From NCBI GenBank assembly GCA_022482815.1, contig JAKVOM010000001.1, positions 1,178,001 through 1,242,000 of the forward strand: a stretch of 64,000 bases of DNA, written 5' to 3'. A program made the translations under genes and the position numbers. Shown here one piece after another: positions 1-64,000 of the stretch. The notes under the pieces were generated by a model that saw only the letters and a program-made list of their open reading frames with translations, searched no databases and had not been told where the DNA came from. Every line of letters begins with the position of its first letter. Positions within the stretch are counted from its first letter, which is position 1. The stretch comes from Acidaminococcus sp. GTDB lineage: Bacteria > Bacillota > Negativicutes > Acidaminococcales > Acidaminococcaceae.

Positions 1-752
1 TGAAGAAGATGGGCATCGAATTCCATCTGGAATGCCCTGTCCAGTCTGTTGAGAACTCTCCTGTTGGCGCCAAGGTTGTATGCCTCGATAAGAAGACCAA
101 TAAGGAAGTTTCCTTCGAAGCTGAAAAGGTTCTGGTGGCTGTAGGCCGTCGTCCTAACACGAAGTCCATCAACCTGGAAGCTGCCGGCATTGAAAATCAG
201 AAGGGCCGCATTGTGGTCAACGACCAAATGCAGACCAACGTTCCGAACATTTATGCTATCGGCGACTGTGTTCTGGGTAAGGCTCAGCTGGCCCATACGG
301 CATCTGCCATGGGCGAAGTTGCTGTTGAAAACATCATGGGCATTCCTTCCGTCTATGATGAAAGAACGAACCCGACCTGCGTTTACATTGAACCGGAAGC
401 TGCATCTGTCGGCCTGACCGAAGAAAAAGCCAAGGAAATGGGAATTGACTATATCGTCGGCAAGTTCCCGATGAGCGGCAACGGCAAGGCATTGATTATG
501 AACGGCGGCGAAGGCATTGTCAAGATTATTGCCGGCAAGGAATACAATGAAGTCCTCGGCATGCACATCATTGGGCCACGTGCTTCCGACCTCATCTGCG
601 AAGGTGCTCTGGCTATTGAAGCTGAACTGACGCTGGATGACCTGGTTGCTACGATTCACTCTCATCCGACTGTGACCGAAGCTATGAGAGAAGCTGCCCT
701 GGATGGACTTGGCAGATGCATCCATATGCCGAACAAGAAAAAGAGAAAGTAA
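1..752 (+). CDS. lpdA: Dihydrolipoyl dehydrogenase (E3), C-terminal part
   Basis: The C-terminal portion of a flavin disulfide reductase; the reading frame is open to the left edge from base 3, so the N-terminal FAD-binding region and redox-active cysteines lie outside the window. E3 reoxidises dihydrolipoyl groups of 2-oxoacid dehydrogenase or glycine cleavage complexes with NAD+. Visible are the end of the NAD domain (VAVGRRPNT), the second FAD contact (YAIGDC) and the dimerisation domain ending in the catalytic His-Glu motif HSHPTVTE. A basic tail (NKKKRK) closes the protein. A lipoate ligase gene about 2.4 kb downstream fits a lipoyl-enzyme locus. Mercuric or glutathione reductase relatives are less likely given the C-terminal motif. 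Confidence 0.93.
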   Translation, partial: KKMGIEFHLECPVQSVENSPVGAKVVCLDKKTNKEVSFEAEKVLVAVGRRPNTKSINLEAAGIENQKGRIVVNDQMQTNVPNIYAIGDCVLGKAQLAHTASAMGEVAVENIMGIPSVYDERTNPTCVYIEPEAASVGLTEEKAKEMGIDYIVGKFPMSGNGKALIMNGGEGIVKIIAGKEYNEVLGMHIIGPRASDLICEGALAIEAELTLDDLVATIHSHPTVTEAMREAALDGLGRCIHMPNKKKRK

Positions 753-840
753 GCTTTTAGAAGTACAATGAGAAATACTGATTCAGCCCAGTTTTACGGT
801 TGAATCAGTATTTCATCATGAAGAAGAAGGGGGCATTCGT

Positions 841-1722
841 ATGAAGTATACTGTTGGATTCATTGGTCTTGGAAATATGGGCTTGCCGATGGCTGTCAAT
901 ATACTTAAAAAGAGTGGTGGTCCGGTGCTGGGTGCGGATGTCATTCCCGCTTCTTTGGACAAATTCGAGAAAGCCGGCGGTACTCGTACCAAAGGAAATC
1001 AGGAAATTTACGAAAAATGTAATTTGATTTTCCTTTCTTTGCCGAAAAATGAAATCGTTGAATCGGTGATTAACGAAATCATTGCTGTAAAGAAGGAACA
1101 TTGCATCATCGTGGATACGAGTTCTACTGCACCCTCGATTATCCGGAAGCTTTTCCCCAAAGCGAAAGCAAAGGGAATTGACATCCTTGATTCTCCGGTC
1201 AGCGGCGGTGTGTCAGGCGCTGAAGGCGGGACACTGGCCATCATGGTCGGAGGTGATAAGGCTGTATTTGATGATGTCAAGCCTTATCTGGAGTATATGG
1301 GTTCCAGTGTCACGTACATGGGAAGTACCGGCTGCGGCGATATTGCCAAACTGGCCAACAACATGATCGTGGGGATTCATCTGATTGCCATGGGTGAAGC
1401 TTTTGCTTTTGCCAAGAAAGCCGGGCTTGATCCGACAACGCTGTATAATGCCATTAAGGGCGGATTTGCACAAAGTGCAGTCCTTGACGGTAAGGCAATG
1501 AAGATGATCCACCGTGACTTTACGGCTTCGGCCCGCATTGCCGTCCACTATAAGGACATTAAGAACGCGAAAGCGCTTGCCGACGAGATGGGCGTTCCTG
1601 TCCCGGCTACGGATATTGTCCTGGACTATATGCGCCGCATGGACAAAGCAGGACTCATTAATGAGGACCAATGTGCCCTGGTCAAGGTTCCGGAAAAAGA
1701 TATGAATGTAGTTGTGAAATGA
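841..1722 (+). CDS. NAD(P)-dependent beta-hydroxyacid dehydrogenase (GarR/MmsB family)
   Basis: 293 residues, normal for the 3-hydroxyisobutyrate / tartronate-semialdehyde reductase family, which oxidises or reduces beta-hydroxyacids. An N-terminal Rossmann fold carries the glycine motif GLGNMG (residues 9-14); the substrate loop DSPVSGG is at 117-123 and the expected catalytic lysine is K170 in the stretch GDIAKLANNM. The remaining helical domain is complete. An AAGAAGGGGG ribosome site precedes the ATG. The gene is followed after 15 bases by the PPC-domain gene, suggesting co-transcription. The substrate cannot be assigned from sequence; 2-hydroxy-3-oxopropionate and 3-hydroxyisobutyrate are the usual candidates. 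Confidence 0.85.
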   Translation: MKYTVGFIGLGNMGLPMAVNILKKSGGPVLGADVIPASLDKFEKAGGTRTKGNQEIYEKCNLIFLSLPKNEIVESVINEIIAVKKEHCIIVDTSSTAPSIIRKLFPKAKAKGIDILDSPVSGGVSGAEGGTLAIMVGGDKAVFDDVKPYLEYMGSSVTYMGSTGCGDIAKLANNMIVGIHLIAMGEAFAFAKKAGLDPTTLYNAIKGGFAQSAVLDGKAMKMIHRDFTASARIAVHYKDIKNAKALADEMGVPVPATDIVLDYMRRMDKAGLINEDQCALVKVPEKDMNVVVK

Positions 1723-1737
1723 AAAGGAGAGATCAAC

Positions 1738-2217
1738 ATGATTAGTATGGCATCAGGCGGTAAAATTAGCAGAGTAGTAGCAGCCAGAATGTCTCCCGGT
1801 GAAGATGTCCTGAAAGGTCTTGAAAGAATCTGTGCCGAAAACCATATCAATAACGGTTTTATCCTGAGCGGTATGGGCTCTCTGGCAAAAGTTGCTTTCT
1901 ATGATCCGGTTGCTCTGCCTGATAAGAAGGCTGGATATGGCTACAGCACCCCGATTACCATGGACGGTCCGATTGAACTGCTCGGTATGACGGGTATGAT
2001 TTGCCACAATACCAAAGGTGAATGCCTGCTGCATGTTCATTTCACCCTGTCTGACCAAAAAGGCAATGCCTTTGGCGGTCACGTCATTGAAGGCTGCAAG
2101 GTGCTTCTGACGACGGACATTCTGATTGGTGAAATCGAAGGCCTTGAAATGGGCCGTGAATATGATAAAGACTTGGAAGTCTTCATCTTTGGACCTAAGA
2201 ACATTGAAAAGAAGTAA
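1738..2217 (+). CDS. PPC (DUF296) domain protein
   Basis: 159 residues covering one PPC/DUF296 domain, a trimer-forming fold found in plant AT-hook proteins and, alone, in many bacteria. Characteristic segments are NNGFILSGMGSL, a metal-site-like HVHF followed by GGHVIEG, and the C-terminal strand with LTTDILIGEIEG. No AT-hook or other DNA-binding extension is present. The start has an AAAGGAGA ribosome site 7 bases upstream. It lies in a probable two-gene operon with the dehydrogenase and is followed by a strong terminator. The biochemical role of stand-alone bacterial members is not established, so no function is claimed. Confidence 0.82.
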   Translation: MISMASGGKISRVVAARMSPGEDVLKGLERICAENHINNGFILSGMGSLAKVAFYDPVALPDKKAGYGYSTPITMDGPIELLGMTGMICHNTKGECLLHVHFTLSDQKGNAFGGHVIEGCKVLLTTDILIGEIEGLEMGREYDKDLEVFIFGPKNIEKK

Positions 2218-2230
2218 TTTGTGATTTGTT

Positions 2231-2267
2231 ATTACCACCCAAAGGTGTTCCCTTGGGTGGTAATTTT
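2231..2267 (+). terminator. Intrinsic terminator after the PPC gene
   Basis: A near-perfect stem, ATTACCACCCAA paired with TTGGGTGGTAAT around a short loop, is followed by TTTTC. It ends the dehydrogenase-PPC unit and separates it from the metallo-hydrolase. Confidence 0.85.
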
Positions 2268-2289
2268 CTCATTTTCAGGAGCATGAACT

Positions 2290-3033
2290 ATGGATGAAGG
2301 TAAGGCCGTATTATTAGGAAACTGCGGCGTTTATATACAATATGAGGGAACCCGCTTTCTGTTCGACGGTCTCTACAAAGATCTCAGCCACAGCTTTGTG
2401 CAGCTGCCGGATACCGTCTGGCGTGCCATGGCAGAAGGCAGGGGCTATCTTTCTAATATAGATTATCTGCTCTTTTCCCATTCTCATTTCGATCATTATT
2501 TCAGCAATTATTTATTTACCTACATGGCCCACAATCAGGTAAAGGGACTGGTATTGCCGGTACTGGACCAGACGACGGGCCTGAAGAGAGCGTATGAGGA
2601 ATTTGGCGGTAAACTGCTTCACTTTAAGGAAGGGGAGGCAGAATTGGGAGAAGATATCAGACTGCGGCTTATTCGGACGCATCACCTGGATCCCCGGCAC
2701 TTTTCTCTTCCCGTTTACGCGTATCTTCTGGCGTTAGGGAGAAAAAAACTCCTTGTCATGGCAGATGCCGATTATCAGGAAGCGGATTTTCGCTGCCTGG
2801 AAGGAATTGACATCGATTATGCCTTTGTGACACCTGTCTTTTATAACAATGCGGCAGGGCGCCGCATCCTTTTTGAGCAGCTGTCTATTCGTCAGCTTGT
2901 GCTCTATCATTTGCCGGATCCGGATAACGACCGTTTCCAGTATGGCCGTATGGCAGAAAATGATGTAAGAAAATATGGTCGGGAAAAACCGACTTTTATC
3001 TGGCGTGAATATGGCCAGTCGATTATACTGTAA
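2290..3033 (+). CDS. Metallo-beta-lactamase-fold hydrolase
   Basis: 247 residues with the MBL-fold metal motif HSHFDH at residues 64-69, preceded by a strand-turn typical of UlaG/YcbJ-like hydrolases (LLGNCGVYIQYEG, then LFDGLYKD). Later candidate metal ligands are in THHLDPRH and MADADY. Members of this superfamily hydrolyse esters, lactones, phosphodiesters or nucleic acids, so the substrate is not assigned. The N-terminal pattern resembles UlaG-type proteins more than glyoxalase II. It is a separate unit behind the terminator at 2231-2267 and 68 bases before lipoate ligase. The ATG has AGGAGC 7 bases upstream. Confidence 0.82.
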   Translation: MDEGKAVLLGNCGVYIQYEGTRFLFDGLYKDLSHSFVQLPDTVWRAMAEGRGYLSNIDYLLFSHSHFDHYFSNYLFTYMAHNQVKGLVLPVLDQTTGLKRAYEEFGGKLLHFKEGEAELGEDIRLRLIRTHHLDPRHFSLPVYAYLLALGRKKLLVMADADYQEADFRCLEGIDIDYAFVTPVFYNNAAGRRILFEQLSIRQLVLYHLPDPDNDRFQYGRMAENDVRKYGREKPTFIWREYGQSIIL

Positions 3034-3101
3034 TTTGTAGAAATCCAGGAAGAAAGCACGGCAGACGACAGTGCTTCTTCACACGTTGGGAGAGATGATT
3101 C

Positions 3102-4094
3102 ATGATTTATATCGAAAGTCCGAGTTTTAATCCGTATTTTAACCTCGCTTTGGAGCAGTACGTGTTTGACTGCATGGACCGCAGTCAGGAGTATTTTATG
3201 CTTTGGCGGAATGATAACACCATCGTGGTGGGCAAGAACCAGAACACGATTGCTGAAATCAACCAGGACTTTGTTGAGGAGCACCATATCAACGTTGTGC
3301 GTCGGCTTTCCGGCGGCGGGGCTGTATATCATGACCTGGGCAACCTGAACTTCACGATTATCGTTTCAAAGACCAACGATATGAGTGACTTTGATTTTTC
3401 CCGTTTTAACAAGCCCGTTGTGCGTGCACTTGCAAAACTCGGTGTTAAGGCGGAAATTTCCGGCCGCAATGATATTACCATCGACGGCAAGAAGTTTTCC
3501 GGCAACGCTCAGTACATCAAACAAGGACGTATCATGGATCATGGAGCTATTTTGTACAATGTCGACCTTACCGTGCTTTCCAAGGCCCTCAAGGTTTCCA
3601 AGGATAAAATTGAATCTAAGGGTGTCAAATCTGTCCGTGCCCATGTAACCAACGTACTGGACTGCATGGAAAAGAAGGTTCCCCTCGAAACTTTCATGAA
3701 GATGCTCGTGGAAGAAATGGCCGGATCCGAAGAGATTGTGCCGCATACGCTGACTGACGAGGAAATTGCGGCCGTTAAGAAACTGGAAGCTGAACGCTAC
3801 GATAAATGGGAATGGAACTACGGATATTCTCCGAAGTATGATATCCAGAAGGAACGGTATCTGCCGGGCTGCGGCAAGTTCCAGATCCATATGAACGTCA
3901 AGGATGGACGCATTACTGACTTTGATATCTTTGGGGATTATTTTGGCAACAAGGAAAAGGATGAACTGAAACCGTATCTCATTGGTGCGCAGGTGAATAG
4001 GGAGGATCTGAATCGTGCATTGAAGGATGTCGATATTGAAGAATTCTTCCATAATCTGTCAAAGGATACGTTCATCGATATGCTGGTGAAGTAA
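3102..4094 (+). CDS. lplA: Lipoate-protein ligase A
   Basis: 330 residues, the length of two-domain LplA. It activates free lipoate with ATP and transfers it to lysines of E2 or GcvH lipoyl domains. The large domain carries RRLSGGGAVYHD (residues 67-78) and GRNDITIDGKKFSGNA (about 121-136), including the lipoyl-AMP-binding lysine; the small C-terminal accessory domain (about 240-330, with YLPGCGKFQIHMNV) is present. Together with the lpdA end at the window edge it points to scavenging of exogenous lipoate for a lipoyl-dependent complex. No lipA or lipB is visible here. The ATG follows GGGAGAGATGATTC. Confidence 0.93.
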   Translation: MIYIESPSFNPYFNLALEQYVFDCMDRSQEYFMLWRNDNTIVVGKNQNTIAEINQDFVEEHHINVVRRLSGGGAVYHDLGNLNFTIIVSKTNDMSDFDFSRFNKPVVRALAKLGVKAEISGRNDITIDGKKFSGNAQYIKQGRIMDHGAILYNVDLTVLSKALKVSKDKIESKGVKSVRAHVTNVLDCMEKKVPLETFMKMLVEEMAGSEEIVPHTLTDEEIAAVKKLEAERYDKWEWNYGYSPKYDIQKERYLPGCGKFQIHMNVKDGRITDFDIFGDYFGNKEKDELKPYLIGAQVNREDLNRALKDVDIEEFFHNLSKDTFIDMLVK

Positions 4095-4150
4095 GAAATT
4101 CATAGAGACTGGAAAACGTCCCGCTGCAGCGGCAGCAGGGTAATGTGGGT

Positions 4151-4193
4151 AATCAGGGTACACGCAGACAAAACAGCATGTACCCTGATTTTT
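4151..4193 (+). terminator. Intrinsic terminator after lplA
   Basis: A perfect 12-bp stem, AATCAGGGTACA with TGTACCCTGATT, around a 16-base loop, is followed by a run of T. Confidence 0.88.
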
Positions 4194-4437
4194 GTATATT
4201 AGTATATGCTAATAGAGTGCGCGTTAATAAAATTCTCTCAAAATTTTCCTAATATTTACCATTCTGTCAACCTATCACTCGGGGCAGAAATAAGTACCCA
4301 CTCTCAAGCATAAATTCACTGTTTGTGTGATATTTATTATTTTGTTTCACATGAACCGCTTTTATACAATAAATACAGAAATTAGAAAAAATAAAGGCAA
4401 TTTTCAAAATTTTACAATCGCTTGACGGGAATTGTAG

Positions 4438-4477
4438 TATACTATTTTGTGACAGAGCACAAGGAGGGATTGTGCTC
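4438..4477 (+). promoter_or_regulatory. Candidate promoter and palindromic operator of the GntP permease
   Basis: A -10-like TATACT (4438-4443) lies in an AT-rich stretch; no -35 at ideal spacing is clear (TTTACA at 4411 is too far, TTGACG at 4422 too close). Just downstream is a perfect inverted repeat GAGCACAA (4455-4462) and TTGTGCTC (4470-4477) whose 7-base centre is GGAGGGA. Its position at the expected transcript start suggests an operator or a leader hairpin. This is inference from position and symmetry. Confidence 0.45.
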
Positions 4478-4510
4478 ACAATTATATAAATATGGAAGGG
4501 AGTGAGTAAA

Positions 4511-5914
4511 TTGACCGGATTTCCTCTTATGATTGCGTTCGTTATTGCTATCATTGTCATGATTGTCGCAATCTCCAAGTATCATGTGCATCCGTTCCTG
4601 TCAATTTTAGGTGTTTCTGTAATCTTTGGGCTGATTGGTGGTATTTCTCTCGTCAAGACGGGGAAGACGCTGGGCATTGCCGACGTCGTCAGCGCCGGCT
4701 TTTCCGGAACCTTCAACAGCATCGGTATTGTTATCATCATGGGTGCCCTTATCGGGACCCTGCTTGAAAAAACCGGTGCGGCTCTCAAGATGGCAGACTG
4801 TGTTGTCAAACTTGTGGGGAAGAACAATACGTCCCTGGCTGTCCTGATTATGGGCTGGATTGTTTCTATCCCTGTATTCTGCGACAGTGGGTTCGTTATT
4901 TTGAACCCGATTCGTAAAGCTCTGGTTCGCCGGACCCATGCTTCGGGTGTGGCTACGGCGGTAGCTATGTCCATGGGCCTTTACATTACCCACTGCTTCA
5001 TTCCGCCTACACCGGGACCGATTGCGGCTGCTAACACGCTGTACGAAGGGCTGCACATGGAAACGAACCTGATTCTCGTTATTGCCATGGGTGCATGCGC
5101 TTCCATCCTGCCGATGATTGCGGCTTACTTCTATGCTAACTATATTGGTTCCCGCATCCAGACGAAGGAAGAAAAGAAAATGGCAGCAGAAGGGGCAGAA
5201 GCTACGGAACAGTCCTATGAAGAACTGATGGCAAGCTACGGCGAACTGCCGAGTGCGTTCATGAGCTTTGCTCCTATCATTGTCCCGATCATCCTGATGG
5301 CTCTCTCCAGTGCCATGAACATGGCTGGAAACAAGATTCCTATTATCACGTTCCTCGGCACTCCGATCATTGCTATCACGGTCGGTGTCATTCTCGGTGC
5401 AATGCTGTTCTTCTCCCGTCCGATGGAAGACAAGGTAAAGGTCTTCTATGAAATTACGAACGAAACGCTGAAGATTTGCGGCCCGATTCTTTTCATTACG
5501 GCTGCCGGCGGTGTACTTGGTAAGGTCATTGCTTCGACCAATATGGTGGCCTTCATCAAGGCCAATTCTTCCACACTGGCAGGACTCGGTATCTTCTTCC
5601 CGTTCCTGCTTTCGGCAATCCTCAAGACGGCTCAGGGCTCTTCCACCGTTGCCATTACGACGACGGCCGGTATTATGGCTCCGCTCATGACGACGCTGGG
5701 TCTGGGAACTCCGATCCTGGCTGCCGTGACCGTTATTGCTATCGGTGCCGGTGCCATGACCGTATCTCACGCCAACGACTCTTACTTCTGGGTTGTTACG
5801 AACTTTGGTGATATGGAAGTGGAAGACGGCTACAAGGCCCAGACGATGGGTACCCTCGTTACCGGTATTGCCGCCATTATCAACGTCTTCATTATTTACA
5901 TGATCGTTAAATAA
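4511..5914 (+). CDS. GntP-family permease (gluconate / organic acid transporter)
   Basis: About 467 residues, very hydrophobic, with the membrane-segment pattern of GntP-family proton symporters for gluconate and related hydroxyacids. Recognisable segments include IPVFCDSGFVIL, HCFIPPTPGPIAAA and the C-terminal AQGSSTVAITTTAGIM and SHANDSYFWVV, all near diagnostic for the family. A hydrophilic loop sits around residues 220-245. The TTG at 4511 is preferred because GGAAGGGAG lies 8-10 bases upstream; a GTG at 4502 would overlap that site. The gene stands alone between two terminators. The exact substrate is not assigned; gluconate, D-glycerate and related acids are options. Confidence 0.9.
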   Translation: MTGFPLMIAFVIAIIVMIVAISKYHVHPFLSILGVSVIFGLIGGISLVKTGKTLGIADVVSAGFSGTFNSIGIVIIMGALIGTLLEKTGAALKMADCVVKLVGKNNTSLAVLIMGWIVSIPVFCDSGFVILNPIRKALVRRTHASGVATAVAMSMGLYITHCFIPPTPGPIAAANTLYEGLHMETNLILVIAMGACASILPMIAAYFYANYIGSRIQTKEEKKMAAEGAEATEQSYEELMASYGELPSAFMSFAPIIVPIILMALSSAMNMAGNKIPIITFLGTPIIAITVGVILGAMLFFSRPMEDKVKVFYEITNETLKICGPILFITAAGGVLGKVIASTNMVAFIKANSSTLAGLGIFFPFLLSAILKTAQGSSTVAITTTAGIMAPLMTTLGLGTPILAAVTVIAIGAGAMTVSHANDSYFWVVTNFGDMEVEDGYKAQTMGTLVTGIAAIINVFIIYMIVK

Positions 5915-5933
5915 AAATAGCGTGTATTAAAGT

Positions 5934-5982
5934 AAGAGACTGTGAAACTACGATTGTCCGTCGTTTCACAGTCTCTTTTTTT
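5934..5982 (+). terminator. Intrinsic terminator after the permease
   Basis: A stem AAGAGACTGTGAAAC with GTTTCACAGTCTCTT ends in seven T, directly after the permease stop. Confidence 0.9.
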
Positions 5983-5989
5983 CGCAGTC

Positions 5990-6360
5990 TGCCTTCCACT
6001 GTGCGGTGGGTGGCCAGTAGGATAACAGGAATTAGTTCGATAGAAACGCTGTTAAATCCACACCAATACCCCCAATAGGGGCAGTAGAGACCCTCTTCGA
6101 CGTCGCTACGCGACCTTGAAGAGGGGGAACCGCAGGAAGGCCCGATGGTATCGGGACTTCCGGAAAGCGGTGGGTGATGGCCCATTCTGCCGAAGGCTGG
6201 CTGTCTTGAATACCCGCTGCAATCTTCCTCAAGAATCCGCCAAGAAAACTGCCCGCACGACAGTAGTGACCACTCTGTCCACTACCCACCAGCCACTCAG
6301 TCGTAGGCGAGGCCAAAAGCTAAATGCTATCTGCTAACAGCTACCTGCTTTGAGAATGCA
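5990..6360 (+). repeat. Mosaic dispersed intergenic repeat, copy 1
   Basis: This stretch holds no credible gene. It contains repeat modules found elsewhere in the window: a palindromic module around CCTCTTCGACGTCGC and GAAGAGGGGGAACCGCAGG (about 6090-6180), the AAGAATCCGCCAA / GCCCGCAC / ACTACCCACC module (6230-6300), and a degenerate GCTAA-rich module (6313-6350). A longer relative of the same order occurs at 11680-12000. Confidence 0.75.
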
Positions 6361-6430
6361 AGTAACGAGGGTAAATTATCCTTCCAAACGTAAGTGCAAA
6401 TTTCAGCTTATGATATTTCATAAAATACCC

Positions 6431-6459
6431 TTGTACTTTACTATGAAATTGACTATAAT
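6431..6459 (+). promoter_or_regulatory. suf promoter P1
   Basis: TTGTAC (6431-6436), a 17-base spacer and TATAAT (6454-6459). The -10 is embedded in a 23-base box (6446-6468) repeated with 19 of 23 identities at P2. Confidence 0.65.
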
Positions 6460-6547
6460 AATCCATGGCAATTAAGTAGGAAATTGAACTATGAAAAGAT
6501 TTCCTGCCGAGCGTGTTTGTGACTGTCCATCAACTGTAATTATTCAA

Positions 6548-6576
6548 TTGACAGATAAAAACAAACTGACTATAAT
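6548..6576 (+). promoter_or_regulatory. suf promoter P2 (consensus sigma-A)
   Basis: A full consensus: TTGACA (6548-6553), a 17-base spacer and TATAAT (6571-6576), 64 bases before sufC. The box 6563-6585 repeats the one at P1 (core TGACTATAATAA, then CAT-G). A regulator overlapping both -10 elements, for example an Rrf2/IscR-type sensor, is an inference. Confidence 0.85.
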
Positions 6577-6639
6577 AAATCATAGTAAAAAGCTAATAAT
6601 TAGTCACTTCAGTATTAAGAGATTATAGGAGAGGATACC

Positions 6640-7377
6640 ATGAGTGAACTGTTACGTGTCGAAGGCTTGAAAGTAGCTGTAGAAGGAAAAGAAATTTTAA
6701 AGGGCGTGGATCTTGTCATTAATAAAGGCGAAACTCACGTCATTATGGGCTCCAACGGGGCTGGTAAATCGACTTTGTTCAATGCGATAATGGGCAATCC
6801 TAAGTACGTAGTCACTGGCGGCAAGATTTATTTCGAAGGCCGTGAAATTACCGGAGAACCCGTTAACGAGCGGGCCAAAGCCGGTATTTTTATGGCCTTT
6901 CAGAACCCGATTTCCGTTCAGGGCATTACGGTCGAGAACTTCATCCGCAACGCCAAGAGCACCGTATCCGGATCAACGCAGCGCATCATGCCGTTCCGCA
7001 GAAAGCTTCACGCTATGATGGATACGCTGAAGATGGATCGCTCCTATGCACAGCGGTATGTCAATGAAGGGTTTTCCGGCGGCGAACGCAAGAAGAACGA
7101 AATTCTGCAGATGTGCATGCTGGAACCGAAACTGACCATGCTTGACGAAATCGACTCCGGCCTGGATGTCGACGCTGTCCGCATCGTATCGGAAGCAGTC
7201 AACAAATACCATAATGAAGAAAACGCACTGCTCATCATTACGCACCATAGCGAAATTCTGCAAAAACTGCATCCGGATGTGGTACATGTCTTGATTAAAG
7301 GCCGCATTGTAAAGACCGGAGATGCTTCCCTGATTGATGAAATCGAGAAGAACGGCTACGATTCCTTCCAGGAATAA
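6640..7377 (+). CDS. sufC: Fe-S cluster assembly ATPase SufC
   Basis: 245 residues, the ABC-type ATPase of the SUF scaffold, which drives cluster assembly on SufB-SufD in the cytoplasm. Walker A is GSNGAGKST (37-45), the Q-loop lies around FQNP (87-90), the signature is SGGE (146-149) and Walker B ends LTMLDE (165-170) followed by the SufC-typical IDSGLDVDA. The stretch GERKKNE after the signature is characteristic of SufC. It is first gene of sufCBDSU, whose order and tight spacing indicate one transcript from the promoters at 6431 and 6548. The start has AGGAGAGG 6 bases upstream. Confidence 0.97.
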   Translation: MSELLRVEGLKVAVEGKEILKGVDLVINKGETHVIMGSNGAGKSTLFNAIMGNPKYVVTGGKIYFEGREITGEPVNERAKAGIFMAFQNPISVQGITVENFIRNAKSTVSGSTQRIMPFRRKLHAMMDTLKMDRSYAQRYVNEGFSGGERKKNEILQMCMLEPKLTMLDEIDSGLDVDAVRIVSEAVNKYHNEENALLIITHHSEILQKLHPDVVHVLIKGRIVKTGDASLIDEIEKNGYDSFQE

Positions 7378-7394
7378 TTAGGCAGGTGATGACA

Positions 7395-8834
7395 ATGACG
7401 GAAGATATGAAAGCAAAGGAGCGGAAGCTTAAAACGGAACAGGTCATTGATTCTCTGGATGATCTGCACAATATGTATGACTTTCGCAACGATTTTAAAT
7501 ATTCCTATCGTACGGATGCTGGCCTGACACCGGACATTGTCCGCGAGATTTCTGCCAAGAAGGACGAACCGAAGTGGATGCTGGATTTCCGGCTGAAGTC
7601 TCTGGACATTTTTAATAAGATGCCTTATCCGGAATGGGGTCCCGATATCAGCGGGCTCGATATGGATAACATCATCACGTATGTACGGCCGAATACCCAG
7701 ATGCGTGCCAGTTGGGATGAAGTACCGGATGATATCAAGAATACCTTCGATCGTCTGGGCATTCCCGAAGCGGAAAAGAAATCTCTCGCCGGCGTCGGAG
7801 CGCAGTACGACTCCGAAGTCGTGTACCACAGCATCCAGGAAGACCTGGTCAAGCAGGGCGTTATCTACACGGATTTTGATACGGCCCTGAAACAATATGA
7901 AGACGTGGTACGGTCTCATTTCATGAAACTCGTGCCGCCGACAGATCACAAATTCGCGGCACTTCACGGCGCTGTCTGGTCCGGCGGTTCCTTCGTGTAC
8001 GTACCGGAAGGCGTGGATGTCTCCATTCCGCTGCAAAGTTACTTCCGTTTGAACGCACCGGGGGCCGGCCAGTTTGAACATACCCTTATCATCGTGGAAA
8101 AAGGTGCTAAGGTGCATTTTATCGAAGGCTGCAGTGCTCCGAAATATAACGTGGCTAACCTTCATGCGGGCTGCGTGGAGCTCTTCGTCGGTGATGACGC
8201 AACGCTGACCTATTCGACGATTGAAAACTGGTCCAAGAACATGTATAACCTCAATACCAAGCGTGCCCTCGTCGGAAAGAACGGTACCATTAACTGGGTC
8301 ACCGGTTCTTTCGGTTCCCACACGTCCTGCCTCTATCCGATGAGTATCCTGAACGGCGAAGGCGCCCACTGCGAATTTACGGGCGTAACGTTTGCCGGCA
8401 AGGGACAGTATCTTGATACGGGTTCCAAGGTCGTGCACAACGCACCGAATACGACGAGCAATATCAATTCCAAGTCCATCTCCAAGGACGGCGGCGTCTG
8501 CATCTACCGCGGCAGTGTCGTCATCAGCGAAAAAGCAGAGGGCTCCAAGGCCACCGTCAGCTGCGAATCCCTGATGCTGGACGAACAGTCCCAGTCCGAT
8601 ACGATTCCGGCTATCATTATCAAAAACGATAACGTCGACCTCGGACATGAAGCCAAGATCGGCCGCATTTCCGATGAGGCCATCTTCTACCTCATGAGCC
8701 GCGGCCTGAGCGAGGACGAAGCGAGAGCCATGCTGGTACGCGGTTTCGTCGACCCGGTATCCAAGGCTCTGCCGCTCGAATATGCCGTTGAAATGAACAA
8801 CTTGATCAATCTGGAACTCAAGGGTTCCATTTAA
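7395..8834 (+). CDS. sufB: Fe-S cluster scaffold SufB
   Basis: About 479 residues, the expected length for SufB, the beta-helix scaffold subunit that works with SufC and SufD. The conserved SufB core is present (for example the stretch SGGSFVYVPEGV, FIEGCSAP and a C-terminal YLMSRGLSEDEARAM motif). The ATG at 7395 is chosen because AGGCAGGTGA lies upstream of it; a GTG at 7386 and an ATG at 7389 lie inside that ribosome site. It begins 17 bases after sufC and ends 13 bases before sufD. Confidence 0.96.
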   Translation: MTEDMKAKERKLKTEQVIDSLDDLHNMYDFRNDFKYSYRTDAGLTPDIVREISAKKDEPKWMLDFRLKSLDIFNKMPYPEWGPDISGLDMDNIITYVRPNTQMRASWDEVPDDIKNTFDRLGIPEAEKKSLAGVGAQYDSEVVYHSIQEDLVKQGVIYTDFDTALKQYEDVVRSHFMKLVPPTDHKFAALHGAVWSGGSFVYVPEGVDVSIPLQSYFRLNAPGAGQFEHTLIIVEKGAKVHFIEGCSAPKYNVANLHAGCVELFVGDDATLTYSTIENWSKNMYNLNTKRALVGKNGTINWVTGSFGSHTSCLYPMSILNGEGAHCEFTGVTFAGKGQYLDTGSKVVHNAPNTTSNINSKSISKDGGVCIYRGSVVISEKAEGSKATVSCESLMLDEQSQSDTIPAIIIKNDNVDLGHEAKIGRISDEAIFYLMSRGLSEDEARAMLVRGFVDPVSKALPLEYAVEMNNLINLELKGSI

Positions 8835-8847
8835 GGAGGCGAGAGCA

Positions 8848-9969
8848 ATGAAACAACAATTTAATGAACTCCCGCGTCCGACGTTTAAATGGATGAAAGT
8901 CAATCACCAGGAACTGGATGCACAGAAAGACGTCAAGCTCCAATCGACTATGATGCGGGAACGGCACGAAGGCGCTGCCGTGGTCCAATTCTATAACGGA
9001 AACCAGCTTCCGGACCTGGGGGATTTCCCCGGTGCCAATAAGGAGGTGCTGGCACAGGCCGTGAAGGGCGGCAATGTGAACTGCAAAATCACGGTTCCGG
9101 ACGGCAAGAAGGGTGCCGTCTGGCTGGAATATCAGGTCACGGAGGCAGCTCCGAACCTTGTCGGGCAGCTTTATATCGAGACCGGCAAAAACAGTGATCT
9201 CCGCGTCTACACGCTCTTTGAAGGGGATGCACCGCACGGTTCCATCAATATCCTTCATTATGTAGCAGCCGGCGAGAAGTCCAACGTGACCGTGAGCAAG
9301 GTACAGGTCCAGGGTAGCCGCATCCGTCATATCGATCAGCGCCTCGTAAAGGATGGTGCGGGCAGCCATGTAAAATTTGTATCGGCTGAAATCGGCGGTC
9401 ATGAAACCTTGATTTATGTAAAGGCTGACCTCGATCACGATGACTCCGAGTTCAAGAGCCAGTCTATGTATCTGGGCGCCGGTGAGCAGCTTGTCGACTA
9501 TTCCTACTGGGTACCGACAAAGGGCTGCCGGACGAATACGGATATCCTGACGACAGGTGCCCTGATGGATCGTTCCAGGAAGTATTTCCGCGGAACTATC
9601 GACTTCCTGCGCGGCGGCAAGAAAGCCGTTGGCAGTGAATCCGATACGTGTCTGCTCCTCAATAAAGGAGTCCATTCGATTTCCATTCCGCTGCTTCTGT
9701 GCAAGGAAGATGATGTCGAAGGCAACCATGCTTCCAGTTCCGGCCAGGTAGATCCGGATATGCTGTTCTATCTGATGAGCCGCGGCTTCAGCGAAGCGGG
9801 TGCCCGCCTTATCATCGTGGAATCGAATATTCGCCCGGTCATCGACCAGTTAGGGGATGACAAGCTGGAAAACCGGGCATTGCAGGCTGTTCGTGAAAAG
9901 ATGCAGGTCTGCTATCAGGAAGGAGATTGTCATGATCAATGTGCGAAAAGATTTCCCAATATTGACTAA
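8848..9969 (+). CDS. sufD: Fe-S cluster assembly protein SufD
   Basis: 373 residues, the SufB paralogue of the SufBC2D complex. It has the same right-handed beta-helix pattern and the C-terminal motif YLMSRGFSEAGARLII shared with SufB. The start has an excellent AAGGAGGCGAG ribosome site. The 3' end overlaps the next gene, sufS, by 38 bases, which suggests translational coupling; the overlapping tail (CYQEGDCHDQCAKRF) lies beyond the conserved core and is cysteine-rich. Confidence 0.95.
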   Translation: MKQQFNELPRPTFKWMKVNHQELDAQKDVKLQSTMMRERHEGAAVVQFYNGNQLPDLGDFPGANKEVLAQAVKGGNVNCKITVPDGKKGAVWLEYQVTEAAPNLVGQLYIETGKNSDLRVYTLFEGDAPHGSINILHYVAAGEKSNVTVSKVQVQGSRIRHIDQRLVKDGAGSHVKFVSAEIGGHETLIYVKADLDHDDSEFKSQSMYLGAGEQLVDYSYWVPTKGCRTNTDILTTGALMDRSRKYFRGTIDFLRGGKKAVGSESDTCLLLNKGVHSISIPLLLCKEDDVEGNHASSSGQVDPDMLFYLMSRGFSEAGARLIIVESNIRPVIDQLGDDKLENRALQAVREKMQVCYQEGDCHDQCAKRFPNID

Positions 9970-11152
9970 GATGCATAATGGGCATCAGATCGTTTATTTT
10001 GATAATGCCGCTACCACGCAGAAACCGTATCAGGTCATTCACGCTATCGTCGACTTTCTGGAAAACCACAACGGGAATCCGCACCGCGGTGCCCACATTC
10101 TGAGCATCGAAGCCACGGAAGCCTATGACGCGGCCAAAAAAGCCGTGGCCCGTTTTATCAATGCCAAATCTCCCGATGAGATTATCTTTGTCCGCAATAC
10201 GACGGAAGCGCTGAACCTTGTGGCCCGCAGCTACGGTGAAGCAAACCTTCACGCCGGCGACAAGATTGTCATTCCGATTTCCGAACACCATTCCGACCTC
10301 GTGCCCTGGCAGCGCGTGGCCGCAAAGACCGGGGCCAAACTGGTCTATATGTATCTGGACGATACCGGTCATTTTACGGATGAAGACCTGGCAAAGATTG
10401 ACGAACACACGAAAATTGTCGCTTTTGCCGCAGTAAGCAACGTCCTCGGCATGAAGCGCCCGATTGAAAAAATTATTCAAAAGGCCCATTCCGTCGGTGC
10501 CATTGCCGTTCTCGACGGGGCTCAGTCGGCACCGCATATGAAGTCCGATGTGCAAAAGTGGGACTGCGATTTTTACGCCTTCTCCGGTCACAAGATGCTT
10601 GCTTCGGCAGGCACCGGTGTCCTCTACGGCAAGATGGAGCTCCTGAAGTCCATGGAACCCTTCCTTTCTGGCGGCGATATGATAGAATATGTACAGGAAC
10701 AATCGACAACGTTTGCGGAAGTTCCTTATAAATTTGAAGCCGGTACGGAAAACGTAGAAGGCGCCGTGGCGCTGCATGCTGCCATTGACTACCTGGAAGA
10801 TATCGGGTTCGACGCTATCGAAGCTCATGAATACGAACTGACAAAGCGGTGCCTCGAAGGCATGAAGAAGCTGCCGTACATCCATATTCTGGGCAGCACG
10901 GACCCGGAAGAAAAGGTAGGGGTTATTTCCTTTACCATCGACGGCGTCCATCCGCATGACGCGGCGACTATCCTCGACAGCTACGGTATTGCTGTCCGCT
11001 CCGGCCATCACTGTGCGCAGCCGCTGGGACATCATCTGCACGTGGAAGCGTCCAACCGGGCCAGCTTCTATATTTACAACACGGTAGAGGAAGTGGATTA
11101 CTTCCTCAGCATGCTGCCCAAGGTCCGCAAACAAATGGGACTTAATGCATAA
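9932..11152 (+). CDS. sufS: Cysteine desulfurase SufS (group II)
   Basis: 406 residues from the ATG at 9932, which has AAGGAGATTGTC directly upstream and begins with the normal SufS N-terminus (VRKDFPIL). An upstream in-frame ATG at 9857 would add 25 unconserved residues inside sufD. PLP-binding lysine K221 is in FSGHKM, and the catalytic cysteine C361 is in SGHHCAQP. The short loop around the cysteine marks the group II enzyme, which passes persulfide sulfur to SufU. It lies between sufD (38-base overlap) and sufU (12 bases). Confidence 0.96.
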   Translation: MINVRKDFPILTKMHNGHQIVYFDNAATTQKPYQVIHAIVDFLENHNGNPHRGAHILSIEATEAYDAAKKAVARFINAKSPDEIIFVRNTTEALNLVARSYGEANLHAGDKIVIPISEHHSDLVPWQRVAAKTGAKLVYMYLDDTGHFTDEDLAKIDEHTKIVAFAAVSNVLGMKRPIEKIIQKAHSVGAIAVLDGAQSAPHMKSDVQKWDCDFYAFSGHKMLASAGTGVLYGKMELLKSMEPFLSGGDMIEYVQEQSTTFAEVPYKFEAGTENVEGAVALHAAIDYLEDIGFDAIEAHEYELTKRCLEGMKKLPYIHILGSTDPEEKVGVISFTIDGVHPHDAATILDSYGIAVRSGHHCAQPLGHHLHVEASNRASFYIYNTVEEVDYFLSMLPKVRKQMGLNA

Positions 11153-11164
11153 GGGGTGTTTGTA

Positions 11165-11608
11165 ATGAGTATGGACATGGGGTCGTTATATTCTGATATC
11201 ATTCTGGAACACAACCAGAACCTGGAAAACAAGCATGAGCTGGATCACTGCACAGTATCCGAGCACGGTCATAACCCGAGCTGCGGCGATGACCTGACGC
11301 TTCAGGCCGATATCGAAAACGGCATTATCAAGGACGCGGCCTATACAGGTCATGGCTGTGCCATCAGTCAGGCTTCCGCCGATATTATGGTGGACCTGAT
11401 GAAGGGTAAATCAGTGAAGGAAGCGCTGCGCCTGATTGATCTCTTTCTCAGCATGATCAAACGTGAAGTGACGGATGATGATAAGCTGGAAGAACTGGAA
11501 GACGCCATTGCACTGAAAAATATTTCCAATATGCCGGCGCGTGTAAAATGTGCCGTACTGGCATGGCATACGCTGAAAGAAGCTTTGGAAAGAGAAAATA
11601 ATAAATAA
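11165..11608 (+). CDS. sufU: Sulfur-transfer protein SufU
   Basis: 147 residues of the SufU branch of the IscU/NifU fold. It accepts sulfur from SufS rather than serving as the main scaffold. The zinc-site residues are C40 and D42 (SCGDD), C65 (GHGCAIS) and C129 (RVKCAVLAW), and the extra loop between the second and third cysteines that distinguishes SufU from IscU is present. The ATG at 11165 has AAGGGG 8 bases upstream; a GTG at 11156 falls within it. Last gene of the operon, followed by a terminator. Confidence 0.95.
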   Translation: MSMDMGSLYSDIILEHNQNLENKHELDHCTVSEHGHNPSCGDDLTLQADIENGIIKDAAYTGHGCAISQASADIMVDLMKGKSVKEALRLIDLFLSMIKREVTDDDKLEELEDAIALKNISNMPARVKCAVLAWHTLKEALERENNK

Positions 11609-11621
11609 TTAAAGAAAAACT

Positions 11622-11671
11622 GACCCTGTACGGTCTCTGAGGAGTCTCAGGAACGTGCAGGGTCGTTTTTT
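11622..11671 (+). terminator. Intrinsic terminator of the suf operon
   Basis: GACCCTG near 11622 pairs with CAGGGTC near 11658, extended by ACG/CGT, and is followed by GTTTTTT. Confidence 0.85.
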
Positions 11672-11679
11672 ATTAAACG

Positions 11680-12000
11680 CTGGTCGCGGGCCGCAGGTCG
11701 CTGGTCGCCACGGTGGGTGGTCAGTTGGAAAACAGGAATTGGTTCGATAGAAACGCTGTGAAATCCACGCCAACACCCCAATCGGGGTAGTAGAGTAGAG
11801 ACCCTCTTCGACGTCGCTTCGCGACATTGAAGAGGGGGAACCGCAGGAAGGCCCGATGGTATCGGACCTTCCTGAAAGCGGTGGGTGATGGACATTTCTG
11901 CCGAAGGCTATTAATCGCAATGTATCTCAAGAATCCGCCAAATTATCTGCCCGCACTACAGTACTAACCACTATTCACTACCCACTACCCCCGTCCTGCG
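11680..12000 (+). repeat. Mosaic dispersed intergenic repeat, copy 2
   Basis: No gene is supported here. In the same order as copy 1 the stretch carries a GGTCGC-heptamer module (11685-11712), the block with TTCGATAGAAACGCTGT, the palindromic CCTCTTCGACGTCGC module (about 11800-11890) and the AAGAATCCGCCAA / CTACAGTACTAACCACTA module (11925-11990). Small changes in the palindromic arms partly preserve pairing. Confidence 0.8.
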
Positions 12001-12041
12001 CGAAGCGCACCGGCTCTTTTCCTACCTTTTTGCAAAATATC

Positions 12042-12071
12042 TATACAAAAATTTACAGTTTGTAGTATAAT
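12042..12071 (+). promoter_or_regulatory. Candidate pnp promoter
   Basis: TATACA (12042-12047), an 18-base spacer and TATAAT (12066-12071), 44 bases before the pnp start. Confidence 0.6.
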
Positions 12072-12115
12072 TGTTTCGTACTTTTACCGAACGACATATA
12101 AGGAGGATGCAGAGG

Positions 12116-14191
12116 ATGCATACATACAGCACAGAGTTGGGGGGAAGAACCCTCACCATTGAAACCGGTAAGATTGCTAAGCAGGCCAATGGCGCAGTCC
12201 TGGTCCGCTATGGCGAAACGGCTGTCATTGTGGCCGTAACCGGTACAGATACGCCTCGGGAAGGCGTGGACTTTTTCCCATTGACGGTTGATTTTGAAGA
12301 GAAGATGTACGCCTGCGGCAAGATCCCTGGAGGGTTCCTGCGCAGAGAAGGACGTCCGGCCGAAACGGCTATTCTGACGTCCCGCCTGATTGACCGGCCG
12401 ATTCGTCCGATGTTCCCGGAAGGGTACCACAACGATGTGCAGATCGTAGCAACGGCAGTTTCCGTAGACCCGGATAACGCTCCGGATATTCCTGCTATGA
12501 TTGGTGCTTCCTGCGCCCTGTCCATTTCCGATATTCCTTTTGAAGGTCCGATTGCCGGTGTCCGCGTCGGTCTTGTCGATGGCAAGTTTGTCATCAACCC
12601 GACGGTGGCCCAGGCTGAAGTGAGTGAACTGAACCTTGCCGTGGCCGGCACGAAGGATGCTATCCTGATGATTGAAGCCGGTGCCAAGGAAGTGCCTGAA
12701 AGCACGATGCTGGATGCCATTTTCTTCGGTCATGAAGAAATCAAGAAGCTCGTCGCTTTCCAGGAAAAGATTCAGGCAGAAGTCGGCAAACCCAAGATGG
12801 AATTTACCGTTTATACGCCGCCGGAAGATCTGGCCAAAGAAATCGACGATTACGGCGAACCGAAGATTCATGACGCCCTGATGGATCCTGACAAGCTCCA
12901 CCGCGATAAGATGGTGGAAGAAGCCAAGGAAGAAATCATGGCTCACTTCGTGGAACTGTATCCGGATAATGAAGTAGATATTGCCCATGTGGTACAAAAG
13001 CTCGTGAAGAGAGTCTTCCGCCACATTATTACCGTAGATAAGATCCGTCCTGATGGCCGTGCCCTCGACGAAATCCGTCCGATCAGCTGTGAAGTAGGGC
13101 TTCTGGCCCGTCCGCACGGCAGTGCCCTCTTTACGAGAGGTCAGACTCAGGTACTGAACTGCCTGGCTCTTGCTCCGCTGCGTGAAGCTCAGACGCTCGA
13201 AACGCTGTCCGGTGATGTGACGAAGCGCTACATCCACCATTACAATTTCCCGCCTTACAGCGTCGGTGAAACCAAGCCGCTGCGCAGCCCGGGCCGTCGT
13301 GAAATCGGTCATGGTGCCCTGGCTGAAAGAGCACTGCTGCCGGTTATCCCGTCCGTAGAAGAATTCCCGTATACGATCCGCCTCGTTTCCGAAGTGCTGG
13401 AATCCAACGGCTCTTCTTCCATGGCTTCTACCTGCGCCAGCACGCTGTCCCTCATGGACGCCGGTGTACCTATCAAGGCTCCGGTTTCCGGCGTGGCTAT
13501 GGGTCTTGTTAAGGAAGGGGACGATTTCACCATCCTTACCGATATCCAGGGCCTGGAAGATGCTAACGGCGATATGGACTTTAAGGTTGCCGGTACGGCT
13601 AAAGGCATTACGGCAATGCAGATGGATATCAAGATTGACGGTATCAACCGTGCAATCTTCGAGCAGGCATTGGAACAAGCCAAGAGGGGCCGTGCCTACA
13701 TCCTCGGCAAGATGCTGGAATGCATCCCTGAACCGCGTAAGGAACTGAAGAAATACGCTCCGAAGATTACGACCCTTAAGGTCAATGTCGATAAAATTAA
13801 AGATATCATTGGACCTGGCGGCAAGATTATCAAGAAAATCACCGAAGAATCCGGTGCCAAGATCGATATCGAAGAAGACGGTACGGTTTATGTGGCTGCT
13901 GACAGTGCATCCGCCGATAAGGCTATTGCAGCCATCAACGCAATTACGGCAGAACCGGAAGTCGGTAAGATCTATACCGGTAAGGTTACCCGGATTATGA
14001 ACTTCGGGGCTTTTGTAGAATTCATGCCCGGTCACGAAGGACTGGTTCATATCTCCCAGCTGGCACCGCAGCGTGTAGAAAAGGTGGAAGATGTAGTGAG
14101 CGTGGGCGATGAGATTGTGGTTAAATTGGTCGAAATCGACTCTAAGGGCCGCATGAATCTTTCCCGTAAAGCTGCACTGCAGGCCAGATAA
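12116..14191 (+). CDS. pnp: Polyribonucleotide nucleotidyltransferase (PNPase)
   Basis: 691 residues. PNPase degrades RNA 3' to 5' by phosphorolysis as a trimer in the degradosome or alone. Two RNase PH domains (about 1-220 and 300-540) flank a helical linker; the KH domain begins near residue 560 with [15 protein letters not shown] and the S1 domain near 618 ([15 protein letters not shown]). The ATG at 12116 has AAGGAGG 9 bases upstream; the ATG at 12107 directly abuts that site and the earlier one at 12071 precedes the conserved N-terminus. No rpsO precedes it, unlike the common rpsO-pnp arrangement; a dispersed repeat fills that place. Confidence 0.97.
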
Positions 14192-14200
14192 AATTGAGTA

Positions 14201-14250
14201 AAAATCAGGGTGTGTTCTGAGAAATGTCACGAACATGCCCTGATTTTTTT
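14201..14250 (+). terminator. Intrinsic terminator after pnp
   Basis: AAAATCAGGG-TGTGTTC pairs with GAACATG-CCCTGATTTT, followed by T residues. Confidence 0.88.
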
Positions 14251-14300
14251 AGATTTTCCTGTTACAATGAGAAGGAGTTTAGCAAAAGGAGTGTTTTCCC

Positions 14301-14786
14301 ATGGGATGGTTCAGCCGCAAAAAAGAAATCACATTAGTTACCCCTGTTTCTGGAAAAGTCGTTTCGCTTTCAGAGGTTCCCGATGCGACGTTTGCTCAGC
14401 TTACCATGGGGGACGGGCTTGCGGTACAGCCTGCAGACAATAAGATTGTGGCTCCCTGTGATGCTGCGGTGACTTATATCGCCGATACGGGCCATGCCAT
14501 AGCGCTGACCTCAAAGGACGGAATCGAAATCCTGATTCATATTGGTATCGATACGGTGAAGCTAAAGGGTGAAGGATTTGCGGCGAGTGTCACAAACGGC
14601 AGTCAGGTTAAGACAGGCGATACACTGGTAACCTTTGATCGTGAAGGCATTGAAGCTAAAGGATATAATCTGGTGACACCTGTCATAATTTCAGGCGGCG
14701 GCACCATTAAGGTAAAAAAGGTACAGTCCGGTGCGGATGTATCGGCCGGATGCGATGCACTTCTGACAGTCTCGCCGGGTAAGTAA
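14301..14786 (+). CDS. PTS glucose-type EIIA domain protein
   Basis: 161 residues, a stand-alone EIIA(Glc)/Crr-type phosphocarrier. The phosphorylated histidine is H80 in ILIHIGIDTV, with its partner H65 in TGHA; the early strand PVSGKVVSL and the C-terminal PVIISGG match the family. It would receive phosphate from HPr and pass it to an EIIBC sugar permease, or act as a regulator. No EIIBC, ptsH or ptsI lies in the window, so its partner is unknown. AAAGGAG lies 10 bases before the ATG. The next gene follows after 15 bases. Confidence 0.9.
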   Translation: MGWFSRKKEITLVTPVSGKVVSLSEVPDATFAQLTMGDGLAVQPADNKIVAPCDAAVTYIADTGHAIALTSKDGIEILIHIGIDTVKLKGEGFAASVTNGSQVKTGDTLVTFDREGIEAKGYNLVTPVIISGGGTIKVKKVQSGADVSAGCDALLTVSPGK

Positions 14787-14801
14787 GGAGAAGAAGCAGG
14801 T

Positions 14802-15239
14802 ATGGAAATTAACGGCAGCGGCGGCAGCCTCGTAGAAAAAGAATATAATTTGCCACTGGAAGTACTCTGGAAGCTGGGACTTGAAGTCCTGGAAGACATG
14901 CATGTCGAAGTGTCGAGCCGGGATGACGGGGAGCATTTGCTGAATGGAACGCTGGTTTCGGAAGAAAAATCTTTTCTTTTCGGCCATCCCAAAATCAAAG
15001 AAGTTGCCTTTGCCGTGCAGCCCCTTACGGAAGGCTGTCAGGTGATTATCGATATTCATAAGAAACGCCTGGAAGTCTACAGCTTCCGCGTGCAGAATAA
15101 AGAAACAGAACGCTTTATGAAGCTTTTTGATGCCAAAATTGCTGCTTACCGGGCACACCGGATTTGTCCTTCCTGCGGGAGGACGATTCAGGCCGATGCG
15201 GCTTTTTGTCCGTACTGCGGCGCGGCCGTCAAAAAGTAA
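14802..15239 (+). CDS. Zinc-ribbon protein of unknown function
   Basis: 145 residues. The first 115 form an alpha/beta region that I do not recognise; it resembles a small START- or DUF3568-like domain only loosely. The C-terminus is a clear zinc ribbon with C122/C125 (CPSCG) and C136/C139 (CPYCG). It has no signal peptide or membrane segment. It follows the EIIA gene by 15 bases with an AAGGAGAAG ribosome site, so the two are probably co-transcribed, but no functional link is evident. Confidence 0.75.
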   Translation: MEINGSGGSLVEKEYNLPLEVLWKLGLEVLEDMHVEVSSRDDGEHLLNGTLVSEEKSFLFGHPKIKEVAFAVQPLTEGCQVIIDIHKKRLEVYSFRVQNKETERFMKLFDAKIAAYRAHRICPSCGRTIQADAAFCPYCGAAVKK

Positions 15240-15271
15240 GAAAGCTTTTTTGCATGAAGTTTTGAAGCAAT

Positions 15272-15311
15272 AAAAAAGGACCAAACACCTTGCGGTATTT
15301 GATCCTTTTAA
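15272..15311 (-). terminator. Bidirectional terminator between the zinc-ribbon gene and rpmB
   Basis: AAAAGGACCAAA pairs with TTTGATCCTTTT across a short loop. Read on the reverse strand it ends in a T run downstream of rpmB; read forward it can stop the preceding genes. Confidence 0.8.
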
Positions 15312-15327
15312 ATAGTAAGCTTATAGC

Positions 15328-15519
15328 TTAGATGGCGCGGGTCACCTTGCCGGAACGTAAGCAGCGAGTGCAAACGTTGAGGTTCTTTACTTCGCCGTTT
15401 ACAACTGCCTTTACCTTCTGAACGTTAGGTTTCCAAGAACGTTTTACATGTCTATTGGAACGGCTGACGTTGTTGCCGGACAGCTCACCTTTTTTGCAGA
15501 TATCACAGATGCATGCCAT
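15328..15519 (-). CDS. rpmB: 50S ribosomal protein L28
   Basis: 63 residues, the full length for L28. It is the cysteine-containing form, with C5/C8 (CDIC) and C50/C53 (CTRC) able to bind zinc. The conserved centre with SRSNRHVKRSWKPN is present. On the reverse strand the start has AAGGAGGTGGGACC upstream and a promoter at 15570-15599. It is monocistronic and transcribed against its neighbours. Confidence 0.97.
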   Translation of the reverse strand: MACICDICKKGELSGNNVSRSNRHVKRSWKPNVQKVKAVVNGEVKNLNVCTRCLRSGKVTRAI

Positions 15520-15569
15520 GGTCCCACCTCCTTCAAGTTATAGGCAATGCTTTTAAACTCAATGTAAGT

Positions 15570-15599
15570 ATTCTAACACAAATGAGTAACAAGTTGCAA
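15570..15599 (-). promoter_or_regulatory. rpmB promoter
   Basis: On the reverse strand TTGCAA (15594-15599), an 18-base spacer and TAGAAT (15570-15575), about 50 bases before the rpmB start. Confidence 0.7.
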
Positions 15600-15845
15600 G
15601 TAAAAAATAGGAAGAGGGAGTAGAGGCTGGCAGGGGGTAGTAGCGAGGGTGGTTAGTACTGTAGAGCCCCAATTAGAGAATTGGTTTGGATTTAACAGGC
15701 GTTCTATCTGACCAATCCCTGTTATCCTACTGAATACCCACCGCAAAGCGGTCTCCCCTCTTATTTTCCAAAACCAGGAAAACAAGAGGGCAGGAGCTTC
15801 TATTTTTCTTTCGGTGGTGGACAGCGACCCGCGGCCGGCGTCTTT
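15600..15845 (-). repeat. Mosaic dispersed intergenic repeat, copy 3 (reverse orientation)
   Basis: No gene. The stretch GGTTAGTACTGTAG near 15650 is the reverse complement of the CTACAGTACTAACC module seen at 11955, and AGCGACCCGCGGCCGGCG near 15827 is the reverse of the GGTCGC module. The part between is a diverged relative of copies 1 and 2, including GTTCTATCTGACCAATCCC. Confidence 0.65.
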
Positions 15846-15871
15846 TAATATATTTGTCAGGAGATGAAGCT

Positions 15872-17938
15872 ATGTGGTGGAAGGAACCGGTGACTTCATT
15901 AAAAGGAATCGGACCTAAGAAAGCACAGGAATTTAAAAGTTTAAATATCGAAACAGTCGGAGATGTACTTAATCATTACCCTCGTGAAGGCTGCTATCTT
16001 GATTATTCCAGAATCAAACCGATTGCATCACTTTCCCTCGATGGAAGCATGCAGCTCTTCAAGGGCAAGGTAGTTCGTGTGACGCAGCGGCGGAGCGCTC
16101 ATGGAGCCGCTTATGCGACGCTCGTCGTCGGTGATGAGACGGCTTTTGCAGAGATTTTTCTCTTCGGAGCGCAGCGTTACGCGGCCCGTTACTATAAGAA
16201 CGGCGATGAAATCATGGTTATCGGCAGGGTGGCACCGGGCCGGACGGCGAAGTCCGTAACAGGTGTTGTGATTACCCGGCTGAATGGAGACAAAGAGGCC
16301 CAGGCACCTGGCATTCTGCCGACATATGCGCTCGGCGGCGGTCTTTCCCAGAAGGATATGCGCAATGCCGTGCGGCAGGCTTTGAAACTGGCTTCCGAGG
16401 AGCTGCCCGAGTGTCTGCCGGAGTGGATCATCCGTCAGAAGCAGTTCCCGGGACGCTACGAGGCGCTGAAGAATATTCACTTTCCCGAAAGTTTTGAGAA
16501 AATGGAAGCAGCGCGGCGGCGTTTTATTTTTGAAGAATTGTATTTTATCCAGTGCGGCCTGTTGTATCACAGGGCGCAAATCAAGCAGGACAACCGGGGC
16601 ATTAAGATGGCGCACAGCGGGGCTATGGTCGCTGCCGTCAAAAAGCAGCTTGGCTTTACCCTGACGCCGAGCCAGCAGAAAGCCTGGCAGGAAATCGAGG
16701 ACGATATGGAAAGTCCCGAGCCTATGAACCGCCTGCTGCAGGGCGATGTTGGTTCCGGCAAGACAGCCATTGCCATGCTGGCCCTTGCCAAGACCGCGGA
16801 AAACGGTTACCAGGGATGCATGATGGCACCGACGGAAATCCTGGCTGAGCAGCATTATCAGGAAATGCAGAAAGTACTGGAACCGGCCGGCATCCACGTG
16901 GCGCTCCTTACGGGAAGTCTTACCCAGCCGCAGCGGCGGGACGTACTGGAAGGCCTCGCGGACGGGACGGTACAGGCCGTCGTAGGGACGTATGCCCTTA
17001 TTCAGGACAAGGTCGTTTTTCATTCGCTGGCGCTTGCCATTACGGATGAGCAGCACCGTTTCGGTGTGGAGCAGAGGGCAGCGCTTTCGGCTAAATCCCA
17101 GTATGCTCCACACGTTCTTGTTATGACGGCAACGCCGATTCCCCGGACTCTGGCTCTTACGGTGTACGGCGACCTTGACGTATCGCTGATGAAGGGGCTG
17201 CCGCCGGGACGTAAACCAATCCAAACGCTTTGTTATACTGATGATAAGCGGCCTGCCGTTTATAAAGGTCTGATTCATCAAGTACAGCAGGGTCACCAGG
17301 CCTACGTGGTAGCGCCGCTCATCGAGGAATCGGGCATGGTCGATGCCAAGGCGGCAACCGACCTTTATGATGAACTCACCCGGACCTACCTCAAGGGCAT
17401 TCCCTGCGGCCTCCTCCACGGACGGCTCAAAACAGAGGAAAAGGACCAGGTTATGGCTGATTTTGTCAGCGGCAAGACGAAGGTCCTCATAGCGACAACA
17501 GTCATCGAAGTCGGTGTGAACGTACCGAATGCCACGCTGATGATTATTGAAGGGGCAGACCGCTTCGGCCTTGCCCAGATGCACCAGCTCAGAGGCCGTG
17601 TCGGACGCGGCAGCAGTCAGTCCTACTGCGTACTGCTCACAGGTTCCTCTAATCCGCAGACGCTGGAACGGCTGCAGATCATGAGAACGTGCAGCGACGG
17701 CTTTGTGCTTGCTGAGAAAGATATGGAACTGCGCGGTGCCGGACAGCTTTTCGGCCTGCGTCAGCATGGCCTGCCGGATCTCTATATCGCCAATATCCTG
17801 CGGGATACGGATACGCTTGTCGAAGCCCGCTGGTTTGCGAAAAAGACTATGGAAAATCCTCAGGAAGCGCGCTTCATTGAGGATGGTGTAGCGACCACGC
17901 AGTTCGATGGCCGCTTTGAACGCATTTTTAATTCCTGA
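15872..17938 (+). CDS. recG: ATP-dependent DNA helicase RecG
   Basis: 688 residues. RecG regresses stalled forks and processes branched recombination intermediates. The N-terminal wedge/OB domain spans about 1-150 (KGKVVRV). Walker A is GDVGSGKT (291-298), motif II DEQH (392-395), then ATPIPRTLAL and, in the second helicase half, EVGVNVPNATLMII, the RGRVGRG motif and the C-terminal TRG region. The ATG at 15872 has CAGGAGATGAAGCT upstream; a TTG at 15854 lacks a site. The membrane-protein gene follows after 18 bases. Confidence 0.97.
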   Translation: MWWKEPVTSLKGIGPKKAQEFKSLNIETVGDVLNHYPREGCYLDYSRIKPIASLSLDGSMQLFKGKVVRVTQRRSAHGAAYATLVVGDETAFAEIFLFGAQRYAARYYKNGDEIMVIGRVAPGRTAKSVTGVVITRLNGDKEAQAPGILPTYALGGGLSQKDMRNAVRQALKLASEELPECLPEWIIRQKQFPGRYEALKNIHFPESFEKMEAARRRFIFEELYFIQCGLLYHRAQIKQDNRGIKMAHSGAMVAAVKKQLGFTLTPSQQKAWQEIEDDMESPEPMNRLLQGDVGSGKTAIAMLALAKTAENGYQGCMMAPTEILAEQHYQEMQKVLEPAGIHVALLTGSLTQPQRRDVLEGLADGTVQAVVGTYALIQDKVVFHSLALAITDEQHRFGVEQRAALSAKSQYAPHVLVMTATPIPRTLALTVYGDLDVSLMKGLPPGRKPIQTLCYTDDKRPAVYKGLIHQVQQGHQAYVVAPLIEESGMVDAKAATDLYDELTRTYLKGIPCGLLHGRLKTEEKDQVMADFVSGKTKVLIATTVIEVGVNVPNATLMIIEGADRFGLAQMHQLRGRVGRGSSQSYCVLLTGSSNPQTLERLQIMRTCSDGFVLAEKDMELRGAGQLFGLRQHGLPDLYIANILRDTDTLVEARWFAKKTMENPQEARFIEDGVATTQFDGRFERIFNS

Positions 17939-17956
17939 AAAAGGATGGATGATATC

Positions 17957-18688
17957 ATGAACCGAACGAAAGTCAACTGGACAGGCAAGCACTTCAAACT
18001 CCTTGCCTTCCTGCTCCTTGTGGGGCTGCTGCTTTGCGTCCATTACTGTGCTCCCGACTTGTCGCGGACGTTGTTCCGTCTGGCTAAGGGAGGAAGTATG
18101 GAAGAGACTACGGCTTATCTGCGCAGTTTCGGCCCCTGGGCTATTTTGGTCAGCTTTCTTCTGGATGTACTCATCAATGCGCTGGGATTCCTGCCGTCCA
18201 TTTTTCTGTCGACGGCTAACGGCGTAATTTTCGGTTTGCCCATTGGCATTACTGTGTCATGGCTCGCCGAGACGGTGGGAGTCGTTTTAAATTTCCTTGT
18301 GCTGCGCTTTTTCCTGCGGGATGAAGCCGAAAAAATTATTGCCAAGAGCCATAGTTTGAAACGTCTCGATGAAATGAGCAGCGAAAAAGGCCTGACGGCC
18401 ATGGCGCTTGCAAGAACGCTTCCATATTTCCCGTCAGGAATTCTGACGGCTCTCGGTGCCGTGAGCCGCATGAGCGTCAGGGATTATATCATTGCCAACC
18501 TTCTCGGCAAATTCCCATCAACAGCTCTCGAAGTCGTGGTCGGTCATGATGTGGTCAACTTTCACAACCATATGCACCGACTGGCCATCCTCATGACCGC
18601 CGTAATCATCGTTTATGGAACCATGCTCTATGTTCGGCATAAGAAGGATAAAAAGGACAAAGAGAAGAAGGAGCAGGGGCATTCGTAA
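17957..18688 (+). CDS. TVP38/TMEM64 (DedA-like VTT domain) membrane protein
   Basis: About 243 residues with an N-terminal membrane segment (LLAFLLLVGLLLCV), a VTT/SNARE-associated core with further hydrophobic stretches, and a highly charged Lys/Glu C-terminal tail. The family motif region LARTLPYFPSGILTALGAVSRM is recognisable. Relatives are lipid scramblase-like inner-membrane proteins, but the substrate here is not known. The ATG at 17957 is preferred over 17945, which directly abuts the AAGG site. It lies 18 bases after recG. Confidence 0.82.
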   Translation: MNRTKVNWTGKHFKLLAFLLLVGLLLCVHYCAPDLSRTLFRLAKGGSMEETTAYLRSFGPWAILVSFLLDVLINALGFLPSIFLSTANGVIFGLPIGITVSWLAETVGVVLNFLVLRFFLRDEAEKIIAKSHSLKRLDEMSSEKGLTAMALARTLPYFPSGILTALGAVSRMSVRDYIIANLLGKFPSTALEVVVGHDVVNFHNHMHRLAILMTAVIIVYGTMLYVRHKKDKKDKEKKEQGHS

Positions 18689-18733
18689 ACATTTCAGGCT
18701 CCTTTTTTCCTGATGATTTCAGCATGAGTAAAT

Positions 18734-18776
18734 TTCTCTATTCTGTATCTTACGTTACAGAATAGAGATTTTTTTC
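18734..18776 (+). terminator. Intrinsic terminator after the TVP38 gene
   Basis: CTCTATTCTGTA (18736-18747) pairs with TACAGAATAGAG (18755-18766), followed by ATTTTTTT. Confidence 0.9.
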
Positions 18777-18891
18777 GCGTTCATTAGAAAATACGATGGA
18801 AAAGAAGGAAAATTTCAAGAATTTGGCGAAAATAAGTATCGTGGGATTAATGATTAATCGTTAAATTATTGAAGATAAAGGGGGCTCTAAT

Positions 18892-20964
18892 GTGAAAGAG
18901 TACACAGGTGATTTAATCAGAAACGTAGCGATTGTCGGGCACGGTGGTGCTGGCACCACGTCGCTGACAGAAGCATTGCTTTATCGCAGCCATACCATTA
19001 GTCGTATGTGCAAGGTAGAGGATGGGCAGACAACAACGGATTTTGAACCGGAAGAAATCAAGCGTGGTGTTTCTGTAAGTGCTACGCTGGCCCCTCTGGA
19101 ATGGCAAGGTGTCAAGATTAATATCATTGATACCCCGGGCTTTGCAGACTTTGTAGCCGAAGTTAAGGGTGCCTTCCGTGCTGTTGACAGTGTGCTGATT
19201 GTTGTCAGTGCGACGAGCGGTGTCCAGATCGGTACGGAACAATGCTGGAAACTCGCCGAAGAAGTTGGTCTGCCGCGTCTTATTTTTGTGAATAAGATGG
19301 ACCGTGAAAACGCTGACTATGATAATATCCTGGATAATCTGCGCGCCAAGATCGGCGGCAAGAAAATCCTGCCGCTTGAACTGCCGCTCGGCAAAGAGGA
19401 AAATTTCTGCGGCGTTATTGATGTATTCAATCAGAAGGCTTACCGCGGCAATGGCAACGGTGCCGATGAAATCGAAGTGCCGGATGACCTGAAGGCCTGG
19501 GTGGAAGATGCCCATACCAAGATGGTGGAAGCCGCTGTAGAAGCGGATGACGATGTCATGGAAAAATATCTCGAAGGCGAGGAAATTTCCGATGACGTCA
19601 TTATGAAGTGCCTTGTCAAAGGTATCCGTGAAGGTATTATCTTCCCGGTGCTCTGCGGCAGTGCTTATAAGAATATTGGTCTCGGCCGCTGCCTCAACGC
19701 TATCGTCAACTATACGTTCCCGGCTGTCCTGAACGAATTCGAAGTCATTAATCCGGCTACGGGCAAGACAGAAAAACGCGACTCCAACGCCCCGATGGCT
19801 GCTCTCGTCTTTAAGACCACGGCAGACCCGTTTGTCGGCCGCCTGAGCTTTGTGCGTGTGTTCTCCGGTACCATTAACAGCGATAGTCTGATTTATAACT
19901 CCAGCCGTGATGAAGCAGAAAAAGTAGGGTCTGTCTTTACGATGCGCGGGAAGACGCAAATCCCGATGGATAAGATTGTCGCCGGCGATATCGGCGTAAT
20001 TTCCCGCCTGCAGTATACTGCCACGGGCGATACCTTGAGCGACAGCAAGAACCCTGTACTTTTCAAACCGATTAATTTCCCGCTGCCGATGTACAGCCGG
20101 GCCATCTATCCGAAGAAGAAGGGTGACGAAGAAAAGATTACTGCGGCCCTGAATCGTCTGACGGACGAAGATCCGACCATCATCGTAACCCGTAACCCTG
20201 TGACGAAGGAAATGCTGATTACCGGCATGGGCGACCAGCACCTTGAAATCATCATGGAACGTATGACTCGTAAGTTCGGTGTGGAGGCCGAATTACGTCC
20301 GCCGATGATTGAATATAAGGAAACCATTCGCGGCACTGTGGAAGTCGAAGGCAAATATAAGAAACAGACCGGCGGTCACGGCCAGTATGGTCACGTTGTC
20401 ATTCGGATGGAACCGCTGCCTCCTGGATCCGGATTTGTCTTTGAAGATAAAATCTTTGGCGGCGCCGTACCGCGTCAGTATATCCCTGCCGTAGAAAAGG
20501 GTATGAGAGAAGCCATTCAGGAAGGTGTGCTGGCTGGCTATCCGGTTGTGGACATCAAGATTACGCTGCTCGATGGTTCTTACCATCCTGTTGACTCTTC
20601 CGAAATGGCCTTTAAGGTGGCATCCCATATGGCCTTCCAGAAGGGCTGCGAACAGGCTAAACCGGTACTCATGGAGCCGTATTATAATCTCGACGTTTAC
20701 TGCGATGATCGCGTAACCGGTGATATCATCTCCGACCTCAACAGTAAACGCGGCCGTATCCTCGGCATGCAGACCGAAGATGATGGACGGGCCTGCGTCA
20801 AAGCACAGGTTCCGTATGCCGAAATTCTTGACTATTCCGTCGATCTGCGCGCCCTGACTCAGGGCACCGGTACCTACGAAATGAAATTTGACCATTACGA
20901 AGACGTACCGCCCAGAACAGCAGAACAGATTATTGAAGAACGGAAGAATAGAAAGAAAGCATAA
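18892..20964 (+). CDS. EF-G-like translational GTPase paralogue with degenerate P-loop
   Basis: 690 residues with EF-G domains I-V in order, including the domain IV region KKQTGGHGQYGHVVI and the C-terminal fold with SDLNSKRGRILGM. It is the second, FusA2-type form rather than housekeeping EF-G. Unusually, the P-loop reads GHGGAGTTSL (16-25): the invariant lysine is threonine (T22). The G3 motif is DTPGFADF, with phenylalanine where canonical EF-G has the catalytic histidine. NKMD is intact. GTP binding or hydrolysis is therefore probably weak; the role is unknown. The start is GTG after AAAGGGGG. It is monocistronic, with a stem-loop after it. Confidence 0.88.
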   Translation: MKEYTGDLIRNVAIVGHGGAGTTSLTEALLYRSHTISRMCKVEDGQTTTDFEPEEIKRGVSVSATLAPLEWQGVKINIIDTPGFADFVAEVKGAFRAVDSVLIVVSATSGVQIGTEQCWKLAEEVGLPRLIFVNKMDRENADYDNILDNLRAKIGGKKILPLELPLGKEENFCGVIDVFNQKAYRGNGNGADEIEVPDDLKAWVEDAHTKMVEAAVEADDDVMEKYLEGEEISDDVIMKCLVKGIREGIIFPVLCGSAYKNIGLGRCLNAIVNYTFPAVLNEFEVINPATGKTEKRDSNAPMAALVFKTTADPFVGRLSFVRVFSGTINSDSLIYNSSRDEAEKVGSVFTMRGKTQIPMDKIVAGDIGVISRLQYTATGDTLSDSKNPVLFKPINFPLPMYSRAIYPKKKGDEEKITAALNRLTDEDPTIIVTRNPVTKEMLITGMGDQHLEIIMERMTRKFGVEAELRPPMIEYKETIRGTVEVEGKYKKQTGGHGQYGHVVIRMEPLPPGSGFVFEDKIFGGAVPRQYIPAVEKGMREAIQEGVLAGYPVVDIKITLLDGSYHPVDSSEMAFKVASHMAFQKGCEQAKPVLMEPYYNLDVYCDDRVTGDIISDLNSKRGRILGMQTEDDGRACVKAQVPYAEILDYSVDLRALTQGTGTYEMKFDHYEDVPPRTAEQIIEERKNRKKA

Positions 20965-20982
20965 AAAGCAGAAAAGAAATGT

Positions 20983-21020
20983 CCCCTGCAGCGTGGTGCT
21001 GCAGGGGATATTTTCCTTTT
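20983..21020 (+). terminator. Probable terminator after the EF-G paralogue
   Basis: A perfect 10-bp stem, CCCCTGCAGC with GCTGCAGGGG, has a short loop but an interrupted T tract (ATATTTTCCTTTT). Confidence 0.65.
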
Positions 21021-21205
21021 CGCTGGTCGCAGGCCGCAGGTCGCCACTGGAAGAAGCAAACTGACAAGCAGTTTGCAGTAAATGAAAAATCTTCCTGCTA
21101 TTTGCATTCTATCTCAAAATCCACAAAGGCAGATGCCCGAAGGATTGTACTAATCTATCTATACACTAACCACTTTGGGCTAACTGCTAACGGCAATCTG
21201 CCTCG
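21018..21205 (+). repeat. Mosaic dispersed intergenic repeat, copy 4
   Basis: Contains the GGTCGC module (21022-21045), a module with an internal stem AAACTGACAAGCAGTTT (21057-21073), a diverged AAAATCCACAAAGGCAG stretch, and ACTAACCAC followed by GCTAACTGCTAACGG. The AAACTG module also occurs at 44686 and, reversed, at 21860-21886. No gene. Confidence 0.75.
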
Positions 21206-21208
21206 CAC

Positions 21209-21238
21209 TTGTATCCTTTTCCCTAATAGGTGTAGAAT
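21209..21238 (+). promoter_or_regulatory. Candidate promoter of the PH-like gene
   Basis: TTGTAT (21209-21214), an 18-base spacer and TAGAAT (21233-21238), 48 bases before the start. Confidence 0.6.
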
Positions 21239-21286
21239 GTCGTTGTATTTGTTACTGTAATTTACATTGTAGAGGAGGAACAAATT

Positions 21287-21715
21287 ATGGGGATTTTAGA
21301 TACGATGAAAGATTTAGCAGCCGAAGGCGCGGCGAGCGGAGCAGGTCAGATGCGGCCCAGTCCCGCTCGTGAATTCCTGGGGCAGGAGCTCTATGCCATC
21401 GACTGCCGGGGCGCTAATTTGTACGTTCATGAACACGCTGTGGTTATTGATAGAACCGGAGGCGGGCTGTGGAACGTCGGGGACAATAACTTCAAGGTCA
21501 TTCCTTTTAAATCCATTGTAGCCATCCAGGCTAAACTGAAATCTACTGTCTTGAACGGCTATATTGAATTTGAAACGGCCAATAGTCCGCTGAGCACGGG
21601 CAGTGATAAGGCAGAACGCGGCAGTGAAAACAGCGTAATCCTGAGCGGCACGGATCAGCGCTATGCCGAGGCTAAGCAAGCCCTGCAGTATATCTTTGAT
21701 CAAATCTGCAAATAA
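21287..21715 (+). CDS. Small PH-like (DUF4429-type) protein
   Basis: 142 residues, no signal peptide or membrane segment. The middle (about 30-140) has the strand-rich pattern and single C-terminal helix of bacterial PH-like domains: a strand with LYVHEHAVVIDR, then IPFKSIVAIQAK, a surface strand ending YIEFETA, and a final helix ending QALQYIFDQICK. A DUF4429-like assignment is tentative. AGAGGAGGAAC precedes the ATG. Flanked on both sides by dispersed repeats, so it is monocistronic. Confidence 0.6.
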   Translation: MGILDTMKDLAAEGAASGAGQMRPSPAREFLGQELYAIDCRGANLYVHEHAVVIDRTGGGLWNVGDNNFKVIPFKSIVAIQAKLKSTVLNGYIEFETANSPLSTGSDKAERGSENSVILSGTDQRYAEAKQALQYIFDQICK

Positions 21716-21744
21716 TCGGTGGCGCCTGGGAAAATAAAGGCGCT

Positions 21745-21921
21745 TTTAGCCTCGCTTACGGCTGAGTGGTTAGTGGGTAGTGAGTAGTGGTTAGTACCGT
21801 AGTGCGGGCAGTTCAGGCTGTTTCCTGAGGAAGATTGCCGAGGCAGCTAGTTTTTGATTACTGCAAATTGCTTGTCAGTTTGCTTCCTCAAGGGGCGACA
21901 TGCGACCAGCGACCTGCGTAT
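21745..21921 (-). repeat. Mosaic dispersed intergenic repeat, copy 5 (reverse orientation)
   Basis: In reverse orientation: GTGGTTAGTGGGTAGTGAG and GTGGTTAGTACCGTAG, then GGAAGATTGCC, the AAATTGCTTGTCAGTTTGC module and the GCGACCAGCGACC module. With copy 4 it brackets the PH-like gene as an inverted pair. Confidence 0.75.
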
Positions 21922-21968
21922 AAGAGGCAGTGAAGAGATGCGTCAGCATTTTTTCACTGCCTCTTTTG
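21922..21968 (+). terminator. Hairpin terminator at the resolvase remnant
   Basis: A perfect 13-bp stem, AAGAGGCAGTGAA with TTCACTGCCTCTT, is followed by TTGTG. It may serve transcripts from both sides. Confidence 0.7.
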
Positions 21969-22160
21969 TGTTATGTCATATTTAATCATGAATCTGTGAG
22001 ACCATAGTCGGCAATCCAAGGCTGGCCTCGATAGATTCAGATGTTTCTCCGTAATGATGTTACAATCGTCGGCTCCATCAGCCTTGAAAGCCTCAATCTG
22101 GCGAGCAAGGTTCTGACTGTTGGATGACACTCTTGCGTAATAAAAGGTTTTGGTTTGCAT
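21954..22160 (-). pseudogene. Truncated serine recombinase (resolvase) remnant
   Basis: The first ~50 residues match the N-terminal catalytic domain of small serine resolvases: FYYARVSS with the nucleophile serine, NLARQIEAFKADGAD, and a decayed TEK...SRPAL region. The rest of the catalytic domain and the DNA-binding helix-turn-helix are missing, and the frame runs out within the hairpin at 21922-21968. Full-length members have about 180-200 residues. A good AGGAGGGATAAC site precedes the ATG. It stands directly upstream of the type I restriction locus, so it may mark an old integration event. Confidence 0.75.
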
Positions 22161-22505
22161 AGTTATCCCTCCTGATAAGGAAATAATTATCCTTCATCAA
22201 GGTGATAATATATGTCTAAAAGAAGCTACTCTGAACGTGATTCAGACAGGAAAACCTCCCTAGGCCTAGTAATGGCATAGGGAGTTAAAGTAACAATAAA
22301 AACTAAAATTACAGATAAAATGATAGCTTGAAAGTCGTTTGTTACAATGAGTCCGTTTTCTGAACCTATTCAATTTAATAAAATGAGCTTTCATGATACA
22401 ATGATTACAATAATTATTGTTTGTTCTTTTTTATTGAAGAAAACTGTATTTATTAATTAACTATTTAAGACCCGTGTGCTTTTTGGTAAAGGGGTGTCTG
22501 TTTAG
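22161..22505 (+). other. AT-rich gap before hsdM
   Basis: 345 bases without a supported gene. The only structure seen is a stem CTCCCTA (22256-22262) with TAGGGAG (22278-22284). Composition is clearly more AT-rich than upstream, matching the hsd genes, so the foreign segment probably begins here. Confidence 0.5.
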
Positions 22506-24509
22506 ATGGATAATCAAGAATACAACGCTATCGTAAGTTTTATTTGGGGAATTGCTGATGACTGCCTGCGGGATGTATACGTTCGCGGCAAATATCGTGA
22601 TGTAATCCTTCCGATGACCGTCATTCGTCGTTTGGATGCTGTTCTTGAAAACACGAAAGCAGACGTCCTGGCCATGAAGAAAAAACTCGATGACAATCAC
22701 TTTACGAATCAGTGGGAAATCCTATGCAATGCTGCGGGGCAAGCTTTCTGCAATGCTTCTCCTTTTACATTAAAGGATCTGACCAGCCGCTCCAAAAAGC
22801 AAACGCTGGAAGCAGATTTCAGGGCCTATCTGGACGGCTTCTCTCCTAATGTCCAAAGTATTCTTGAAAAATTTAAATTCCGCGATCAAATTAAAACAAT
22901 GATGGATGCAGACGTTTTAGGGGCGGTTATCGAAAAATTCACCTCTTCCGATATTAATCTGAGTCCCTATCCCGTCTACAAAGATGCCGAAAAGAAGATT
23001 GTCAAATTACCTGGTCTTGATAACCATGGTATGGGCACGATTTTTGAAGAACTGCTGCGCCGGTTTAATGAAGAAAATAACGAGGAAGCCGGTGAGCACT
23101 GGACACCTCGTGATGTTGTGGAACTGATGGCTGACCTGGCATTCTATCCTGTGCAGGACAAAATCAAAGATGCTAGTTATTCCTGCTATGACGGAGCCTG
23201 TGGTACTGGTGGGATGCTTACCGTTGCCCAGAAACGGCTCCAGGAACTGGCTAAAGCTCGGGGAAAGAAGGTCTCCATTCATTTATTTGGCCAGGAAATC
23301 AACCCGGAAACCTATGCCATCTGCAAAGCCGATATGCTGTTAAAGGGCGATGGAGAAGAAGCGGAGCATATTACGTATGGTTCGACACTTTCTTCTGATA
23401 GTAATCCGTCCAGGCAGTTTGATTTTATGCTGTCCAATCCCCCTTATGGCAAGAGCTGGAAAACCGATGCCGATAAGATGGGCGGAAAGAATGAAATTCT
23501 TGATACAAGATTTAATGTTTATTTGAATAATGAGGAATTGGCCATGATTCCTCGTACCAGTGATGGGCAGCTCCTGTTTTTATTGAATAATATTTCTAAA
23601 ATGAAGAAAGATACGGAAATTGGCAGCCGTATCATCGAAGTCCATAACGGTTCTTCTCTCTTTACAGGCGATGCTGGCAGCGGCGAAAGCAATGCCAGAA
23701 GGTACATGATTGAGAATGATCTTGTAGAGGCCATTATTGCTTTGCCTGAAAACATGTTCTATAACACGGGAATCGGCACTTATATCTGGGTACTTTCAAA
23801 TAAAAAAGATGAGCGGAGAAAAGGAAATATTCAACTGATAGATGCAACGAACATGAAATCCCCGCTGCGTAAAAACATGGGTAACAAAAATTGTGAATTT
23901 ACACCTGAAATTCGCAAAGAAATCGTTCGTATCTTCATCAATATGGAAGAAAATGAAGTCAGCAAATTATTTGACAACAAAGAATTCGGCTACTGGAATG
24001 TCACGGTAGAACGGCCTCTGAGACTGCATGTACACCCGGAACGAGAGATTCCCAACGGAACTTTTAAAAAATCGGAAGAATTAGAGGCTGTAAAAGAAGC
24101 TATTAGCAATGTTGCTCCTGATGTACCTCTTGACGACTGGGACAGTTTTGCTAAAGCGACAAAACTGAAAAAAGCGCAGCTCAAAAAAATTCGTCCGTTC
24201 ATTACCGAACCAGATTCAAATGCCAAAATCGTGGCAGGTGAGGCAGATCCGGAACTTCGTGACACCGAAAATATTCCTCTTAACTATGAAGGTGGCATCA
24301 ATACCTTTATAGAGAAGGAAGTTAAGCCTTATGCCCCAGATGCCTATATCGATGAAAGTAAAACGAAAATTGGCTATGAAATCAGCTTCACAAAATATTT
24401 CTATAAACCTGTAGAATTGCGTAACATGAAAGATATTCTTGCATCGCTTAATGAATTAGAAAAAGAATCGTATGGCCTTATGGATGAAATCACAAAGGGG
24501 CTGGAGTAA
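22506..24509 (+). CDS. hsdM: Type I restriction-modification methyltransferase subunit HsdM
   Basis: 667 residues. It is the N6-adenine methyltransferase subunit, using S-adenosylmethionine; two copies join one HsdS. The N-terminal helical domain begins with SFIWGIADDCLR, the SAM motif is DGACGTGGM (229-237) and the catalytic motif is NPPY (311-314). A C-terminal extension of about 150 residues after the core is longer than in minimal HsdM. An AAAGGGG site precedes the ATG. The stop codon is followed immediately by hsdS. Confidence 0.95.
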   Translation: MDNQEYNAIVSFIWGIADDCLRDVYVRGKYRDVILPMTVIRRLDAVLENTKADVLAMKKKLDDNHFTNQWEILCNAAGQAFCNASPFTLKDLTSRSKKQTLEADFRAYLDGFSPNVQSILEKFKFRDQIKTMMDADVLGAVIEKFTSSDINLSPYPVYKDAEKKIVKLPGLDNHGMGTIFEELLRRFNEENNEEAGEHWTPRDVVELMADLAFYPVQDKIKDASYSCYDGACGTGGMLTVAQKRLQELAKARGKKVSIHLFGQEINPETYAICKADMLLKGDGEEAEHITYGSTLSSDSNPSRQFDFMLSNPPYGKSWKTDADKMGGKNEILDTRFNVYLNNEELAMIPRTSDGQLLFLLNNISKMKKDTEIGSRIIEVHNGSSLFTGDAGSGESNARRYMIENDLVEAIIALPENMFYNTGIGTYIWVLSNKKDERRKGNIQLIDATNMKSPLRKNMGNKNCEFTPEIRKEIVRIFINMEENEVSKLFDNKEFGYWNVTVERPLRLHVHPEREIPNGTFKKSEELEAVKEAISNVAPDVPLDDWDSFAKATKLKKAQLKKIRPFITEPDSNAKIVAGEADPELRDTENIPLNYEGGINTFIEKEVKPYAPDAYIDESKTKIGYEISFTKYFYKPVELRNMKDILASLNELEKESYGLMDEITKGLE

Positions 24510-25895
24510 ATGTATCGATATAAAAGGTTTATAAATTCCGAGGAAGCTTGGCTGCCTCAGATTCCAGAACATTGGGGATTCAGAAAAATAAAATATTCCT
24601 TCAATGAGAGAAACGAGAAAAATCATCCTGAAGCACCATTACTCGTTGCATCTCAAAATATGGGTGTTGTTCCTAAAGACGTATACGGACAACGAACAGT
24701 TGTTGCGCAGACAAATTTAGAAACATTGAAGTTTGTTCATACTGGAGATTATGTTATTAGTCTGAGATCTTTTCAAGGAGGTATTGAATACGCATACTAT
24801 CAGGGAATAATTAGTCCTGCTTATACAGTGATGAACCCCAAAAATGACTTCAAGAGCAGATATTATACTTATTTATTTAAGTCAAAACCTTTTATCGCAT
24901 TATTGCAAACCTGCGTGACGGGAATTAGAGAAGGTCAGAATATCGATTACAGGAAATTAAAAAACCATTATATTCCCGTTCCACCACTCTCCGAACAGAA
25001 TCAGATAGTTCGTTTTCTTGATTGGAAAGTTTCGGAAATTAATAAATTAGTCAATATATATATAAAAGAAATTACAGACTTAGAAAAAATTAAAAATCAA
25101 ATTATTTTAAAGGCCATCACGGGTGGACTCCACAAAAATACTCCTACGACTGATAGTGGAAACACATGGATTGGAAAAATTCCAAAGGAATGGAAGACTG
25201 CACAAATAAGAAGAGTTGCTAATGTTACTCTTGGAAAGATGCTAGCTCCTGTTCCATCTTCTAACTTAGACACGTATGAAGAATATATTTGCGCGAAAGA
25301 CGTCCATTTCGGTAAAGTTAATTTAACCAACTTAAAAAAGATGTGGTTTTCTCCTTCTGATAAAAGAGCATATCAAATACAAGCAGGCGATTTGCTAATT
25401 GTGGAAGGAGGGGCTGGTGCTGGAAATGCAGCAGTAGTAGAATCTACAGCAAATAAAAGGTTATATATCCAAAATTCTATCCACATTGTGAGACCCATTA
25501 AAAATCGTATTTCTACTAAATTTCTATGTTTTTGGATGCAAACTTTAGTAAACCTTGGTTATATGAAATATATTTGCAGCGTAGCTACGATTCCACATTT
25601 TACAAAAGACAAAGTGTTATCAACTGTGATGCCTTTGCCGCCGATTGAAGAACAGTTAGAGATAGTCAAATATCTTGAGTCTTTAACAAATAAAATTGAT
25701 AATTTGAGTCTCAATAAGCGTGAACAGATTTCTTGTTTAAATGAACTAAAATCTACAACCATCTCCGATGTAATCACTGGAAAAGTTGACATTAGAGATA
25801 TTATCATTCCCCAATATGAACACTTTGATGATGTAGTAGATGAGAATTTTAAAGAAAATATCGAAGACATGTCCGATGTTGATAAGGAGGAATGA
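24510..25895 (+). CDS. hsdS: Type I restriction-modification specificity subunit HsdS
   Basis: 461 residues with the classical two-half layout: target recognition domain 1 (about 15-150), conserved helical spacer (PPLSEQNQIVRFLDWKVSEI), target recognition domain 2 (about 210-370) and the second conserved repeat (PPIEEQLEIVKYLESL) followed by a TGKVDIR-type tail. It determines the bipartite DNA target of the HsdM/HsdR complexes. It starts with no gap after hsdM and ends 2 bases before hsdR. It is visibly the most AT-rich gene of the window, as expected for a frequently exchanged specificity subunit. Confidence 0.94.
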   Translation: MYRYKRFINSEEAWLPQIPEHWGFRKIKYSFNERNEKNHPEAPLLVASQNMGVVPKDVYGQRTVVAQTNLETLKFVHTGDYVISLRSFQGGIEYAYYQGIISPAYTVMNPKNDFKSRYYTYLFKSKPFIALLQTCVTGIREGQNIDYRKLKNHYIPVPPLSEQNQIVRFLDWKVSEINKLVNIYIKEITDLEKIKNQIILKAITGGLHKNTPTTDSGNTWIGKIPKEWKTAQIRRVANVTLGKMLAPVPSSNLDTYEEYICAKDVHFGKVNLTNLKKMWFSPSDKRAYQIQAGDLLIVEGGAGAGNAAVVESTANKRLYIQNSIHIVRPIKNRISTKFLCFWMQTLVNLGYMKYICSVATIPHFTKDKVLSTVMPLPPIEEQLEIVKYLESLTNKIDNLSLNKREQISCLNELKSTTISDVITGKVDIRDIIIPQYEHFDDVVDENFKENIEDMSDVDKEE

Positions 25896-25897
25896 CC

Positions 25898-28879
25898 ATG
25901 GCCTTCACTGATAAGAGTGAAAAGGGATTTGAAACTTTGATTGTGAATAGTCTGGTTAATGACAATGGGTATGAAGAAGGAACCAACAACGATTACAATA
26001 AAGAATACGCTGTTGATGAAACTCGTCTCTTTCGGTTTTTGAACGATACACAGCCAAGAGAAATGACCAAGCTTCGGGTCAATCAAAGTGACCAAAAGAA
26101 GCAGCAATTTCTGAACCGCTTGTCTGGAGAAATTACAAAGCGCGGCGTCGTAGACGTACTTCGTAATGGCGTGAAGGTCTATCCTGCCGACCTTATTATG
26201 TTTTATGTCACCCCGACTGAAAACAATGAGGAAGCCAAAAAGATGTTCAAGAAAAACATCTTTAGTGTCACGAGGCAATTAGAATATTCTTCTGATAAAT
26301 CAAATTTAGCATTAGATTTGAGTATCTTTATCAATGGTCTTCCTGTATTGACGATAGAGCTAAAGAATCATCTCACAGGGCAGGATACAGCTGATGCTAT
26401 TGAACAATATAAAACGGACCGCAGCCCTAAAGATCTGCTTTTCTCATTTAAACGGTGTGCTGTTCACTTTGCCGTGGATGATCAAACGATTGCCTTCTGC
26501 ACAAAACTAGCAGGCAAGAATAGCTGGTTTCTCCCATTCAACAAAGGGTACAACGACGGAGCCGGCAATCCTCCTAACCCTGAAGGCATCATGACGGATT
26601 ATCTTTGGAAAGACATTTTAACCAAAGAAAAACTGTCCCGCATTATTGAGAACTATGCCCAAGTAGTCGTTGAAGAAAATCCCAAGACGAAAAAGAAAAC
26701 TGTCAAACAAATATGGCCACGGTATCATCAGCTTGATTGTGTAGAAAAACTGCTTGCGGATGTGAAGAAAAATGGAGTAGGGCATAGATACTTGATTCAG
26801 CATAGTGCCGGATCAGGCAAGTCTAATTCTATTGCCTGGCTGGCACACCAGCTTACCGGGTTACAAAATGCTGACGGACATCCTATGTTTGATTCTGTTT
26901 TGGTTGTAACCAATCGGCGTATTCTTGATAAACAGATTAAAGATACAGTCAAACAATTTGCGCAGGTAAAGAGTACCTTAGCTTGGGCAAAACATTCTGG
27001 TGACTTAAAAAAGGCAATTGCAGATAAAAAGCGGATTATCATTACGACGGTTGAAAAATTTCCTTTTATTTCTCAGGAAATGGGAGAAGAGCATACGGGG
27101 AATCACTTTGCCATTATCATTGATGAGGCTCATTCCGGACAGAGCGGTAAAGATGCTGCCAACATGAACATTGCCATTTCTGGCGGTCTTTCTAATAAAA
27201 ATGAAGATATAGAAGATAAAATCAATGAAATGGTAGAAGGCAGAAAGATGGCAAAAAATGCCAGCTATTTTGCTTTTACTGCTACCCCGAAAAACAAAAC
27301 AGAAGAAGTCTTTGGAACTCCTTACGAAGAAGATGGTGTGATTAAGCACCGGCCTTTCCATGTGTATACAATGAAACAAGCTATCCAGGAGGGGTTTATC
27401 CTGGATGTATTGAAAAATTACGTTACCATAGACAGTTGGTATAAGATTGCCAAAAAGGTCGAAAATGATCCTCAGTTTGATAAAAAACGTGCCCAGAAAA
27501 AACTCCGGGCATTCGTAGAGGGTCATCCTGATGTCGTGGCCAAGAAAGCAGCTATCATTGTAGAACACTTCCACGAGCAGATTATCAATAAGCATAAACT
27601 GAATGGGAAGTCTCGGGCAATGGTGGTAACGGCCAGTATTCCGCGCTGCATCGAATATTATTATGCCATTAATAAATGCCTGGCAGACCGTCATAGTCCT
27701 TATAAGACAATAATTGCTTTTTCAGGAGATTATAAATACAACGGTATGGAACCGGCACTGACTTCTGCTGATATGAATGGATTTTCTGATAAGGAAATTC
27801 CTGACAAATTGGAAGAAGATCCGTACCGAATTCTAGTCGTGGCTGATATGTTCCAGACCGGATTCGATGAACCTCTGCTGCAGACCATGTATGTTGATAA
27901 GCCGTTATATGATGTGGCAGCCGTACAAACCTTGTCTCGACTGAATCGTGCATGTCCCGGCAAAGACGAAGTGTATGTACTTGACTTTGCCAATAAAACG
28001 GAAGATATTGAAAAAGCCTTCTCCAGATTTTACAGGACTACGATTCTTTCCGGAGAAACAGACCCCAATAAGCTCTATGATTTGATTAAAATAATGGAAG
28101 ACCTGCAAGTTTATAGTTCTGAAGATGTAAATAAGATTGTTGAGCTTTTCTTAAACGGTGCAGCAAGAGATAGACTTGATCCGATTCTTGATCCGTGTGT
28201 AGCAACTTACAAGCAGCTCGAAGTAGATGACCAGATTCAATTTAAGAGTGCAGCTAAAGCATTTATTCGTACTTATGGATTTTTAGGATCAATTCTGCCA
28301 TACGGTAATGTGGAATGGGAGAAACTATCGATATTTCTGACATTGCTTGTTCCCAAACTTCCATCTCCTAAACAGGATGATTTGACCAAAGGAATTTTGT
28401 CTGCAATTAATTTGGAGAGTTATCGCAATCAGGAGCAACAAGCAATTGCTATAAAACTTGAAGATGAAGATTCAACTATTTCTCCGGTACCGACCGGCGG
28501 GGAGGTTCATATCGTAAACCCTGAACTAAGTCCATTGTCTAAAATTGTAAGCGAGTTCAATGACCTGTTTGGTAATATCCAATGGGATGATAAAGACAAT
28601 GTAGCCGAGCAGATTCGCCGTATTCCTGTCATGGTTTCACAAAATGAAAGTTACCGGCATGCCATGAAGAATTCCGATGAGCAGGAAGCTCGTACGGAAA
28701 GTGAAAGTGCCTTACAAAAGGTAATGTTCAGCATCATGAAAGATAATGTGGAACTCATGAAGCAGTATATGGATAATCCCCGGTTTAAAAAATGGCTGGA
28801 GGATATGGTCTTTAACCTGACTTATAATAAAGAGGGGAAACCATATGAACTTCCTCAAGACAGCAATTCCAATCAATGA
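25898..28879 (+). CDS. hsdR: Type I restriction endonuclease subunit HsdR
   Basis: 993 residues. The motor and nuclease subunit that translocates DNA and cuts when HsdS meets unmethylated sites. The N-terminal nuclease motif is D140 with E154-L-K156 (TIELKNH), Walker A is SAGSGKS (303-309), the DEAH box is at 409-412 and FTATPKN follows; helicase domain 2 and the C-terminal helical region are present. The ATG at 25898 has AAGGAGG 7 bases upstream; an ATG at 25892 overlapping the hsdS stop is too close to that site. All catalytic motifs look intact, so the system is probably active. Confidence 0.95.
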   Translation: MAFTDKSEKGFETLIVNSLVNDNGYEEGTNNDYNKEYAVDETRLFRFLNDTQPREMTKLRVNQSDQKKQQFLNRLSGEITKRGVVDVLRNGVKVYPADLIMFYVTPTENNEEAKKMFKKNIFSVTRQLEYSSDKSNLALDLSIFINGLPVLTIELKNHLTGQDTADAIEQYKTDRSPKDLLFSFKRCAVHFAVDDQTIAFCTKLAGKNSWFLPFNKGYNDGAGNPPNPEGIMTDYLWKDILTKEKLSRIIENYAQVVVEENPKTKKKTVKQIWPRYHQLDCVEKLLADVKKNGVGHRYLIQHSAGSGKSNSIAWLAHQLTGLQNADGHPMFDSVLVVTNRRILDKQIKDTVKQFAQVKSTLAWAKHSGDLKKAIADKKRIIITTVEKFPFISQEMGEEHTGNHFAIIIDEAHSGQSGKDAANMNIAISGGLSNKNEDIEDKINEMVEGRKMAKNASYFAFTATPKNKTEEVFGTPYEEDGVIKHRPFHVYTMKQAIQEGFILDVLKNYVTIDSWYKIAKKVENDPQFDKKRAQKKLRAFVEGHPDVVAKKAAIIVEHFHEQIINKHKLNGKSRAMVVTASIPRCIEYYYAINKCLADRHSPYKTIIAFSGDYKYNGMEPALTSADMNGFSDKEIPDKLEEDPYRILVVADMFQTGFDEPLLQTMYVDKPLYDVAAVQTLSRLNRACPGKDEVYVLDFANKTEDIEKAFSRFYRTTILSGETDPNKLYDLIKIMEDLQVYSSEDVNKIVELFLNGAARDRLDPILDPCVATYKQLEVDDQIQFKSAAKAFIRTYGFLGSILPYGNVEWEKLSIFLTLLVPKLPSPKQDDLTKGILSAINLESYRNQEQQAIAIKLEDEDSTISPVPTGGEVHIVNPELSPLSKIVSEFNDLFGNIQWDDKDNVAEQIRRIPVMVSQNESYRHAMKNSDEQEARTESESALQKVMFSIMKDNVELMKQYMDNPRFKKWLEDMVFNLTYNKEGKPYELPQDSNSNQ

Positions 28880-29047
28880 GCTATATTCTTAAGAATCAGA
28901 GCCGGTAGGAAGACTATATTCCTACCGACTATAATTTTTATTTTTCATCTGTATCGTATACGGCAACTACTGAAACTGGACAAAATGATTACCAACTTAA
29001 AACTCTATCGCTACAAATTATCCCTAATATTTTTTATGTTTTATTTG

Positions 29048-29213
29048 AGTGTTAGGACCAGGTGAAATCGCCATTTTTGCTTTTCGTACGGTTTTGCCGA
29101 TGGCCGGGCTAAAAGCTGAATGCCAAATGCCAAAAGCGCCTTTTTATTTTTTCACAGTGTTAGAGCCCAGGTGAAATCGCCAAAAACAGTCCAACTGAAA
29201 TGACCAGGTACAA
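29048..29213 (+). repeat. Paired direct repeats resembling an insertion-sequence end
   Basis: Two copies of AGTGTTAG..CC(C)AGGTGAAATCGCCA lie at 29048-29073 and 29156-29182, followed by a related GTCCAACTGAAATGACC. IS21-type elements end in such multiple short repeats; no transposase remains. Between the copies is a GCTAAAAGCTGAATGCC module of the dispersed repeat family (29106-29140). The rest of 28880-29330 holds only the transketolase promoter. Confidence 0.45.
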
Positions 29214-29263
29214 TAATTTTATAACAATTGTAATACTTTTTCTCTATGATTTTGTCCGTAGTA

Positions 29264-29272
29264 TGGTATAAT
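29264..29272 (+). promoter_or_regulatory. Extended -10 promoter of transketolase
   Basis: TGGTATAAT, an extended -10 with no strong -35 element, 59 bases before the start codon. The same motif precedes rplS and rnhB. Confidence 0.65.
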
Positions 29273-29330
29273 CAAACTAGTTGTTTATGACCTGAATTAG
29301 ATTTTTATGATGCGGAGGAGAATAACTTCC

Positions 29331-31319
29331 ATGAAAAAAATTGATGAAGAGAGCATCCAAACGCTGCGTTTCCTGTCCATCGATGAAATACAGGCTGCCA
29401 ATTCCGGACATCCTGGCCTGCCGCTTGGAACGGCACCTCTGATGTACACCCTGTGGGATCGTTTTATGCACTACAACCCGGAAAATCCGGCCTGGTTCAA
29501 TCGTGACCGCTTCATCCTGTCACCGGGTCATGGTTCGGCACTGCTGTATGCGATGCTGCATCTGGCCGGCTATGGTGTTTCCCTGGATGACTTGAAACAA
29601 TTCCGTCAGTGGGGTTCCCTGACTCCGGGACATCCTGAATATGGTCTGACGCCCGGCGTTGATCTTTCTACGGGTCCTCTTGGTCATGGTTTCGCCATGG
29701 GTGTAGGCATGGCTATGGCAGAAGCAATGCTGGCTGCCCGCTACAACAAGAAGGGGTATCCTGTCGTTGACCATTATACCTATGGTATTACGTCCGACGG
29801 TGATCAGATGGAAGGCGTAGCTTCCGAAGCGGCTTCGCTTGCCGGTACGCTGGGCCTTGGCAAGTTGATTTTCCTCTATGATGATAACCACATCACGATT
29901 GAAGGCGACACGAAGGGTGCTTTCCGCGAAGATGTCGGTGCCCGTTTTGAAGCTTACGGCTGGCAGGTGCTCCGCGTTTCCACGTCGGAGGATGTGGATG
30001 AACTGGCAAAAGCCATCGAAGAAGCCAAGAAGGACACGAAGCATCCGTCCCTTATTATTGTACCGACCCATATCGGTTTCGGCAGCCCGCGCCAGGACAT
30101 GGCGAAGGCTCACGGCGAACCGCTCGGCGTAGATAACGTGGCCGCTACGAAGAAGGCAGCCGGCTGGAATCCGGAACGCTCCTTCTATGTACCTGCTAAG
30201 GTAAAGAAACACTTTGAAAGCAAACTGACGGCCTGCCGCAAGGCAGAAGCCGATTGGAATAAGCTCATGAAGGGCTATGCTGCCGCTTATCCTGATCTTG
30301 CGGCAGAACTGAATGACCGTCTTTCCGGCAAGATTGAACTGAACCTTAAGGAACTGATGAAGGCCTTTGACGGCGTCGACAGTGTCGCTACGCGCGGCGC
30401 TTCCGGCACGCTGCTGCAGGTCCTGGCCGACAAGATTCCGGCCCTCACGGGCGGCAGCGCCGACCTTGGTCCTTCCAACAAGACCGTACTGAAAAATTCG
30501 ACGTTCTTCTCTGCAGAGGACCGTCTGGGACGCAACATTCATTTTGGTATCCGCGAACACGCTATGGGCTGCATCGTCAATGGTATGGCCCTGCACGGCG
30601 GCTTCGTTCCCTATGGTGCCACGTTCCTGGTCTTTGCCGACTTTATGCGTCCGGCAATCCGGATGGCAGCCCTCATGGGAATCGGCAGCAAGTTTGTCTT
30701 CACGCACGACAGCATCTTTGTCGGCGAAGATGGTCCGACGCACCAGCCGATTGAACAGACTATGAGCCTGCGTCTTATTCCGAACGTATCCGTCATTCGT
30801 CCGGCCGATGCCCTCGAAACGGCAGCTGCCTGGAAGATTGCCTGCGAAACGACGAATAAACCGACGTGCCTGCTCCTTACTCGTCAGGGTCTGCCTGTGC
30901 TGCATGACTATGCCAAGGTCATTGCCAAGGGCGTGGAAAAGGGCGCTTACATCCTGAGTCCTTCTCCGAAGGAAAAGATGAAGGCTGTTATCATCGCTAC
31001 GGGCAGCGAAGTTCATCTGGCGCTCGAAGCCCAGAAGGCACTGGCCGCTCGCCGTATCGGTGTACAAGTTGTCTCCATGCCGAGCTGGGATCTGTTTGAA
31101 GCCCAGAGTGCTGCTTATAAGCGCAGAGTCCTGCCGAAAGGCGTGCCCTGCATTGCCATCGAAGCAGGCGTCAAGATGGGCTGGAGCCGCTATACGGGCA
31201 GTGACAGCAGAGTACTTGGCATTGAGCGCTTCGGTGCTTCCGCTCCGGGTAAGAAAGTCTATGCGGAGTTTGGCTTCACTGTCGAGCATGTAGTGGATAT
31301 GGTTCGTAAACTGAAATAA
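29331..31319 (+). CDS. tkt: Transketolase
   Basis: 662 residues, a complete one-chain transketolase. It moves two-carbon units between sugar phosphates in the pentose phosphate pathway with thiamine diphosphate. Visible are SPGHGSALLY near the active site, the cofactor motif SDGDQMEGV with downstream DDNHITIEG, and the pyrimidine-domain signature DGPTHQPIEQ. The ATG at 29331 has GGAGGAG 10 bases upstream and gives the normal N-terminus; an ATG at 29307 would lie before that site. It is followed by genes for thiamine phosphate synthesis, that is, for its own cofactor. Confidence 0.97.
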   Translation: MKKIDEESIQTLRFLSIDEIQAANSGHPGLPLGTAPLMYTLWDRFMHYNPENPAWFNRDRFILSPGHGSALLYAMLHLAGYGVSLDDLKQFRQWGSLTPGHPEYGLTPGVDLSTGPLGHGFAMGVGMAMAEAMLAARYNKKGYPVVDHYTYGITSDGDQMEGVASEAASLAGTLGLGKLIFLYDDNHITIEGDTKGAFREDVGARFEAYGWQVLRVSTSEDVDELAKAIEEAKKDTKHPSLIIVPTHIGFGSPRQDMAKAHGEPLGVDNVAATKKAAGWNPERSFYVPAKVKKHFESKLTACRKAEADWNKLMKGYAAAYPDLAAELNDRLSGKIELNLKELMKAFDGVDSVATRGASGTLLQVLADKIPALTGGSADLGPSNKTVLKNSTFFSAEDRLGRNIHFGIREHAMGCIVNGMALHGGFVPYGATFLVFADFMRPAIRMAALMGIGSKFVFTHDSIFVGEDGPTHQPIEQTMSLRLIPNVSVIRPADALETAAAWKIACETTNKPTCLLLTRQGLPVLHDYAKVIAKGVEKGAYILSPSPKEKMKAVIIATGSEVHLALEAQKALAARRIGVQVVSMPSWDLFEAQSAAYKRRVLPKGVPCIAIEAGVKMGWSRYTGSDSRVLGIERFGASAPGKKVYAEFGFTVEHVVDMVRKLK

Positions 31320-31328
31320 AAGTGTACC

Positions 31329-31364
31329 AGCGCTCTGTCCGGCAGTAGGGCAGGGCGCTTTTTT
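31329..31364 (+). terminator. Intrinsic terminator between tkt and thiD
   Basis: AGCGCTCTGTCC pairs with GGGCAGGGCGCT (one mismatch) before six T. Confidence 0.88.
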
Positions 31365-31388
31365 CTTAGGAAGAAAGGACATCAAGAA

Positions 31389-32189
31389 ATGAAACATCTG
31401 CTTACTATCGCCGGTTCCGACTCCTCAGGCGGTGCCGGAATCCAGGCTGATTTAAAAACTTTTGCTGCGCACGGCTGCTATGGGATGAGTGTCATTACAG
31501 CGGTAACGGCCCAGAACACGACGGGCGTTACGGCTATTCAGAATATAACGCCTGACGTGGTGGCGGCGCAGATTGACGCCGTCTTTTCGGACATCCGCGT
31601 CGATGCGGTCAAGGTAGGTATGGTCTCTACGGCCTCCACAATCCGCGTCATTGCCGAAAAAATGAAAGAGTGGAAACCGCGTTTTCTCGTCGTGGATCCT
31701 GTCATGGTGGCTACCAGCGGCGCCTATCTTCTTGAGGAGGACGCCCGCAGTGTCCTGATGGAGGAACTGCTCCCGCTTGCTACGGTAATTACGCCGAACC
31801 TCATGGAAGGGGAAGTCCTTTCGGGGATGAAGATTCGTTCCAAGGCGGACATGGAAAAGGCCGCCAATGCGATTCTTTCCCGGGGCATCCAAAGCGTGCT
31901 TCTGAAGGGCGGGCACCTCGCCGATACGGCAGACGACATGCTGGCCGAAAAGGGCGAGGTTACCTGGTTTGCCGGTAAGCGCATTGATAACCCGAATACC
32001 CACGGTACGGGCTGCAGCCTTTCCTCGGCCGTTGCCAGTGAACTGGCTGCCGGCTGCACGCTGGAAGAAGCGGTCCGCAAAGCGAAGGCGTATGTCGCGT
32101 TAGGCATTGCCAACGGTCTTCCCGTGGGACACGGCCATGGCCCGATTCATCATTTTGTCGACCTGTACAAAAAGGGAGGCCTTTTCTGA
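31389..32189 (+). CDS. thiD: Hydroxymethylpyrimidine (phosphate) kinase ThiD
   Basis: 266 residues. A ribokinase-fold enzyme that phosphorylates hydroxymethylpyrimidine and then its phosphate for thiamine synthesis. The substrate-binding start [17 protein letters not shown], the middle [11 protein letters not shown] and the anion-hole motif [12 protein letters not shown] are all present. AAAGGA lies 10 bases upstream of the ATG. It shares one base with thiM, so the two are translationally coupled. No TPP riboswitch fits the 70 bases between tkt and this gene. Confidence 0.96.
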
Positions 32190-33001
32190 TGGAAGGCCTG
32201 ACTGCAGTCTTCACTGAAATCAGTGATGCCATCCGTAAGCGCCGGCCTCTGGTGCACCATATTACGAATTATGTGACGGCAGGCTTTTGTGCCGATGCGA
32301 CGCTCGCTGTCGGGGCGTCTCCCATGATGGCGGATGAACCGGCAGAAATGGATGAAATCGCGCCAGGTGCCGACGCCCTGGTGTGCAACTTGGGAACGCT
32401 TCATCTGCAGGCACAGAAGGCGCTTTTGAAGGCGGCCGCCCTCGCTAAAAAGTCGGGCATTCCCGTGATTTTGGATCCTGTCGGCGTCATGTCATCGTCG
32501 CTGCGTCTTGATACGGCAAAAGCAATCCTTGCGACCGGGTGTGTGGCCATCCTTAAAGGCAACGCGGCAGAAAGTGAAGCCTTGCTTTCCCTTAATGGGG
32601 CAGACGGCCGCGGTGTCGACTCGAAATCGGCGGCTCATCCCGAAACGCTGGCGCAGGCCCTTGCCGAAAAATACCATTGCATTGCCGTGGTCACAGGGGC
32701 AGCCGATGCCATAAGTGATGGCAGACGCGTGGTGCTTGCCCGCAACGGGACGCCGTACCTTTCCCGCATTACCGGCGCGGGATGCATGACAGGCTCTCTC
32801 ATGGGAGCGGCCGCAGCCGTGACGGAAGATGCGATGCATGCCGCACTCTGGGCCCTGACCTGTATGAATGTCGGCGCCGAAAAGGCAGAGACCCTTTGCC
32901 ACGGACCGGGTACTTTCAGGGCGTATCTTATGGATGAACTGAGCCGCCATGACGGGAAAGACCTGGCAGAACGGTTCAGAGGAGAAGAAGTAAAGCGCTG
33001 A
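32189..33001 (+). CDS. thiM: Hydroxyethylthiazole kinase ThiM
   Basis: 270 residues. It phosphorylates salvaged hydroxyethylthiazole. Diagnostic segments are VHHITNYV near the N-terminus, ILDPVGV, LKGNAAE and GAGCMTGSL around the catalytic cysteine. The TGATG overlap with thiD couples translation. ThiD, ThiM and ThiE together form a salvage route from pyrimidine and thiazole to thiamine phosphate; thiC, thiG and thiH are not in the window. Confidence 0.96.
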   Translation: MEGLTAVFTEISDAIRKRRPLVHHITNYVTAGFCADATLAVGASPMMADEPAEMDEIAPGADALVCNLGTLHLQAQKALLKAAALAKKSGIPVILDPVGVMSSSLRLDTAKAILATGCVAILKGNAAESEALLSLNGADGRGVDSKSAAHPETLAQALAEKYHCIAVVTGAADAISDGRRVVLARNGTPYLSRITGAGCMTGSLMGAAAAVTEDAMHAALWALTCMNVGAEKAETLCHGPGTFRAYLMDELSRHDGKDLAERFRGEEVKR

Positions 33002-33049
33002 CGGCACCGGGGATTTGGCAGAAGGCAGCCTGTAAAGGAGAGTATCTTT

Positions 33050-33688
33050 ATGAATATAGACTATAGTGTATATCTGGTGACAAACCGTGAAGTGACGGAA
33101 AAACATGGCCGTGATTTCTTTGCGGCCATTGAGGAAGCCCTGCAGCACGGTGTGACGCTCGTACAGCTGCGGGAAAAGAAAATGGACGACGCCGCTATGA
33201 TTGAGGAAGGCCGCCGCGTAAAGGAAATCTGCGACCGCTATCAAGTGCCTCTCCTCGTAGATGACCGGATTGCCGTGGCCAAGGCCATCGGCGCCGCCGG
33301 CGTTCATCTCGGCCAAAGTGACGATAAGCTCGATAAGGCCAGAAAGGAACTCGGACCCGACGCTGTGATCGGGATTTCGGCTCATAACCTTAAAGAAGCA
33401 CAGGAAGCAGAAGCGGGCGGAGCCGATTATCTTGGTGCCGGTGCTCTCTTTCCGACAAGCACCAAGAAAGACGCTACGGATCTGAGTCTTGATGATTTCC
33501 GGGCGATTATAAAAGCCGTCAAGATTCCGGTCGTCGGTATTGGCGGCATCGGGATTCCGCAGTACGGAAAGGTACTTGACTGCGGGGCTGCAGGTTGTGC
33601 TATGATTACTTCAATCCTTGCTGCTGACGATATCGGCAAGGCTGTAGACCAAATGAAGGCCATTTATAAGGAAAAGAATCAGGGCTGA
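33050..33688 (+). CDS. thiE: Thiamine-phosphate synthase ThiE
   Basis: 212 residues, a TIM-barrel enzyme joining hydroxymethylpyrimidine diphosphate and hydroxyethylthiazole phosphate. QLREK, LVDDR, GVHLGQ, the phosphate loop GAGALFPTSTK and the stretch VVGIGGI are as expected. AAAGGAGAG precedes the ATG. Third gene of the thiamine salvage unit, 48 bases after thiM; the next gene begins after 12 bases and could belong to the same transcript. Confidence 0.96.
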   Translation: MNIDYSVYLVTNREVTEKHGRDFFAAIEEALQHGVTLVQLREKKMDDAAMIEEGRRVKEICDRYQVPLLVDDRIAVAKAIGAAGVHLGQSDDKLDKARKELGPDAVIGISAHNLKEAQEAEAGGADYLGAGALFPTSTKKDATDLSLDDFRAIIKAVKIPVVGIGGIGIPQYGKVLDCGAAGCAMITSILAADDIGKAVDQMKAIYKEKNQG

Positions 33689-33700
33689 AGGTGAGCGCTC

Positions 33701-34186
33701 ATGGATGAGAAGAAAGTAGATAAACTGGGACGCAAGGTCCTCAATGCTTTTACGCGTCGTATCACGGATGAAGTGTTCCTTTTTATCGAACGCAATCCTG
33801 AGTTTCTGAAGGAATACCAAAATCTGGTCAAGGAATTTTCGGCTCACGGCGTTAATGCGGCACTCGGCAAGATGATTACGGAAGCGTACGGTCTCGAAAA
33901 TGACGGGAAGGAAACGCGTCCCGATTGTCCTCTGCTAAAGAAGTATTCGCGCCACAAACTGGATTGGGATAAACGTAAAAAGAATGTGGCCATCACTCCA
34001 CAGGCGAAACTTTACGGGGATGGGAACCTCTTTACGCCGAAGAAGAAAAAACGCCGTCCGGCGCCGAAGAAAGAGCAGCCGAAAATTACGCATAAACCGG
34101 AAGAAGATCGCCAGGGGAGCCTCTTTGAAGAAACGAATCTTTTCCCGGGTACAAAGAAAGATGGGGATGAAGATGCAGGAAGATGA
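33701..34186 (+). CDS. Conserved hypothetical protein with basic linker
   Basis: 161 residues I cannot assign. The first 75 are mainly helical ([27 protein letters not shown]) and contain [14 protein letters not shown]; the C-terminal half is a disordered Lys/Pro/Glu-rich linker ([14 protein letters not shown]). No signal or membrane segment. It is 12 bases after thiE and overlaps the start of ylxM by 14 bases, which argues for real translation and for coupling to ylxM. An association with nucleic acid is only suggested by the basic tail. Confidence 0.7.
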
Positions 34187-34538
34187 TACCTTTGAGAAAA
34201 AAATCCGTGTAGGGCGTCTCTATGATTTTTACGGCGGGCTCCTCACGGATAAGCAGCAGAAAATCATGGAACAATATTTCTATGATGATCTGTCTCTCGG
34301 GGAAATTGCCGAAAACTTTCAGATCAGCCGCCAGGCCGTGTATGACCTTTTGAAGCGGGCCGAAGCGACCCTGGAAAACTACGAAGCCAAACTGCACGTG
34401 CTCCAAAAGAGCGAAGACCTGCATTTTCAGCTGCGCAGCGCCCTGAATCTGCTCGATGCCTGCCGACGTGAAGACAGCCCGGACCCACGGCTTGAAAAAG
34501 TAGCACTTGTGCTGAAAAACATTATGGATAAGATGTGA
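34173..34538 (+). CDS. ylxM: YlxM/p13-like HTH protein (SRP-associated)
   Basis: About 121 residues. Matches YlxM, a helix-turn-helix protein usually encoded beside ffh and linked to the signal recognition particle. [44 protein letters not shown] (read in parts) is the hallmark region. Three in-frame ATGs (34161, 34167, 34173) compete; 34173 is chosen because GGGG lies 6 bases upstream. It overlaps the preceding gene by 14 bases and precedes ffh by 170 bases. Confidence 0.88.
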
Positions 34539-34547
34539 GATTCATTT

Positions 34548-34600
34548 GTCCCGGGCCTGACAAGCGGAATGCAAAGCAAGCAGACCCGGGCTTTCATTAA
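34548..34600 (+). terminator. Weak hairpin after ylxM
   Basis: CCCGGGCCTG pairs with CAGACCCGGG apart from one base, across a 23-base loop; the T tract (CTTTCATT) is poor. Confidence 0.4.
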
Positions 34601-34609
34601 ATTTTTTAC

Positions 34610-34655
34610 CTGTCAAGTAAAAATACTTGACAGCACTCTTTAACTTGTGTATACT
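34610..34655 (+). promoter_or_regulatory. ffh: ffh promoter overlapped by a perfect palindrome
   Basis: TTGACA (34627-34632), a 17-base spacer and TATACT (34650-34655). The -35 lies in the right arm of a perfect inverted repeat CTGTCAAGTA / TACTTGACAG (34610-34619 and 34624-34633) with loop AAAA. The transcript would start near 34662, where a second stem TTGACG..GG / CC.CGTCAA (34663-34693) begins. Confidence 0.8.
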
Positions 34656-34708
34656 AACAACGTTGACGCGGTAAGGAGTCTCTGCCTCGTCAAGAAAGCA
34701 GGTATGAA

Positions 34709-36055
34709 ATGGCATTTGAAATGCTGACTGATAAGCTGACCGCCGCAATTCAAAAGATTCGCGGCCACAAGACCGTTACCGAGCAGGACCTTAAGGAAAC
34801 GCTGCGGGAAGTCCGGCTGGCACTTTTGGAAGCCGATGTCAACTTTAAAGTCGTCAAGGAATTTACAGCAAAAATCAAAGAACGGGCCCAGGGCCAGCAG
34901 GTCGATCCGAACCTGACGGCAGGCCAGTATATTGTCAAGATCGTCCATGAGGAGCTGATCAATCTCCTCGGCGGCACACAGAGCAAACTGAATTTCTCTG
35001 CCAATCCGCCGACCATTATCATGCTCGTCGGTCTTCAGGGCGCCGGCAAAACGACTTCCGTCGGTAAGCTGGCCAATTACCTGAGAAAGAATGGCAAGAA
35101 GCCGCTCATGGTGGCTGGTGACGTGTACCGCCCCGCTGCTATTACCCAGCTCGAAGTTATTGGTAAGCAGCTTGATATGCCGGTATTTTCCATGGGTGAC
35201 CAGGTGTCCCCGGTGGAAATCGCCAAGGCTTCCATCAAGCGGGCCAATGAACTGCTCTGCGATACGATCCTCATCGATACGGCAGGCCGCCTGCATATCG
35301 ACGAGAAGCTCATGGATGAGCTGAAGAACATCAAGAGCGCTGTGAATCCCAATGAAATTCTGCTCGTTGTCGATGCCATGACCGGTCAGGACGCTGTGAA
35401 CGTAGCCGATGCCTTCAACAAAGCGCTCGGAATCACGGGCCTTATCGTGACCAAGCTCGACGGCGATGCCCGCGGCGGTGCCGTACTCAGTGTCAAAGCT
35501 GTGGCGGACTGCCCTGTTAAGTTTGTGGGTATGGGTGAAAAGCTCGACGCTTTGGATCCCTTCTATCCAGATAGAATGGCTTCCCGCATCCTGGGGATGG
35601 GGGATGTGCTCTCCTTGATTGAAAAGGCACAGGAAGCCATCGACGTGAACGAAGCCAAGAAATTGGCCGACTCCATGAAGAAAAACGAGTTTACCCTGGA
35701 TATGTTCCTTGACCAGATGAAACAAGTCAAGAAACTGGGTTCTCTCGAATCCATCATCAGCCTGATCCCGGGCATGAGTAAATACAGCAAGCAGCTCGAA
35801 GGCATTGATCTTGACGGAAAGGAAGTACGCCGCCTTGAGGCCATCATTACTTCGATGACGCCGAAAGAACGGCAGAATCCACGCATCATCAACGGGTCAC
35901 GCCGCAAGCGTATCGCCGCAGGATGCGGCCAGAGCGTGCAGGCTGTCAACCGGCTTCTGAAGCAGTTTGAAGAAAGCAAGAAGCTGATGAAAACCATGAC
36001 GGGCATGAACAAGTATGCACGGAAAGGCAGATTCAAGCTGCCCTTCATGCAATAA
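34709..36055 (+). CDS. ffh: Signal recognition particle GTPase Ffh
   Basis: 448 residues, full-length SRP54. It binds 4.5S RNA and signal peptides and docks with FtsY at the membrane. N-domain (1-90); G-domain with GLQGAGKTT (about 107-115), DTAGRLH and TKLDGDARGGA; a methionine-rich M-domain from about 300 ending in FKLPFMQ, with the RNA-binding GSRRKRIAAG. The ribosome site before the ATG is weak (GCAGGT). ylxM lies directly upstream, and the rpsP cluster follows after 29 bases. Confidence 0.97.
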   Translation: MAFEMLTDKLTAAIQKIRGHKTVTEQDLKETLREVRLALLEADVNFKVVKEFTAKIKERAQGQQVDPNLTAGQYIVKIVHEELINLLGGTQSKLNFSANPPTIIMLVGLQGAGKTTSVGKLANYLRKNGKKPLMVAGDVYRPAAITQLEVIGKQLDMPVFSMGDQVSPVEIAKASIKRANELLCDTILIDTAGRLHIDEKLMDELKNIKSAVNPNEILLVVDAMTGQDAVNVADAFNKALGITGLIVTKLDGDARGGAVLSVKAVADCPVKFVGMGEKLDALDPFYPDRMASRILGMGDVLSLIEKAQEAIDVNEAKKLADSMKKNEFTLDMFLDQMKQVKKLGSLESIISLIPGMSKYSKQLEGIDLDGKEVRRLEAIITSMTPKERQNPRIINGSRRKRIAAGCGQSVQAVNRLLKQFEESKKLMKTMTGMNKYARKGRFKLPFMQ

Positions 36056-36084
36056 ATTGATTTCTACTTAAGGAGGTGAAAATT

Positions 36085-36357
36085 GTGGCAGTAAAGATTC
36101 GTTTAAAACGTATGGGTGCTAAAAAGAGCCCTTTCTACCGCATTGTTGTTGCTGACGAACGCTCTCCGCGTGACGGCCGTTTCATCGAAAGCGTAGGTAC
36201 TTATGATTCCACTGTAGATCCTGCAGTGATCAACATCGATGAAGAAAAGGTTATGGCCTGGATGCAGAAGGGTGCACAGCCGACCGACACGGTTCGTTCC
36301 ATGCTCAGCAAGAGAGGTCTGATGACCAAGTTTGCTCAGGAAAAGGCCAGCAAATAA
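36085..36357 (+). CDS. rpsP: 30S ribosomal protein S16
   Basis: 90 residues starting at GTG 36085, which gives the conserved [22 protein letters not shown] is 7 bases upstream; a GTG at 36076 lies within it. Full-length S16 with [13 protein letters not shown]. First of a compact run rpsP-khpA-ylqD-rimM-trmD. Confidence 0.97.
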
Positions 36358-36369
36358 GGAGGGATACCA

Positions 36370-36597
36370 ATGAAAGAGATAGTTGAAGTCATCGCTAAGG
36401 CTATCGTCAATCATCCCTCCGAGGTCCAGGTGGAAGAAGAAAGACACGGTTCTTCCGTCGTCCTCAAACTCCACGTGGCGCCTGATGATATGGGAAAAGT
36501 CATCGGCAAGCAGGGACGAATTGCCAAGGCGATTCGTCTGGTAATGAAGGCCGCTGCTACCCGTGAAAATGTCAGAGTGATCGTAGATATTGGTTAA
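36370..36597 (+). CDS. khpA: KH-domain RNA-binding protein KhpA
   Basis: 75 residues forming one KH domain; GKVIGKQGRIAKAIR contains the GxxG RNA-binding loop. KhpA works with KhpB in Firmicutes, affecting small RNAs, cell division and elongation. Its position between rpsP and ylqD is the classical one. AAGGAGGGATACCA precedes the ATG; 12 bases after rpsP. Confidence 0.95.
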   Translation: MKEIVEVIAKAIVNHPSEVQVEEERHGSSVVLKLHVAPDDMGKVIGKQGRIAKAIRLVMKAAATRENVRVIVDIG

Positions 36598-36609
36598 AGG
36601 TGGGTTCTC

Positions 36610-37017
36610 ATGGATAAAATGACCATCGTCGTTCCTGTGACCGTAAAATCCAAGGTTACGGAAGATCTGAAAACCAAGATCGTCGCAGATATGAAACGTC
36701 AGGTTCAGGCAGCGGAACTGGATTTTGAACAATTCCAATTCAATGCCAAAAAATCGCTGAACGAACATGCCAATGCCAATCCGGTAGCCCTGGAAGGACT
36801 GCGGGAACGCATTGCGTATGAAAAAGATCAGCGCGGCCGTGCGCTGAAGGAACTCAAGGATAAACTCGAAAGAGCCAATAACCTTGAGATTGGCAGTGAA
36901 ATCGGTCACGGTACCCTGGAACGTTCCATTGAAATCACCATCGGTTCCGATCTGGAATCGCTGATGGGGGCTGAAATTGTCGTCGAAGACGGCAAAGTCA
37001 TCGCCTTCAGAGAGTGA
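36610..37017 (+). CDS. ylqD: YlqD family protein
   Basis: 135 residues. An N-terminal beta region (MTIVVPVTVKSKVTED), a long charged coiled-coil-like helix in the middle and a C-terminal strand pair ending VVEDGKVIAFRE match YlqD, a conserved Firmicutes protein of unknown function located between khpA and rimM. AAGGTGGGTTCTC precedes the ATG; rimM starts 4 bases after its stop. Confidence 0.9.
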   Translation: MDKMTIVVPVTVKSKVTEDLKTKIVADMKRQVQAAELDFEQFQFNAKKSLNEHANANPVALEGLRERIAYEKDQRGRALKELKDKLERANNLEIGSEIGHGTLERSIEITIGSDLESLMGAEIVVEDGKVIAFRE

Positions 37018-37021
37018 TTTT

Positions 37022-37516
37022 ATGGAAAAGAAGATCGTGATTGGCAAAATTGTCGCCCCGCATGGCGTGCGGGGCGAATTTCGTATCATGCCGCTGTCCG
37101 AGCATCCGGAGCGGTATAAGGATATGAAAACCATCCACCTTGACGACGGCCGTGCCCTTACTGTAGTGTCGCTGCGGGCGCACAAGAATGTGCTCCTCAT
37201 GCAGACCAAAGAGATTACGACTATGAACGAGGCGGAACTGCTGCGGGGAAGGAAAATCGTGGTTACCCCCGAGGAACTTCCTCCACTGCCGGAAGGACAG
37301 TTTTATGTCCGTGACATCCTGGGCTTTACCGTGGTTTCTCCGGAAGGGGAAGTCATTGGTACCATGAAGGATGTAATTACGCCGGCAACGACGGATGTCT
37401 TTGTGATTGCTTCCCCTTCGGGAGAGGAAATCCTGGTCGCCGCCATTGCCGAAAACATCAAAAAAATTGATTGGGAAAAGAAGGAAGTCATTGTGAGACT
37501 TCCGGAGTGGATTTGA
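37022..37516 (+). CDS. rimM: 16S rRNA processing protein RimM
   Basis: 164 residues from ATG 37022, which begins the conserved IGKIVAPHGVRGEFR. RimM binds S19 and assists 30S head maturation. The N-terminal RimM barrel is followed by the PRC-barrel (about 90-164; FYVRDILGFTVV). An upstream in-frame start at 36977 would overlap ylqD and add no conserved sequence. trmD follows after 2 bases. Confidence 0.96.
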   Translation: MEKKIVIGKIVAPHGVRGEFRIMPLSEHPERYKDMKTIHLDDGRALTVVSLRAHKNVLLMQTKEITTMNEAELLRGRKIVVTPEELPPLPEGQFYVRDILGFTVVSPEGEVIGTMKDVITPATTDVFVIASPSGEEILVAAIAENIKKIDWEKKEVIVRLPEWI

Positions 37517-37518
37517 AA

Positions 37519-38268
37519 ATGAAATTTGTTTTTATTACCCTTTTTCCCGAAATGATTGAACAGGCAGCCCGCGTCAGCATTATCGGGAGAGCCATGGATC
37601 AGGGACTTGTGTCCGTGGCCTGCGTGAATCCCCGGGATTATGCAACCGACCGGCATCGCAGCGTCGATGATACGACCTGTGGTGGAGGGGCCGGGATGGT
37701 GCTGAAAGCGGAAACCTACTGTAAAGCCCTGGCAAAGGCCGGAGAATTGGCACCGGGCGCGCTGAAGGTGGCCCTGACCCCTGTGGGGGAACCACTGAAG
37801 CAGCCGCGGATCGAATCGCTGGCCGCCGCCGGAAAGGACATCATCTTCCTTTGCGGTCATTATGAAGGTTTTGATGAACGTATCCTTGAAAAGGCCGATT
37901 TGCGCCTTTCCGTAGGAGATTTCGTTCTGACGGGTGGTGAACTGCCCGCTTTATGTGTCATGGATGCCGTGGCCCGCTTTCTGCCGGGTGTCCTTGGCAA
38001 GATGATCAGTGCGGAGGAAGATTCTTTTGCCGACGTACTGCTTGAATATCCTCAATATACGCGCCCTGTCAGCTTTGAAGGCAGACAGGTCCCGGAGGTC
38101 CTCCTTTCGGGAAACCACGCGGCCATCGACAGATGGCGCCGTAAAGAGGCTTTGAGGTCCACGTATCAGTATCGTCCCGAACTGCTGAGCAAAATGCACT
38201 GGCAGAAGGGTGATGGTGCCCTCTTCCTGGAAATGCTGGAAGAGGAAAAAGTAAAAAACAAAGATTAG
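37519..38268 (+). CDS. trmD: tRNA (guanine-N1)-methyltransferase TrmD
   Basis: 249 residues of the SPOUT class, forming m1G37 in tRNAs with S-adenosylmethionine. FITLFPEM opens the protein, GGGAGMVLK and CGHYEGFDERI form the trefoil-knot cofactor site, and SVGDFVLTGGELPA follows. The ATG at 37519 is the conserved start; an in-frame ATG at 37471 lies within rimM. The normal partner rplS follows, here separated by 253 bases containing its own promoter. Confidence 0.97.
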   Translation: MKFVFITLFPEMIEQAARVSIIGRAMDQGLVSVACVNPRDYATDRHRSVDDTTCGGGAGMVLKAETYCKALAKAGELAPGALKVALTPVGEPLKQPRIESLAAAGKDIIFLCGHYEGFDERILEKADLRLSVGDFVLTGGELPALCVMDAVARFLPGVLGKMISAEEDSFADVLLEYPQYTRPVSFEGRQVPEVLLSGNHAAIDRWRRKEALRSTYQYRPELLSKMHWQKGDGALFLEMLEEEKVKNKD

Positions 38269-38300
38269 AAAGCAAAGAAAGTTATAAGAGGTTATTTGCC

Positions 38301-38393
38301 ATGGCAGTAATCGGTACGATGCCATTTACCGGAAAGCTCCCGTGTGGAGAAGCTGTCCGCATGATGGTACTCGTTATCGGCTGCAGGCACTGA
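38301..38393 (+). CDS. Candidate 30-residue small ORF between trmD and rplS
   Basis: An ATG with AAGAGG about 10 bases upstream opens a frame of 30 codons ending TGA (MAVIGTMPFTGKLP at the start, VLVIGCRH at the end). It contains two cysteines and a short hydrophobic stretch (MMVLVIG). No homologue is known to me. It could be a leader peptide or chance. Confidence 0.3.
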   Translation: MAVIGTMPFTGKLPCGEAVRMMVLVIGCRH

Positions 38394-38413
38394 CCCTTGC
38401 ATAAGGATTTTTC

Positions 38414-38442
38414 TTGCGCTGGGATTTTCCTTATGGTATAAT
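38414..38442 (+). promoter_or_regulatory. rplS promoter (extended -10)
   Basis: TTGCGC (38414-38419), a 17-base spacer and TATAAT (38437-38442) preceded by TGG, forming an extended -10. Confidence 0.75.
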
Positions 38443-38448
38443 ACACAG

Positions 38449-38521
38449 CGTATGCAAAACGGACGGTCCGCTGTTAGCACGTGGCTAGACATGAACGTCT
38501 TGGATTCTGAGGAGGAAAACA
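38449..38521 (+). promoter_or_regulatory. 5' leader of rplS
   Basis: About 73 transcribed bases with small stems, for example CGGAC/GTCCG and AGAC/GTCT around ATGAAC, before AGGAGGAAAAC. Ribosomal protein leaders for L19 are known in Firmicutes; whether this is one is not shown by the sequence alone. Confidence 0.35.
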
Positions 38522-38863
38522 ATGAATATTATCGAAGCAATTGAAAAAGAACAACTGCGTTCTGACATTCCTGACTTCCGTCCTGGCGATACTCTGAAAG
38601 TATACGTTAAGGTTGTCGAAGGAAACCGTGAACGTGTTCAGTTATTTGAAGGTGTCTGCATTTCCCGCAATGGCTCCGGTGTACGTGAAATGTTCACCGT
38701 TCGCCGTATTGCGTCCGGTGTCGGCGTAGAAAGAACTTTCCCTGTTCATTCTCCGCGTCTGGAAAAGATCGAAGTTTCCCATCGCGGTGTGGTTCGCAGA
38801 GCAAAACTGTATTATCTGCGTAAACTCACCGGTAAGGCAGCTCGTATCAAGGAACGCCGCTAA
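38522..38863 (+). CDS. rplS: 50S ribosomal protein L19
   Basis: 113 residues, full-length L19 with [20 protein letters not shown] and [13 protein letters not shown] read in parts, ending [19 protein letters not shown] precedes the ATG. It has its own promoter at 38414 and a terminator directly after it, so it can be expressed apart from trmD. Confidence 0.98.
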
Positions 38864-38873
38864 TTCGAATATT

Positions 38874-38908
38874 AAAGGGGGACTGGTGGACCAGGCCCTC
38901 TTTTTTTA
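38874..38908 (+). terminator. Intrinsic terminator after rplS
   Basis: AGGGGGACTGG and CCAGGCCCTCT form a stem with a TGGA loop, followed by seven T. Confidence 0.88.
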
Positions 38909-38985
38909 TCGGCATATGAGGGGATTGCCTCATTCCCGCTGCCAGCGGCATGAAACAATCGCCTTAGAGGATGAGGTGACAGAAA

Positions 38986-39525
38986 ATGGCTGAAGAGAAG
39001 AAAAATAAAACCTGGCAGGATGTCGCCAGTGACTGGCTGATTTCGATTATTGTTGCTGTCGTTCTGGCCTTTGCCATCCGGACATTCCTTGTGGAGCCAT
39101 ATATGGTTTCCGGTCCGTCTATGAGACCGACCTTGCAGAATGCAGAACGGCTCATTGTCAATAAACTTGTCTATTATACCCGCGACCCGAAGAAGGGTGA
39201 AATCATCGTCTTCAAGTATCCCAGCGATACGCGCCGTGACTTTATCAAGCGCGTCATTGCTACGGGCGGCGATACGATTGAAATCAAGGATGGCCAGACG
39301 TACGTCAATGGCGAAGCACTGAACGAAACGTACATCAAAGAGCCGTTCCATACGAATTATCCGAAGGTTACCGTGCCGAAGGGCTTTATCTTCGTCATGG
39401 GCGATAACCGCAACAATTCCGAAGACAGCCGTTATTCCGACGTCGGGTTTGTCGATTTGAAACTCGTCAAGGGCAAAGCCAGCGTTGTCTTCTGGCCGCT
39501 GAGTGCCTTTAAGACGCTGCCCTGA
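38986..39525 (+). CDS. lepB: Signal peptidase I
   Basis: 179 residues. A type I signal peptidase with one N-terminal membrane segment (about 17-35), catalytic serine S45 (GPSMRPTL) and catalytic lysine K88 (RRDFIKRVIA); box E MGDNRNNSEDSR is intact. It removes signal peptides outside the membrane, for instance from the tannase-like protein at 58736. GAGGTGACAG precedes the ATG. rbgA follows after 11 bases. Confidence 0.97.
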   Translation: MAEEKKNKTWQDVASDWLISIIVAVVLAFAIRTFLVEPYMVSGPSMRPTLQNAERLIVNKLVYYTRDPKKGEIIVFKYPSDTRRDFIKRVIATGGDTIEIKDGQTYVNGEALNETYIKEPFHTNYPKVTVPKGFIFVMGDNRNNSEDSRYSDVGFVDLKLVKGKASVVFWPLSAFKTLP

Positions 39526-39536
39526 GGAGCGCCGCC

Positions 39537-40409
39537 ATGAAAGAACTTCTTGAAGGGTATGCTTTTTCCATCCAGTGGTTCCCGGGACACATGACCAAAG
39601 CCCGCCGCGAAATGGAAAACCAGCTGAAAATGGTGGATGTGGTTGTCGAAATGCTGGACGCCCGTATTCCGCATTCCAGTGCGAACCCGCTTTTAAAAAG
39701 TCTTATCGGACAAAAAGTTAAGATTGTAACGCTGAACAAGACAGATATGGCTGATCCTGAAATGACCCGTAAATGGCTGTCTGCACTGAAAGCCCGCAGC
39801 TTTACGGCGCTCGAGGTGGATTGTCAGAAGGGGCGGGGCACAAAGGCGCTCCTTGCCGCGATTCGGCAGGCCGGGCAGCCCGTAGTGGATAAATGGCTCA
39901 AAAAAGGCGTTCGCAACCACCCTATCCGTGTTATGATTGTCGGCATTCCTAACGTGGGAAAATCGACGCTCATTAACCGCCTTTTGGGTAAGAATAAAAC
40001 CGTTACGCAAAATAAACCGGGCGTGACGCGGCAGACCCAGTGGGTGGAAATCGGTAAGGGCATCGAACTGCTTGATACGCCGGGTGTATTGTGGCCGAAA
40101 TTCGAACAGGCAGAGACAGGGTTTAACCTCGCTGTGACGGGTGCCATTAAGGAAGACGTCTATGACAGGGAAACCGCAGCTGCCATTCTCGTGACGCGGC
40201 TCATGCGCCTTTATCCGCAGCAGCTTGAAGCGACATATGGTATTACGATTGAACCGGAAGATACAGCACAGACTGTGGAAGCTAAAATCGGCAAAGCCCG
40301 CGGCGCTATCAAGGCCGGCGGGGAAATCAACCTGCCGAAGACCGTGGATTTGATCTTGCGCGATTTTAAATTCGGCAAGATCGGGCCTATCACGCTGGAA
40401 GAACCGTAA
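39537..40409 (+). CDS. rbgA: Ribosome biogenesis GTPase RbgA (YlqF)
   Basis: 290 residues. A circularly permuted GTPase for late 50S assembly: G4 NKTD (67-70) comes before G1 GIPNVGKST (136-144) and G3 DTPG. The N-terminal WFPGHMTKA and the C-terminal ANTAR-like RNA-binding region are present. GAGGAGCGCCGCC precedes the ATG. The usual lepB-rbgA-rnhB order holds, but 729 bases of mostly repeats separate it from rnhB. Confidence 0.96.
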   Translation: MKELLEGYAFSIQWFPGHMTKARREMENQLKMVDVVVEMLDARIPHSSANPLLKSLIGQKVKIVTLNKTDMADPEMTRKWLSALKARSFTALEVDCQKGRGTKALLAAIRQAGQPVVDKWLKKGVRNHPIRVMIVGIPNVGKSTLINRLLGKNKTVTQNKPGVTRQTQWVEIGKGIELLDTPGVLWPKFEQAETGFNLAVTGAIKEDVYDRETAAAILVTRLMRLYPQQLEATYGITIEPEDTAQTVEAKIGKARGAIKAGGEINLPKTVDLILRDFKFGKIGPITLEEP

Positions 40410-40449
40410 AAGTAAATAAAGGGCACCTGGCCAAATAGGATAAAATCAA

Positions 40450-40489
40450 AAGGACTGTGAAGAAAATCATCTCTTCACAGTCCTTTTTT
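40450..40489 (+). terminator. Intrinsic terminator after rbgA
   Basis: AAGGACTGTGAAGA pairs with TCTTCACAGTCCTT, followed by TTTT. Confidence 0.9.
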
Positions 40490-41040
40490 CGTCGTCCGCC
40501 TCCCGCAACTCGCCGTCCGTAGAGGCCAAATTGCCTCGGCAATTTGGCTCTGAAGATGTAAAAGATATAAGGGACATCATCCACCGCTTATCGGAAGTCC
40601 CGATAGCATCGGGCCTTCCTGCGGTCCTCCTTCCTCAATGTCGCATAGCGACGTCGAGGAAGGTCCCTAAAGAATTTACCACAGCGATTTTTATATTTTC
40701 TTTTGGCAAACCGACGACAGGAGGTTTGGCTACGGTGTACCTTCTTCCAAGCCGCCCTGCTCATGGCGGCTTCGGAAGGAGGAGAATCGCTTGCGATGGA
40801 GGGATAGCTTCTTTTGGTTTTATAACTTTTTTTCTTCCTTGCTGCCGCAGGCTAGGCTAAAAGCCATATGCTAAAAGCAAAAAGCGCCTTTATTTCTTTA
40901 CTAGCTGCTCGCTGTGTTCTTTCTCAAGAATCCGCCAAAGCAGCTGCCCGCACGGGAGTACTAACCACTGCCCACTATCCACTAGCCACTGCTATATGCC
41001 AAAAACCAAAAGCAAAATGTGCTTTCTCTCTTTCGCTTCC
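40490..41040 (-). repeat. Mosaic dispersed intergenic repeat, copy 6 (largest)
   Basis: About 550 bases without a credible gene. It begins with a perfect stem AGCCAAATTGCC-type palindrome (about 40523-40554: GCCAAATTGCC / GGCAATTTGGC), continues with the CCTCTTCGACGTCGC module in reverse (about 40575-40670), a set of stems such as GCCGCC..TGGCGGC, a GCTAAAAGC module (40855-40885), and the AAGAATCCGCCAAAGCAGC / ACTAACCACTG module in forward orientation (40926-40992). Opposite module orientations show that it is a composite. Confidence 0.75.
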
Positions 41041-41088
41041 ACTTTAGGTCCATTCACATCACTAACTGGTACGATACGGACCGTTTCA

Positions 41089-41097
41089 TGGTATAAT
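41089..41097 (+). promoter_or_regulatory. Extended -10 promoter of rnhB
   Basis: TGGTATAAT with no clear -35, 41 bases before the start. Confidence 0.6.
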
Positions 41098-41138
41098 TGC
41101 GCCATCAATATGTTGCCAAAAGCGTAGGGGATGAAACG

Positions 41139-41948
41139 ATGAAAATACAGGAAATCAAAGATATCTTGGCAGGCACACCGACGGAAGATGAACTGGCGCT
41201 CTTTCGGGAAGATCCGCGTAAAGGCGTGCAGAAACTTCTCGCTGCCTATGTGAAACGGCAGGAGGCCGCTAAAGCTGAGGCCGACCGGCTGGAAAAATTA
41301 ATGGCACCGGAAAGATCTTATTGGGAACAGGGCATCGAGTATGTAGCGGGCTGCGATGAAGCAGGACGCGGGCCTCTCGCCGGCCCGCTTGTGACGGCTG
41401 CCGTCATTTTGCCGCACGAAATTAACCTGCCGGGACTCAACGATTCTAAACAGGTGACGCCGAAACGCCGGGAAGCGCTCTATGATGAAATACGGGAGCA
41501 GGCAGTCGCTATTACTGTGAGCATTCTGGGCCCGAAGGAAATTGATGAGATGAATATCTACCAGGCAGCTAAATACGCTATGACACAGTGCCTGACGCAC
41601 CTTACGATGCCGCCGGGACAGGCTCTGACGGACGCTATGCCGCTCCACATCCTGCATCTGCCTGTGCGCGATATTGTGCACGGCGACAGCAAGAGTGCAG
41701 CCATTGCCGCAGCGTCCATTATTGCCAAAGTCACCCGTGACCGGATCATGGTGGAACTGGACAAAAAATATCCGCAGTATGGCTTTGCCGGCCACAAAGG
41801 CTACGGTTCCCAGCTGCATATGCAGGCCATCGAAAAATATGGGCCCTGTAAGTGGCATCGCCGCAGCTATGAACCGCTTAAGAGCATGGCAGAGCAGCAT
41901 GATTTGGGAATTGCGGTCAGCGAAAACAAGCTGCTGCAGCTGAAATAG
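41139..41948 (+). CDS. rnhB: Ribonuclease HII
   Basis: 269 residues. It cuts RNA in RNA-DNA hybrids, including single ribonucleotides. The first catalytic pair is D73-E74 in AGCDEAGRGPLAGPL; HGDSKSAAIAAASIIAKVTRD and GFAGHKGYGS follow. A ~60-residue N-terminal extension (ILAGTPTEDELALF...) is typical of Firmicutes RNase HII. ATG 41139 follows TAGGGGATG; the ATG at 41097 is within the -10 region. yraN starts 3 bases later. Confidence 0.96.
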   Translation: MKIQEIKDILAGTPTEDELALFREDPRKGVQKLLAAYVKRQEAAKAEADRLEKLMAPERSYWEQGIEYVAGCDEAGRGPLAGPLVTAAVILPHEINLPGLNDSKQVTPKRREALYDEIREQAVAITVSILGPKEIDEMNIYQAAKYAMTQCLTHLTMPPGQALTDAMPLHILHLPVRDIVHGDSKSAAIAAASIIAKVTRDRIMVELDKKYPQYGFAGHKGYGSQLHMQAIEKYGPCKWHRRSYEPLKSMAEQHDLGIAVSENKLLQLK

Positions 41949-41951
41949 GCC

Positions 41952-42317
41952 ATGTACGAACCCGGCCGCTTCGGCAGATGGGGTGAAATGATAGCTGCCC
42001 GCTATCTGGTGCAAAAGGGATATCAAATTCTCGAACGGAATTACAGAACGCCGCGGGGTGAAATCGATATCATTGCCGCTAAAGGCGGAGTGATTGTCTT
42101 CGTTGAGGTCAAAAGCCGGCGCGGAGAAGGATTCGGACGTCCGGCTGCTGCCGTGACATGGGAAAAACAGAGCCATATCAGGGCGTCTGCCCGGATTTAT
42201 CTGAATAGAACCCGCCAAAACCGCTGCCGCATCCGCTATGATGTTTTGGAAATCCTCGCGGAATACGGGCAGATCCGGATCAACCATCTGCAGAATTTTT
42301 CGCACAACGACTACTAA
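41952..42317 (+). CDS. yraN: YraN (UPF0102) nuclease-fold protein
   Basis: 121 residues with the restriction-endonuclease-like core: EMIAARYLVQKGYQILERNYR, GEIDIIAAKGG and FVEVKSRR. The D...ExK-type residues are present, but nuclease activity of the family is poorly established. Placed between rnhB and yifB as in many Firmicutes. Confidence 0.93.
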   Translation: MYEPGRFGRWGEMIAARYLVQKGYQILERNYRTPRGEIDIIAAKGGVIVFVEVKSRRGEGFGRPAAAVTWEKQSHIRASARIYLNRTRQNRCRIRYDVLEILAEYGQIRINHLQNFSHNDY

Positions 42318-42376
42318 TTCAGATACAAAACGCACTCATCACACTTATCTATCAATCGCAGAAGGAGAATCAGCAC

Positions 42377-43900
42377 ATGTACGCACGTATTTGGGGAGAA
42401 ACTACCTGCGGCATCAATGGAGAAATGATTGCCGTGGAAGTCGATATTTCCAGAGGAGAGGGCATCGATATCGTGGGCCTTGCCGATACGGCCATCAAGG
42501 AATCCCGCGAAAGAGTCAGAGCGGCTACCAGAAATTCCGGATTTCATTTTCCCAAGGCGCACTGCACCGTGAACCTGGCACCTGCTGACCTCAAAAAAGA
42601 TGGTTCAGGACTCGATTTGCCCATTGCTGTTGGCTTTTTGGCTGCGCAGGGACAAGTCCGCGTGCCGGAAGAAAATTCGCCTGTCTTTATCGGTGAACTG
42701 GCCCTTGACGGCGGTCTGCGCCCGGTGAACGGCATTCTGCCCATGATTTTGCGGGCCCGGGAAGAAAAGAGGGAAGCTATCTATATTCCCAGTGGAAACG
42801 CCGAGGAAGGTTCTTTGGTAGATGGCATCAAAGTCTATACGGCGGATTCCCTGCAGCAGATAGTGGCTCATTTGAAAGACGGAAAGACTCTGAAGCCGCT
42901 CGTCAAATCGATTCCCCAAGTGGATCCGGAAGTAGTTTCCACAGTCGATTTTGCCGAAGTTCAGGGGCAGGTCGTAGCGAAGCGCGCCCTGGAGATTGCC
43001 GCGGCCGGCGGGCACAACGTCCTCATGGTCGGAGCACCGGGTGCGGGTAAGACGATGCTCGCACGGAGGCTTCCGACGATTCTGCCGCCCATGACGGAGG
43101 AAGAAGCCCTTGAAGTAACGAAGATTTACAGCATTTCCGGGCTCATGTCCCATCGCCACGGAATCGTGATGGAACGGCCTTTTCGCAGTCCTCATCACAC
43201 GATTTCCAACAACGCCCTCATCGGCGGCGGATCGATTCCGAAACCGGGGGAAGTGACGCTGAGTCATCATGGGGTGCTCTTTTTGGATGAGCTGCCCGAA
43301 TTTACACGCAGTTCTCTTGAAGCACTGCGGCAGCCGCTGGAAGACAGGGTTGCCGTCATCAGCCGGGTGCAGGCGACGATTTCTTTTCCGGCTGATTTTA
43401 TTCTGGTTGCCGCACAAAATCCCTGTCCCTGTGGATTCTGGGGAGAGAATGACGGCGTCCATGAGTGCACTTGCAGTCCCGGAGAAATCGAACGATATCA
43501 TAAGAAAATTTCCGGGCCGCTGCTCGATCGCATCGATATCCAGATTCATGTGCCGCGGCTGCAGTATCAGGAAATGCAGGGCACGACACCGTCGGAGAGT
43601 TCGGCATCCATCCGCAAACGCGTGGTGGCAGCCCGGACTATCCAGCGCGAGCGCCTGAAAGGCCTGCATATCTTCTGCAATGCCGGTATGGGAAGAAAAG
43701 AAATCAAAAAGTTCTGCCCACTGACGGATGGCGCCCAAAAGATGCTGGAGCAGTATTTTACGGCACTCGGCCTCAGTGCCCGCAGCCATGACCGCATTAT
43801 CAAGGTAGCGCGCACTGTGGCCGATCTGGATCACAGCGAGGTCATTACGGAAACGCATCTGAGTGAAGCCATTCAGCTGCGGACAAGTATCCGATCCTAA
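42377..43900 (+). CDS. comM: YifB/ComM family Mg-chelatase-like AAA+ ATPase
   Basis: 507 residues. An N-terminal Lon-substrate-binding-like ChlI domain (NLAPADLKKDGSGLDLPIA), Walker A GAPGAGKT (about 219-226), the family hallmark FRSPHHTISNNALIGGG, Walker B LFLDELPEF and a C-terminal Mg-chelatase domain. Proteobacterial ComM is a branch-migration helicase for natural transformation; the adjacent pilin genes are compatible with a competence role, but this is inference. AAGGAGAATCAGC precedes the ATG. Confidence 0.94.
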   Translation: MYARIWGETTCGINGEMIAVEVDISRGEGIDIVGLADTAIKESRERVRAATRNSGFHFPKAHCTVNLAPADLKKDGSGLDLPIAVGFLAAQGQVRVPEENSPVFIGELALDGGLRPVNGILPMILRAREEKREAIYIPSGNAEEGSLVDGIKVYTADSLQQIVAHLKDGKTLKPLVKSIPQVDPEVVSTVDFAEVQGQVVAKRALEIAAAGGHNVLMVGAPGAGKTMLARRLPTILPPMTEEEALEVTKIYSISGLMSHRHGIVMERPFRSPHHTISNNALIGGGSIPKPGEVTLSHHGVLFLDELPEFTRSSLEALRQPLEDRVAVISRVQATISFPADFILVAAQNPCPCGFWGENDGVHECTCSPGEIERYHKKISGPLLDRIDIQIHVPRLQYQEMQGTTPSESSASIRKRVVAARTIQRERLKGLHIFCNAGMGRKEIKKFCPLTDGAQKMLEQYFTALGLSARSHDRIIKVARTVADLDHSEVITETHLSEAIQLRTSIRS

Positions 43901-43922
43901 ATGTGACGAAAAGGGAGAGTCT

Positions 43923-44645
43923 ATGTACCTGCTTTATTACCCTGTTTATTTTTTGATAGGTCTTTGCATGGGGAGTTTTCTGTCCTTATGCGCGGATCGG
44001 CTGAGCCGTGGGGAAAGCCTCTTATGGCCGCCCTCCCATTGTGACAGATGTGGGGCAAGACTTGGTCTTTTGGACCTCGTACCGTTATGGAGTTACTGGC
44101 GTTCTGGCGGCCGCTGCCGGAAATGCGGCGTGAAACTGCCGCGGCGGCTCTGGCAGCAGGAACTTGCCGCGGGATTTTTATTTCTGCTGCTTGGCCTCGG
44201 AAAAGGGCCTTCGGCAGCACTCTTTTTTCTCTATTTTTTCGTGTCGTGCCTTCTCATTACCATCTGGCTCGACTGGCAGGAACAGTATATCTATGACTGC
44301 ATCCTTGGCGTACTGCTTGCGGGCGGTCTGGTCCGGGCTATTTATTTTGGCAGCCTGCCGCAGGCCCTGTTGGGCGCTTTGGTACTCGGTATCCTGATGG
44401 GCGGAATCTATCTTGCAGCCCGCGGCGGAATGGGCCTTGGAGACGTGAAACTTTGTGCCGTACTCAGCATTTGGATCGGCGTCGAGGGCGGGCTATGGTG
44501 CCTTTTCCTGTCGTCACTTTTTGGTATCCTGGGGGCCGGAATACTTCACCTTGTCCGGCACCGTTCTCTTAAGGAACCTCTCCCGTATGCACCCTTTTTG
44601 TGCGGCAGCGCGCTGGTAGTCTACTTGGCAGCAGGCAATTTGTAA
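43923..44645 (+). CDS. pilD: Prepilin peptidase / N-methyltransferase
   Basis: 240 residues, bifunctional type IV prepilin peptidase. The cytoplasmic zinc loop has C40/C43 (CDRCG) and C65/C68 (CRKCG) and carries the methylase part; aspartyl protease residues are D117 (IWLDWQE) and D174 (GLGDVKL). Several membrane segments. ATG 43923 follows AAGGGAGAGTCT; an in-frame ATG at 43863 lies in comM. It implies type IV pili or pseudopili for DNA uptake or motility. Confidence 0.94.
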   Translation: MYLLYYPVYFLIGLCMGSFLSLCADRLSRGESLLWPPSHCDRCGARLGLLDLVPLWSYWRSGGRCRKCGVKLPRRLWQQELAAGFLFLLLGLGKGPSAALFFLYFFVSCLLITIWLDWQEQYIYDCILGVLLAGGLVRAIYFGSLPQALLGALVLGILMGGIYLAARGGMGLGDVKLCAVLSIWIGVEGGLWCLFLSSLFGILGAGILHLVRHRSLKEPLPYAPFLCGSALVVYLAAGNL

Positions 44646-44815
44646 AAACGCCGGTCGCCGGTCGCTGGTCGCCACTGGAGGAAGCAAACTGACGAGCAGT
44701 TTGCAATAAATGAAAAAATCTTTGTTATCTGCGTTCTTCCTCAAGAATCCGCCAAAGCAGCTGTCAGCACTACGGTACTAACCACTACCCACTATCCACT
44801 ATCCATTTTTCACTC
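44646..44815 (+). repeat. Mosaic dispersed intergenic repeat, copy 7
   Basis: The cleanest copy. CGGTCGC-CGGTCGC-TGGTCGC tandem heptamers (44652-44672), the AAACTGACGAGCAGTTTGC module (44686-44704), AAGAATCCGCCAAAGCAGC (44743-44761) and heptamers CCACTAC-CCACTAT-CCACTAT-CCA (44781-44805). Confidence 0.8.
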
Positions 44816-44837
44816 TACTACTATTCGGAGAACTATC

Positions 44838-46442
44838 ATGCTAACCTTACCTGCTTTTTTACAAAACGCTTTGCATCCCTGGCCTAAGGAACTGCTTGCG
44901 CTTGACCTGACGCGGCAGCATCTTGTTCTTGTTGAAGTCCGGGAAACGGACAGCCCGCAGCCTGTCTTGACACGATACGCTGTGAAGGCACTGCCTGCCG
45001 CACTGCAGGATGTGTCGCAGGAAGATTGGGATGGTAAGATGGCGGATTTTTTGAAGGAGATTGCAGCCAAACAGGGATTTACGGTACGGCGCCTTGTCGT
45101 GTCCCTTCCCGAAACGGACTGCATCGTGAGAAAGTTCGTTTTTCCGTCCCTTTCCGCCAAAGAGCGCAGGGAAGCAGCTTTCTGGGATCTTTTGCCGTAT
45201 GTTCCGTATGAACCCGGCACATTTGTGACTTCTATTGCCCGGCTTCCGGGAGAAGCAGAAGACGCTTACCTTGCTGCTGCCGTTTCTAAAACTGTTCTTG
45301 CAGGCTGGCTGGAAGTCTGCAAGCGAGTTGGATGGAAACTTGTGAAATTGGAGCCATCTGTGATATCAAGGGGGAAAATGCTGCCACAGGGGCAGCATTC
45401 TCTGCTTTTGCAGCTTACGGGAGCAGGAGGATCTCTCGCAGCCTACGATGGGGTTTACCCCACAGCTAATGACTGGTGGGAGAAACGGCCGGCCCTTGAA
45501 GAAGACGGCAGACGGATTCTTTTTCAGGAAGGCCGTGATAAGGAAGTCATCCGAAGCGAAAATACCAAAGCCTGGGGCATGGCGGCTCAACGTATGCTGG
45601 AATTTTTGGCGAGACAGGATCACTTTTCCGTTTCTAACGGCTATGTGCTGGGAGGAAAGAAAGCTGCTGATATTGACCTTGCCGGGCTGGAGGAAATGAT
45701 TGGAATCCGGATGGATTCTTTTCGGGAAACGGGTTTTCGTTTTGCTCCGCTTTATGCTCATGGCAGGATTCAGCAGGATGAACCGGAGCTCATTACGGCC
45801 TGTGCCGCGGCAAAGCGGGGAAAAGTACCTTATTACCTGGATTTAGCCTCAGCTGCGAGGTCGGGTAAGGAATATTGGAAGCGCGTATTGCCGCGCTGGT
45901 TTTTTGCTGCGTCTCTGCTGCTGTGCTTTGCTGGCGGTGCTTTTTCCGGAGTAATGGGACAGCGCCTTGATAAGGTGAAAGACGGAGAAAAGGATTTTCT
46001 TGCCTGGAAAGAAAGACGAGCGGCGTATTTCGAACTTAAAAACAAGGCTGAAAAGCGGCAAAAACGCCTTACAGCAAGCCACAAAAACAGCTTGCATTGG
46101 TACTATGTCCTGACAGAACTTGGCGTTTCTCTTCCCGATTCTTGTTATCTGGAACGTGTAGAACAGAAAAAAGGCAAAGACAGTCCGGCTCTCGTTCTTT
46201 ACGGGAAAAGCCGGAAACGGAACGATCTTCTTGCCTTTATGGAGACCTTGAGAAAACGGGAATGGATAGGGGAAGTTTCTCTTGGACAGATCTCGCAGCA
46301 GGAAGATAATAGGAATCCGAAAGTCCCTGATGCAAGGGAAGAAACGGCGGATTTTACGATTACAGTAGAACTTAAACCGGGAGGTACGTATGAAGCTGCA
46401 GGAAATGACGGCACGCTGGAAGCAATATTGCAGCCGCGCTGA
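44838..46442 (+). CDS. PilM-PilN fusion, type IV pilus assembly platform
   Basis: 534 residues. The first ~340 form a PilM/actin-like domain (LLALDLTRQHLVLVEV, with VVSLPETDCIVRKFVFP). A membrane segment follows at about 353-372, then a charged coiled coil and a PilN ferredoxin-like domain (about 410-525; ending in ADFTITVELKPGG). In most bacteria PilM and PilN are separate proteins joined by the PilN N-terminal peptide; here they are one chain. GGAG lies 9 bases before the ATG. It overlaps the PilO gene by 53 bases. I am confident of the PilN half from topology and context rather than motifs. Confidence 0.75.
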   Translation: MLTLPAFLQNALHPWPKELLALDLTRQHLVLVEVRETDSPQPVLTRYAVKALPAALQDVSQEDWDGKMADFLKEIAAKQGFTVRRLVVSLPETDCIVRKFVFPSLSAKERREAAFWDLLPYVPYEPGTFVTSIARLPGEAEDAYLAAAVSKTVLAGWLEVCKRVGWKLVKLEPSVISRGKMLPQGQHSLLLQLTGAGGSLAAYDGVYPTANDWWEKRPALEEDGRRILFQEGRDKEVIRSENTKAWGMAAQRMLEFLARQDHFSVSNGYVLGGKKAADIDLAGLEEMIGIRMDSFRETGFRFAPLYAHGRIQQDEPELITACAAAKRGKVPYYLDLASAARSGKEYWKRVLPRWFFAASLLLCFAGGAFSGVMGQRLDKVKDGEKDFLAWKERRAAYFELKNKAEKRQKRLTASHKNSLHWYYVLTELGVSLPDSCYLERVEQKKGKDSPALVLYGKSRKRNDLLAFMETLRKREWIGEVSLGQISQQEDNRNPKVPDAREETADFTITVELKPGGTYEAAGNDGTLEAILQPR

Positions 46443-46950
46443 GCAGGGCTTCTTTCTTATTCTCGGAGTGTTCATTCTTTGTCTTGGGGCACTGCCATTC
46501 TGGCAGGAAGGCTTTGCTAAAAGACAGCAGGCAGAGACAATCCGGGAGCGTCAGGAAGAAATCAGACGTTTTGCGGGGCGCTACAATCAGGAAAAAGAAC
46601 AGACACTGAGGAAGCAGTATGACATACTGAGCCGGGCGATTCCCGAAGCACTCTCCAGCCACGCGGCAGTGCAGCAGCTTACGCAAAAAGCCGCTCTTAC
46701 CGGTGTGAAAATCAGGGAAATCAAACCGGGAGCGGTAAAAAAAGACGGTTCCGGCGTAAAACAGACTTTTGAATTGGAAGTCCAGGATGATTATTTTGGT
46801 CTTTTGTGTTTTTTGCGGGAACTCGATGAAAGTGCCGGCCCGTGGATCGTGGAAAGTGGCGGTGTGTCACGGCAGGGTGACGGCAATAAATTAAATTTTC
46901 GAGCGAGAATAGTGGAGTATGCAGAGAGGGAAGAAGTGGTTAGTGAGTAG
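46390..46950 (+). CDS. pilO: PilO-like pilus assembly protein
   Basis: 186 residues with one membrane segment (about 20-38, FFLILGVFILCLGALPFW), a helical region rich in Q/R/E (45-100) and a ferredoxin-like domain (GVKIREIKPG, then VQDDYFGLLCFLRELDE), the topology of PilO. It starts within the end of the PilM-PilN gene with GGGAGGTACGT upstream, indicating coupling. The next gene in such operons (pilP, pilQ or pilins) is missing; an IS1182 copy starts 100 bases later. Confidence 0.8.
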   Translation: MKLQEMTARWKQYCSRAEQGFFLILGVFILCLGALPFWQEGFAKRQQAETIRERQEEIRRFAGRYNQEKEQTLRKQYDILSRAIPEALSSHAAVQQLTQKAALTGVKIREIKPGAVKKDGSGVKQTFELEVQDDYFGLLCFLRELDESAGPWIVESGGVSRQGDGNKLNFRARIVEYAEREEVVSE

Positions 46951-47049
46951 AAAAAAGCTGTGGCGCTTCGCGCGAAAAGATGGAAACTATCCTCCGCCAC
47001 TTCGTGGCTCCTCCTCCTTCCGACTGAGTGGAAGGAGGTTGCAGAAGAT
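46940..47049 (+). repeat. Fragment of dispersed repeats next to the IS end
   Basis: A GTGGTTAGTGAGTAG piece (reading partly into the PilO stop), hairpins GGCGCTTCGCGC and CCACTTCGTGG, and CTCCTTCCGACTGAGTGGAAGGAG. Cut off by the IS1182 left end. Confidence 0.5.
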
Positions 47050-48938
47050 GGGGCTGTCGCAAGTGACCGATTTTTAATCCCTGAAATAACTTGCTAAAGA
47101 CCCCAAATTGCCTTACTTTTTAGTTGAATATGTTTTGAGATGAAAAAAGGGCGCACGAAATTAAGCAACTCTAAGTTGCTTTTTTTCGTGCGCTCTTTTT
47201 GTATCTTTTAGGCCTCTTTTTTCAGCGGATATAAGTGCAAATCCTCTTTGCCGTCTTGAACTTTGTGATGGACCTTCAGGACATTCCGTGCCATGGCACA
47301 TATTCCCACTGTTACCAGGGCATTTCCTTTGCCTCGGGTTTCTAGTCTTCTGACGTTTAATGAATCCTTGAGATCCGCAAAGGCTCCTTCTGCCTGTATA
47401 CTGCGGTTCATCCTCAGTTCCTTACCATATTCGGAAGTAATGTTCTTCAGGGATTCTGCCCTCAATGCAGCAAAATTCTTCGAGACCACTAATTTCTTGT
47501 TTCTTTTCTCCATGGGTGTCCTGCAATTGTTCCCATGGATGCACTGTTCCTTGTAGGGACAACCGCTGCAGTCCTTACATTCGTAATATGTTTTCTCTGA
47601 CACATATCCTGACCGGTTCTTTACCTGGGTTACTTTACTGACTTTCAGCAGTCTCCTACCTTTACAGATATACATGTCTTGATCAGGCAAATATGTCATG
47701 TTTTCTGCTTTGCCGATGTCGTTCTTATACTTTTTCCTCTTGCTTCTTTCATAATTGTTAGGCTTGATATATGAAGTATACTGATTCTTCTTCAGCCAGA
47801 CCAAGTTCTCTTCGCTTTCATAGCCTGCATCGGCTACAATGTTTGCAAATTTCTGACCGAAGTGGGCTTCAAATCCTTCAAGAAAAGGAATGAGTGTCCG
47901 CATATCTGTTGGATGTGCACTCACATCTGCAAACAAGGTAAAACCGGAATTGTTGGCATATTGGACATTGTATCCCGGCTTTAAGGCGCCATTAAGCATG
48001 GCGTCTTCTTTCATCCTCATAAAGGTAGCATCCGGGTCTGTTTTGGCAAAGCTGTTCCGTTCCCCACAGATGTGAAGCTGCTTCGTATACACCTTAAGCC
48101 GTTTGAGATAGTTAGCTAAAATCTCATAGTACTTCTGTAGAATGGTCTTTCTTTTCCCACATCCGTGAACAAACTCGATCCCTTCAGCCCGCTTTATGAC
48201 AAGCAGTTTTTTTAGGAGCTTCTTTAAATGACGGATGTGGAAAGTGTTTCCGTAACAGACCTTGATTCCGAAACGTTCCTCGATTTCGGGAACCAGTTGC
48301 TCCAGTTTCTCTATGAGTTTGTTCTGGCTGCCTAAGACTCTGTTTTTCCAAACAAATTTGTATTTGTTTGCCACAGATTCAATTTTTGTCCCATCGATGA
48401 ACAGGCTATCCAGCGTGATGAAACCGCGAGCCAGCAGCCATTTATCCATCTGAATCATGAGCTCCTTGATACATGGTTTTAGATGGAGGGAACAAAATCT
48501 TGCAATGGTTGCATTATCCGGAGCTTTTTTCCCATCTAAGAGGAACATGAAATGAGTGTCTCTTTTACAGGATTGCTCTATCTTACGCGAACCACGAATT
48601 CCTTCCATACATGCATAAATGACGATCTCCAGCAGCTGAATTGGTGACGTTAATTTATTCTCGACATGAGAATACGTGTCATACAATGCCTTTACATCCA
48701 TCCCTTCTACCATGGCACGCACCAAGCGAACAGGATCGTCATTAGGGATTTGTACTTCAAAATTTAGAGGAAGAAAAAGTTGATAAGAACTGCCAATTTT
48801 TGTATAATCCTTTTGTGTAGGTTTGTTTTTTGGCATATTTAAATTCTACACCAAGGCGCGGTCTCATTCAATGAGGCCGCGCCTTGCTTTTACCTTGTTT
48901 TTGATACAAAAGGGGCCGTCGCAAAATGCGACAGCCCC
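47050..48938 (-). mobile_element. IS1182-family insertion sequence, copy 1
   Basis: About 1889 bases. The ends are inverted repeats GGGGCTGTCGCA (47050-47061) and TGCGACAGCCCC (48927-48938). Left of the transposase is a T-tailed nested hairpin (47142-47201); right of it a 16-bp stem AAGGCGCGGTCTCATT (48853-48868) with its partner to 48885 lies between the IS end and the transposase promoter, likely blocking read-in. Relative to copy 2 it has an 11-base insertion near 48890. No clear target duplication was seen. Confidence 0.9.
47208..48836 (-). CDS. IS1182-family DDE transposase, copy 1
   Basis: 542 residues, intact. N-terminal DUF772 region (DDPVRLVRAMVEGMDV, EIVIYACMEGIRGSRKIE), DDE domain with DGTKIES and a late YKCKDC-like zinc cluster (CSGCPYKEQC), and the C-terminal QAEGAFADLKDSLNVRR that carries the last acidic residue. 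Differs from copy 2 at two positions seen by eye (P2/Q2 and E/K near 155). Confidence 0.95.
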   Translation of the reverse strand: MPKNKPTQKDYTKIGSSYQLFLPLNFEVQIPNDDPVRLVRAMVEGMDVKALYDTYSHVENKLTSPIQLLEIVIYACMEGIRGSRKIEQSCKRDTHFMFLLDGKKAPDNATIARFCSLHLKPCIKELMIQMDKWLLARGFITLDSLFIDGTKIESVANKYKFVWKNRVLGSQNKLIEKLEQLVPEIEERFGIKVCYGNTFHIRHLKKLLKKLLVIKRAEGIEFVHGCGKRKTILQKYYEILANYLKRLKVYTKQLHICGERNSFAKTDPDATFMRMKEDAMLNGALKPGYNVQYANNSGFTLFADVSAHPTDMRTLIPFLEGFEAHFGQKFANIVADAGYESEENLVWLKKNQYTSYIKPNNYERSKRKKYKNDIGKAENMTYLPDQDMYICKGRRLLKVSKVTQVKNRSGYVSEKTYYECKDCSGCPYKEQCIHGNNCRTPMEKRNKKLVVSKNFAALRAESLKNITSEYGKELRMNRSIQAEGAFADLKDSLNVRRLETRGKGNALVTVGICAMARNVLKVHHKVQDGKEDLHLYPLKKEA

Positions 48939-48951
48939 GAATTAAAGCATT

Positions 48952-49045
48952 GGGCGACTGCGTCGCCCGGCTTGCGCCGCCGTCGGCGGCTTGCTTGGGT
49001 TGCCTGCGGCAACCGGCGGTGAGGCTTCGGCCGCCTTTGGCGGCC
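48952..49045 (+). repeat. Array of four GC-rich short hairpins
   Basis: Four perfect stems in a row with 3-base loops: GGGCGAC-tgc-GTCGCCC (48952-48968), GCCGCC-gtc-GGCGGC (48976-48990), GGTTGCC-tgc-GGCAACC (48998-49014) and GGCCGCC-ttt-GGCGGCC (49029-49045). It lies between the IS1182 end and the IS605 left end and contains no gene. Confidence 0.85.
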
Positions 49046-49199
49046 GGCTGAAAAGCGGCCTTGGTTTACAAATCTCCAGCGAGTGAAAGCCCTTGGTTTT
49101 AACCATGAGATGAAACTCGTCCACTAAAAACAAAATGATATTTTGCATGCTCGTAGATGTTTAATTGATAATTATCTATCAATATGTTATGCTAACATC

Positions 49200-49601
49200 A
49201 TGGAAAATAAATATTTCAGGACAAAAACAACAGTATCTTTAATCAACTATCATTTTGTATTCTGTCCCAAATACCGTCGCAAGATATTCTTGATTCCTCA
49301 TGTCGAGGAGAGATTTAAGGAGCTGACACGGCAGATATGCGATGAGCTCAAAATTGAAATCCTTGCCATGGAATGCCATATCGACCATGTGCATTTGTTT
49401 TTAAGATGCTGGCCGAAGCAATCCCCTGCCGAAATTATGAGGGAGGTGAAAGGAGTTTCCTCCCATCGACTTCGAGATGAATTTCCTCAACTGAGTGGTA
49501 TGTCGTCATTATGGACCAGGAGCTATTTTGTTTCGACGGCCGGCAATGTTAGCAGCGAAACGATTAAACGCTATGTGGATACTCAAAAAACCAGGGGGTG
49601 A
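49200..49601 (+). CDS. tnpA: IS200/IS605 Y1 transposase TnpA
   Basis: 133 residues from ATG 49200 (ENKYFRTKTTVSLINYHFV). HUH motif H63-V-H65 in HIDHVHLFL and catalytic tyrosine Y125 in TIKRYVDTQ; full length. It cuts and joins single-stranded DNA at hairpin-marked ends. An in-frame start at 49143 would add 19 residues from the left end. 6 bases separate it from tnpB. Confidence 0.95.
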   Translation: MENKYFRTKTTVSLINYHFVFCPKYRRKIFLIPHVEERFKELTRQICDELKIEILAMECHIDHVHLFLRCWPKQSPAEIMREVKGVSSHRLRDEFPQLSGMSSLWTRSYFVSTAGNVSSETIKRYVDTQKTRG

Positions 49602-49607
49602 AAAGCA

Positions 49608-50723
49608 ATGGTCAGGACATTCAGGTTCAAGCTGTTCCGTGCTAAGCGGAACAAAAAACTGCATCGGCAGATCGATGCTGCCGGAATGGCCTATAACCAT
49701 TGCATCGCCCTGCATAAGAGATATTGGAAACTGTACCATAAGTCCTTGAACCTCTATGCGCTCCAGAAGCATCTCACGAAGCTTAAGAAAATACCGCATT
49801 TCGCTTATCTGAAAGAGATTGGCTCGCAAGCCTTGCAAGATGTTACTCAACGCATTGACAGGGGCTATAAGCTTTTCTGGGAAAACCTGAAGCGGGAGCG
49901 GAAGACGGCACCACCAGGATTCCGCAAGGTGCGAAAGTATAAATCCTATACGCTCAAACAGGCTGGTTGGAAACTGGATCAGGAGCATGGTATTGTCTAT
50001 ATCGCAAAACAGAAATACCGCTATGCGAAAAGCCGCAACATCGAAGGCAAGATTAAGACATTGACTATCAAACGGGACAGTCTTGGTGATATCTATCTCT
50101 ATTTCACCTGCGAATTGCCGGATATCGAAGTAGGAGCACGAACAGGTAAAAGCGTCGGCTTCGATTTCGGTTTCAATGGCAAAATGCTCATAGCTGAAAA
50201 TCCGGAGGAAGATATCCGGGAACCAAGATTTTTCTGCAAAGCCAGGAACGAAATTGCCCGTGCCAATCGCAAGCTGTCCAGGAAACGTATGCAGTCAAAC
50301 AATCGGTGCAGGGCTCGCCAGGAATTGGCTCGTCTGCATCGTAGGATTGCGAATCAGCGTAATGCTTTTCACTGGCAGTTGGCAAGAGAATTATGCTCCC
50401 GCTACGCAGTCATCTGTCTTGAGGACTTGGATATGAAGTTCATGCAGAAAGGCCACGGGAAAAAGGTTATGGACTACGGGTTTTCTGAGTTAGAGAATAT
50501 CCTCGCTTATGTAGGCAGACAGGTTGGTACAAGAATCGTTAAAGTAGATCCATACTTCCCGTCTAGCCAACTCTGCTCGGAATGCAGCTATAAGAATCCT
50601 GAGATGAAAGATCTCCGTATTCGCGAATGGGTTTGCCCTGCCTGTGGTTCGCATCATGACAGGGACAGGAATGCTGCCCGTAATATCCATCAGGAAGGCC
50701 TGCGAATACTTGAATCGGCCTAA
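49608..50723 (+). CDS. tnpB: RNA-guided nuclease TnpB
   Basis: 371 residues, full length. The RuvC triad is intact: D186 (GFDFGFN), E272 (CLEDLDM) and D353 (HDRDRNAARN). The zinc finger has C323/C326 (CSECS) and C343/C346 (CPACG). TnpB uses a guide RNA from the element's right end to cut DNA next to the element's TAM, which favours retention of the element. AGGGGGTGAAAAGCA precedes the ATG. No sign of decay. Confidence 0.95.
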   Translation: MVRTFRFKLFRAKRNKKLHRQIDAAGMAYNHCIALHKRYWKLYHKSLNLYALQKHLTKLKKIPHFAYLKEIGSQALQDVTQRIDRGYKLFWENLKRERKTAPPGFRKVRKYKSYTLKQAGWKLDQEHGIVYIAKQKYRYAKSRNIEGKIKTLTIKRDSLGDIYLYFTCELPDIEVGARTGKSVGFDFGFNGKMLIAENPEEDIREPRFFCKARNEIARANRKLSRKRMQSNNRCRARQELARLHRRIANQRNAFHWQLARELCSRYAVICLEDLDMKFMQKGHGKKVMDYGFSELENILAYVGRQVGTRIVKVDPYFPSSQLCSECSYKNPEMKDLRIREWVCPACGSHHDRDRNAARNIHQEGLRILESA

Positions 50724-50863
50724 AGTAAACAATACTGGGCGGGGTATCGTCCAGCTGCAGGAGTCCTCGTAAGACTATCGCAAGGTAGCAGAGGGCGTTA
50801 GTCACTCAGGAATCCCACGAATTTATTCGTGGGAGGATGTCAATTATTCCTCGGGCGACCTGC
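50724..50863 (+). ncRNA. Predicted TnpB guide RNA (omega/reRNA) 3' part with guide
   Basis: Noncoding tail of tnpB to the right end, with stems such as GGCGGGGTATC...and CCCACGAA/TTCGTGGG at the 3' end. In this family the scaffold starts within the tnpB 3' end, and the ~16-20 bases after the right end (here from 50844, TTATTCCTCGGGCGACCTGC) act as guide. The guide would match a sequence that belongs to the GCGACC dispersed repeat. Confidence 0.65.
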
Positions 50864-51130
50864 GACCAGCGACCCGCGGTCAGCGTTGACTTTTTGCTGG
50901 CCTTTTTTCCGGACGCTCATGCTATTTGCCGAAGCAGTTACTCCGGCATCGTGACAGTCCTTTTCCTTTGTCTGACATTCTCTCATATCCTTCCCGAATC
51001 ACGGTTGACCGTTTTTCTATTTAATGAGATAATACAATTACGGTGGAATATAAGGGATAAATTTGTCGTAATTTTATTTTTACTTATACTTGTATAGTAA
51101 GCAGCGCCTCAGGCGAGGGGAGGAATTTTT
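50844..51130 (+). repeat. Dispersed-repeat fragment and promoter region before the aminotransferase
   Basis: GGGCGACC-TGCGACC-AGCGACC (50854-50874) is the reversed GGTCGC heptamer module interrupted by the IS605 insertion. The rest is unremarkable, with a promoter at 51063-51090. Confidence 0.6.
51063..51090 (+). promoter_or_regulatory. Candidate promoter of the first aminotransferase
   Basis: TTGTCG (51063-51068), a 16-base spacer and TATACT (51085-51090). Confidence 0.5.
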
Positions 51131-52381
51131 ATGACCATCAGTTGTGTTGCACCTCATGCACAAGGAAAAATCAATCGTGACCGTATTTTTGGAGCTAGTG
51201 ATGCGGCTCAGAAACGCATAAAACAAATTGGTGCCGAGAAGGTAACAAATGCCACTATCGGTTCTATCCTGGATAACGATGAAAAATTTGCCGTTCTTCC
51301 GACGGTCAGTAAAATTTACCGCAGCCTGAAGGATACAGATTATTTCAAGTATGCCCCGATTGTTGGCCTGGGCGATTATCAGGAACTGGTACAAAAGGCC
51401 TGCTTTGGCGAGTCTCGTCCGGAAGGCGTGTACACAGCGGCTGTCGCTACGGCCGGCGGTACGGGTGCCGTCCATCATTCTATCTGGAACTACACGATGC
51501 CCGGCGATACTGTCATCACGTCCGACTGGTACTGGGGCCCTTACAAGGTTCTCTGCCGCGATATGAACCGTGAACTCGATACCTATCCGCTGGTAACGGC
51601 AGACAGAAAATTCAACTTGAAAGGTCTGACCGACAAGGTTCATGAAATCGTGGCCCGTCAGGACCGCGTAGAAGTCATCATCAATACGCCGGCTCACAAC
51701 CCGACCGGATTCAGCCTGACGCCGGACGAAATTACCGACGTTCTCCATATGCTGGAAGATTCTATTTCCGGTACAAAGAAGACGGCTGTGCTCGTTCTTG
51801 ATGTCGCTTACCTCGACTACGCCGGCGAACGCGAAGAAGTCCGCAAGATTTTCCGCAGCCTGGGTCACCTGCCTGAGAACATTTTCGTGCTCATCTGCTA
51901 CAGCATGTCTAAGAGCTTCACTATGTACGGCATGCGCTGCGGCGCCCTCATCGGCGTATCCTCCAGCAAGGAACAGATTGAAGAATTTGTCAACGTCAAC
52001 AAGGTGTCCTGCCGTTCTACCTGGTCTAACTGCAGCCGCGGGGCTATGACAACGTTGAATACGATTTATCAGAGTGAGGAACTCCTGAACAAGATTCAGG
52101 ATGAACGCAATTATTACTATAAGATGGTACAGGAACGCGGCGATGTGTTCACGAAGGAAGCAGAAGCCTGCGGCCTCAACATGGTGCCGTATATTTCCGG
52201 TTTCTTCCTGTCCATTCCGGCTAAGGATTCCCAGGCCGTCTGCGACAAGCTGCATGATGACGATATCTTCTGCGTGCCGCTGGCTGCCGGTGTCCGCGTA
52301 GCTGTCTGCGCTGTACCGCTGAAAAAGATTTACGGTATGGCTGCTAAGATCAAGAAGGCAATGGATGCCTGCGGGGAATAA
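51131..52381 (+). CDS. Class I/II pyridoxal-phosphate aminotransferase
   Basis: 416 residues, fold type I. The PLP lysine is K261 in SMSKSFTMYGMRCG, with NTPAHNPTG and LDVAYLDYAGE upstream; the Arg of the MRCG segment binds the PLP phosphate side. The overall pattern resembles aromatic/aspartate aminotransferases of anaerobic Firmicutes (AspC/TyrB-type), but the substrate is not assigned. AGGGGAGGAATTTTT precedes the ATG. A hairpin terminator follows. Confidence 0.88.
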   Translation: MTISCVAPHAQGKINRDRIFGASDAAQKRIKQIGAEKVTNATIGSILDNDEKFAVLPTVSKIYRSLKDTDYFKYAPIVGLGDYQELVQKACFGESRPEGVYTAAVATAGGTGAVHHSIWNYTMPGDTVITSDWYWGPYKVLCRDMNRELDTYPLVTADRKFNLKGLTDKVHEIVARQDRVEVIINTPAHNPTGFSLTPDEITDVLHMLEDSISGTKKTAVLVLDVAYLDYAGEREEVRKIFRSLGHLPENIFVLICYSMSKSFTMYGMRCGALIGVSSSKEQIEEFVNVNKVSCRSTWSNCSRGAMTTLNTIYQSEELLNKIQDERNYYYKMVQERGDVFTKEAEACGLNMVPYISGFFLSIPAKDSQAVCDKLHDDDIFCVPLAAGVRVAVCAVPLKKIYGMAAKIKKAMDACGE

Positions 52382-52445
52382 GTAAAAGATTAGGAAGTCT
52401 CATTGAGAGATTAGATAGGTTGTTCACGTAGATAGTAATGTAGGA

Positions 52446-52495
52446 AGGGCTTTGGCTTAATCGGAGTATCCTTAGGCCGGAGCCCTCTTTTGTGA
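52446..52495 (+). terminator. Probable terminator after the aminotransferase
   Basis: AGGGCT..GGC pairs with GGCC..AGCCCT across a large loop and is followed by CTTTT. Two further stems without T tails (GGAATCC/GGATTCC at 52505-52532; CGTGC.AAAG/CTTT.GCACG at 52539-52569) precede the next gene. Confidence 0.6.
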
Positions 52496-52591
52496 AAAGA
52501 GTTCGGAATCCGCTGTCCTTTCCGGATTCCGGGCCATCGTGCGAAAGTTGGGGTACGTGCTTTTGCACGACATCGGAAGGAGTTAAAAAAT

Positions 52592-54250
52592 ATGCAAATA
52601 ATCGGACCGGACGGAGTTACAAAAGAATACACAGATGGAACTACCCTTGCTCAGATTGCCAAGGATTATCAGAACCGGTTTTCTTCTCCCATCGCCGTCG
52701 GTTTCCTGGACGGACGTGCCACCCCGCTGCCGCTTGCACCGCAGGGCGGGGAACACGTGAATTTCCTTGACCTGAATAGCCCTGAGGGCTATAGTACGTA
52801 TATCAGTACCTTTTTGTTTACGCTCATTGCTGCCATGAGGCAGATGCGCCCCGAGGTGTGGCTCGAAGTACAAAATACCTTCGGCAACGCTCTCTATTGT
52901 GACATCAAGAACAGAATCGTCCTGAGTAAATATGATTTGGCGGACATCACAAAATGTATGCAGGATATGATTGACAAAGATATGCCCGTCGAGGTCATTG
53001 TCAAGAAAAAAGCCGAAGCCTGGCCGTATATCCATCCTAAATTTTATCAGGATCAGGCCCCGCTGCTTTCCGCATTGCCGGAAGATTCGACAGTCAACGT
53101 GTATCAGCTCGACGGCGTCCGCGCCTACTTTGTACAGCCGTTGCTGCCGAGTCTGGGGTACCTCAAGAAATTTGAACTTAAGTCAATGGGTTCCGGCCTC
53201 CTGCTGCGCTACGGCAAACAAGGTTCTTATGACCAATTGGAGCCTTTCCGGGAACGCAAAAAACTCGCGGCCGTCTATGCTGAGTCCGAAAAAATGGGAC
53301 AGCGCATGCACTGCCCGACCGTGGCGGCCCTGAACCAGTTCATCGAACGGGGCGACAGCCGCGGCATCATCCAGATGTGCGAAGCCCAGCATGAAAAACG
53401 GATTGCCCAGATTGCCGATATTATTGCCAGCGAAGATGAGGGCGTGCGTCTTGTGCTCATTGCCGGTCCTTCTTCTTCGGGCAAGACGACGTTTTCCCAG
53501 CGTCTGGCTGTCCAGCTGCGAGTCAACGGGCTGCGTCCTATTCCTATCAGCATGGATAACTATTTCAAGGAACGCAAGGACACGCCGAAGCTTCCCGATG
53601 GCAGTTATGATTTTGAAAGTATCGATGCCCTTGATGTTGACTTATTTAACAGCCAGTTGGAAAAATTACTCAAGGGTGAAATGGTCGAAATTCCGCATTT
53701 CAGTTTCAAGTCGGGAGAACGTTCCTACCGGGGTCAGAAAGAACAGCTCGGCAACGACGGTGTTGTTATCGCTGAGGGCATTCACGGCCTGAACGAAGTC
53801 GTATCGGCTTCCGTCCCGAAGGACCAGAAGCTGAAGCTTTATATCAGTGCCCTGACGCCGCTGTCTTTTGATGATTATAACCGCATCCCGACGACGGATA
53901 TGCGCCTTTTGCGCCGTATGGTCCGCGATTCGAAATTCCGTTCGCACGATCCTCTGATGACCATCCGCAACTGGCACAAGGTCCGCGAAGGAGAGGAAAA
54001 ATATATCTTCCCGTTCAGTGAAGAAGCAGATATCATGTTCAACACGACGCTCATTTATGAGCTTGCCGTGTTTAAAAAATACGCATACCCGCTGCTTGAG
54101 AGTATTCCTCATTCGGAGCCTGAATTCGTGGTGGCCCGCAAGCTGATGGATATGCTGAATGTCGTCCAATCCATTGATGACGAAGCAATACCGAATAACT
54201 CGATTATGCGTGAATTCATAGGAAATTCTATTTTTGGTGATTTGTTGTGA
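52592..54250 (+). CDS. TGS-domain nucleoside (uridine) kinase
   Basis: 552 residues. An N-terminal TGS-like domain (1-60) and a region similar to the editing-domain part of threonyl-tRNA synthetase (about 60-250), then a uridine kinase/phosphoribulokinase-type P-loop domain: Walker A GPSSSGKTT (about 292-300), SMDNYFKER, FESIDALD and EGIHGLN. These large uridine kinase family proteins are found in Firmicutes and related groups; the substrate is likely a nucleoside such as uridine, but this is by family. AAGGAGTTAAAAAAT precedes the ATG. The next gene begins 17 bases later. Confidence 0.88.
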   Translation: MQIIGPDGVTKEYTDGTTLAQIAKDYQNRFSSPIAVGFLDGRATPLPLAPQGGEHVNFLDLNSPEGYSTYISTFLFTLIAAMRQMRPEVWLEVQNTFGNALYCDIKNRIVLSKYDLADITKCMQDMIDKDMPVEVIVKKKAEAWPYIHPKFYQDQAPLLSALPEDSTVNVYQLDGVRAYFVQPLLPSLGYLKKFELKSMGSGLLLRYGKQGSYDQLEPFRERKKLAAVYAESEKMGQRMHCPTVAALNQFIERGDSRGIIQMCEAQHEKRIAQIADIIASEDEGVRLVLIAGPSSSGKTTFSQRLAVQLRVNGLRPIPISMDNYFKERKDTPKLPDGSYDFESIDALDVDLFNSQLEKLLKGEMVEIPHFSFKSGERSYRGQKEQLGNDGVVIAEGIHGLNEVVSASVPKDQKLKLYISALTPLSFDDYNRIPTTDMRLLRRMVRDSKFRSHDPLMTIRNWHKVREGEEKYIFPFSEEADIMFNTTLIYELAVFKKYAYPLLESIPHSEPEFVVARKLMDMLNVVQSIDDEAIPNNSIMREFIGNSIFGDLL

Positions 54251-54267
54251 TGAAGGAGGTTGTGTCT

Positions 54268-55464
54268 ATGCACATTTCTGAAAGAACGCTTGCTATTCCT
54301 ACTTCGCCTATTCGTAAGCTGGCACCGCTGGCTAACAAGGCGGAGAAGGCAGGGAGAAAGATTTACCATCTGAATATTGGTCAGCCTGATGTAGAAACAC
54401 CGAAAAGCTTCTTCGAAGCAACGACAGCTTTCCGTCCGAAAGTCCTGTCCTACGGTCAGTCCCAGGGCCGGGAAGAACTGATTAATGCCATTCTCAAGTA
54501 CTACAAAGCCTGGGGGATGGACTTTGACTATGACAACGTCTACATCACAAACGGCGGCAGCGAAGCCATTTCCTTTGCTGTCATGACTACTTGTGACCCC
54601 GGCGACAATGTGTTGATGTTTGAACCGTTCTACGCCAACTACAAGAGCTTTGTAGGTGCTTACAACGTCAAAATCAACGGCGTGCCGACGTCTCCCGATA
54701 AAGGCTACCATCTTCCGGATGAGGCCGAAATCGAAAAGCACATCGACAGTCATACCCGTGCTATCCTGCTTTCCAACCCGGGGAACCCGACGGGTGTTAT
54801 CTACACGGAAGAAGAAATGGACATAATCTCCCGGATCGTGCGCAAGTATGACCTGGCCCTGATTGCCGATGAAGTATATCGTGAGTTCGTCTATGATGGC
54901 AAATTCAAGAGCTTCGGCACCATGCCGGAACTGAATGATAACCTGATTATTATCGACTCCGTGTCGAAGCGCTACAGTGCCTGCGGTGCCCGTATCGGCT
55001 GCGTCATTTCCCGCAACAAGGACCTCTGCGCACAACTCTTGAAGTGCTGCCAGTCCCGTCTGTCCGTATCCCAGCTCGACCAGGCCGGGGCAGCCGGACT
55101 CTACACGACGCCGAAATCTTACTGGGAGGATGTCCGCATGGAATATACCCGTCGCCGCGATACTATCAAGGCAGCGCTCGATGCGATGCCGGGAGTGATT
55201 TCCTCCCAGCCGAAAGGCGCTTTCTACGTCATGGTGAAATTCCCCGTTGACGATATCGAGAAATTTGCTTCCTGGCTGCTGACGGACTTCAACATCGACA
55301 ATGAAACCGTCATGATTACGCCGGGCAACGGCTTCTACGCCTCCTCTCCGGACCGCGGCAAGGACGAAGCAAGACTTGCCTACGTCCTGAACTGTGACGC
55401 CCTGAAACGCGCTATGTACCTCCTCAGCGAAGGTCTGAAGCAGTATCCGGGCACGAAGAAGTAA
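54268..55464 (+). CDS. PLP-dependent aminotransferase (AspC/Aro8-like)
   Basis: 398 residues from ATG 54268 (AAGGAGG 8 bases upstream; an in-frame ATG at 54247 overlaps the kinase stop). Fold type I with NIGQPDVETP, SNPGNPTGV, LIADEVYREF and PLP lysine K234 in DSVSKRYSACGARIG. Typical of aspartate-type aminotransferases; the substrate is open. It ends 17 bases before IS1182 copy 2, which removed or displaced any downstream partner or terminator. Confidence 0.9.
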   Translation: MHISERTLAIPTSPIRKLAPLANKAEKAGRKIYHLNIGQPDVETPKSFFEATTAFRPKVLSYGQSQGREELINAILKYYKAWGMDFDYDNVYITNGGSEAISFAVMTTCDPGDNVLMFEPFYANYKSFVGAYNVKINGVPTSPDKGYHLPDEAEIEKHIDSHTRAILLSNPGNPTGVIYTEEEMDIISRIVRKYDLALIADEVYREFVYDGKFKSFGTMPELNDNLIIIDSVSKRYSACGARIGCVISRNKDLCAQLLKCCQSRLSVSQLDQAGAAGLYTTPKSYWEDVRMEYTRRRDTIKAALDAMPGVISSQPKGAFYVMVKFPVDDIEKFASWLLTDFNIDNETVMITPGNGFYASSPDRGKDEARLAYVLNCDALKRAMYLLSEGLKQYPGTKK

Positions 55465-55481
55465 AATATTACAAAGACAAG

Positions 55482-57359
55482 GGGGCTGTCGCAAGTGACC
55501 GATTTTTAATCCCTGAAATAACTTGCTAAAGGCCCCAATTTGCCTTACTTTTTAGTTGGATATGTTTTGAGATGAAAAAAGGGCGCACGAAATTAAGCAA
55601 CCCTAAGTTGCTTTTTTTCGAGCGCTCTTTTTGTATCTTTTAGGCCTCTTTTTTCAGCGGATATAAGTGCAAATCCTCTTTGCCGTCTTGAACTTTGTGA
55701 TGGACCTTCAGGACATTCCGTGCCATGGCACATATTCCCACTGTTACCAGGGCATTTCCTTTGCCTCGGGTTTCTAATCTTCTGACGTTTAATGAATCCT
55801 TGAGATCCGCAAAGGCTCCTTCTGCCTGTATACTGCGGTTCATCCTCAGTTCCTTACCATATTCGGAAGTAATGTTCTTCAGGGATTCTGCCCTCAATGC
55901 AGCAAAATTCTTCGAGACCACTAATTTCTTGTTTCTTTTCTCCATAGGTGTCCTGCAATTGTTCCCATGGATGCACTGTTCCTTGTAGGGACAACCGCTG
56001 CAGTCCTTACATTCGTAATATGTTTTCTCTGACACATATCCCGACCGGTTCTTTACCTGGGTTACTTTGCTGACTTTCAGCAGTCTCCTACCTTTACAGA
56101 TATACATGTCTTGATCAGGCAAATATGTCATGTTTTCTGCTTTGCCGATGTCGTTCTTATACTTTTTCCTCTTGCTTCTTTCATAATTGTTAGGCTTGAT
56201 ATATGAAGTATACTGATTCTTCTTCAGCCAGACCAAGTTCTCTTCGCTTTCATAGCCTGCATCGGCTACAATGTTTGCAAATTTCTGACCGAAGTGGGCT
56301 TCAAATCCTTCAAGAAAAGGAATGAGTGTCCGCATATCTGTGGGATGTGCACTCACATCTGCAAACAAGGTAAAACCGGAATTGTTTGCATATTGGACAT
56401 TGTATCCCGGCTTTAAGGCGCCATTAAGCATGGCATCTTCTTTCATCCTCATAAAGGTAGCATCCGGGTCTGTTTTGGCAAAGCTGTTCCGTTCCCCACA
56501 GATGTGAAGCTGCTTCGTATACACCTTAAGCCGTTTGAGATAGTTAGCTAAAATCTCATAGTACTTCTGTAGAATGGTCTTTCTTTTCCCACATCCGTGA
56601 ACAAACTCGATTCCCTCAGCCCGCTTTATGACAAGCAGTTTTTTTAGGAGCTTCTTTAAATGACGGATGTGGAAAGTGTTTCCGTAACAGACCTTGATTC
56701 CGAAACGTTCCTCGATTTCGGGAACCAGTTGCTCCAGTTTCTCTATGAGTTTGTTCTGGCTGCCTAAGACTCTGTTTTTCCAAACAAATTTGTACTTGTT
56801 TGCCACAGATTCAATTTTTGTCCCATCGATGAACAGGCTATCCAGAGTGATGAAACCGCGAGCCAGCAGCCATTTATCCATCTGAATCATGAGTTTCTTG
56901 ATACATGGTTTTAGATGGAGGGAACAAAATCTTGCAATGGTTGCATTATCCGGAGCTTTTTTCCCATCTAAGAGAAACATGAAATGAGTGTCTCTTTTAC
57001 AGGATTGCTCTATCTTACGCGAACCACGAATTCCTTCCATACATGCATAAATGACGATTTCCAGCAGCTGAATTGGTGACGTTAATTTATTCTCGACATG
57101 AGAATACGTGTCATACAATGCCTTTACATCCATCCCTTCTACCATGGCACGCACCAAGCGAACAGGATCGTCATTAGGGATTTGTACTTCAAAATTTAGA
57201 GGAAGAAAAAGTTGATAAGAACTACCAATTTTTGTATAATCCTTTTGTGTAGGTTTGTTTTTTTGCATATTTAAATTCTACACCAAGGCGCGGTCTCATT
57301 CAATGAGGCCGCGCCTTGCTTTTGATACAAAAGAGGCCGTCGCAAAATGCGACAGCCCC
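55482..57359 (-). mobile_element. IS1182-family insertion sequence, copy 2
   Basis: 1878 bases between GGGGCTGTCGCA (55482-55493) and TGCGACAGCCCC (57348-57359), same orientation as copy 1 and about 98-99% identical by eye. The insulating stem is at 57285-57317. The T-tailed hairpin after the transposase (55575-55631) has decayed slightly (CGAGCGCTC versus GCGCACG). Confidence 0.9.
55640..57268 (-). CDS. IS1182-family DDE transposase, copy 2
   Basis: 542 residues, intact and nearly identical to copy 1 (second residue Q instead of P, and K instead of E in CIKKLM). Same domain content: DUF772 N-terminus, DDE core, cysteine cluster and C-terminal EGAFADLKD. Two intact near-identical copies indicate recent transposition. 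Confidence 0.95.
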   Translation of the reverse strand: MQKNKPTQKDYTKIGSSYQLFLPLNFEVQIPNDDPVRLVRAMVEGMDVKALYDTYSHVENKLTSPIQLLEIVIYACMEGIRGSRKIEQSCKRDTHFMFLLDGKKAPDNATIARFCSLHLKPCIKKLMIQMDKWLLARGFITLDSLFIDGTKIESVANKYKFVWKNRVLGSQNKLIEKLEQLVPEIEERFGIKVCYGNTFHIRHLKKLLKKLLVIKRAEGIEFVHGCGKRKTILQKYYEILANYLKRLKVYTKQLHICGERNSFAKTDPDATFMRMKEDAMLNGALKPGYNVQYANNSGFTLFADVSAHPTDMRTLIPFLEGFEAHFGQKFANIVADAGYESEENLVWLKKNQYTSYIKPNNYERSKRKKYKNDIGKAENMTYLPDQDMYICKGRRLLKVSKVTQVKNRSGYVSEKTYYECKDCSGCPYKEQCIHGNNCRTPMEKRNKKLVVSKNFAALRAESLKNITSEYGKELRMNRSIQAEGAFADLKDSLNVRRLETRGKGNALVTVGICAMARNVLKVHHKVQDGKEDLHLYPLKKEA

Positions 57360-57665
57360 CTTTTTTTACGCTTTCCGCAGTTTGCCGTCCGCATCAAATA
57401 AACAAAAACATATCAGGTTTGACTGGTGAGAAAGGCTACCATCCACCGCAAGCGGTTCCCCTTCCTCCGACGCCGCGTAGCGGTGTGGAAGAAGGTCCTC
57501 GTGCAATAATGTTTCGTATTGCCCAATTTATATAAAAATAGCTGCAGAAAATTTAATAGTATGTGCTTTTAATTCTTCATAAAAAGCAAGCCGACATTCT
57601 TTTAATAAATGAAAACAAGGCATACGCTTCTTCCGAGACGTACGCCCTGATGGTACACCTCATTT
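57360..57665 (+). other. Repeat debris right of IS1182 copy 2
   Basis: No gene. 57441-57506 is a diverged reverse piece of the palindromic dispersed module (CACCGCAAGCGGTTCCCC, GACGCCGCGTAGCGGTGTGG). 57619-57646 is a hairpin GCATACG-CTTCTTCCGAGA-CGTACGC-type stem that recurs at 57968-57994. Confidence 0.55.
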
Positions 57666-57875
57666 TTCATTTTTTCACAGAAGATTTGCTGTAAGACAGT
57701 CGCAGATATAAGGGAGCCGGTGACTAATTCAACGCGCCATCTTCACGCATCTGCGCTGATCTCTCGTTGTTGACAAAAGCTTGACTTACACCCGGTAAAT
57801 CATCAATTTGTCGCCTGGAGAGATACAGTGCATCTGTATGAATCTGGCACATCTCATTTAGTCATCGTCTCCCTA
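57666..57875. repeat. Array repeat unit, copy A
   Basis: 210 bases that recur without any insertion or deletion at 58181-58390 (offset 515, 9 differences counted by eye). Contains the block CACAGAAGATTTGCTG..AGACAGTCGCAG, which also occurs partly at 58026-58060 and 58520-58550, and a 42-codon reverse-strand frame. Confidence 0.9.
57724..57852 (-). CDS. Candidate 42-residue small ORF, copy A
   Basis: ATG to TAG on the reverse strand, starting MCQIHTDALYLSRR and ending AQMREDGALN. Duplicated in copy B with I16S and Q24R plus one silent change. The ribosome site is poor (AGGGAG is 17 bases upstream), and no homologue is known to me. It could be the tail of a lost larger gene. The ratio of changes gives no evidence for selection. 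Confidence 0.3.
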   Translation of the reverse strand: MCQIHTDALYLSRRQIDDLPGVSQAFVNNERSAQMREDGALN

Positions 57876-58180
57876 AAAGACCGGATTGGGACCGCGAAGT
57901 CGGAACTGAGCGCGAATGATTCACTAACATAGCGGGAGTGAGAGAAATGATTTCATCTTTAAATAAAGCATACGCTTCTTCCGAAACGTATGCCCTGACA
58001 TCACACCTGTTTTTAATTTTGTTTCTGATGGACTCTGCTGCAAGACGGTTGCAGATACGCGAAAGGCGGGGGCGGGACCAAAAAGATATAGGGCCTTCGA
58101 TAATTAATTACACATCAATTCAACTAGTTCGTTCTTACCCTAAGCATTTAGTAAAAAACTAGTTTTCAACACTAACATAT

Positions 58181-58390
58181 TTCATTTTTTCACAGAAGAT
58201 TTGCTGTAAGACAGTCGCAGATGCAAGGGAACCAATGACTAATTCAACGCGCCATCTTCACGCATCTGCGCTGATCTCTCGTTGTTGACAAAAGCTCGAC
58301 TTACACCCGGTAAATCATCGCTTTGTCGCCTGGAGAGATACAGCGCATCTGTATGAATCTGGCACATCTCATTTAGTCATCGTCTCCCTA
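58181..58390. repeat. Array repeat unit, copy B
   Basis: Second copy of the 210-base unit, colinear with copy A. It is followed by a different flank (GAAGGACACTGTGG), while copy A is followed by AGACCGGATTGGGACCGCG, which recurs at 58559. Confidence 0.9.
58239..58367 (-). CDS. Candidate 42-residue small ORF, copy B
   Basis: Same frame as at 57724-57852, with serine at position 16 and arginine at 24, otherwise identical. Same weak translation signals. Confidence 0.3.
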   Translation of the reverse strand: MCQIHTDALYLSRRQSDDLPGVSRAFVNNERSAQMREDGALN

Positions 58391-58670
58391 GAAGGACACT
58401 GTGGGGCTCAGAAAATGTAGAAATTCGATAATTACAGATCAATCCAGCAAGTTCGTTTTTAACATAGACTAAGCATTTAGCAGAATACTAGTTTTCAGTA
58501 ATAACATTTTATATTTTTTCACAGAAGATTTGCTGCAAGACAGTCGCAGGTGCGCGAAAGACCGGATTGGGACCGCGAAGTCGTACAAAAAACGTACGTC
58601 GAGTGGTCACAATCCGGTCTGACAAAGCAGATGCGATTGGATTCTGCAAATCGCTCTGTGAATTTCCTTT
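58391..58670. repeat. Partial array units and long hairpin
   Basis: 58470-58558 repeats, more loosely, the stretch before copy B and the CACAGAAGATTTGCTG block. 58559-58620 forms a long stem AGACCGGATTG / CAATCCGGTCT (58559-58569, 58610-58620) extended by GACC/GGTC and holding an inner stem CGTAC/GTACG with loop AAAAAAC. The left arm alone occurs at 57878. Confidence 0.75.
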
Positions 58671-58733
58671 AAAAAGCTCTCAGATAAGATGCGTGTGAGG
58701 CCAGCCGAGCACCAGATTATCTGAGGTGCTTTT
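58671..58733 (-). terminator. Terminator of the tannase-like gene
   Basis: On the reverse strand AGCACCTCAGATAA pairs with TTATCTGAGAGCT across a long loop, followed by TTTTT. Confidence 0.75.
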
Positions 58734-58735
58734 AA

Positions 58736-60328
58736 TTACGCGTGACAAATTTTATCAAGCCAATCGAACAATTCGGGCAGATCATAATCCCCCGCATGCC
58801 CCTCACCCCATGCAGCTTCAAAATTCACATCTTTGTTTTGTTCCTGCACCATCAGGGCCAGCTCGGCCGGAACGGCGAGGGCCGTATCACGGTCCAGGCT
58901 GCCGTGGCGGATTCTCCAGTGGGGAGCGACAGTGCCTTTCTTTTCCCGCATCGAGTAGAGCGGATTGAGGAGGTTCGTTACGGTTTCGGGCGCTTCGGCA
59001 TTGGCATCCGTGCGGTGGCTCATGGAAAAAGCCGTGAAATGGCGGGGCGTGTTATTTTCGGTTCCGAACTCGTCATTTTCCGGTGAAGAGCCGTCGAGCT
59101 TATCAAAAGCAGGCGCGGCTTTGAGGCGCGTGGCACTGACGGCGTAGCGGGCAAGGTCCATATCGACGACCTTACCGTCCGAGAATTTCAGCCAGTCAGT
59201 CTTGGAGATGTCTACACCCTGGGACTGAGCCTTTTGTGCCGAGGCAATGTAGACGCTCTTGATATAATCCTTGAAGGAACCATTGCCGTTTGCGTCAAGG
59301 GTGAGCGGCTTGTGGTCAGCACTCTCAAGGTTCAGGCTATTGAGGTAGGCAGGATAAGCGGCTTTCAGTTCTTTGGACACGGCCTGTTCCTGCGGCGTCA
59401 TGACGTTTACGGCCGTGCTTTCCGTCGGAGCGTTGAGCGGACGATCCGTCTTTGTCGTCTGTGCGTTCTTGGCTCCGCCCATGGACCCGCGCTGCTGATG
59501 GTACTCGTTCACGCCGTTAAAAATCCATTCATAGGCCATATCGGCATGGGTGAGGTCCGTAATCGGGCAGTAAACGCTGGCAGCGAAAATATCATCGCGT
59601 TCCTTGGCAGCGCCGATTTCATCAAGATATGGTTCATAGTCGCTGTTATTGCCCGTGGCTCCGAGAAGAGAGGAGAGGGCACCGCCGGCGCTCGTTCCGT
59701 TCGAGATAATGCGGTCCGTATTGCCGGCCGGCAGACGGCTGCGGTTGTATCTCAGGTAGCGCACGGCTGCCTTATAGTCCACGATGAGGGCCGGAGCTTT
59801 GCCTACGTAAGTCCCGTTCTCATCCTTTGTCGTGCGTCCGCGGATGGCCGGAGCAGCAACGACATAGCCGCGGGACAAGGCGTAGAGCACCGCGTTCGGA
59901 CCGGCTTCCCTGCGGTTTGTTTCGCTGGGCTCCAGAATTTCTCCCGGCATATAGCCGCCGACACCGTTCGGCATAAAGATCGGTGCAGTTTTTGCCGTGT
60001 AACCGTTAATGGTGCCGCCTTCGAGGTAAGCAGCCGGCACGTAGAGGTTCATGGATTCATACGCTACAGCCTTCGGATGGCGGACGTAGACGCGATTTTC
60101 ATAGACGTAGAAGGGAACAGATTTGCCGTCTACCGTGAGCGCGTCCTTGCGGTCCGGTTTGGCGACAAAAGTGAGGTCATAGGTCTTTTGGCTGACCGAC
60201 TGGGTCTTTTGCTGACTTACGACCGTAGGGGCTGCTGTCTTGGCAGCGTTTTCTGCCGCGGCGGCTGTGCCCATGGTGCCGATGAGCAGGCTGAGTGCGC
60301 CTGAGAGGACGATTTTACTGGATAACAT
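58736..60328 (-). CDS. Secreted subtype-B tannase-like esterase
   Basis: 530 residues. An N-terminal signal peptide (cleavage near residue 24, after the AAAA stretch) and an alpha/beta-hydrolase catalytic domain with nucleophile S213 in GTSAGGALSSLLG. The C-terminal acid is probably D479 or D481 (HGSLDRDTAL) and histidine H511 (GEGHAGDYD). This arrangement matches subtype-B bacterial tannases, which hydrolyse galloyl esters of plant tannins, and the related feruloyl esterase group. Signal peptidase I in the window could process it. AAAAGGAGTGAATTCTTT precedes the ATG. It stands alone, convergent with the repeat array. Confidence 0.87.
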   Translation of the reverse strand: MLSSKIVLSGALSLLIGTMGTAAAAENAAKTAAPTVVSQQKTQSVSQKTYDLTFVAKPDRKDALTVDGKSVPFYVYENRVYVRHPKAVAYESMNLYVPAAYLEGGTINGYTAKTAPIFMPNGVGGYMPGEILEPSETNRREAGPNAVLYALSRGYVVAAPAIRGRTTKDENGTYVGKAPALIVDYKAAVRYLRYNRSRLPAGNTDRIISNGTSAGGALSSLLGATGNNSDYEPYLDEIGAAKERDDIFAASVYCPITDLTHADMAYEWIFNGVNEYHQQRGSMGGAKNAQTTKTDRPLNAPTESTAVNVMTPQEQAVSKELKAAYPAYLNSLNLESADHKPLTLDANGNGSFKDYIKSVYIASAQKAQSQGVDISKTDWLKFSDGKVVDMDLARYAVSATRLKAAPAFDKLDGSSPENDEFGTENNTPRHFTAFSMSHRTDANAEAPETVTNLLNPLYSMREKKGTVAPHWRIRHGSLDRDTALAVPAELALMVQEQNKDVNFEAAWGEGHAGDYDLPELFDWLDKICHA

Positions 60329-60453
60329 AAAGAATTCACTCCTTTTCTTGGAAGGACAGCATCGTGTGAAAGAATCCCGCCGCTTTCCTCCTGTATAGCA
60401 AGGGTATCACGAAGCTTTGCAGGTAGGAAAAAATTTTCGCCGGGACTCATCCA

Positions 60454-60483
60454 TTGCTTGTCCGTTGCTCTTTAGTATATAAT
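60454..60483 (+). promoter_or_regulatory. Promoter of the DEAD-box helicase
   Basis: TTGCTT (60454-60459), an 18-base spacer and TATAAT (60478-60483), 45 bases before the start. Confidence 0.6.
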
Positions 60484-60527
60484 GGAAGCCGTGAATCTTT
60501 TGTGAATTTTAGAAAGGAGATGACACC

Positions 60528-61775
60528 ATGCCAAATGGCTTTGCTCAATTAAAAGTAGACGCTGCGATGGTGGAAAAATTACATCGCACCGGAAAAGATA
60601 AACCGACGCCCGTACAGGAGCGCGCCATCCCGGCCCTTTTGTCCGGACGGGATGTCATTGCCCGTGCCCAGACCGGGGTGGGGAAGACCCTCGCCTTCGT
60701 AATTCCGCTTTTTTCCCGGATTGAGCCGGCAAAGGAATACGTCCAGGCTCTCATTCTTTCCCCGACGCGGGAACTCGCCCAGCAGACGGCGGGAGAAATC
60801 AAAAAGCTCTCTGACGGGACTACCGTGCGCACCCTGACGGTCAGCGGCGGACGTGATTATGAAGAAGAAAAAAGAAAGCTCGGCAACAAGGCACAGGTCC
60901 TTGTGGGCACACCGGGACGTCTCCTCGACCATCTGCGCAAAGGCGACACGAACCTTGGCGGCGTGACGTACCTCGTCCTCGATGAAGTCGACGAGATGCT
61001 GCGCCAGGGCTTCGGTGAAGATATCGAAACGCTCCTTTCCCTGATGCCGCAGCCGCACCAGACCATGATGTGCTCGGCAACGCTCGATGAAGAAGTACGG
61101 AAACTGGGGCGGCAGATTACCAAAAACGCCATGCTCATTGATATTGCGCCGGAGCAGGCTACGGCTTCGACGATTCAGCAGATCTGCATCAAGGTGAACG
61201 AGGATCACAAGCAGGAGGCACTTGCAACGCTCATCCGCCGCTATAATCCCTTCCTGATGCTTGTTTTCTGCGCCAGCAAGGAAAGAGCTATCGAGCTGAG
61301 TGACTGGCTCTACGGCGAAGGCTTTAACGTCGACGTTCTCCACGGCGATATGTCTCAGACAAAACGGCGCCAGGTCATGGAAAACTTCCGCAAGGCGAAA
61401 CTGCAGATTCTCGTTGCCAGTGATATCGCGGCCCGCGGCCTTGATGTCGAAGGCATTACGCAGGTCGTTAATTACGATATTCCCCATGATCCGGACTGGT
61501 ACGTCCATCGTATCGGCCGGACCGGACGCGCCGGTAACGAAGGAACGGCTATTACATTCTATACGGCCGATGAAACCCGCTGGCTGCAGAATATTGAAAA
61601 GAAGCTGAACATCACGCTGGAACGGCAGAACCTTGCCGGTGAAAAAGTGCGCCGGACCATCAAGCCGCCGCGCCCGAAGAAAAAGAAGGTGCCAAAGCGC
61701 GGCAAGAGTGCCGTCGGACCCAATAAACGCGGCACGAAATACGCCGAAGCCTCGAGAAAGCAAACGCGGAAATAA
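60528..61775 (+). CDS. DEAD-box RNA helicase (CshA-like)
   Basis: 415 residues. Q motif region (FAQLKVD...TPVQERAIP), motif I ARAQTGVGKT, PTRELAQQ, motif II DEVD in place of DEAD, SAT, HGDMSQTKR, DIAARGLD and HRIGRTGRAG; a short basic tail (PPRPKKKKVPKRGK) replaces the long RGG extensions of larger members. It probably remodels RNA in ribosome assembly or decay. The DEVD variant keeps the Walker B acids, so ATPase activity is expected. AAAGGAGATGACACC precedes the ATG. Confidence 0.94.
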   Translation: MPNGFAQLKVDAAMVEKLHRTGKDKPTPVQERAIPALLSGRDVIARAQTGVGKTLAFVIPLFSRIEPAKEYVQALILSPTRELAQQTAGEIKKLSDGTTVRTLTVSGGRDYEEEKRKLGNKAQVLVGTPGRLLDHLRKGDTNLGGVTYLVLDEVDEMLRQGFGEDIETLLSLMPQPHQTMMCSATLDEEVRKLGRQITKNAMLIDIAPEQATASTIQQICIKVNEDHKQEALATLIRRYNPFLMLVFCASKERAIELSDWLYGEGFNVDVLHGDMSQTKRRQVMENFRKAKLQILVASDIAARGLDVEGITQVVNYDIPHDPDWYVHRIGRTGRAGNEGTAITFYTADETRWLQNIEKKLNITLERQNLAGEKVRRTIKPPRPKKKKVPKRGKSAVGPNKRGTKYAEASRKQTRK

Positions 61776-61788
61776 GAAACGCACGGCA

Positions 61789-61832
61789 AAATGGGAAAAC
61801 TTCGGGCCGGGCGCCTGTAATTTCCCCATTTC
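61789..61832 (+). terminator. Weak hairpin after the helicase gene
   Basis: AAATGGG.AAA pairs with TTTCCCCATTT with a GC-rich loop; no T tract follows. Confidence 0.35.
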
Positions 61833-61855
61833 CTGCGGCGGGCAGCGTCATTTCG

Positions 61856-61864
61856 TGCTATAAT
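61856..61864 (+). promoter_or_regulatory. gltX promoter, extended -10
   Basis: TGCTATAAT, 37 bases before the start, with no convincing -35. Confidence 0.55.
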
Positions 61865-61900
61865 AAAACCCTACCAATACAAACGAGAGGTGTGTCTTTT

Positions 61901-63367
61901 ATGGATAAAGAAGTTCGTGTACGGTTTGCCCCGAGTCCTACGGGGTATCTGCATATCGGTGGTGCCAGAACCGCCCTGTTTAACTGGCTCTTTGCCAGAA
62001 GCCAGGGAGGCAAGATGGTGCTCCGCATTGAAGATACGGACCGCGACCGTCTGAAAAAAGATTCTGTATCCCAAATCATTACCAGCCTGAAGTGGCTCGG
62101 CCTGAACTGGGACGAAGGCCCGGAAGTGGGCGGCCCGAAGGGACCGTATTTCCAGTCCGAACGCCTGGATCTTTATCGTAAGTACTGCCAGCAGCTCATT
62201 GACGAGGGCAAGGCTTACTATTGCTTCTGCTCCGCTGAGGACCTTGCGGCCCAGCGCGAAAAGCAGCGTCAGCTGAAGCAGCCGTTCCATTATGCCGGTA
62301 CGTGCCGCGATATCCCACCGGAAGAAGCGAAAAAGCGCGTAGCTGCCGGTGAACCCCATTCCGTACGCATCAAGATTCCCCGTGAAGGCACGATTTCTTT
62401 CCATGATATGATTCATGGTGATATTTCCTTTAACGTCGATCAATACGATGATTTTGTTATCATGAAGAGCAACGGCATTCCGACCTACAATTTCGCTGTT
62501 GTTGTCGATGACCATCTCATGGGCATGACCCATGTCCTGCGCGCCGAAGAACACGTTTCCAATACGCCGAAACAGCTCTTTGTCTATGAAGCCCTCGGCT
62601 GGGAAGCACCGCAGTTTGGTCATATGCCGATGATCCTCGCTCCGGACCGCAGCAAGCTCAGTAAGCGCCACGGTGCAACGAGCGTTGAAGAATTCCGCGA
62701 CAAAGGGTACCTGCCGGAAGCCATCATCAACTATCTGACCCTTCTGGGCTGGGCCCCCGGCACCGACGAAGAAATCTTCTCCCTGGAAGATACGGTCAAA
62801 GTCTTTGATTTCAGCAAGATGAGCCAGAAGGCCGCGGTGTACGACGTGAAGAAGCTGACCTGGATCAACGGGCAGTACCTTTCCAGCCTACCGCTGGACC
62901 GTATCGTCGACGCTGCTGTCCCGTTCTTTAAGGCAAAAGGCCTGGTCGATGACGAATATCTTGCTTCGCACAAGGAATATTTTGCTCATCTAGTCGACGT
63001 CGTCCGCGTCCGCGTAAAGACACTGGAAGAACTGGCAGACGGCTCTACCTATTTCTTCAAGGATGTGGGCAGCTACGATGAAAAAGGCGATGCCAAGCAC
63101 TTTAAGCCGGAAGCTGCCGACCTCCTGCAGAAATGCTATGATGCACTGGCTGCGCTCGAACCGTTTAACCTCGAGACGACGGAAGCCGCTTATAACAAGC
63201 TTGCCGAAGACCTCGGCCTGAAGCTTGGCAAGATTATCCATCCGACGCGCCTTGCACTGACCGGCCGTACGTTCAGCCCGGGCATGTTCGACGTCATGGT
63301 GCTGCTGGGTAAGGAAAAGACCCTGGAACGCATCCAGAAAGCAATCGCTTACATCAAGTCAAAATAA
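61901..63367 (+). CDS. gltX: Glutamyl-tRNA synthetase
   Basis: 488 residues. Class I synthetase: HIGH motif as YLHIGGAR near residue 20, KMSKS-type motif SKLSKRHG near 253, and a C-terminal anticodon-binding region (to 488). ATG 61901 gives the conserved KEVRVRFAPSPTG start; a GTG at 61892 is too close to GAGAGG. The organism may use it non-discriminatingly with an amidotransferase, but no gat genes are in view. The ROK gene follows after 9 bases. Confidence 0.97.
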   Translation: MDKEVRVRFAPSPTGYLHIGGARTALFNWLFARSQGGKMVLRIEDTDRDRLKKDSVSQIITSLKWLGLNWDEGPEVGGPKGPYFQSERLDLYRKYCQQLIDEGKAYYCFCSAEDLAAQREKQRQLKQPFHYAGTCRDIPPEEAKKRVAAGEPHSVRIKIPREGTISFHDMIHGDISFNVDQYDDFVIMKSNGIPTYNFAVVVDDHLMGMTHVLRAEEHVSNTPKQLFVYEALGWEAPQFGHMPMILAPDRSKLSKRHGATSVEEFRDKGYLPEAIINYLTLLGWAPGTDEEIFSLEDTVKVFDFSKMSQKAAVYDVKKLTWINGQYLSSLPLDRIVDAAVPFFKAKGLVDDEYLASHKEYFAHLVDVVRVRVKTLEELADGSTYFFKDVGSYDEKGDAKHFKPEAADLLQKCYDALAALEPFNLETTEAAYNKLAEDLGLKLGKIIHPTRLALTGRTFSPGMFDVMVLLGKEKTLERIQKAIAYIKSK

Positions 63368-63376
63368 GGAGACATC

Positions 63377-64000
63377 GTGAAACCCATACTTTGTTTTGAT
63401 GTGGGGGGAACCTCCATTAAATACGGGCTCACGGATGACACACATCAAGGCAGGCTTCTCCATGCGGGAAGCCTGCCGAATGTTATCCGGAGCGAAGGAG
63501 CAGACGCTTTTGTCGCAAGTATCGCTGATATGGCGGTGAAGATGGCAGCAGAACAGCCTCTCGAAGGTATTGCCGTATCCCTCGCGGGCGTCGTAAACAG
63601 CAGCACCGGCCAGCTCGTTCGTCCTTCCCAGTATTTTCCGGGACTTACGCAGATTAATCTCGTGGATATTCTGGGGCAAAAGACAGGCCTTCCCGTGACC
63701 GTCGAAAATGACGTCAACTGTGCAGCTCTTGCCGAAGCAAAATTCGGAGCAGGGCGCGGCGCTGAAAACTTCCTGTGCCTGACGCTCGGGACCGGTATCG
63801 GCGGCGCCATCGTGACGGATGGCAGACTCTACCGCGGCAGCGGCTTTGCCGCCGGAGAATTCGGCCAGGCCAAGTTCGGAAGTGATTTCATTTGGGAAGA
63901 CTGGGCTTCCGTGACGGCACTATTGGCCGAAGCCAAAAAAGTTTGTCCTCAGGGTACCGAAAAATTGGACGGACGCGCTTTCTTCGCTAAAGTAGCAGAA
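63377..64000 (+). CDS. ROK-family sugar kinase (5' part)
   Basis: 208 codons to the window edge. Starts at GTG with AAGGAGACATC upstream. The ATP-binding DVGGTSIKYG, the ENDVNCAALAE motif and LTLGTGIGGAIV are typical ROK. After RGSGFAAGEFGQ the usual cysteine-rich zinc motif is absent; the chain passes directly to WEDWASV. It may phosphorylate a sugar or amino sugar; the substrate is unknown. Probably in one transcript with gltX. Confidence 0.88.
   Translation, partial: MKPILCFDVGGTSIKYGLTDDTHQGRLLHAGSLPNVIRSEGADAFVASIADMAVKMAAEQPLEGIAVSLAGVVNSSTGQLVRPSQYFPGLTQINLVDILGQKTGLPVTVENDVNCAALAEAKFGAGRGAENFLCLTLGTGIGGAIVTDGRLYRGSGFAAGEFGQAKFGSDFIWEDWASVTALLAEAKKVCPQGTEKLDGRAFFAKVAE

Follow-up and report, generated by a model that had tools for sequence, protein, structure and literature searches.

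Small palindromic repeats are common in bacteria, and to our knowledge the way in which they choose their sites is mostly unknown. REP sequences, which go with the RAYT Y1 transposases, are extragenic hairpins presumed to move as single strands and are much shorter than the element described below, and in attC sites the folded strand is antisense to the gene and lies directly after its stop codon. It has been reported that YPAL (RU-2) of Yersinia is about 168 bp long, with target duplications of 3–26 bp, targets that span or adjoin dyad symmetry, and both empty and filled sites, and that it is expressed with upstream genes, the wording there being co-translated (PMC2229807, in excerpt). The same excerpt gives ERIC/IRU as a 127-bp repeat with 7-bp terminal inverted repeats, TA termini and target duplications. 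Its transcript folds into a long stem, and the repeat is co-transcribed with its neighbours and alters mRNA stability in one orientation. YPAL and ERIC are among the stem-loop families in an excerpt of PMC2267715, which also describes DNA uptake sequence terminators, i.e., repeats that form terminators and consist of short oligonucleotides in closely spaced complementary pairs. An attC-like motif, OTH-22-1, together with a class of mobile/repeat motifs, appears in a part of PMC8632094, and mobile/repeat candidates are also mentioned in a part of PMC6429828.

The element found here is a two-hairpin repeat of about 220 nt, for which small palindromic repeats such as YPAL and ERIC are the nearest known kinds. 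Like YPAL, it consists of dispersed intergenic palindromes; unlike YPAL, it has two hairpins, a conserved internal loop, class-wide relatives and a near-fixed orientation and distance from a stop codon, such a fixed distance being unmentioned in the excerpt of PMC2229807, and duplications of the 3–26 bp kind given there were not recognised. The likeness is one of description, and homology is not claimed. Neither the terminal inverted repeats nor the TA termini nor the target duplications of ERIC, as that excerpt gives them, were recognised in the element, and its two-hairpin form is unlike the short paired DNA uptake sequence terminators. It differs from REP/RAYT in that Y1 transposases do not follow it, and from attC in its boxes and in the lack of an IntI above the cut-off. 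No published description of the element was recognised, including in the parts seen of PMC2229807, PMC2267715, PMC8632094, PMC6429828 and PMC4227781 (IStrons, Negativicutes); an unnamed mobile/repeat motif of PMC8632094 or PMC6429828 may include it. The family of hairpin repeats is apparently unnamed, and membership in any named family is not claimed.

A duplicated unit within a broken array

The window, i.e., the whole stretch of 64,000 nt analysed, comes from an Acidaminococcus genome (class Negativicutes) that is a single contig of 3,057,042 bases. The original prediction had placed here two colinear stretches of 210 bases, at 57666–57875 and 58181–58390, and the recount gave exactly the 9 differences reported. 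Apart from the two copies, the best ungapped match of this unit in the window reaches 81 of 210 identities (92 on the reverse strand), which excludes chance as the source of the duplication. The ungapped match of the two units reaches 219 nt (57661–57879 and 58176–58394, 95%); the partial relatives are present as well (58012–58079 against 58507–58574, 71%; 58469–58553 against 58140–58224, 87%), as are the 42-residue reverse-strand frames in both copies (57724–57852 and 58239–58367). A similarity search with the 210-base unit gave 26 matches in its own genome, and the unit is therefore a dispersed repeat; the DNA similarity search found it in 0 of 40 related genomes, with at most 19 candidates scored per genome. 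The first approximately 40 bases of the unit are the 5′ arm of a longer element and the next approximately 163 bases are an imperfect palindrome, and each duplicated copy combines the 5′ arm of a broken element with a nested hairpin of about 163 nt in inverted orientation. The features of the locus, with matches to the covariance model R1 and to model R2, are as follows.

57613..57660, forward strand: leader hairpin of unit 1, GCATACGC..GACGTACGC, the outer 5′ part of the element; a 78% copy lies at 57961, and similar leaders occur, by inspection, upstream of several other genomic copies
57666..57707, forward strand: 5′ arm of hairpin A of unit 1, matching the 5′ arm of intact copies
57709..57875, reverse strand: nested hairpin M3 of unit 1, which folds with the reverse strand as its structured strand; together with the preceding arm it makes up the first 210-base copy of the original prediction
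57876..57943, forward strand: 5′ side of the inner stem of unit 1 (57876–57902 against 58557–58583, 100%), then, by inspection, a truncated stretch resembling another repeat, without a 3′ arm
57961..58079, forward strand: unit 2, a leader and the 5′ arm of hairpin A only, truncated (repeat families D3 and D4)
58181..58222, forward strand: 5′ arm of hairpin A of unit 3 (repeat families D1 and D2)
58224..58390, reverse strand: nested hairpin M3 of unit 3, then truncated; the second copy of the original prediction
58512..58733, forward strand: unit 4, an intact copy of 222 nt and the sole copy in the window matched by R1 (238.8 bits)
58516..58663, forward strand: hairpin A of the intact copy, with the internal loop CAGGTGCGCGAAAG / CTGACAAAGCAGATG (R2, 113.9 bits at 58525–58655)
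58676..58727, forward strand: hairpin B, followed on the gene strand by the T-run GAGAGCTTTTT, terminator-like
58736..60328, reverse strand: convergent subtype B tannase gene (NF041556, 622.8 bits against a cut-off of 300)

From left to right, the array consists of units 1, 2 and 3, which are broken and lack their gene-side halves, and unit 4, which is intact beside the tannase gene, the stop codon of the latter being 2 nt from the 3′ end of the element. The locus is, nearly certainly, a small graveyard of copies of a dispersed hairpin element, most of them broken, and what looks like an ordinary duplication is the remnant of a large family of repeats that are structured and sharply constrained in their placement. 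Among the earlier suggestions, a reiterated decayed element and a structured RNA locus were near right, as both units are shortened copies of a dispersed hairpin element with conserved structure, and the pair of small-protein genes was not borne out (see the last section). It had also been foreseen that both copies might be debris from the interior of a known mobile element or gene, and no sign of this was found: the element had no Rfam match at the gathering score in the stretches scanned (four scans), its DNA had no match in plasmid and phage collections, and its exact pattern had none in viral contigs. Sub-gathering Rfam matches, some of which overlap the element on the other strand (e.g., mir-3047 at L193), were taken as chance. 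A T-box leader-like match at L213:1821–2037 (+), of 75.7 bits against a gathering score of 93, lies near an element copy and is a separate stretch from it.

The array in the window would have arisen as successive copies inserted into one spot and the older ones were eroded by palindrome-associated deletion. Tandem or partial copies beyond a gene-side copy are likewise seen in other genomes, some lacking only the inner stem; counter to the order proposed for the window, however, guaA of genome G004 has the partial copy on the gene side and the intact copy 66 nt from the stop. The tannase has its best homologues in Acidaminococcus (RUG14209, 64%; A. intestini, 71% over part), and R1 had no match among 16 loci with homologues of the tannase gene.

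Transposase genes also lie in the window. Two DDE transposase genes of equal length (542 aa) and with the same Pfam matches, DDE_Tnp_1_6 and DUF772, lie on the reverse strand at 47208–48836 and 55640–57268; 47043–47342 and 55475–55774 in these regions are 97% identical, and the second gene directly adjoins the array. An IS200/IS605-type Y1 transposase lies at about 49230–49586 (+) of the window (PF01797 match, G000:C1:1227230–1227586). The genome itself (G000) has 3.06 Mb, compared with 2.2–2.7 Mb in the other eight genomes of the genus, and carries several repeat families.

Fold, terminator-like hairpin and placement at gene ends

A search of the own genome with 58507–58690 gave 47 matches. 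Of 30 retrieved loci, 25 were aligned over 226 columns (alignment A1), L052, L053, L054 and L056 being left out for inserted or truncated hairpins and L055 for a divergent outer stem. The 25 aligned copies are 222–224 nt long and consist of two hairpins, A of about 150 nt with internal loops and B of about 52 nt. RNAalifold predicted 64 pairs for them, 41 of which have changes on both sides; 97.3% of the cells of A1 are paired, compared with 80.9% in shuffled and 32–41% in slid alignments, and double-change cells number 254 against 72.6 ± 7.0 in shuffled ones. On the forward strand, 85 wobble cells are G.U and 12 are A.C (binomial 1e-14, a value that ignores kinship); since strand-blind decay of a palindrome would give approximately equal numbers of the two, this points to selection on the forward strand. 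The same wobble sense is found in the cross-genus set (75 vs. 24), and the forward strand folds better in 25 of 25 copies. As read from these substitution patterns, stem pairing on one strand is under strong selection. Alignment A3, which holds 32 of 38 candidate hairpin-A cores and from which model R2 was built, has 94.6% of its cells paired and 230 double-change cells against 71.7 ± 7.3 in shuffled alignments. The internal loop is largely constant across genera; because A3 was picked with a pattern containing the internal-loop motif, the invariance of the loop columns is partly built in, and divergent loops were detected by R2, itself built from A3.

In 29 of 30 copies of the own genome, hairpin B is directly preceded at its 5′ side by an A-run, which reads as a T-run in the direction of the gene, and by sequence it has the form of an intrinsic terminator, so that it probably terminates the adjacent gene in this genome. 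A simple terminator scanner with a loop limit of 8 did not list hairpin B. In several other species hairpin B is absent, and terminator activity therefore cannot explain the position of the element everywhere. In 6 of the 30 copies (L058, L059, L060, L066, L071 and L075), a terminator-like hairpin pointing the other way, mostly GCCGCC..GGCGGC with a T-rich tail, lies directly 5′ of the element, and the structured strand may thus escape read-through transcription there, which weakly favours a role of hairpin A at the DNA level.

The 3′ foot of the structured strand lies at a convergent stop codon in most copies examined. A copy was scored as placed at a gene end if an open frame of 100 codons or more, convergent with it, stopped within −30..+60 nt of the 3′ end of the element, gene ends being taken from open frames rather than from a gene caller. 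Such a stop was found for 25 of 30 own copies at offsets from −1 to +34, with 2 of 30 in the mirror control (Fisher, 1e-9), the 30 being the best of at least 82 and a looser first test having given 28 of 30. In other genomes it was found for 35 of 46 copies at offsets from −17 to +53, with 5 of 46 in the mirror control (Fisher, 2e-10), where several of the 46 share a genome or stand beside orthologous genes and the copies are not all independent. The 46 derive from 51 places kept among 90 matches, the remaining 5 of the 51 being too near a contig end; dropped from the 90 were repeat entries of one place under another locus id, echoes on the opposite strand, and matches that were weak or partial. 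The neighbours in the own genome are ordinary genes (an SDF transporter/dicarboxylate symporter, histidinol dehydrogenase HisD, polyphosphate kinase Ppk, pyruvate kinase, LysR, HutP, an aromatic amino acid lyase, MatE, and a UvrA-like neighbour recognised by its C-terminal part, below the full-length cut-off), and those in other genera include PrmA, DAP epimerase, DNA ligase, dehydroquinate (DHQ) synthase and LptF/G, 1 of 10 scanned being without a family. The site rule (a gene end, one orientation, and mostly a few nt from the stop) offers a handle on the site choice of small repeats.

A bias towards one replication strand was also considered. It gave p values of 0.003, 0.001 and 0.05 for an assumed terminus at 1.40, 1.53 and 1.65 Mb, respectively, the GC-skew switch points lying elsewhere; in a hand recount the bias was about that expected from gene orientation, and no claim is made.

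Dispersal, gain and loss, and module exchange

In the own genome, R1 had at least 82 matches at E up to 0.1, at least 36 of them above 170 bits; 150 of 704 first-look candidates were scored, so the copy number is a bound, and the weak matches include fragments and at least one opposite-strand echo. This one genome thus holds many dispersed non-coding palindromes of approximately 100–250 nt, as is the case for MITE-like repeats of the YPAL/ERIC kind. R1 matches occur in 20 of 59 genomes and 4 of 18 genera of the family. In the genus, 2 of 9 genomes are without a match to the element. In four sister species the copies are mostly hairpin A alone, with a core of 88–89 nt and a tail of about GGTTATGCGTTAGCC in most of them, and within the genus the hairpin-A core is near-constant in length (87–89 nt). 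Model R2 had matches in at least 78 of 380 genomes and at least 36 of 102 genera of the class (E up to 1e-4), and in at least 14 of 398 genomes and at least 8 of 267 genera across the phylum (E up to 1e-6), two of the 14 being genomes of the class, one of them the own genome. In the class and phylum searches at most 8–9 candidates were scored per genome, and since only part of the first-look candidates was scored, absences and copy numbers are bounds. A second subfamily was seen at L136:2164–2385 and 2512–2733, where two near-identical copies stand 126 nt apart with a tail of about GAGGCGTCAMCCC, resembling the copies of G005 (L087 and L106).

The presence of the element varies at orthologous sites, in each case between species. 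GMP synthase (guaA) was found in 8 of the 9 genomes of the genus, with an identical protein end in all 8, and R2 matches after its stop in 5 and not in 3 (G008, G003 and G000). G002 and G006 share the same copy, whose hairpin foot is 14 nt after the stop; the foot is 13 nt after it in G007; a weak 21.7-bit match to a decayed copy lies 12 nt after it in G005; and in G004 the match lies 66 nt after it, with the partial copy between. By inspection, the inner stems after guaA are of four kinds. In G008 and G000 the stop is followed by ordinary terminator-like sequence, and a terminator of the G008 type was not visible beyond the guaA elements in the 420 nt inspected. A second case is the UvrA-like gene, which has a copy directly after its stop in G000 and no element there in six other genomes; in G002 and G007 (L164 and L165) it is four codons longer, and the sequence at its stop resembles an element tail from which the hairpin has been lost. 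A further structured-looking stretch (GACGTCAGACACGGCC ...) follows the elements downstream of guaA in L153, L154 and L156 and recurs, e.g., in L164.

In 13 of the 25 aligned copies, the copy nearest in hairpin A has a hairpin B of less than 70% identity, and the hairpin B of another copy is 85–100% identical; hairpin A of L029, for example, is closest to that of L036, and its hairpin B is identical to that of L030. The mismatch indicates that modules have been exchanged between copies. The family has accordingly been dispersed, gained or lost between species, and reshuffled by module.

Candidate mechanisms and the reverse-strand frame

Mobility of the element is likely, and it is on balance probable that it is a mobile but non-autonomous hairpin, which settles at the 3′ ends of genes and in this genome probably has terminator function. 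It would work like a MITE-type palindromic repeat, spreading via a trans-supplied factor that recognises the folded strand, as RNA or as single-stranded DNA, and that inserts the element at gene 3′ ends, antisense and near the stop codon; hairpin B would then serve as the terminator of the adjacent gene in its own species. The 5 of 30 own copies and 11 of 46 copies elsewhere that depart from the placement rule count against this best explanation, as do the lack of DNA matches in the plasmid and phage collections and of exact-pattern matches in viral contigs. No target-site duplication was recognised by eye at the own-genome and guaA loci, where the flanks are much diverged. No mobilising enzyme was found among the two kinds surveyed: a reverse transcriptase is present in 17 and a Y1 transposase in 25 of the 59 genomes of the family, and neither follows the element. 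A wider proposal, that these are phylum-wide selfish structured elements that integrate specifically at gene ends, a few nt from the stop and antisense, via a candidate factor (host-wide or element-specific) recognising the folded strand with its conserved internal loop, and that serve as terminators in some hosts, is put forward tentatively, as less likely than not. Were the element mobile, the 3′ ends and terminators of genes in these bacteria would in part consist of mobile DNA. The sharp site rule, the structure readable from covariation and the class-wide family make both the recognition of the fold and the route to gene ends testable.

The internal loop kept across the class exceeds the needs of a decaying transposable element and would also fit an RNA used by the host. 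In such a case, transcription reading through from the other convergent gene would produce the folded strand, to which a host factor would bind, with a role in 3′-end formation, mRNA stability or the insulation of convergent genes, and copies would be kept by selection rather than transposition. The strong one-strand covariation and wobble bias, the constancy of the loop across genera (partly built in), the strict placement at gene 3′ ends and the terminator-like hairpin B are all consistent with such a role; however, different copies stand at the same stop in sister species and none in others, the neighbouring genes have no function in common, copies are nested and in tandem, and the distribution is patchy even within the genus (2 of 9 genomes without a match), so that we regard a host-used RNA as unlikely.

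Another reading is an attC-like site, i.e., a single-stranded DNA recombination site of a candidate recombinase, which would act on the folded strand antisense to the gene. The geometry is that of the cassette attC, as the site abuts the stop and the structured strand is antisense; the one-strand wobble bias agrees with it, and the tail of some copies reads GTTATGCGTTAGCC. However, none of 42 copies has both the RYYYAAC and the GTTRRRY box (RYYYAAC alone in 1, GTTRRRY in 0), and the copies mostly lie beside unrelated host genes, not in cassette arrays. The integron integrase (TIGR02249) is above the cut-off in 0 of 59 family genomes, with sub-cut-off matches in 58 of 59, a search in which 0 of 14 control genomes passed the cut-off and which hence had no positive control. 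Despite the published attC-like motif OTH-22-1, which lies outside known attC annotations (PMC8632094, in excerpt), this reading is improbable.

A further reading is a SINE-like retroelement, whose RNA would be copied back into DNA by a trans-supplied reverse transcriptase. Wobble pairs and compensatory changes on one strand, the near-constant core length in the genus and three reverse-transcriptase matches at two loci of the own genome would suit it, but the element-bearing genomes G002, G007 and G005 and 5 of 7 genomes of the genus g17 have no match to the reverse-transcriptase family, and it is highly improbable.

The reverse-strand frame lies in the nested hairpin M3. The M3 core is an imperfect palindrome of approximately 163–168 nt (−70.4 kcal/mol, z −8.9). 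For M3, 13 of 14 retrieved copies were aligned, the truncated L007 being left out; all 13 fold better on the reverse strand, 15 of 61 pairs are doubly changed, and the wobble cells on the reverse strand comprise 89 G.U vs. 7 A.C. The reverse-strand folding, double changes and wobble bias indicate that M3 is a second hairpin, in the opposite orientation, placed at the internal loop of hairpin A. By inspection, the motif CAGAT..AGATG is common to M3 and hairpin A. The exact nested-hairpin pattern had 0 matches in a genome-contig collection from which the window's own and near genomes may be missing.

The 42-codon frame is open in 4 of the 6 closest M3 copies, namely the two window copies, which differ by 2 residues, L012 and L014; the other two have one frameshift and one in-frame stop, and an ATG with an open frame is found in 3 of the 6, the ATG being absent from L012. 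All 7 diverged copies likewise lack the ATG, and an early stop occurs in 6 of them. Across the four open frames, changes at codon positions 1, 2 and 3 number 6, 8 and 9, and non-synonymous changes exceed synonymous ones in 6 of 6 pairs. The frame thus stays open in both window copies and in 2 of 4 other close ones, but with frames broken or the ATG lost among close copies, no codon-position signal, and a sequence constrained as a palindrome, a pair of small-protein genes coding for the 42-residue peptide on the reverse strand, as once suggested, is almost certainly not what is present.

M3-type hairpins occur in other settings as well. L052–L054 have an M3-type hairpin of the other orientation within, or in place of, the 3′ arm of hairpin A (GCAGGGAGCCAATGATTCAATGAACGG...). 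A diverged M3 lies inside another repeat (GGAACTGAGCGCCAACGATCC ... GGCCGAAGGCCGCG) at L008 and L015–L020 of the own genome, and in L013 and L018 the repeat that holds M3 itself seems to sit within the inner stem of the element, i.e., as nested modules.
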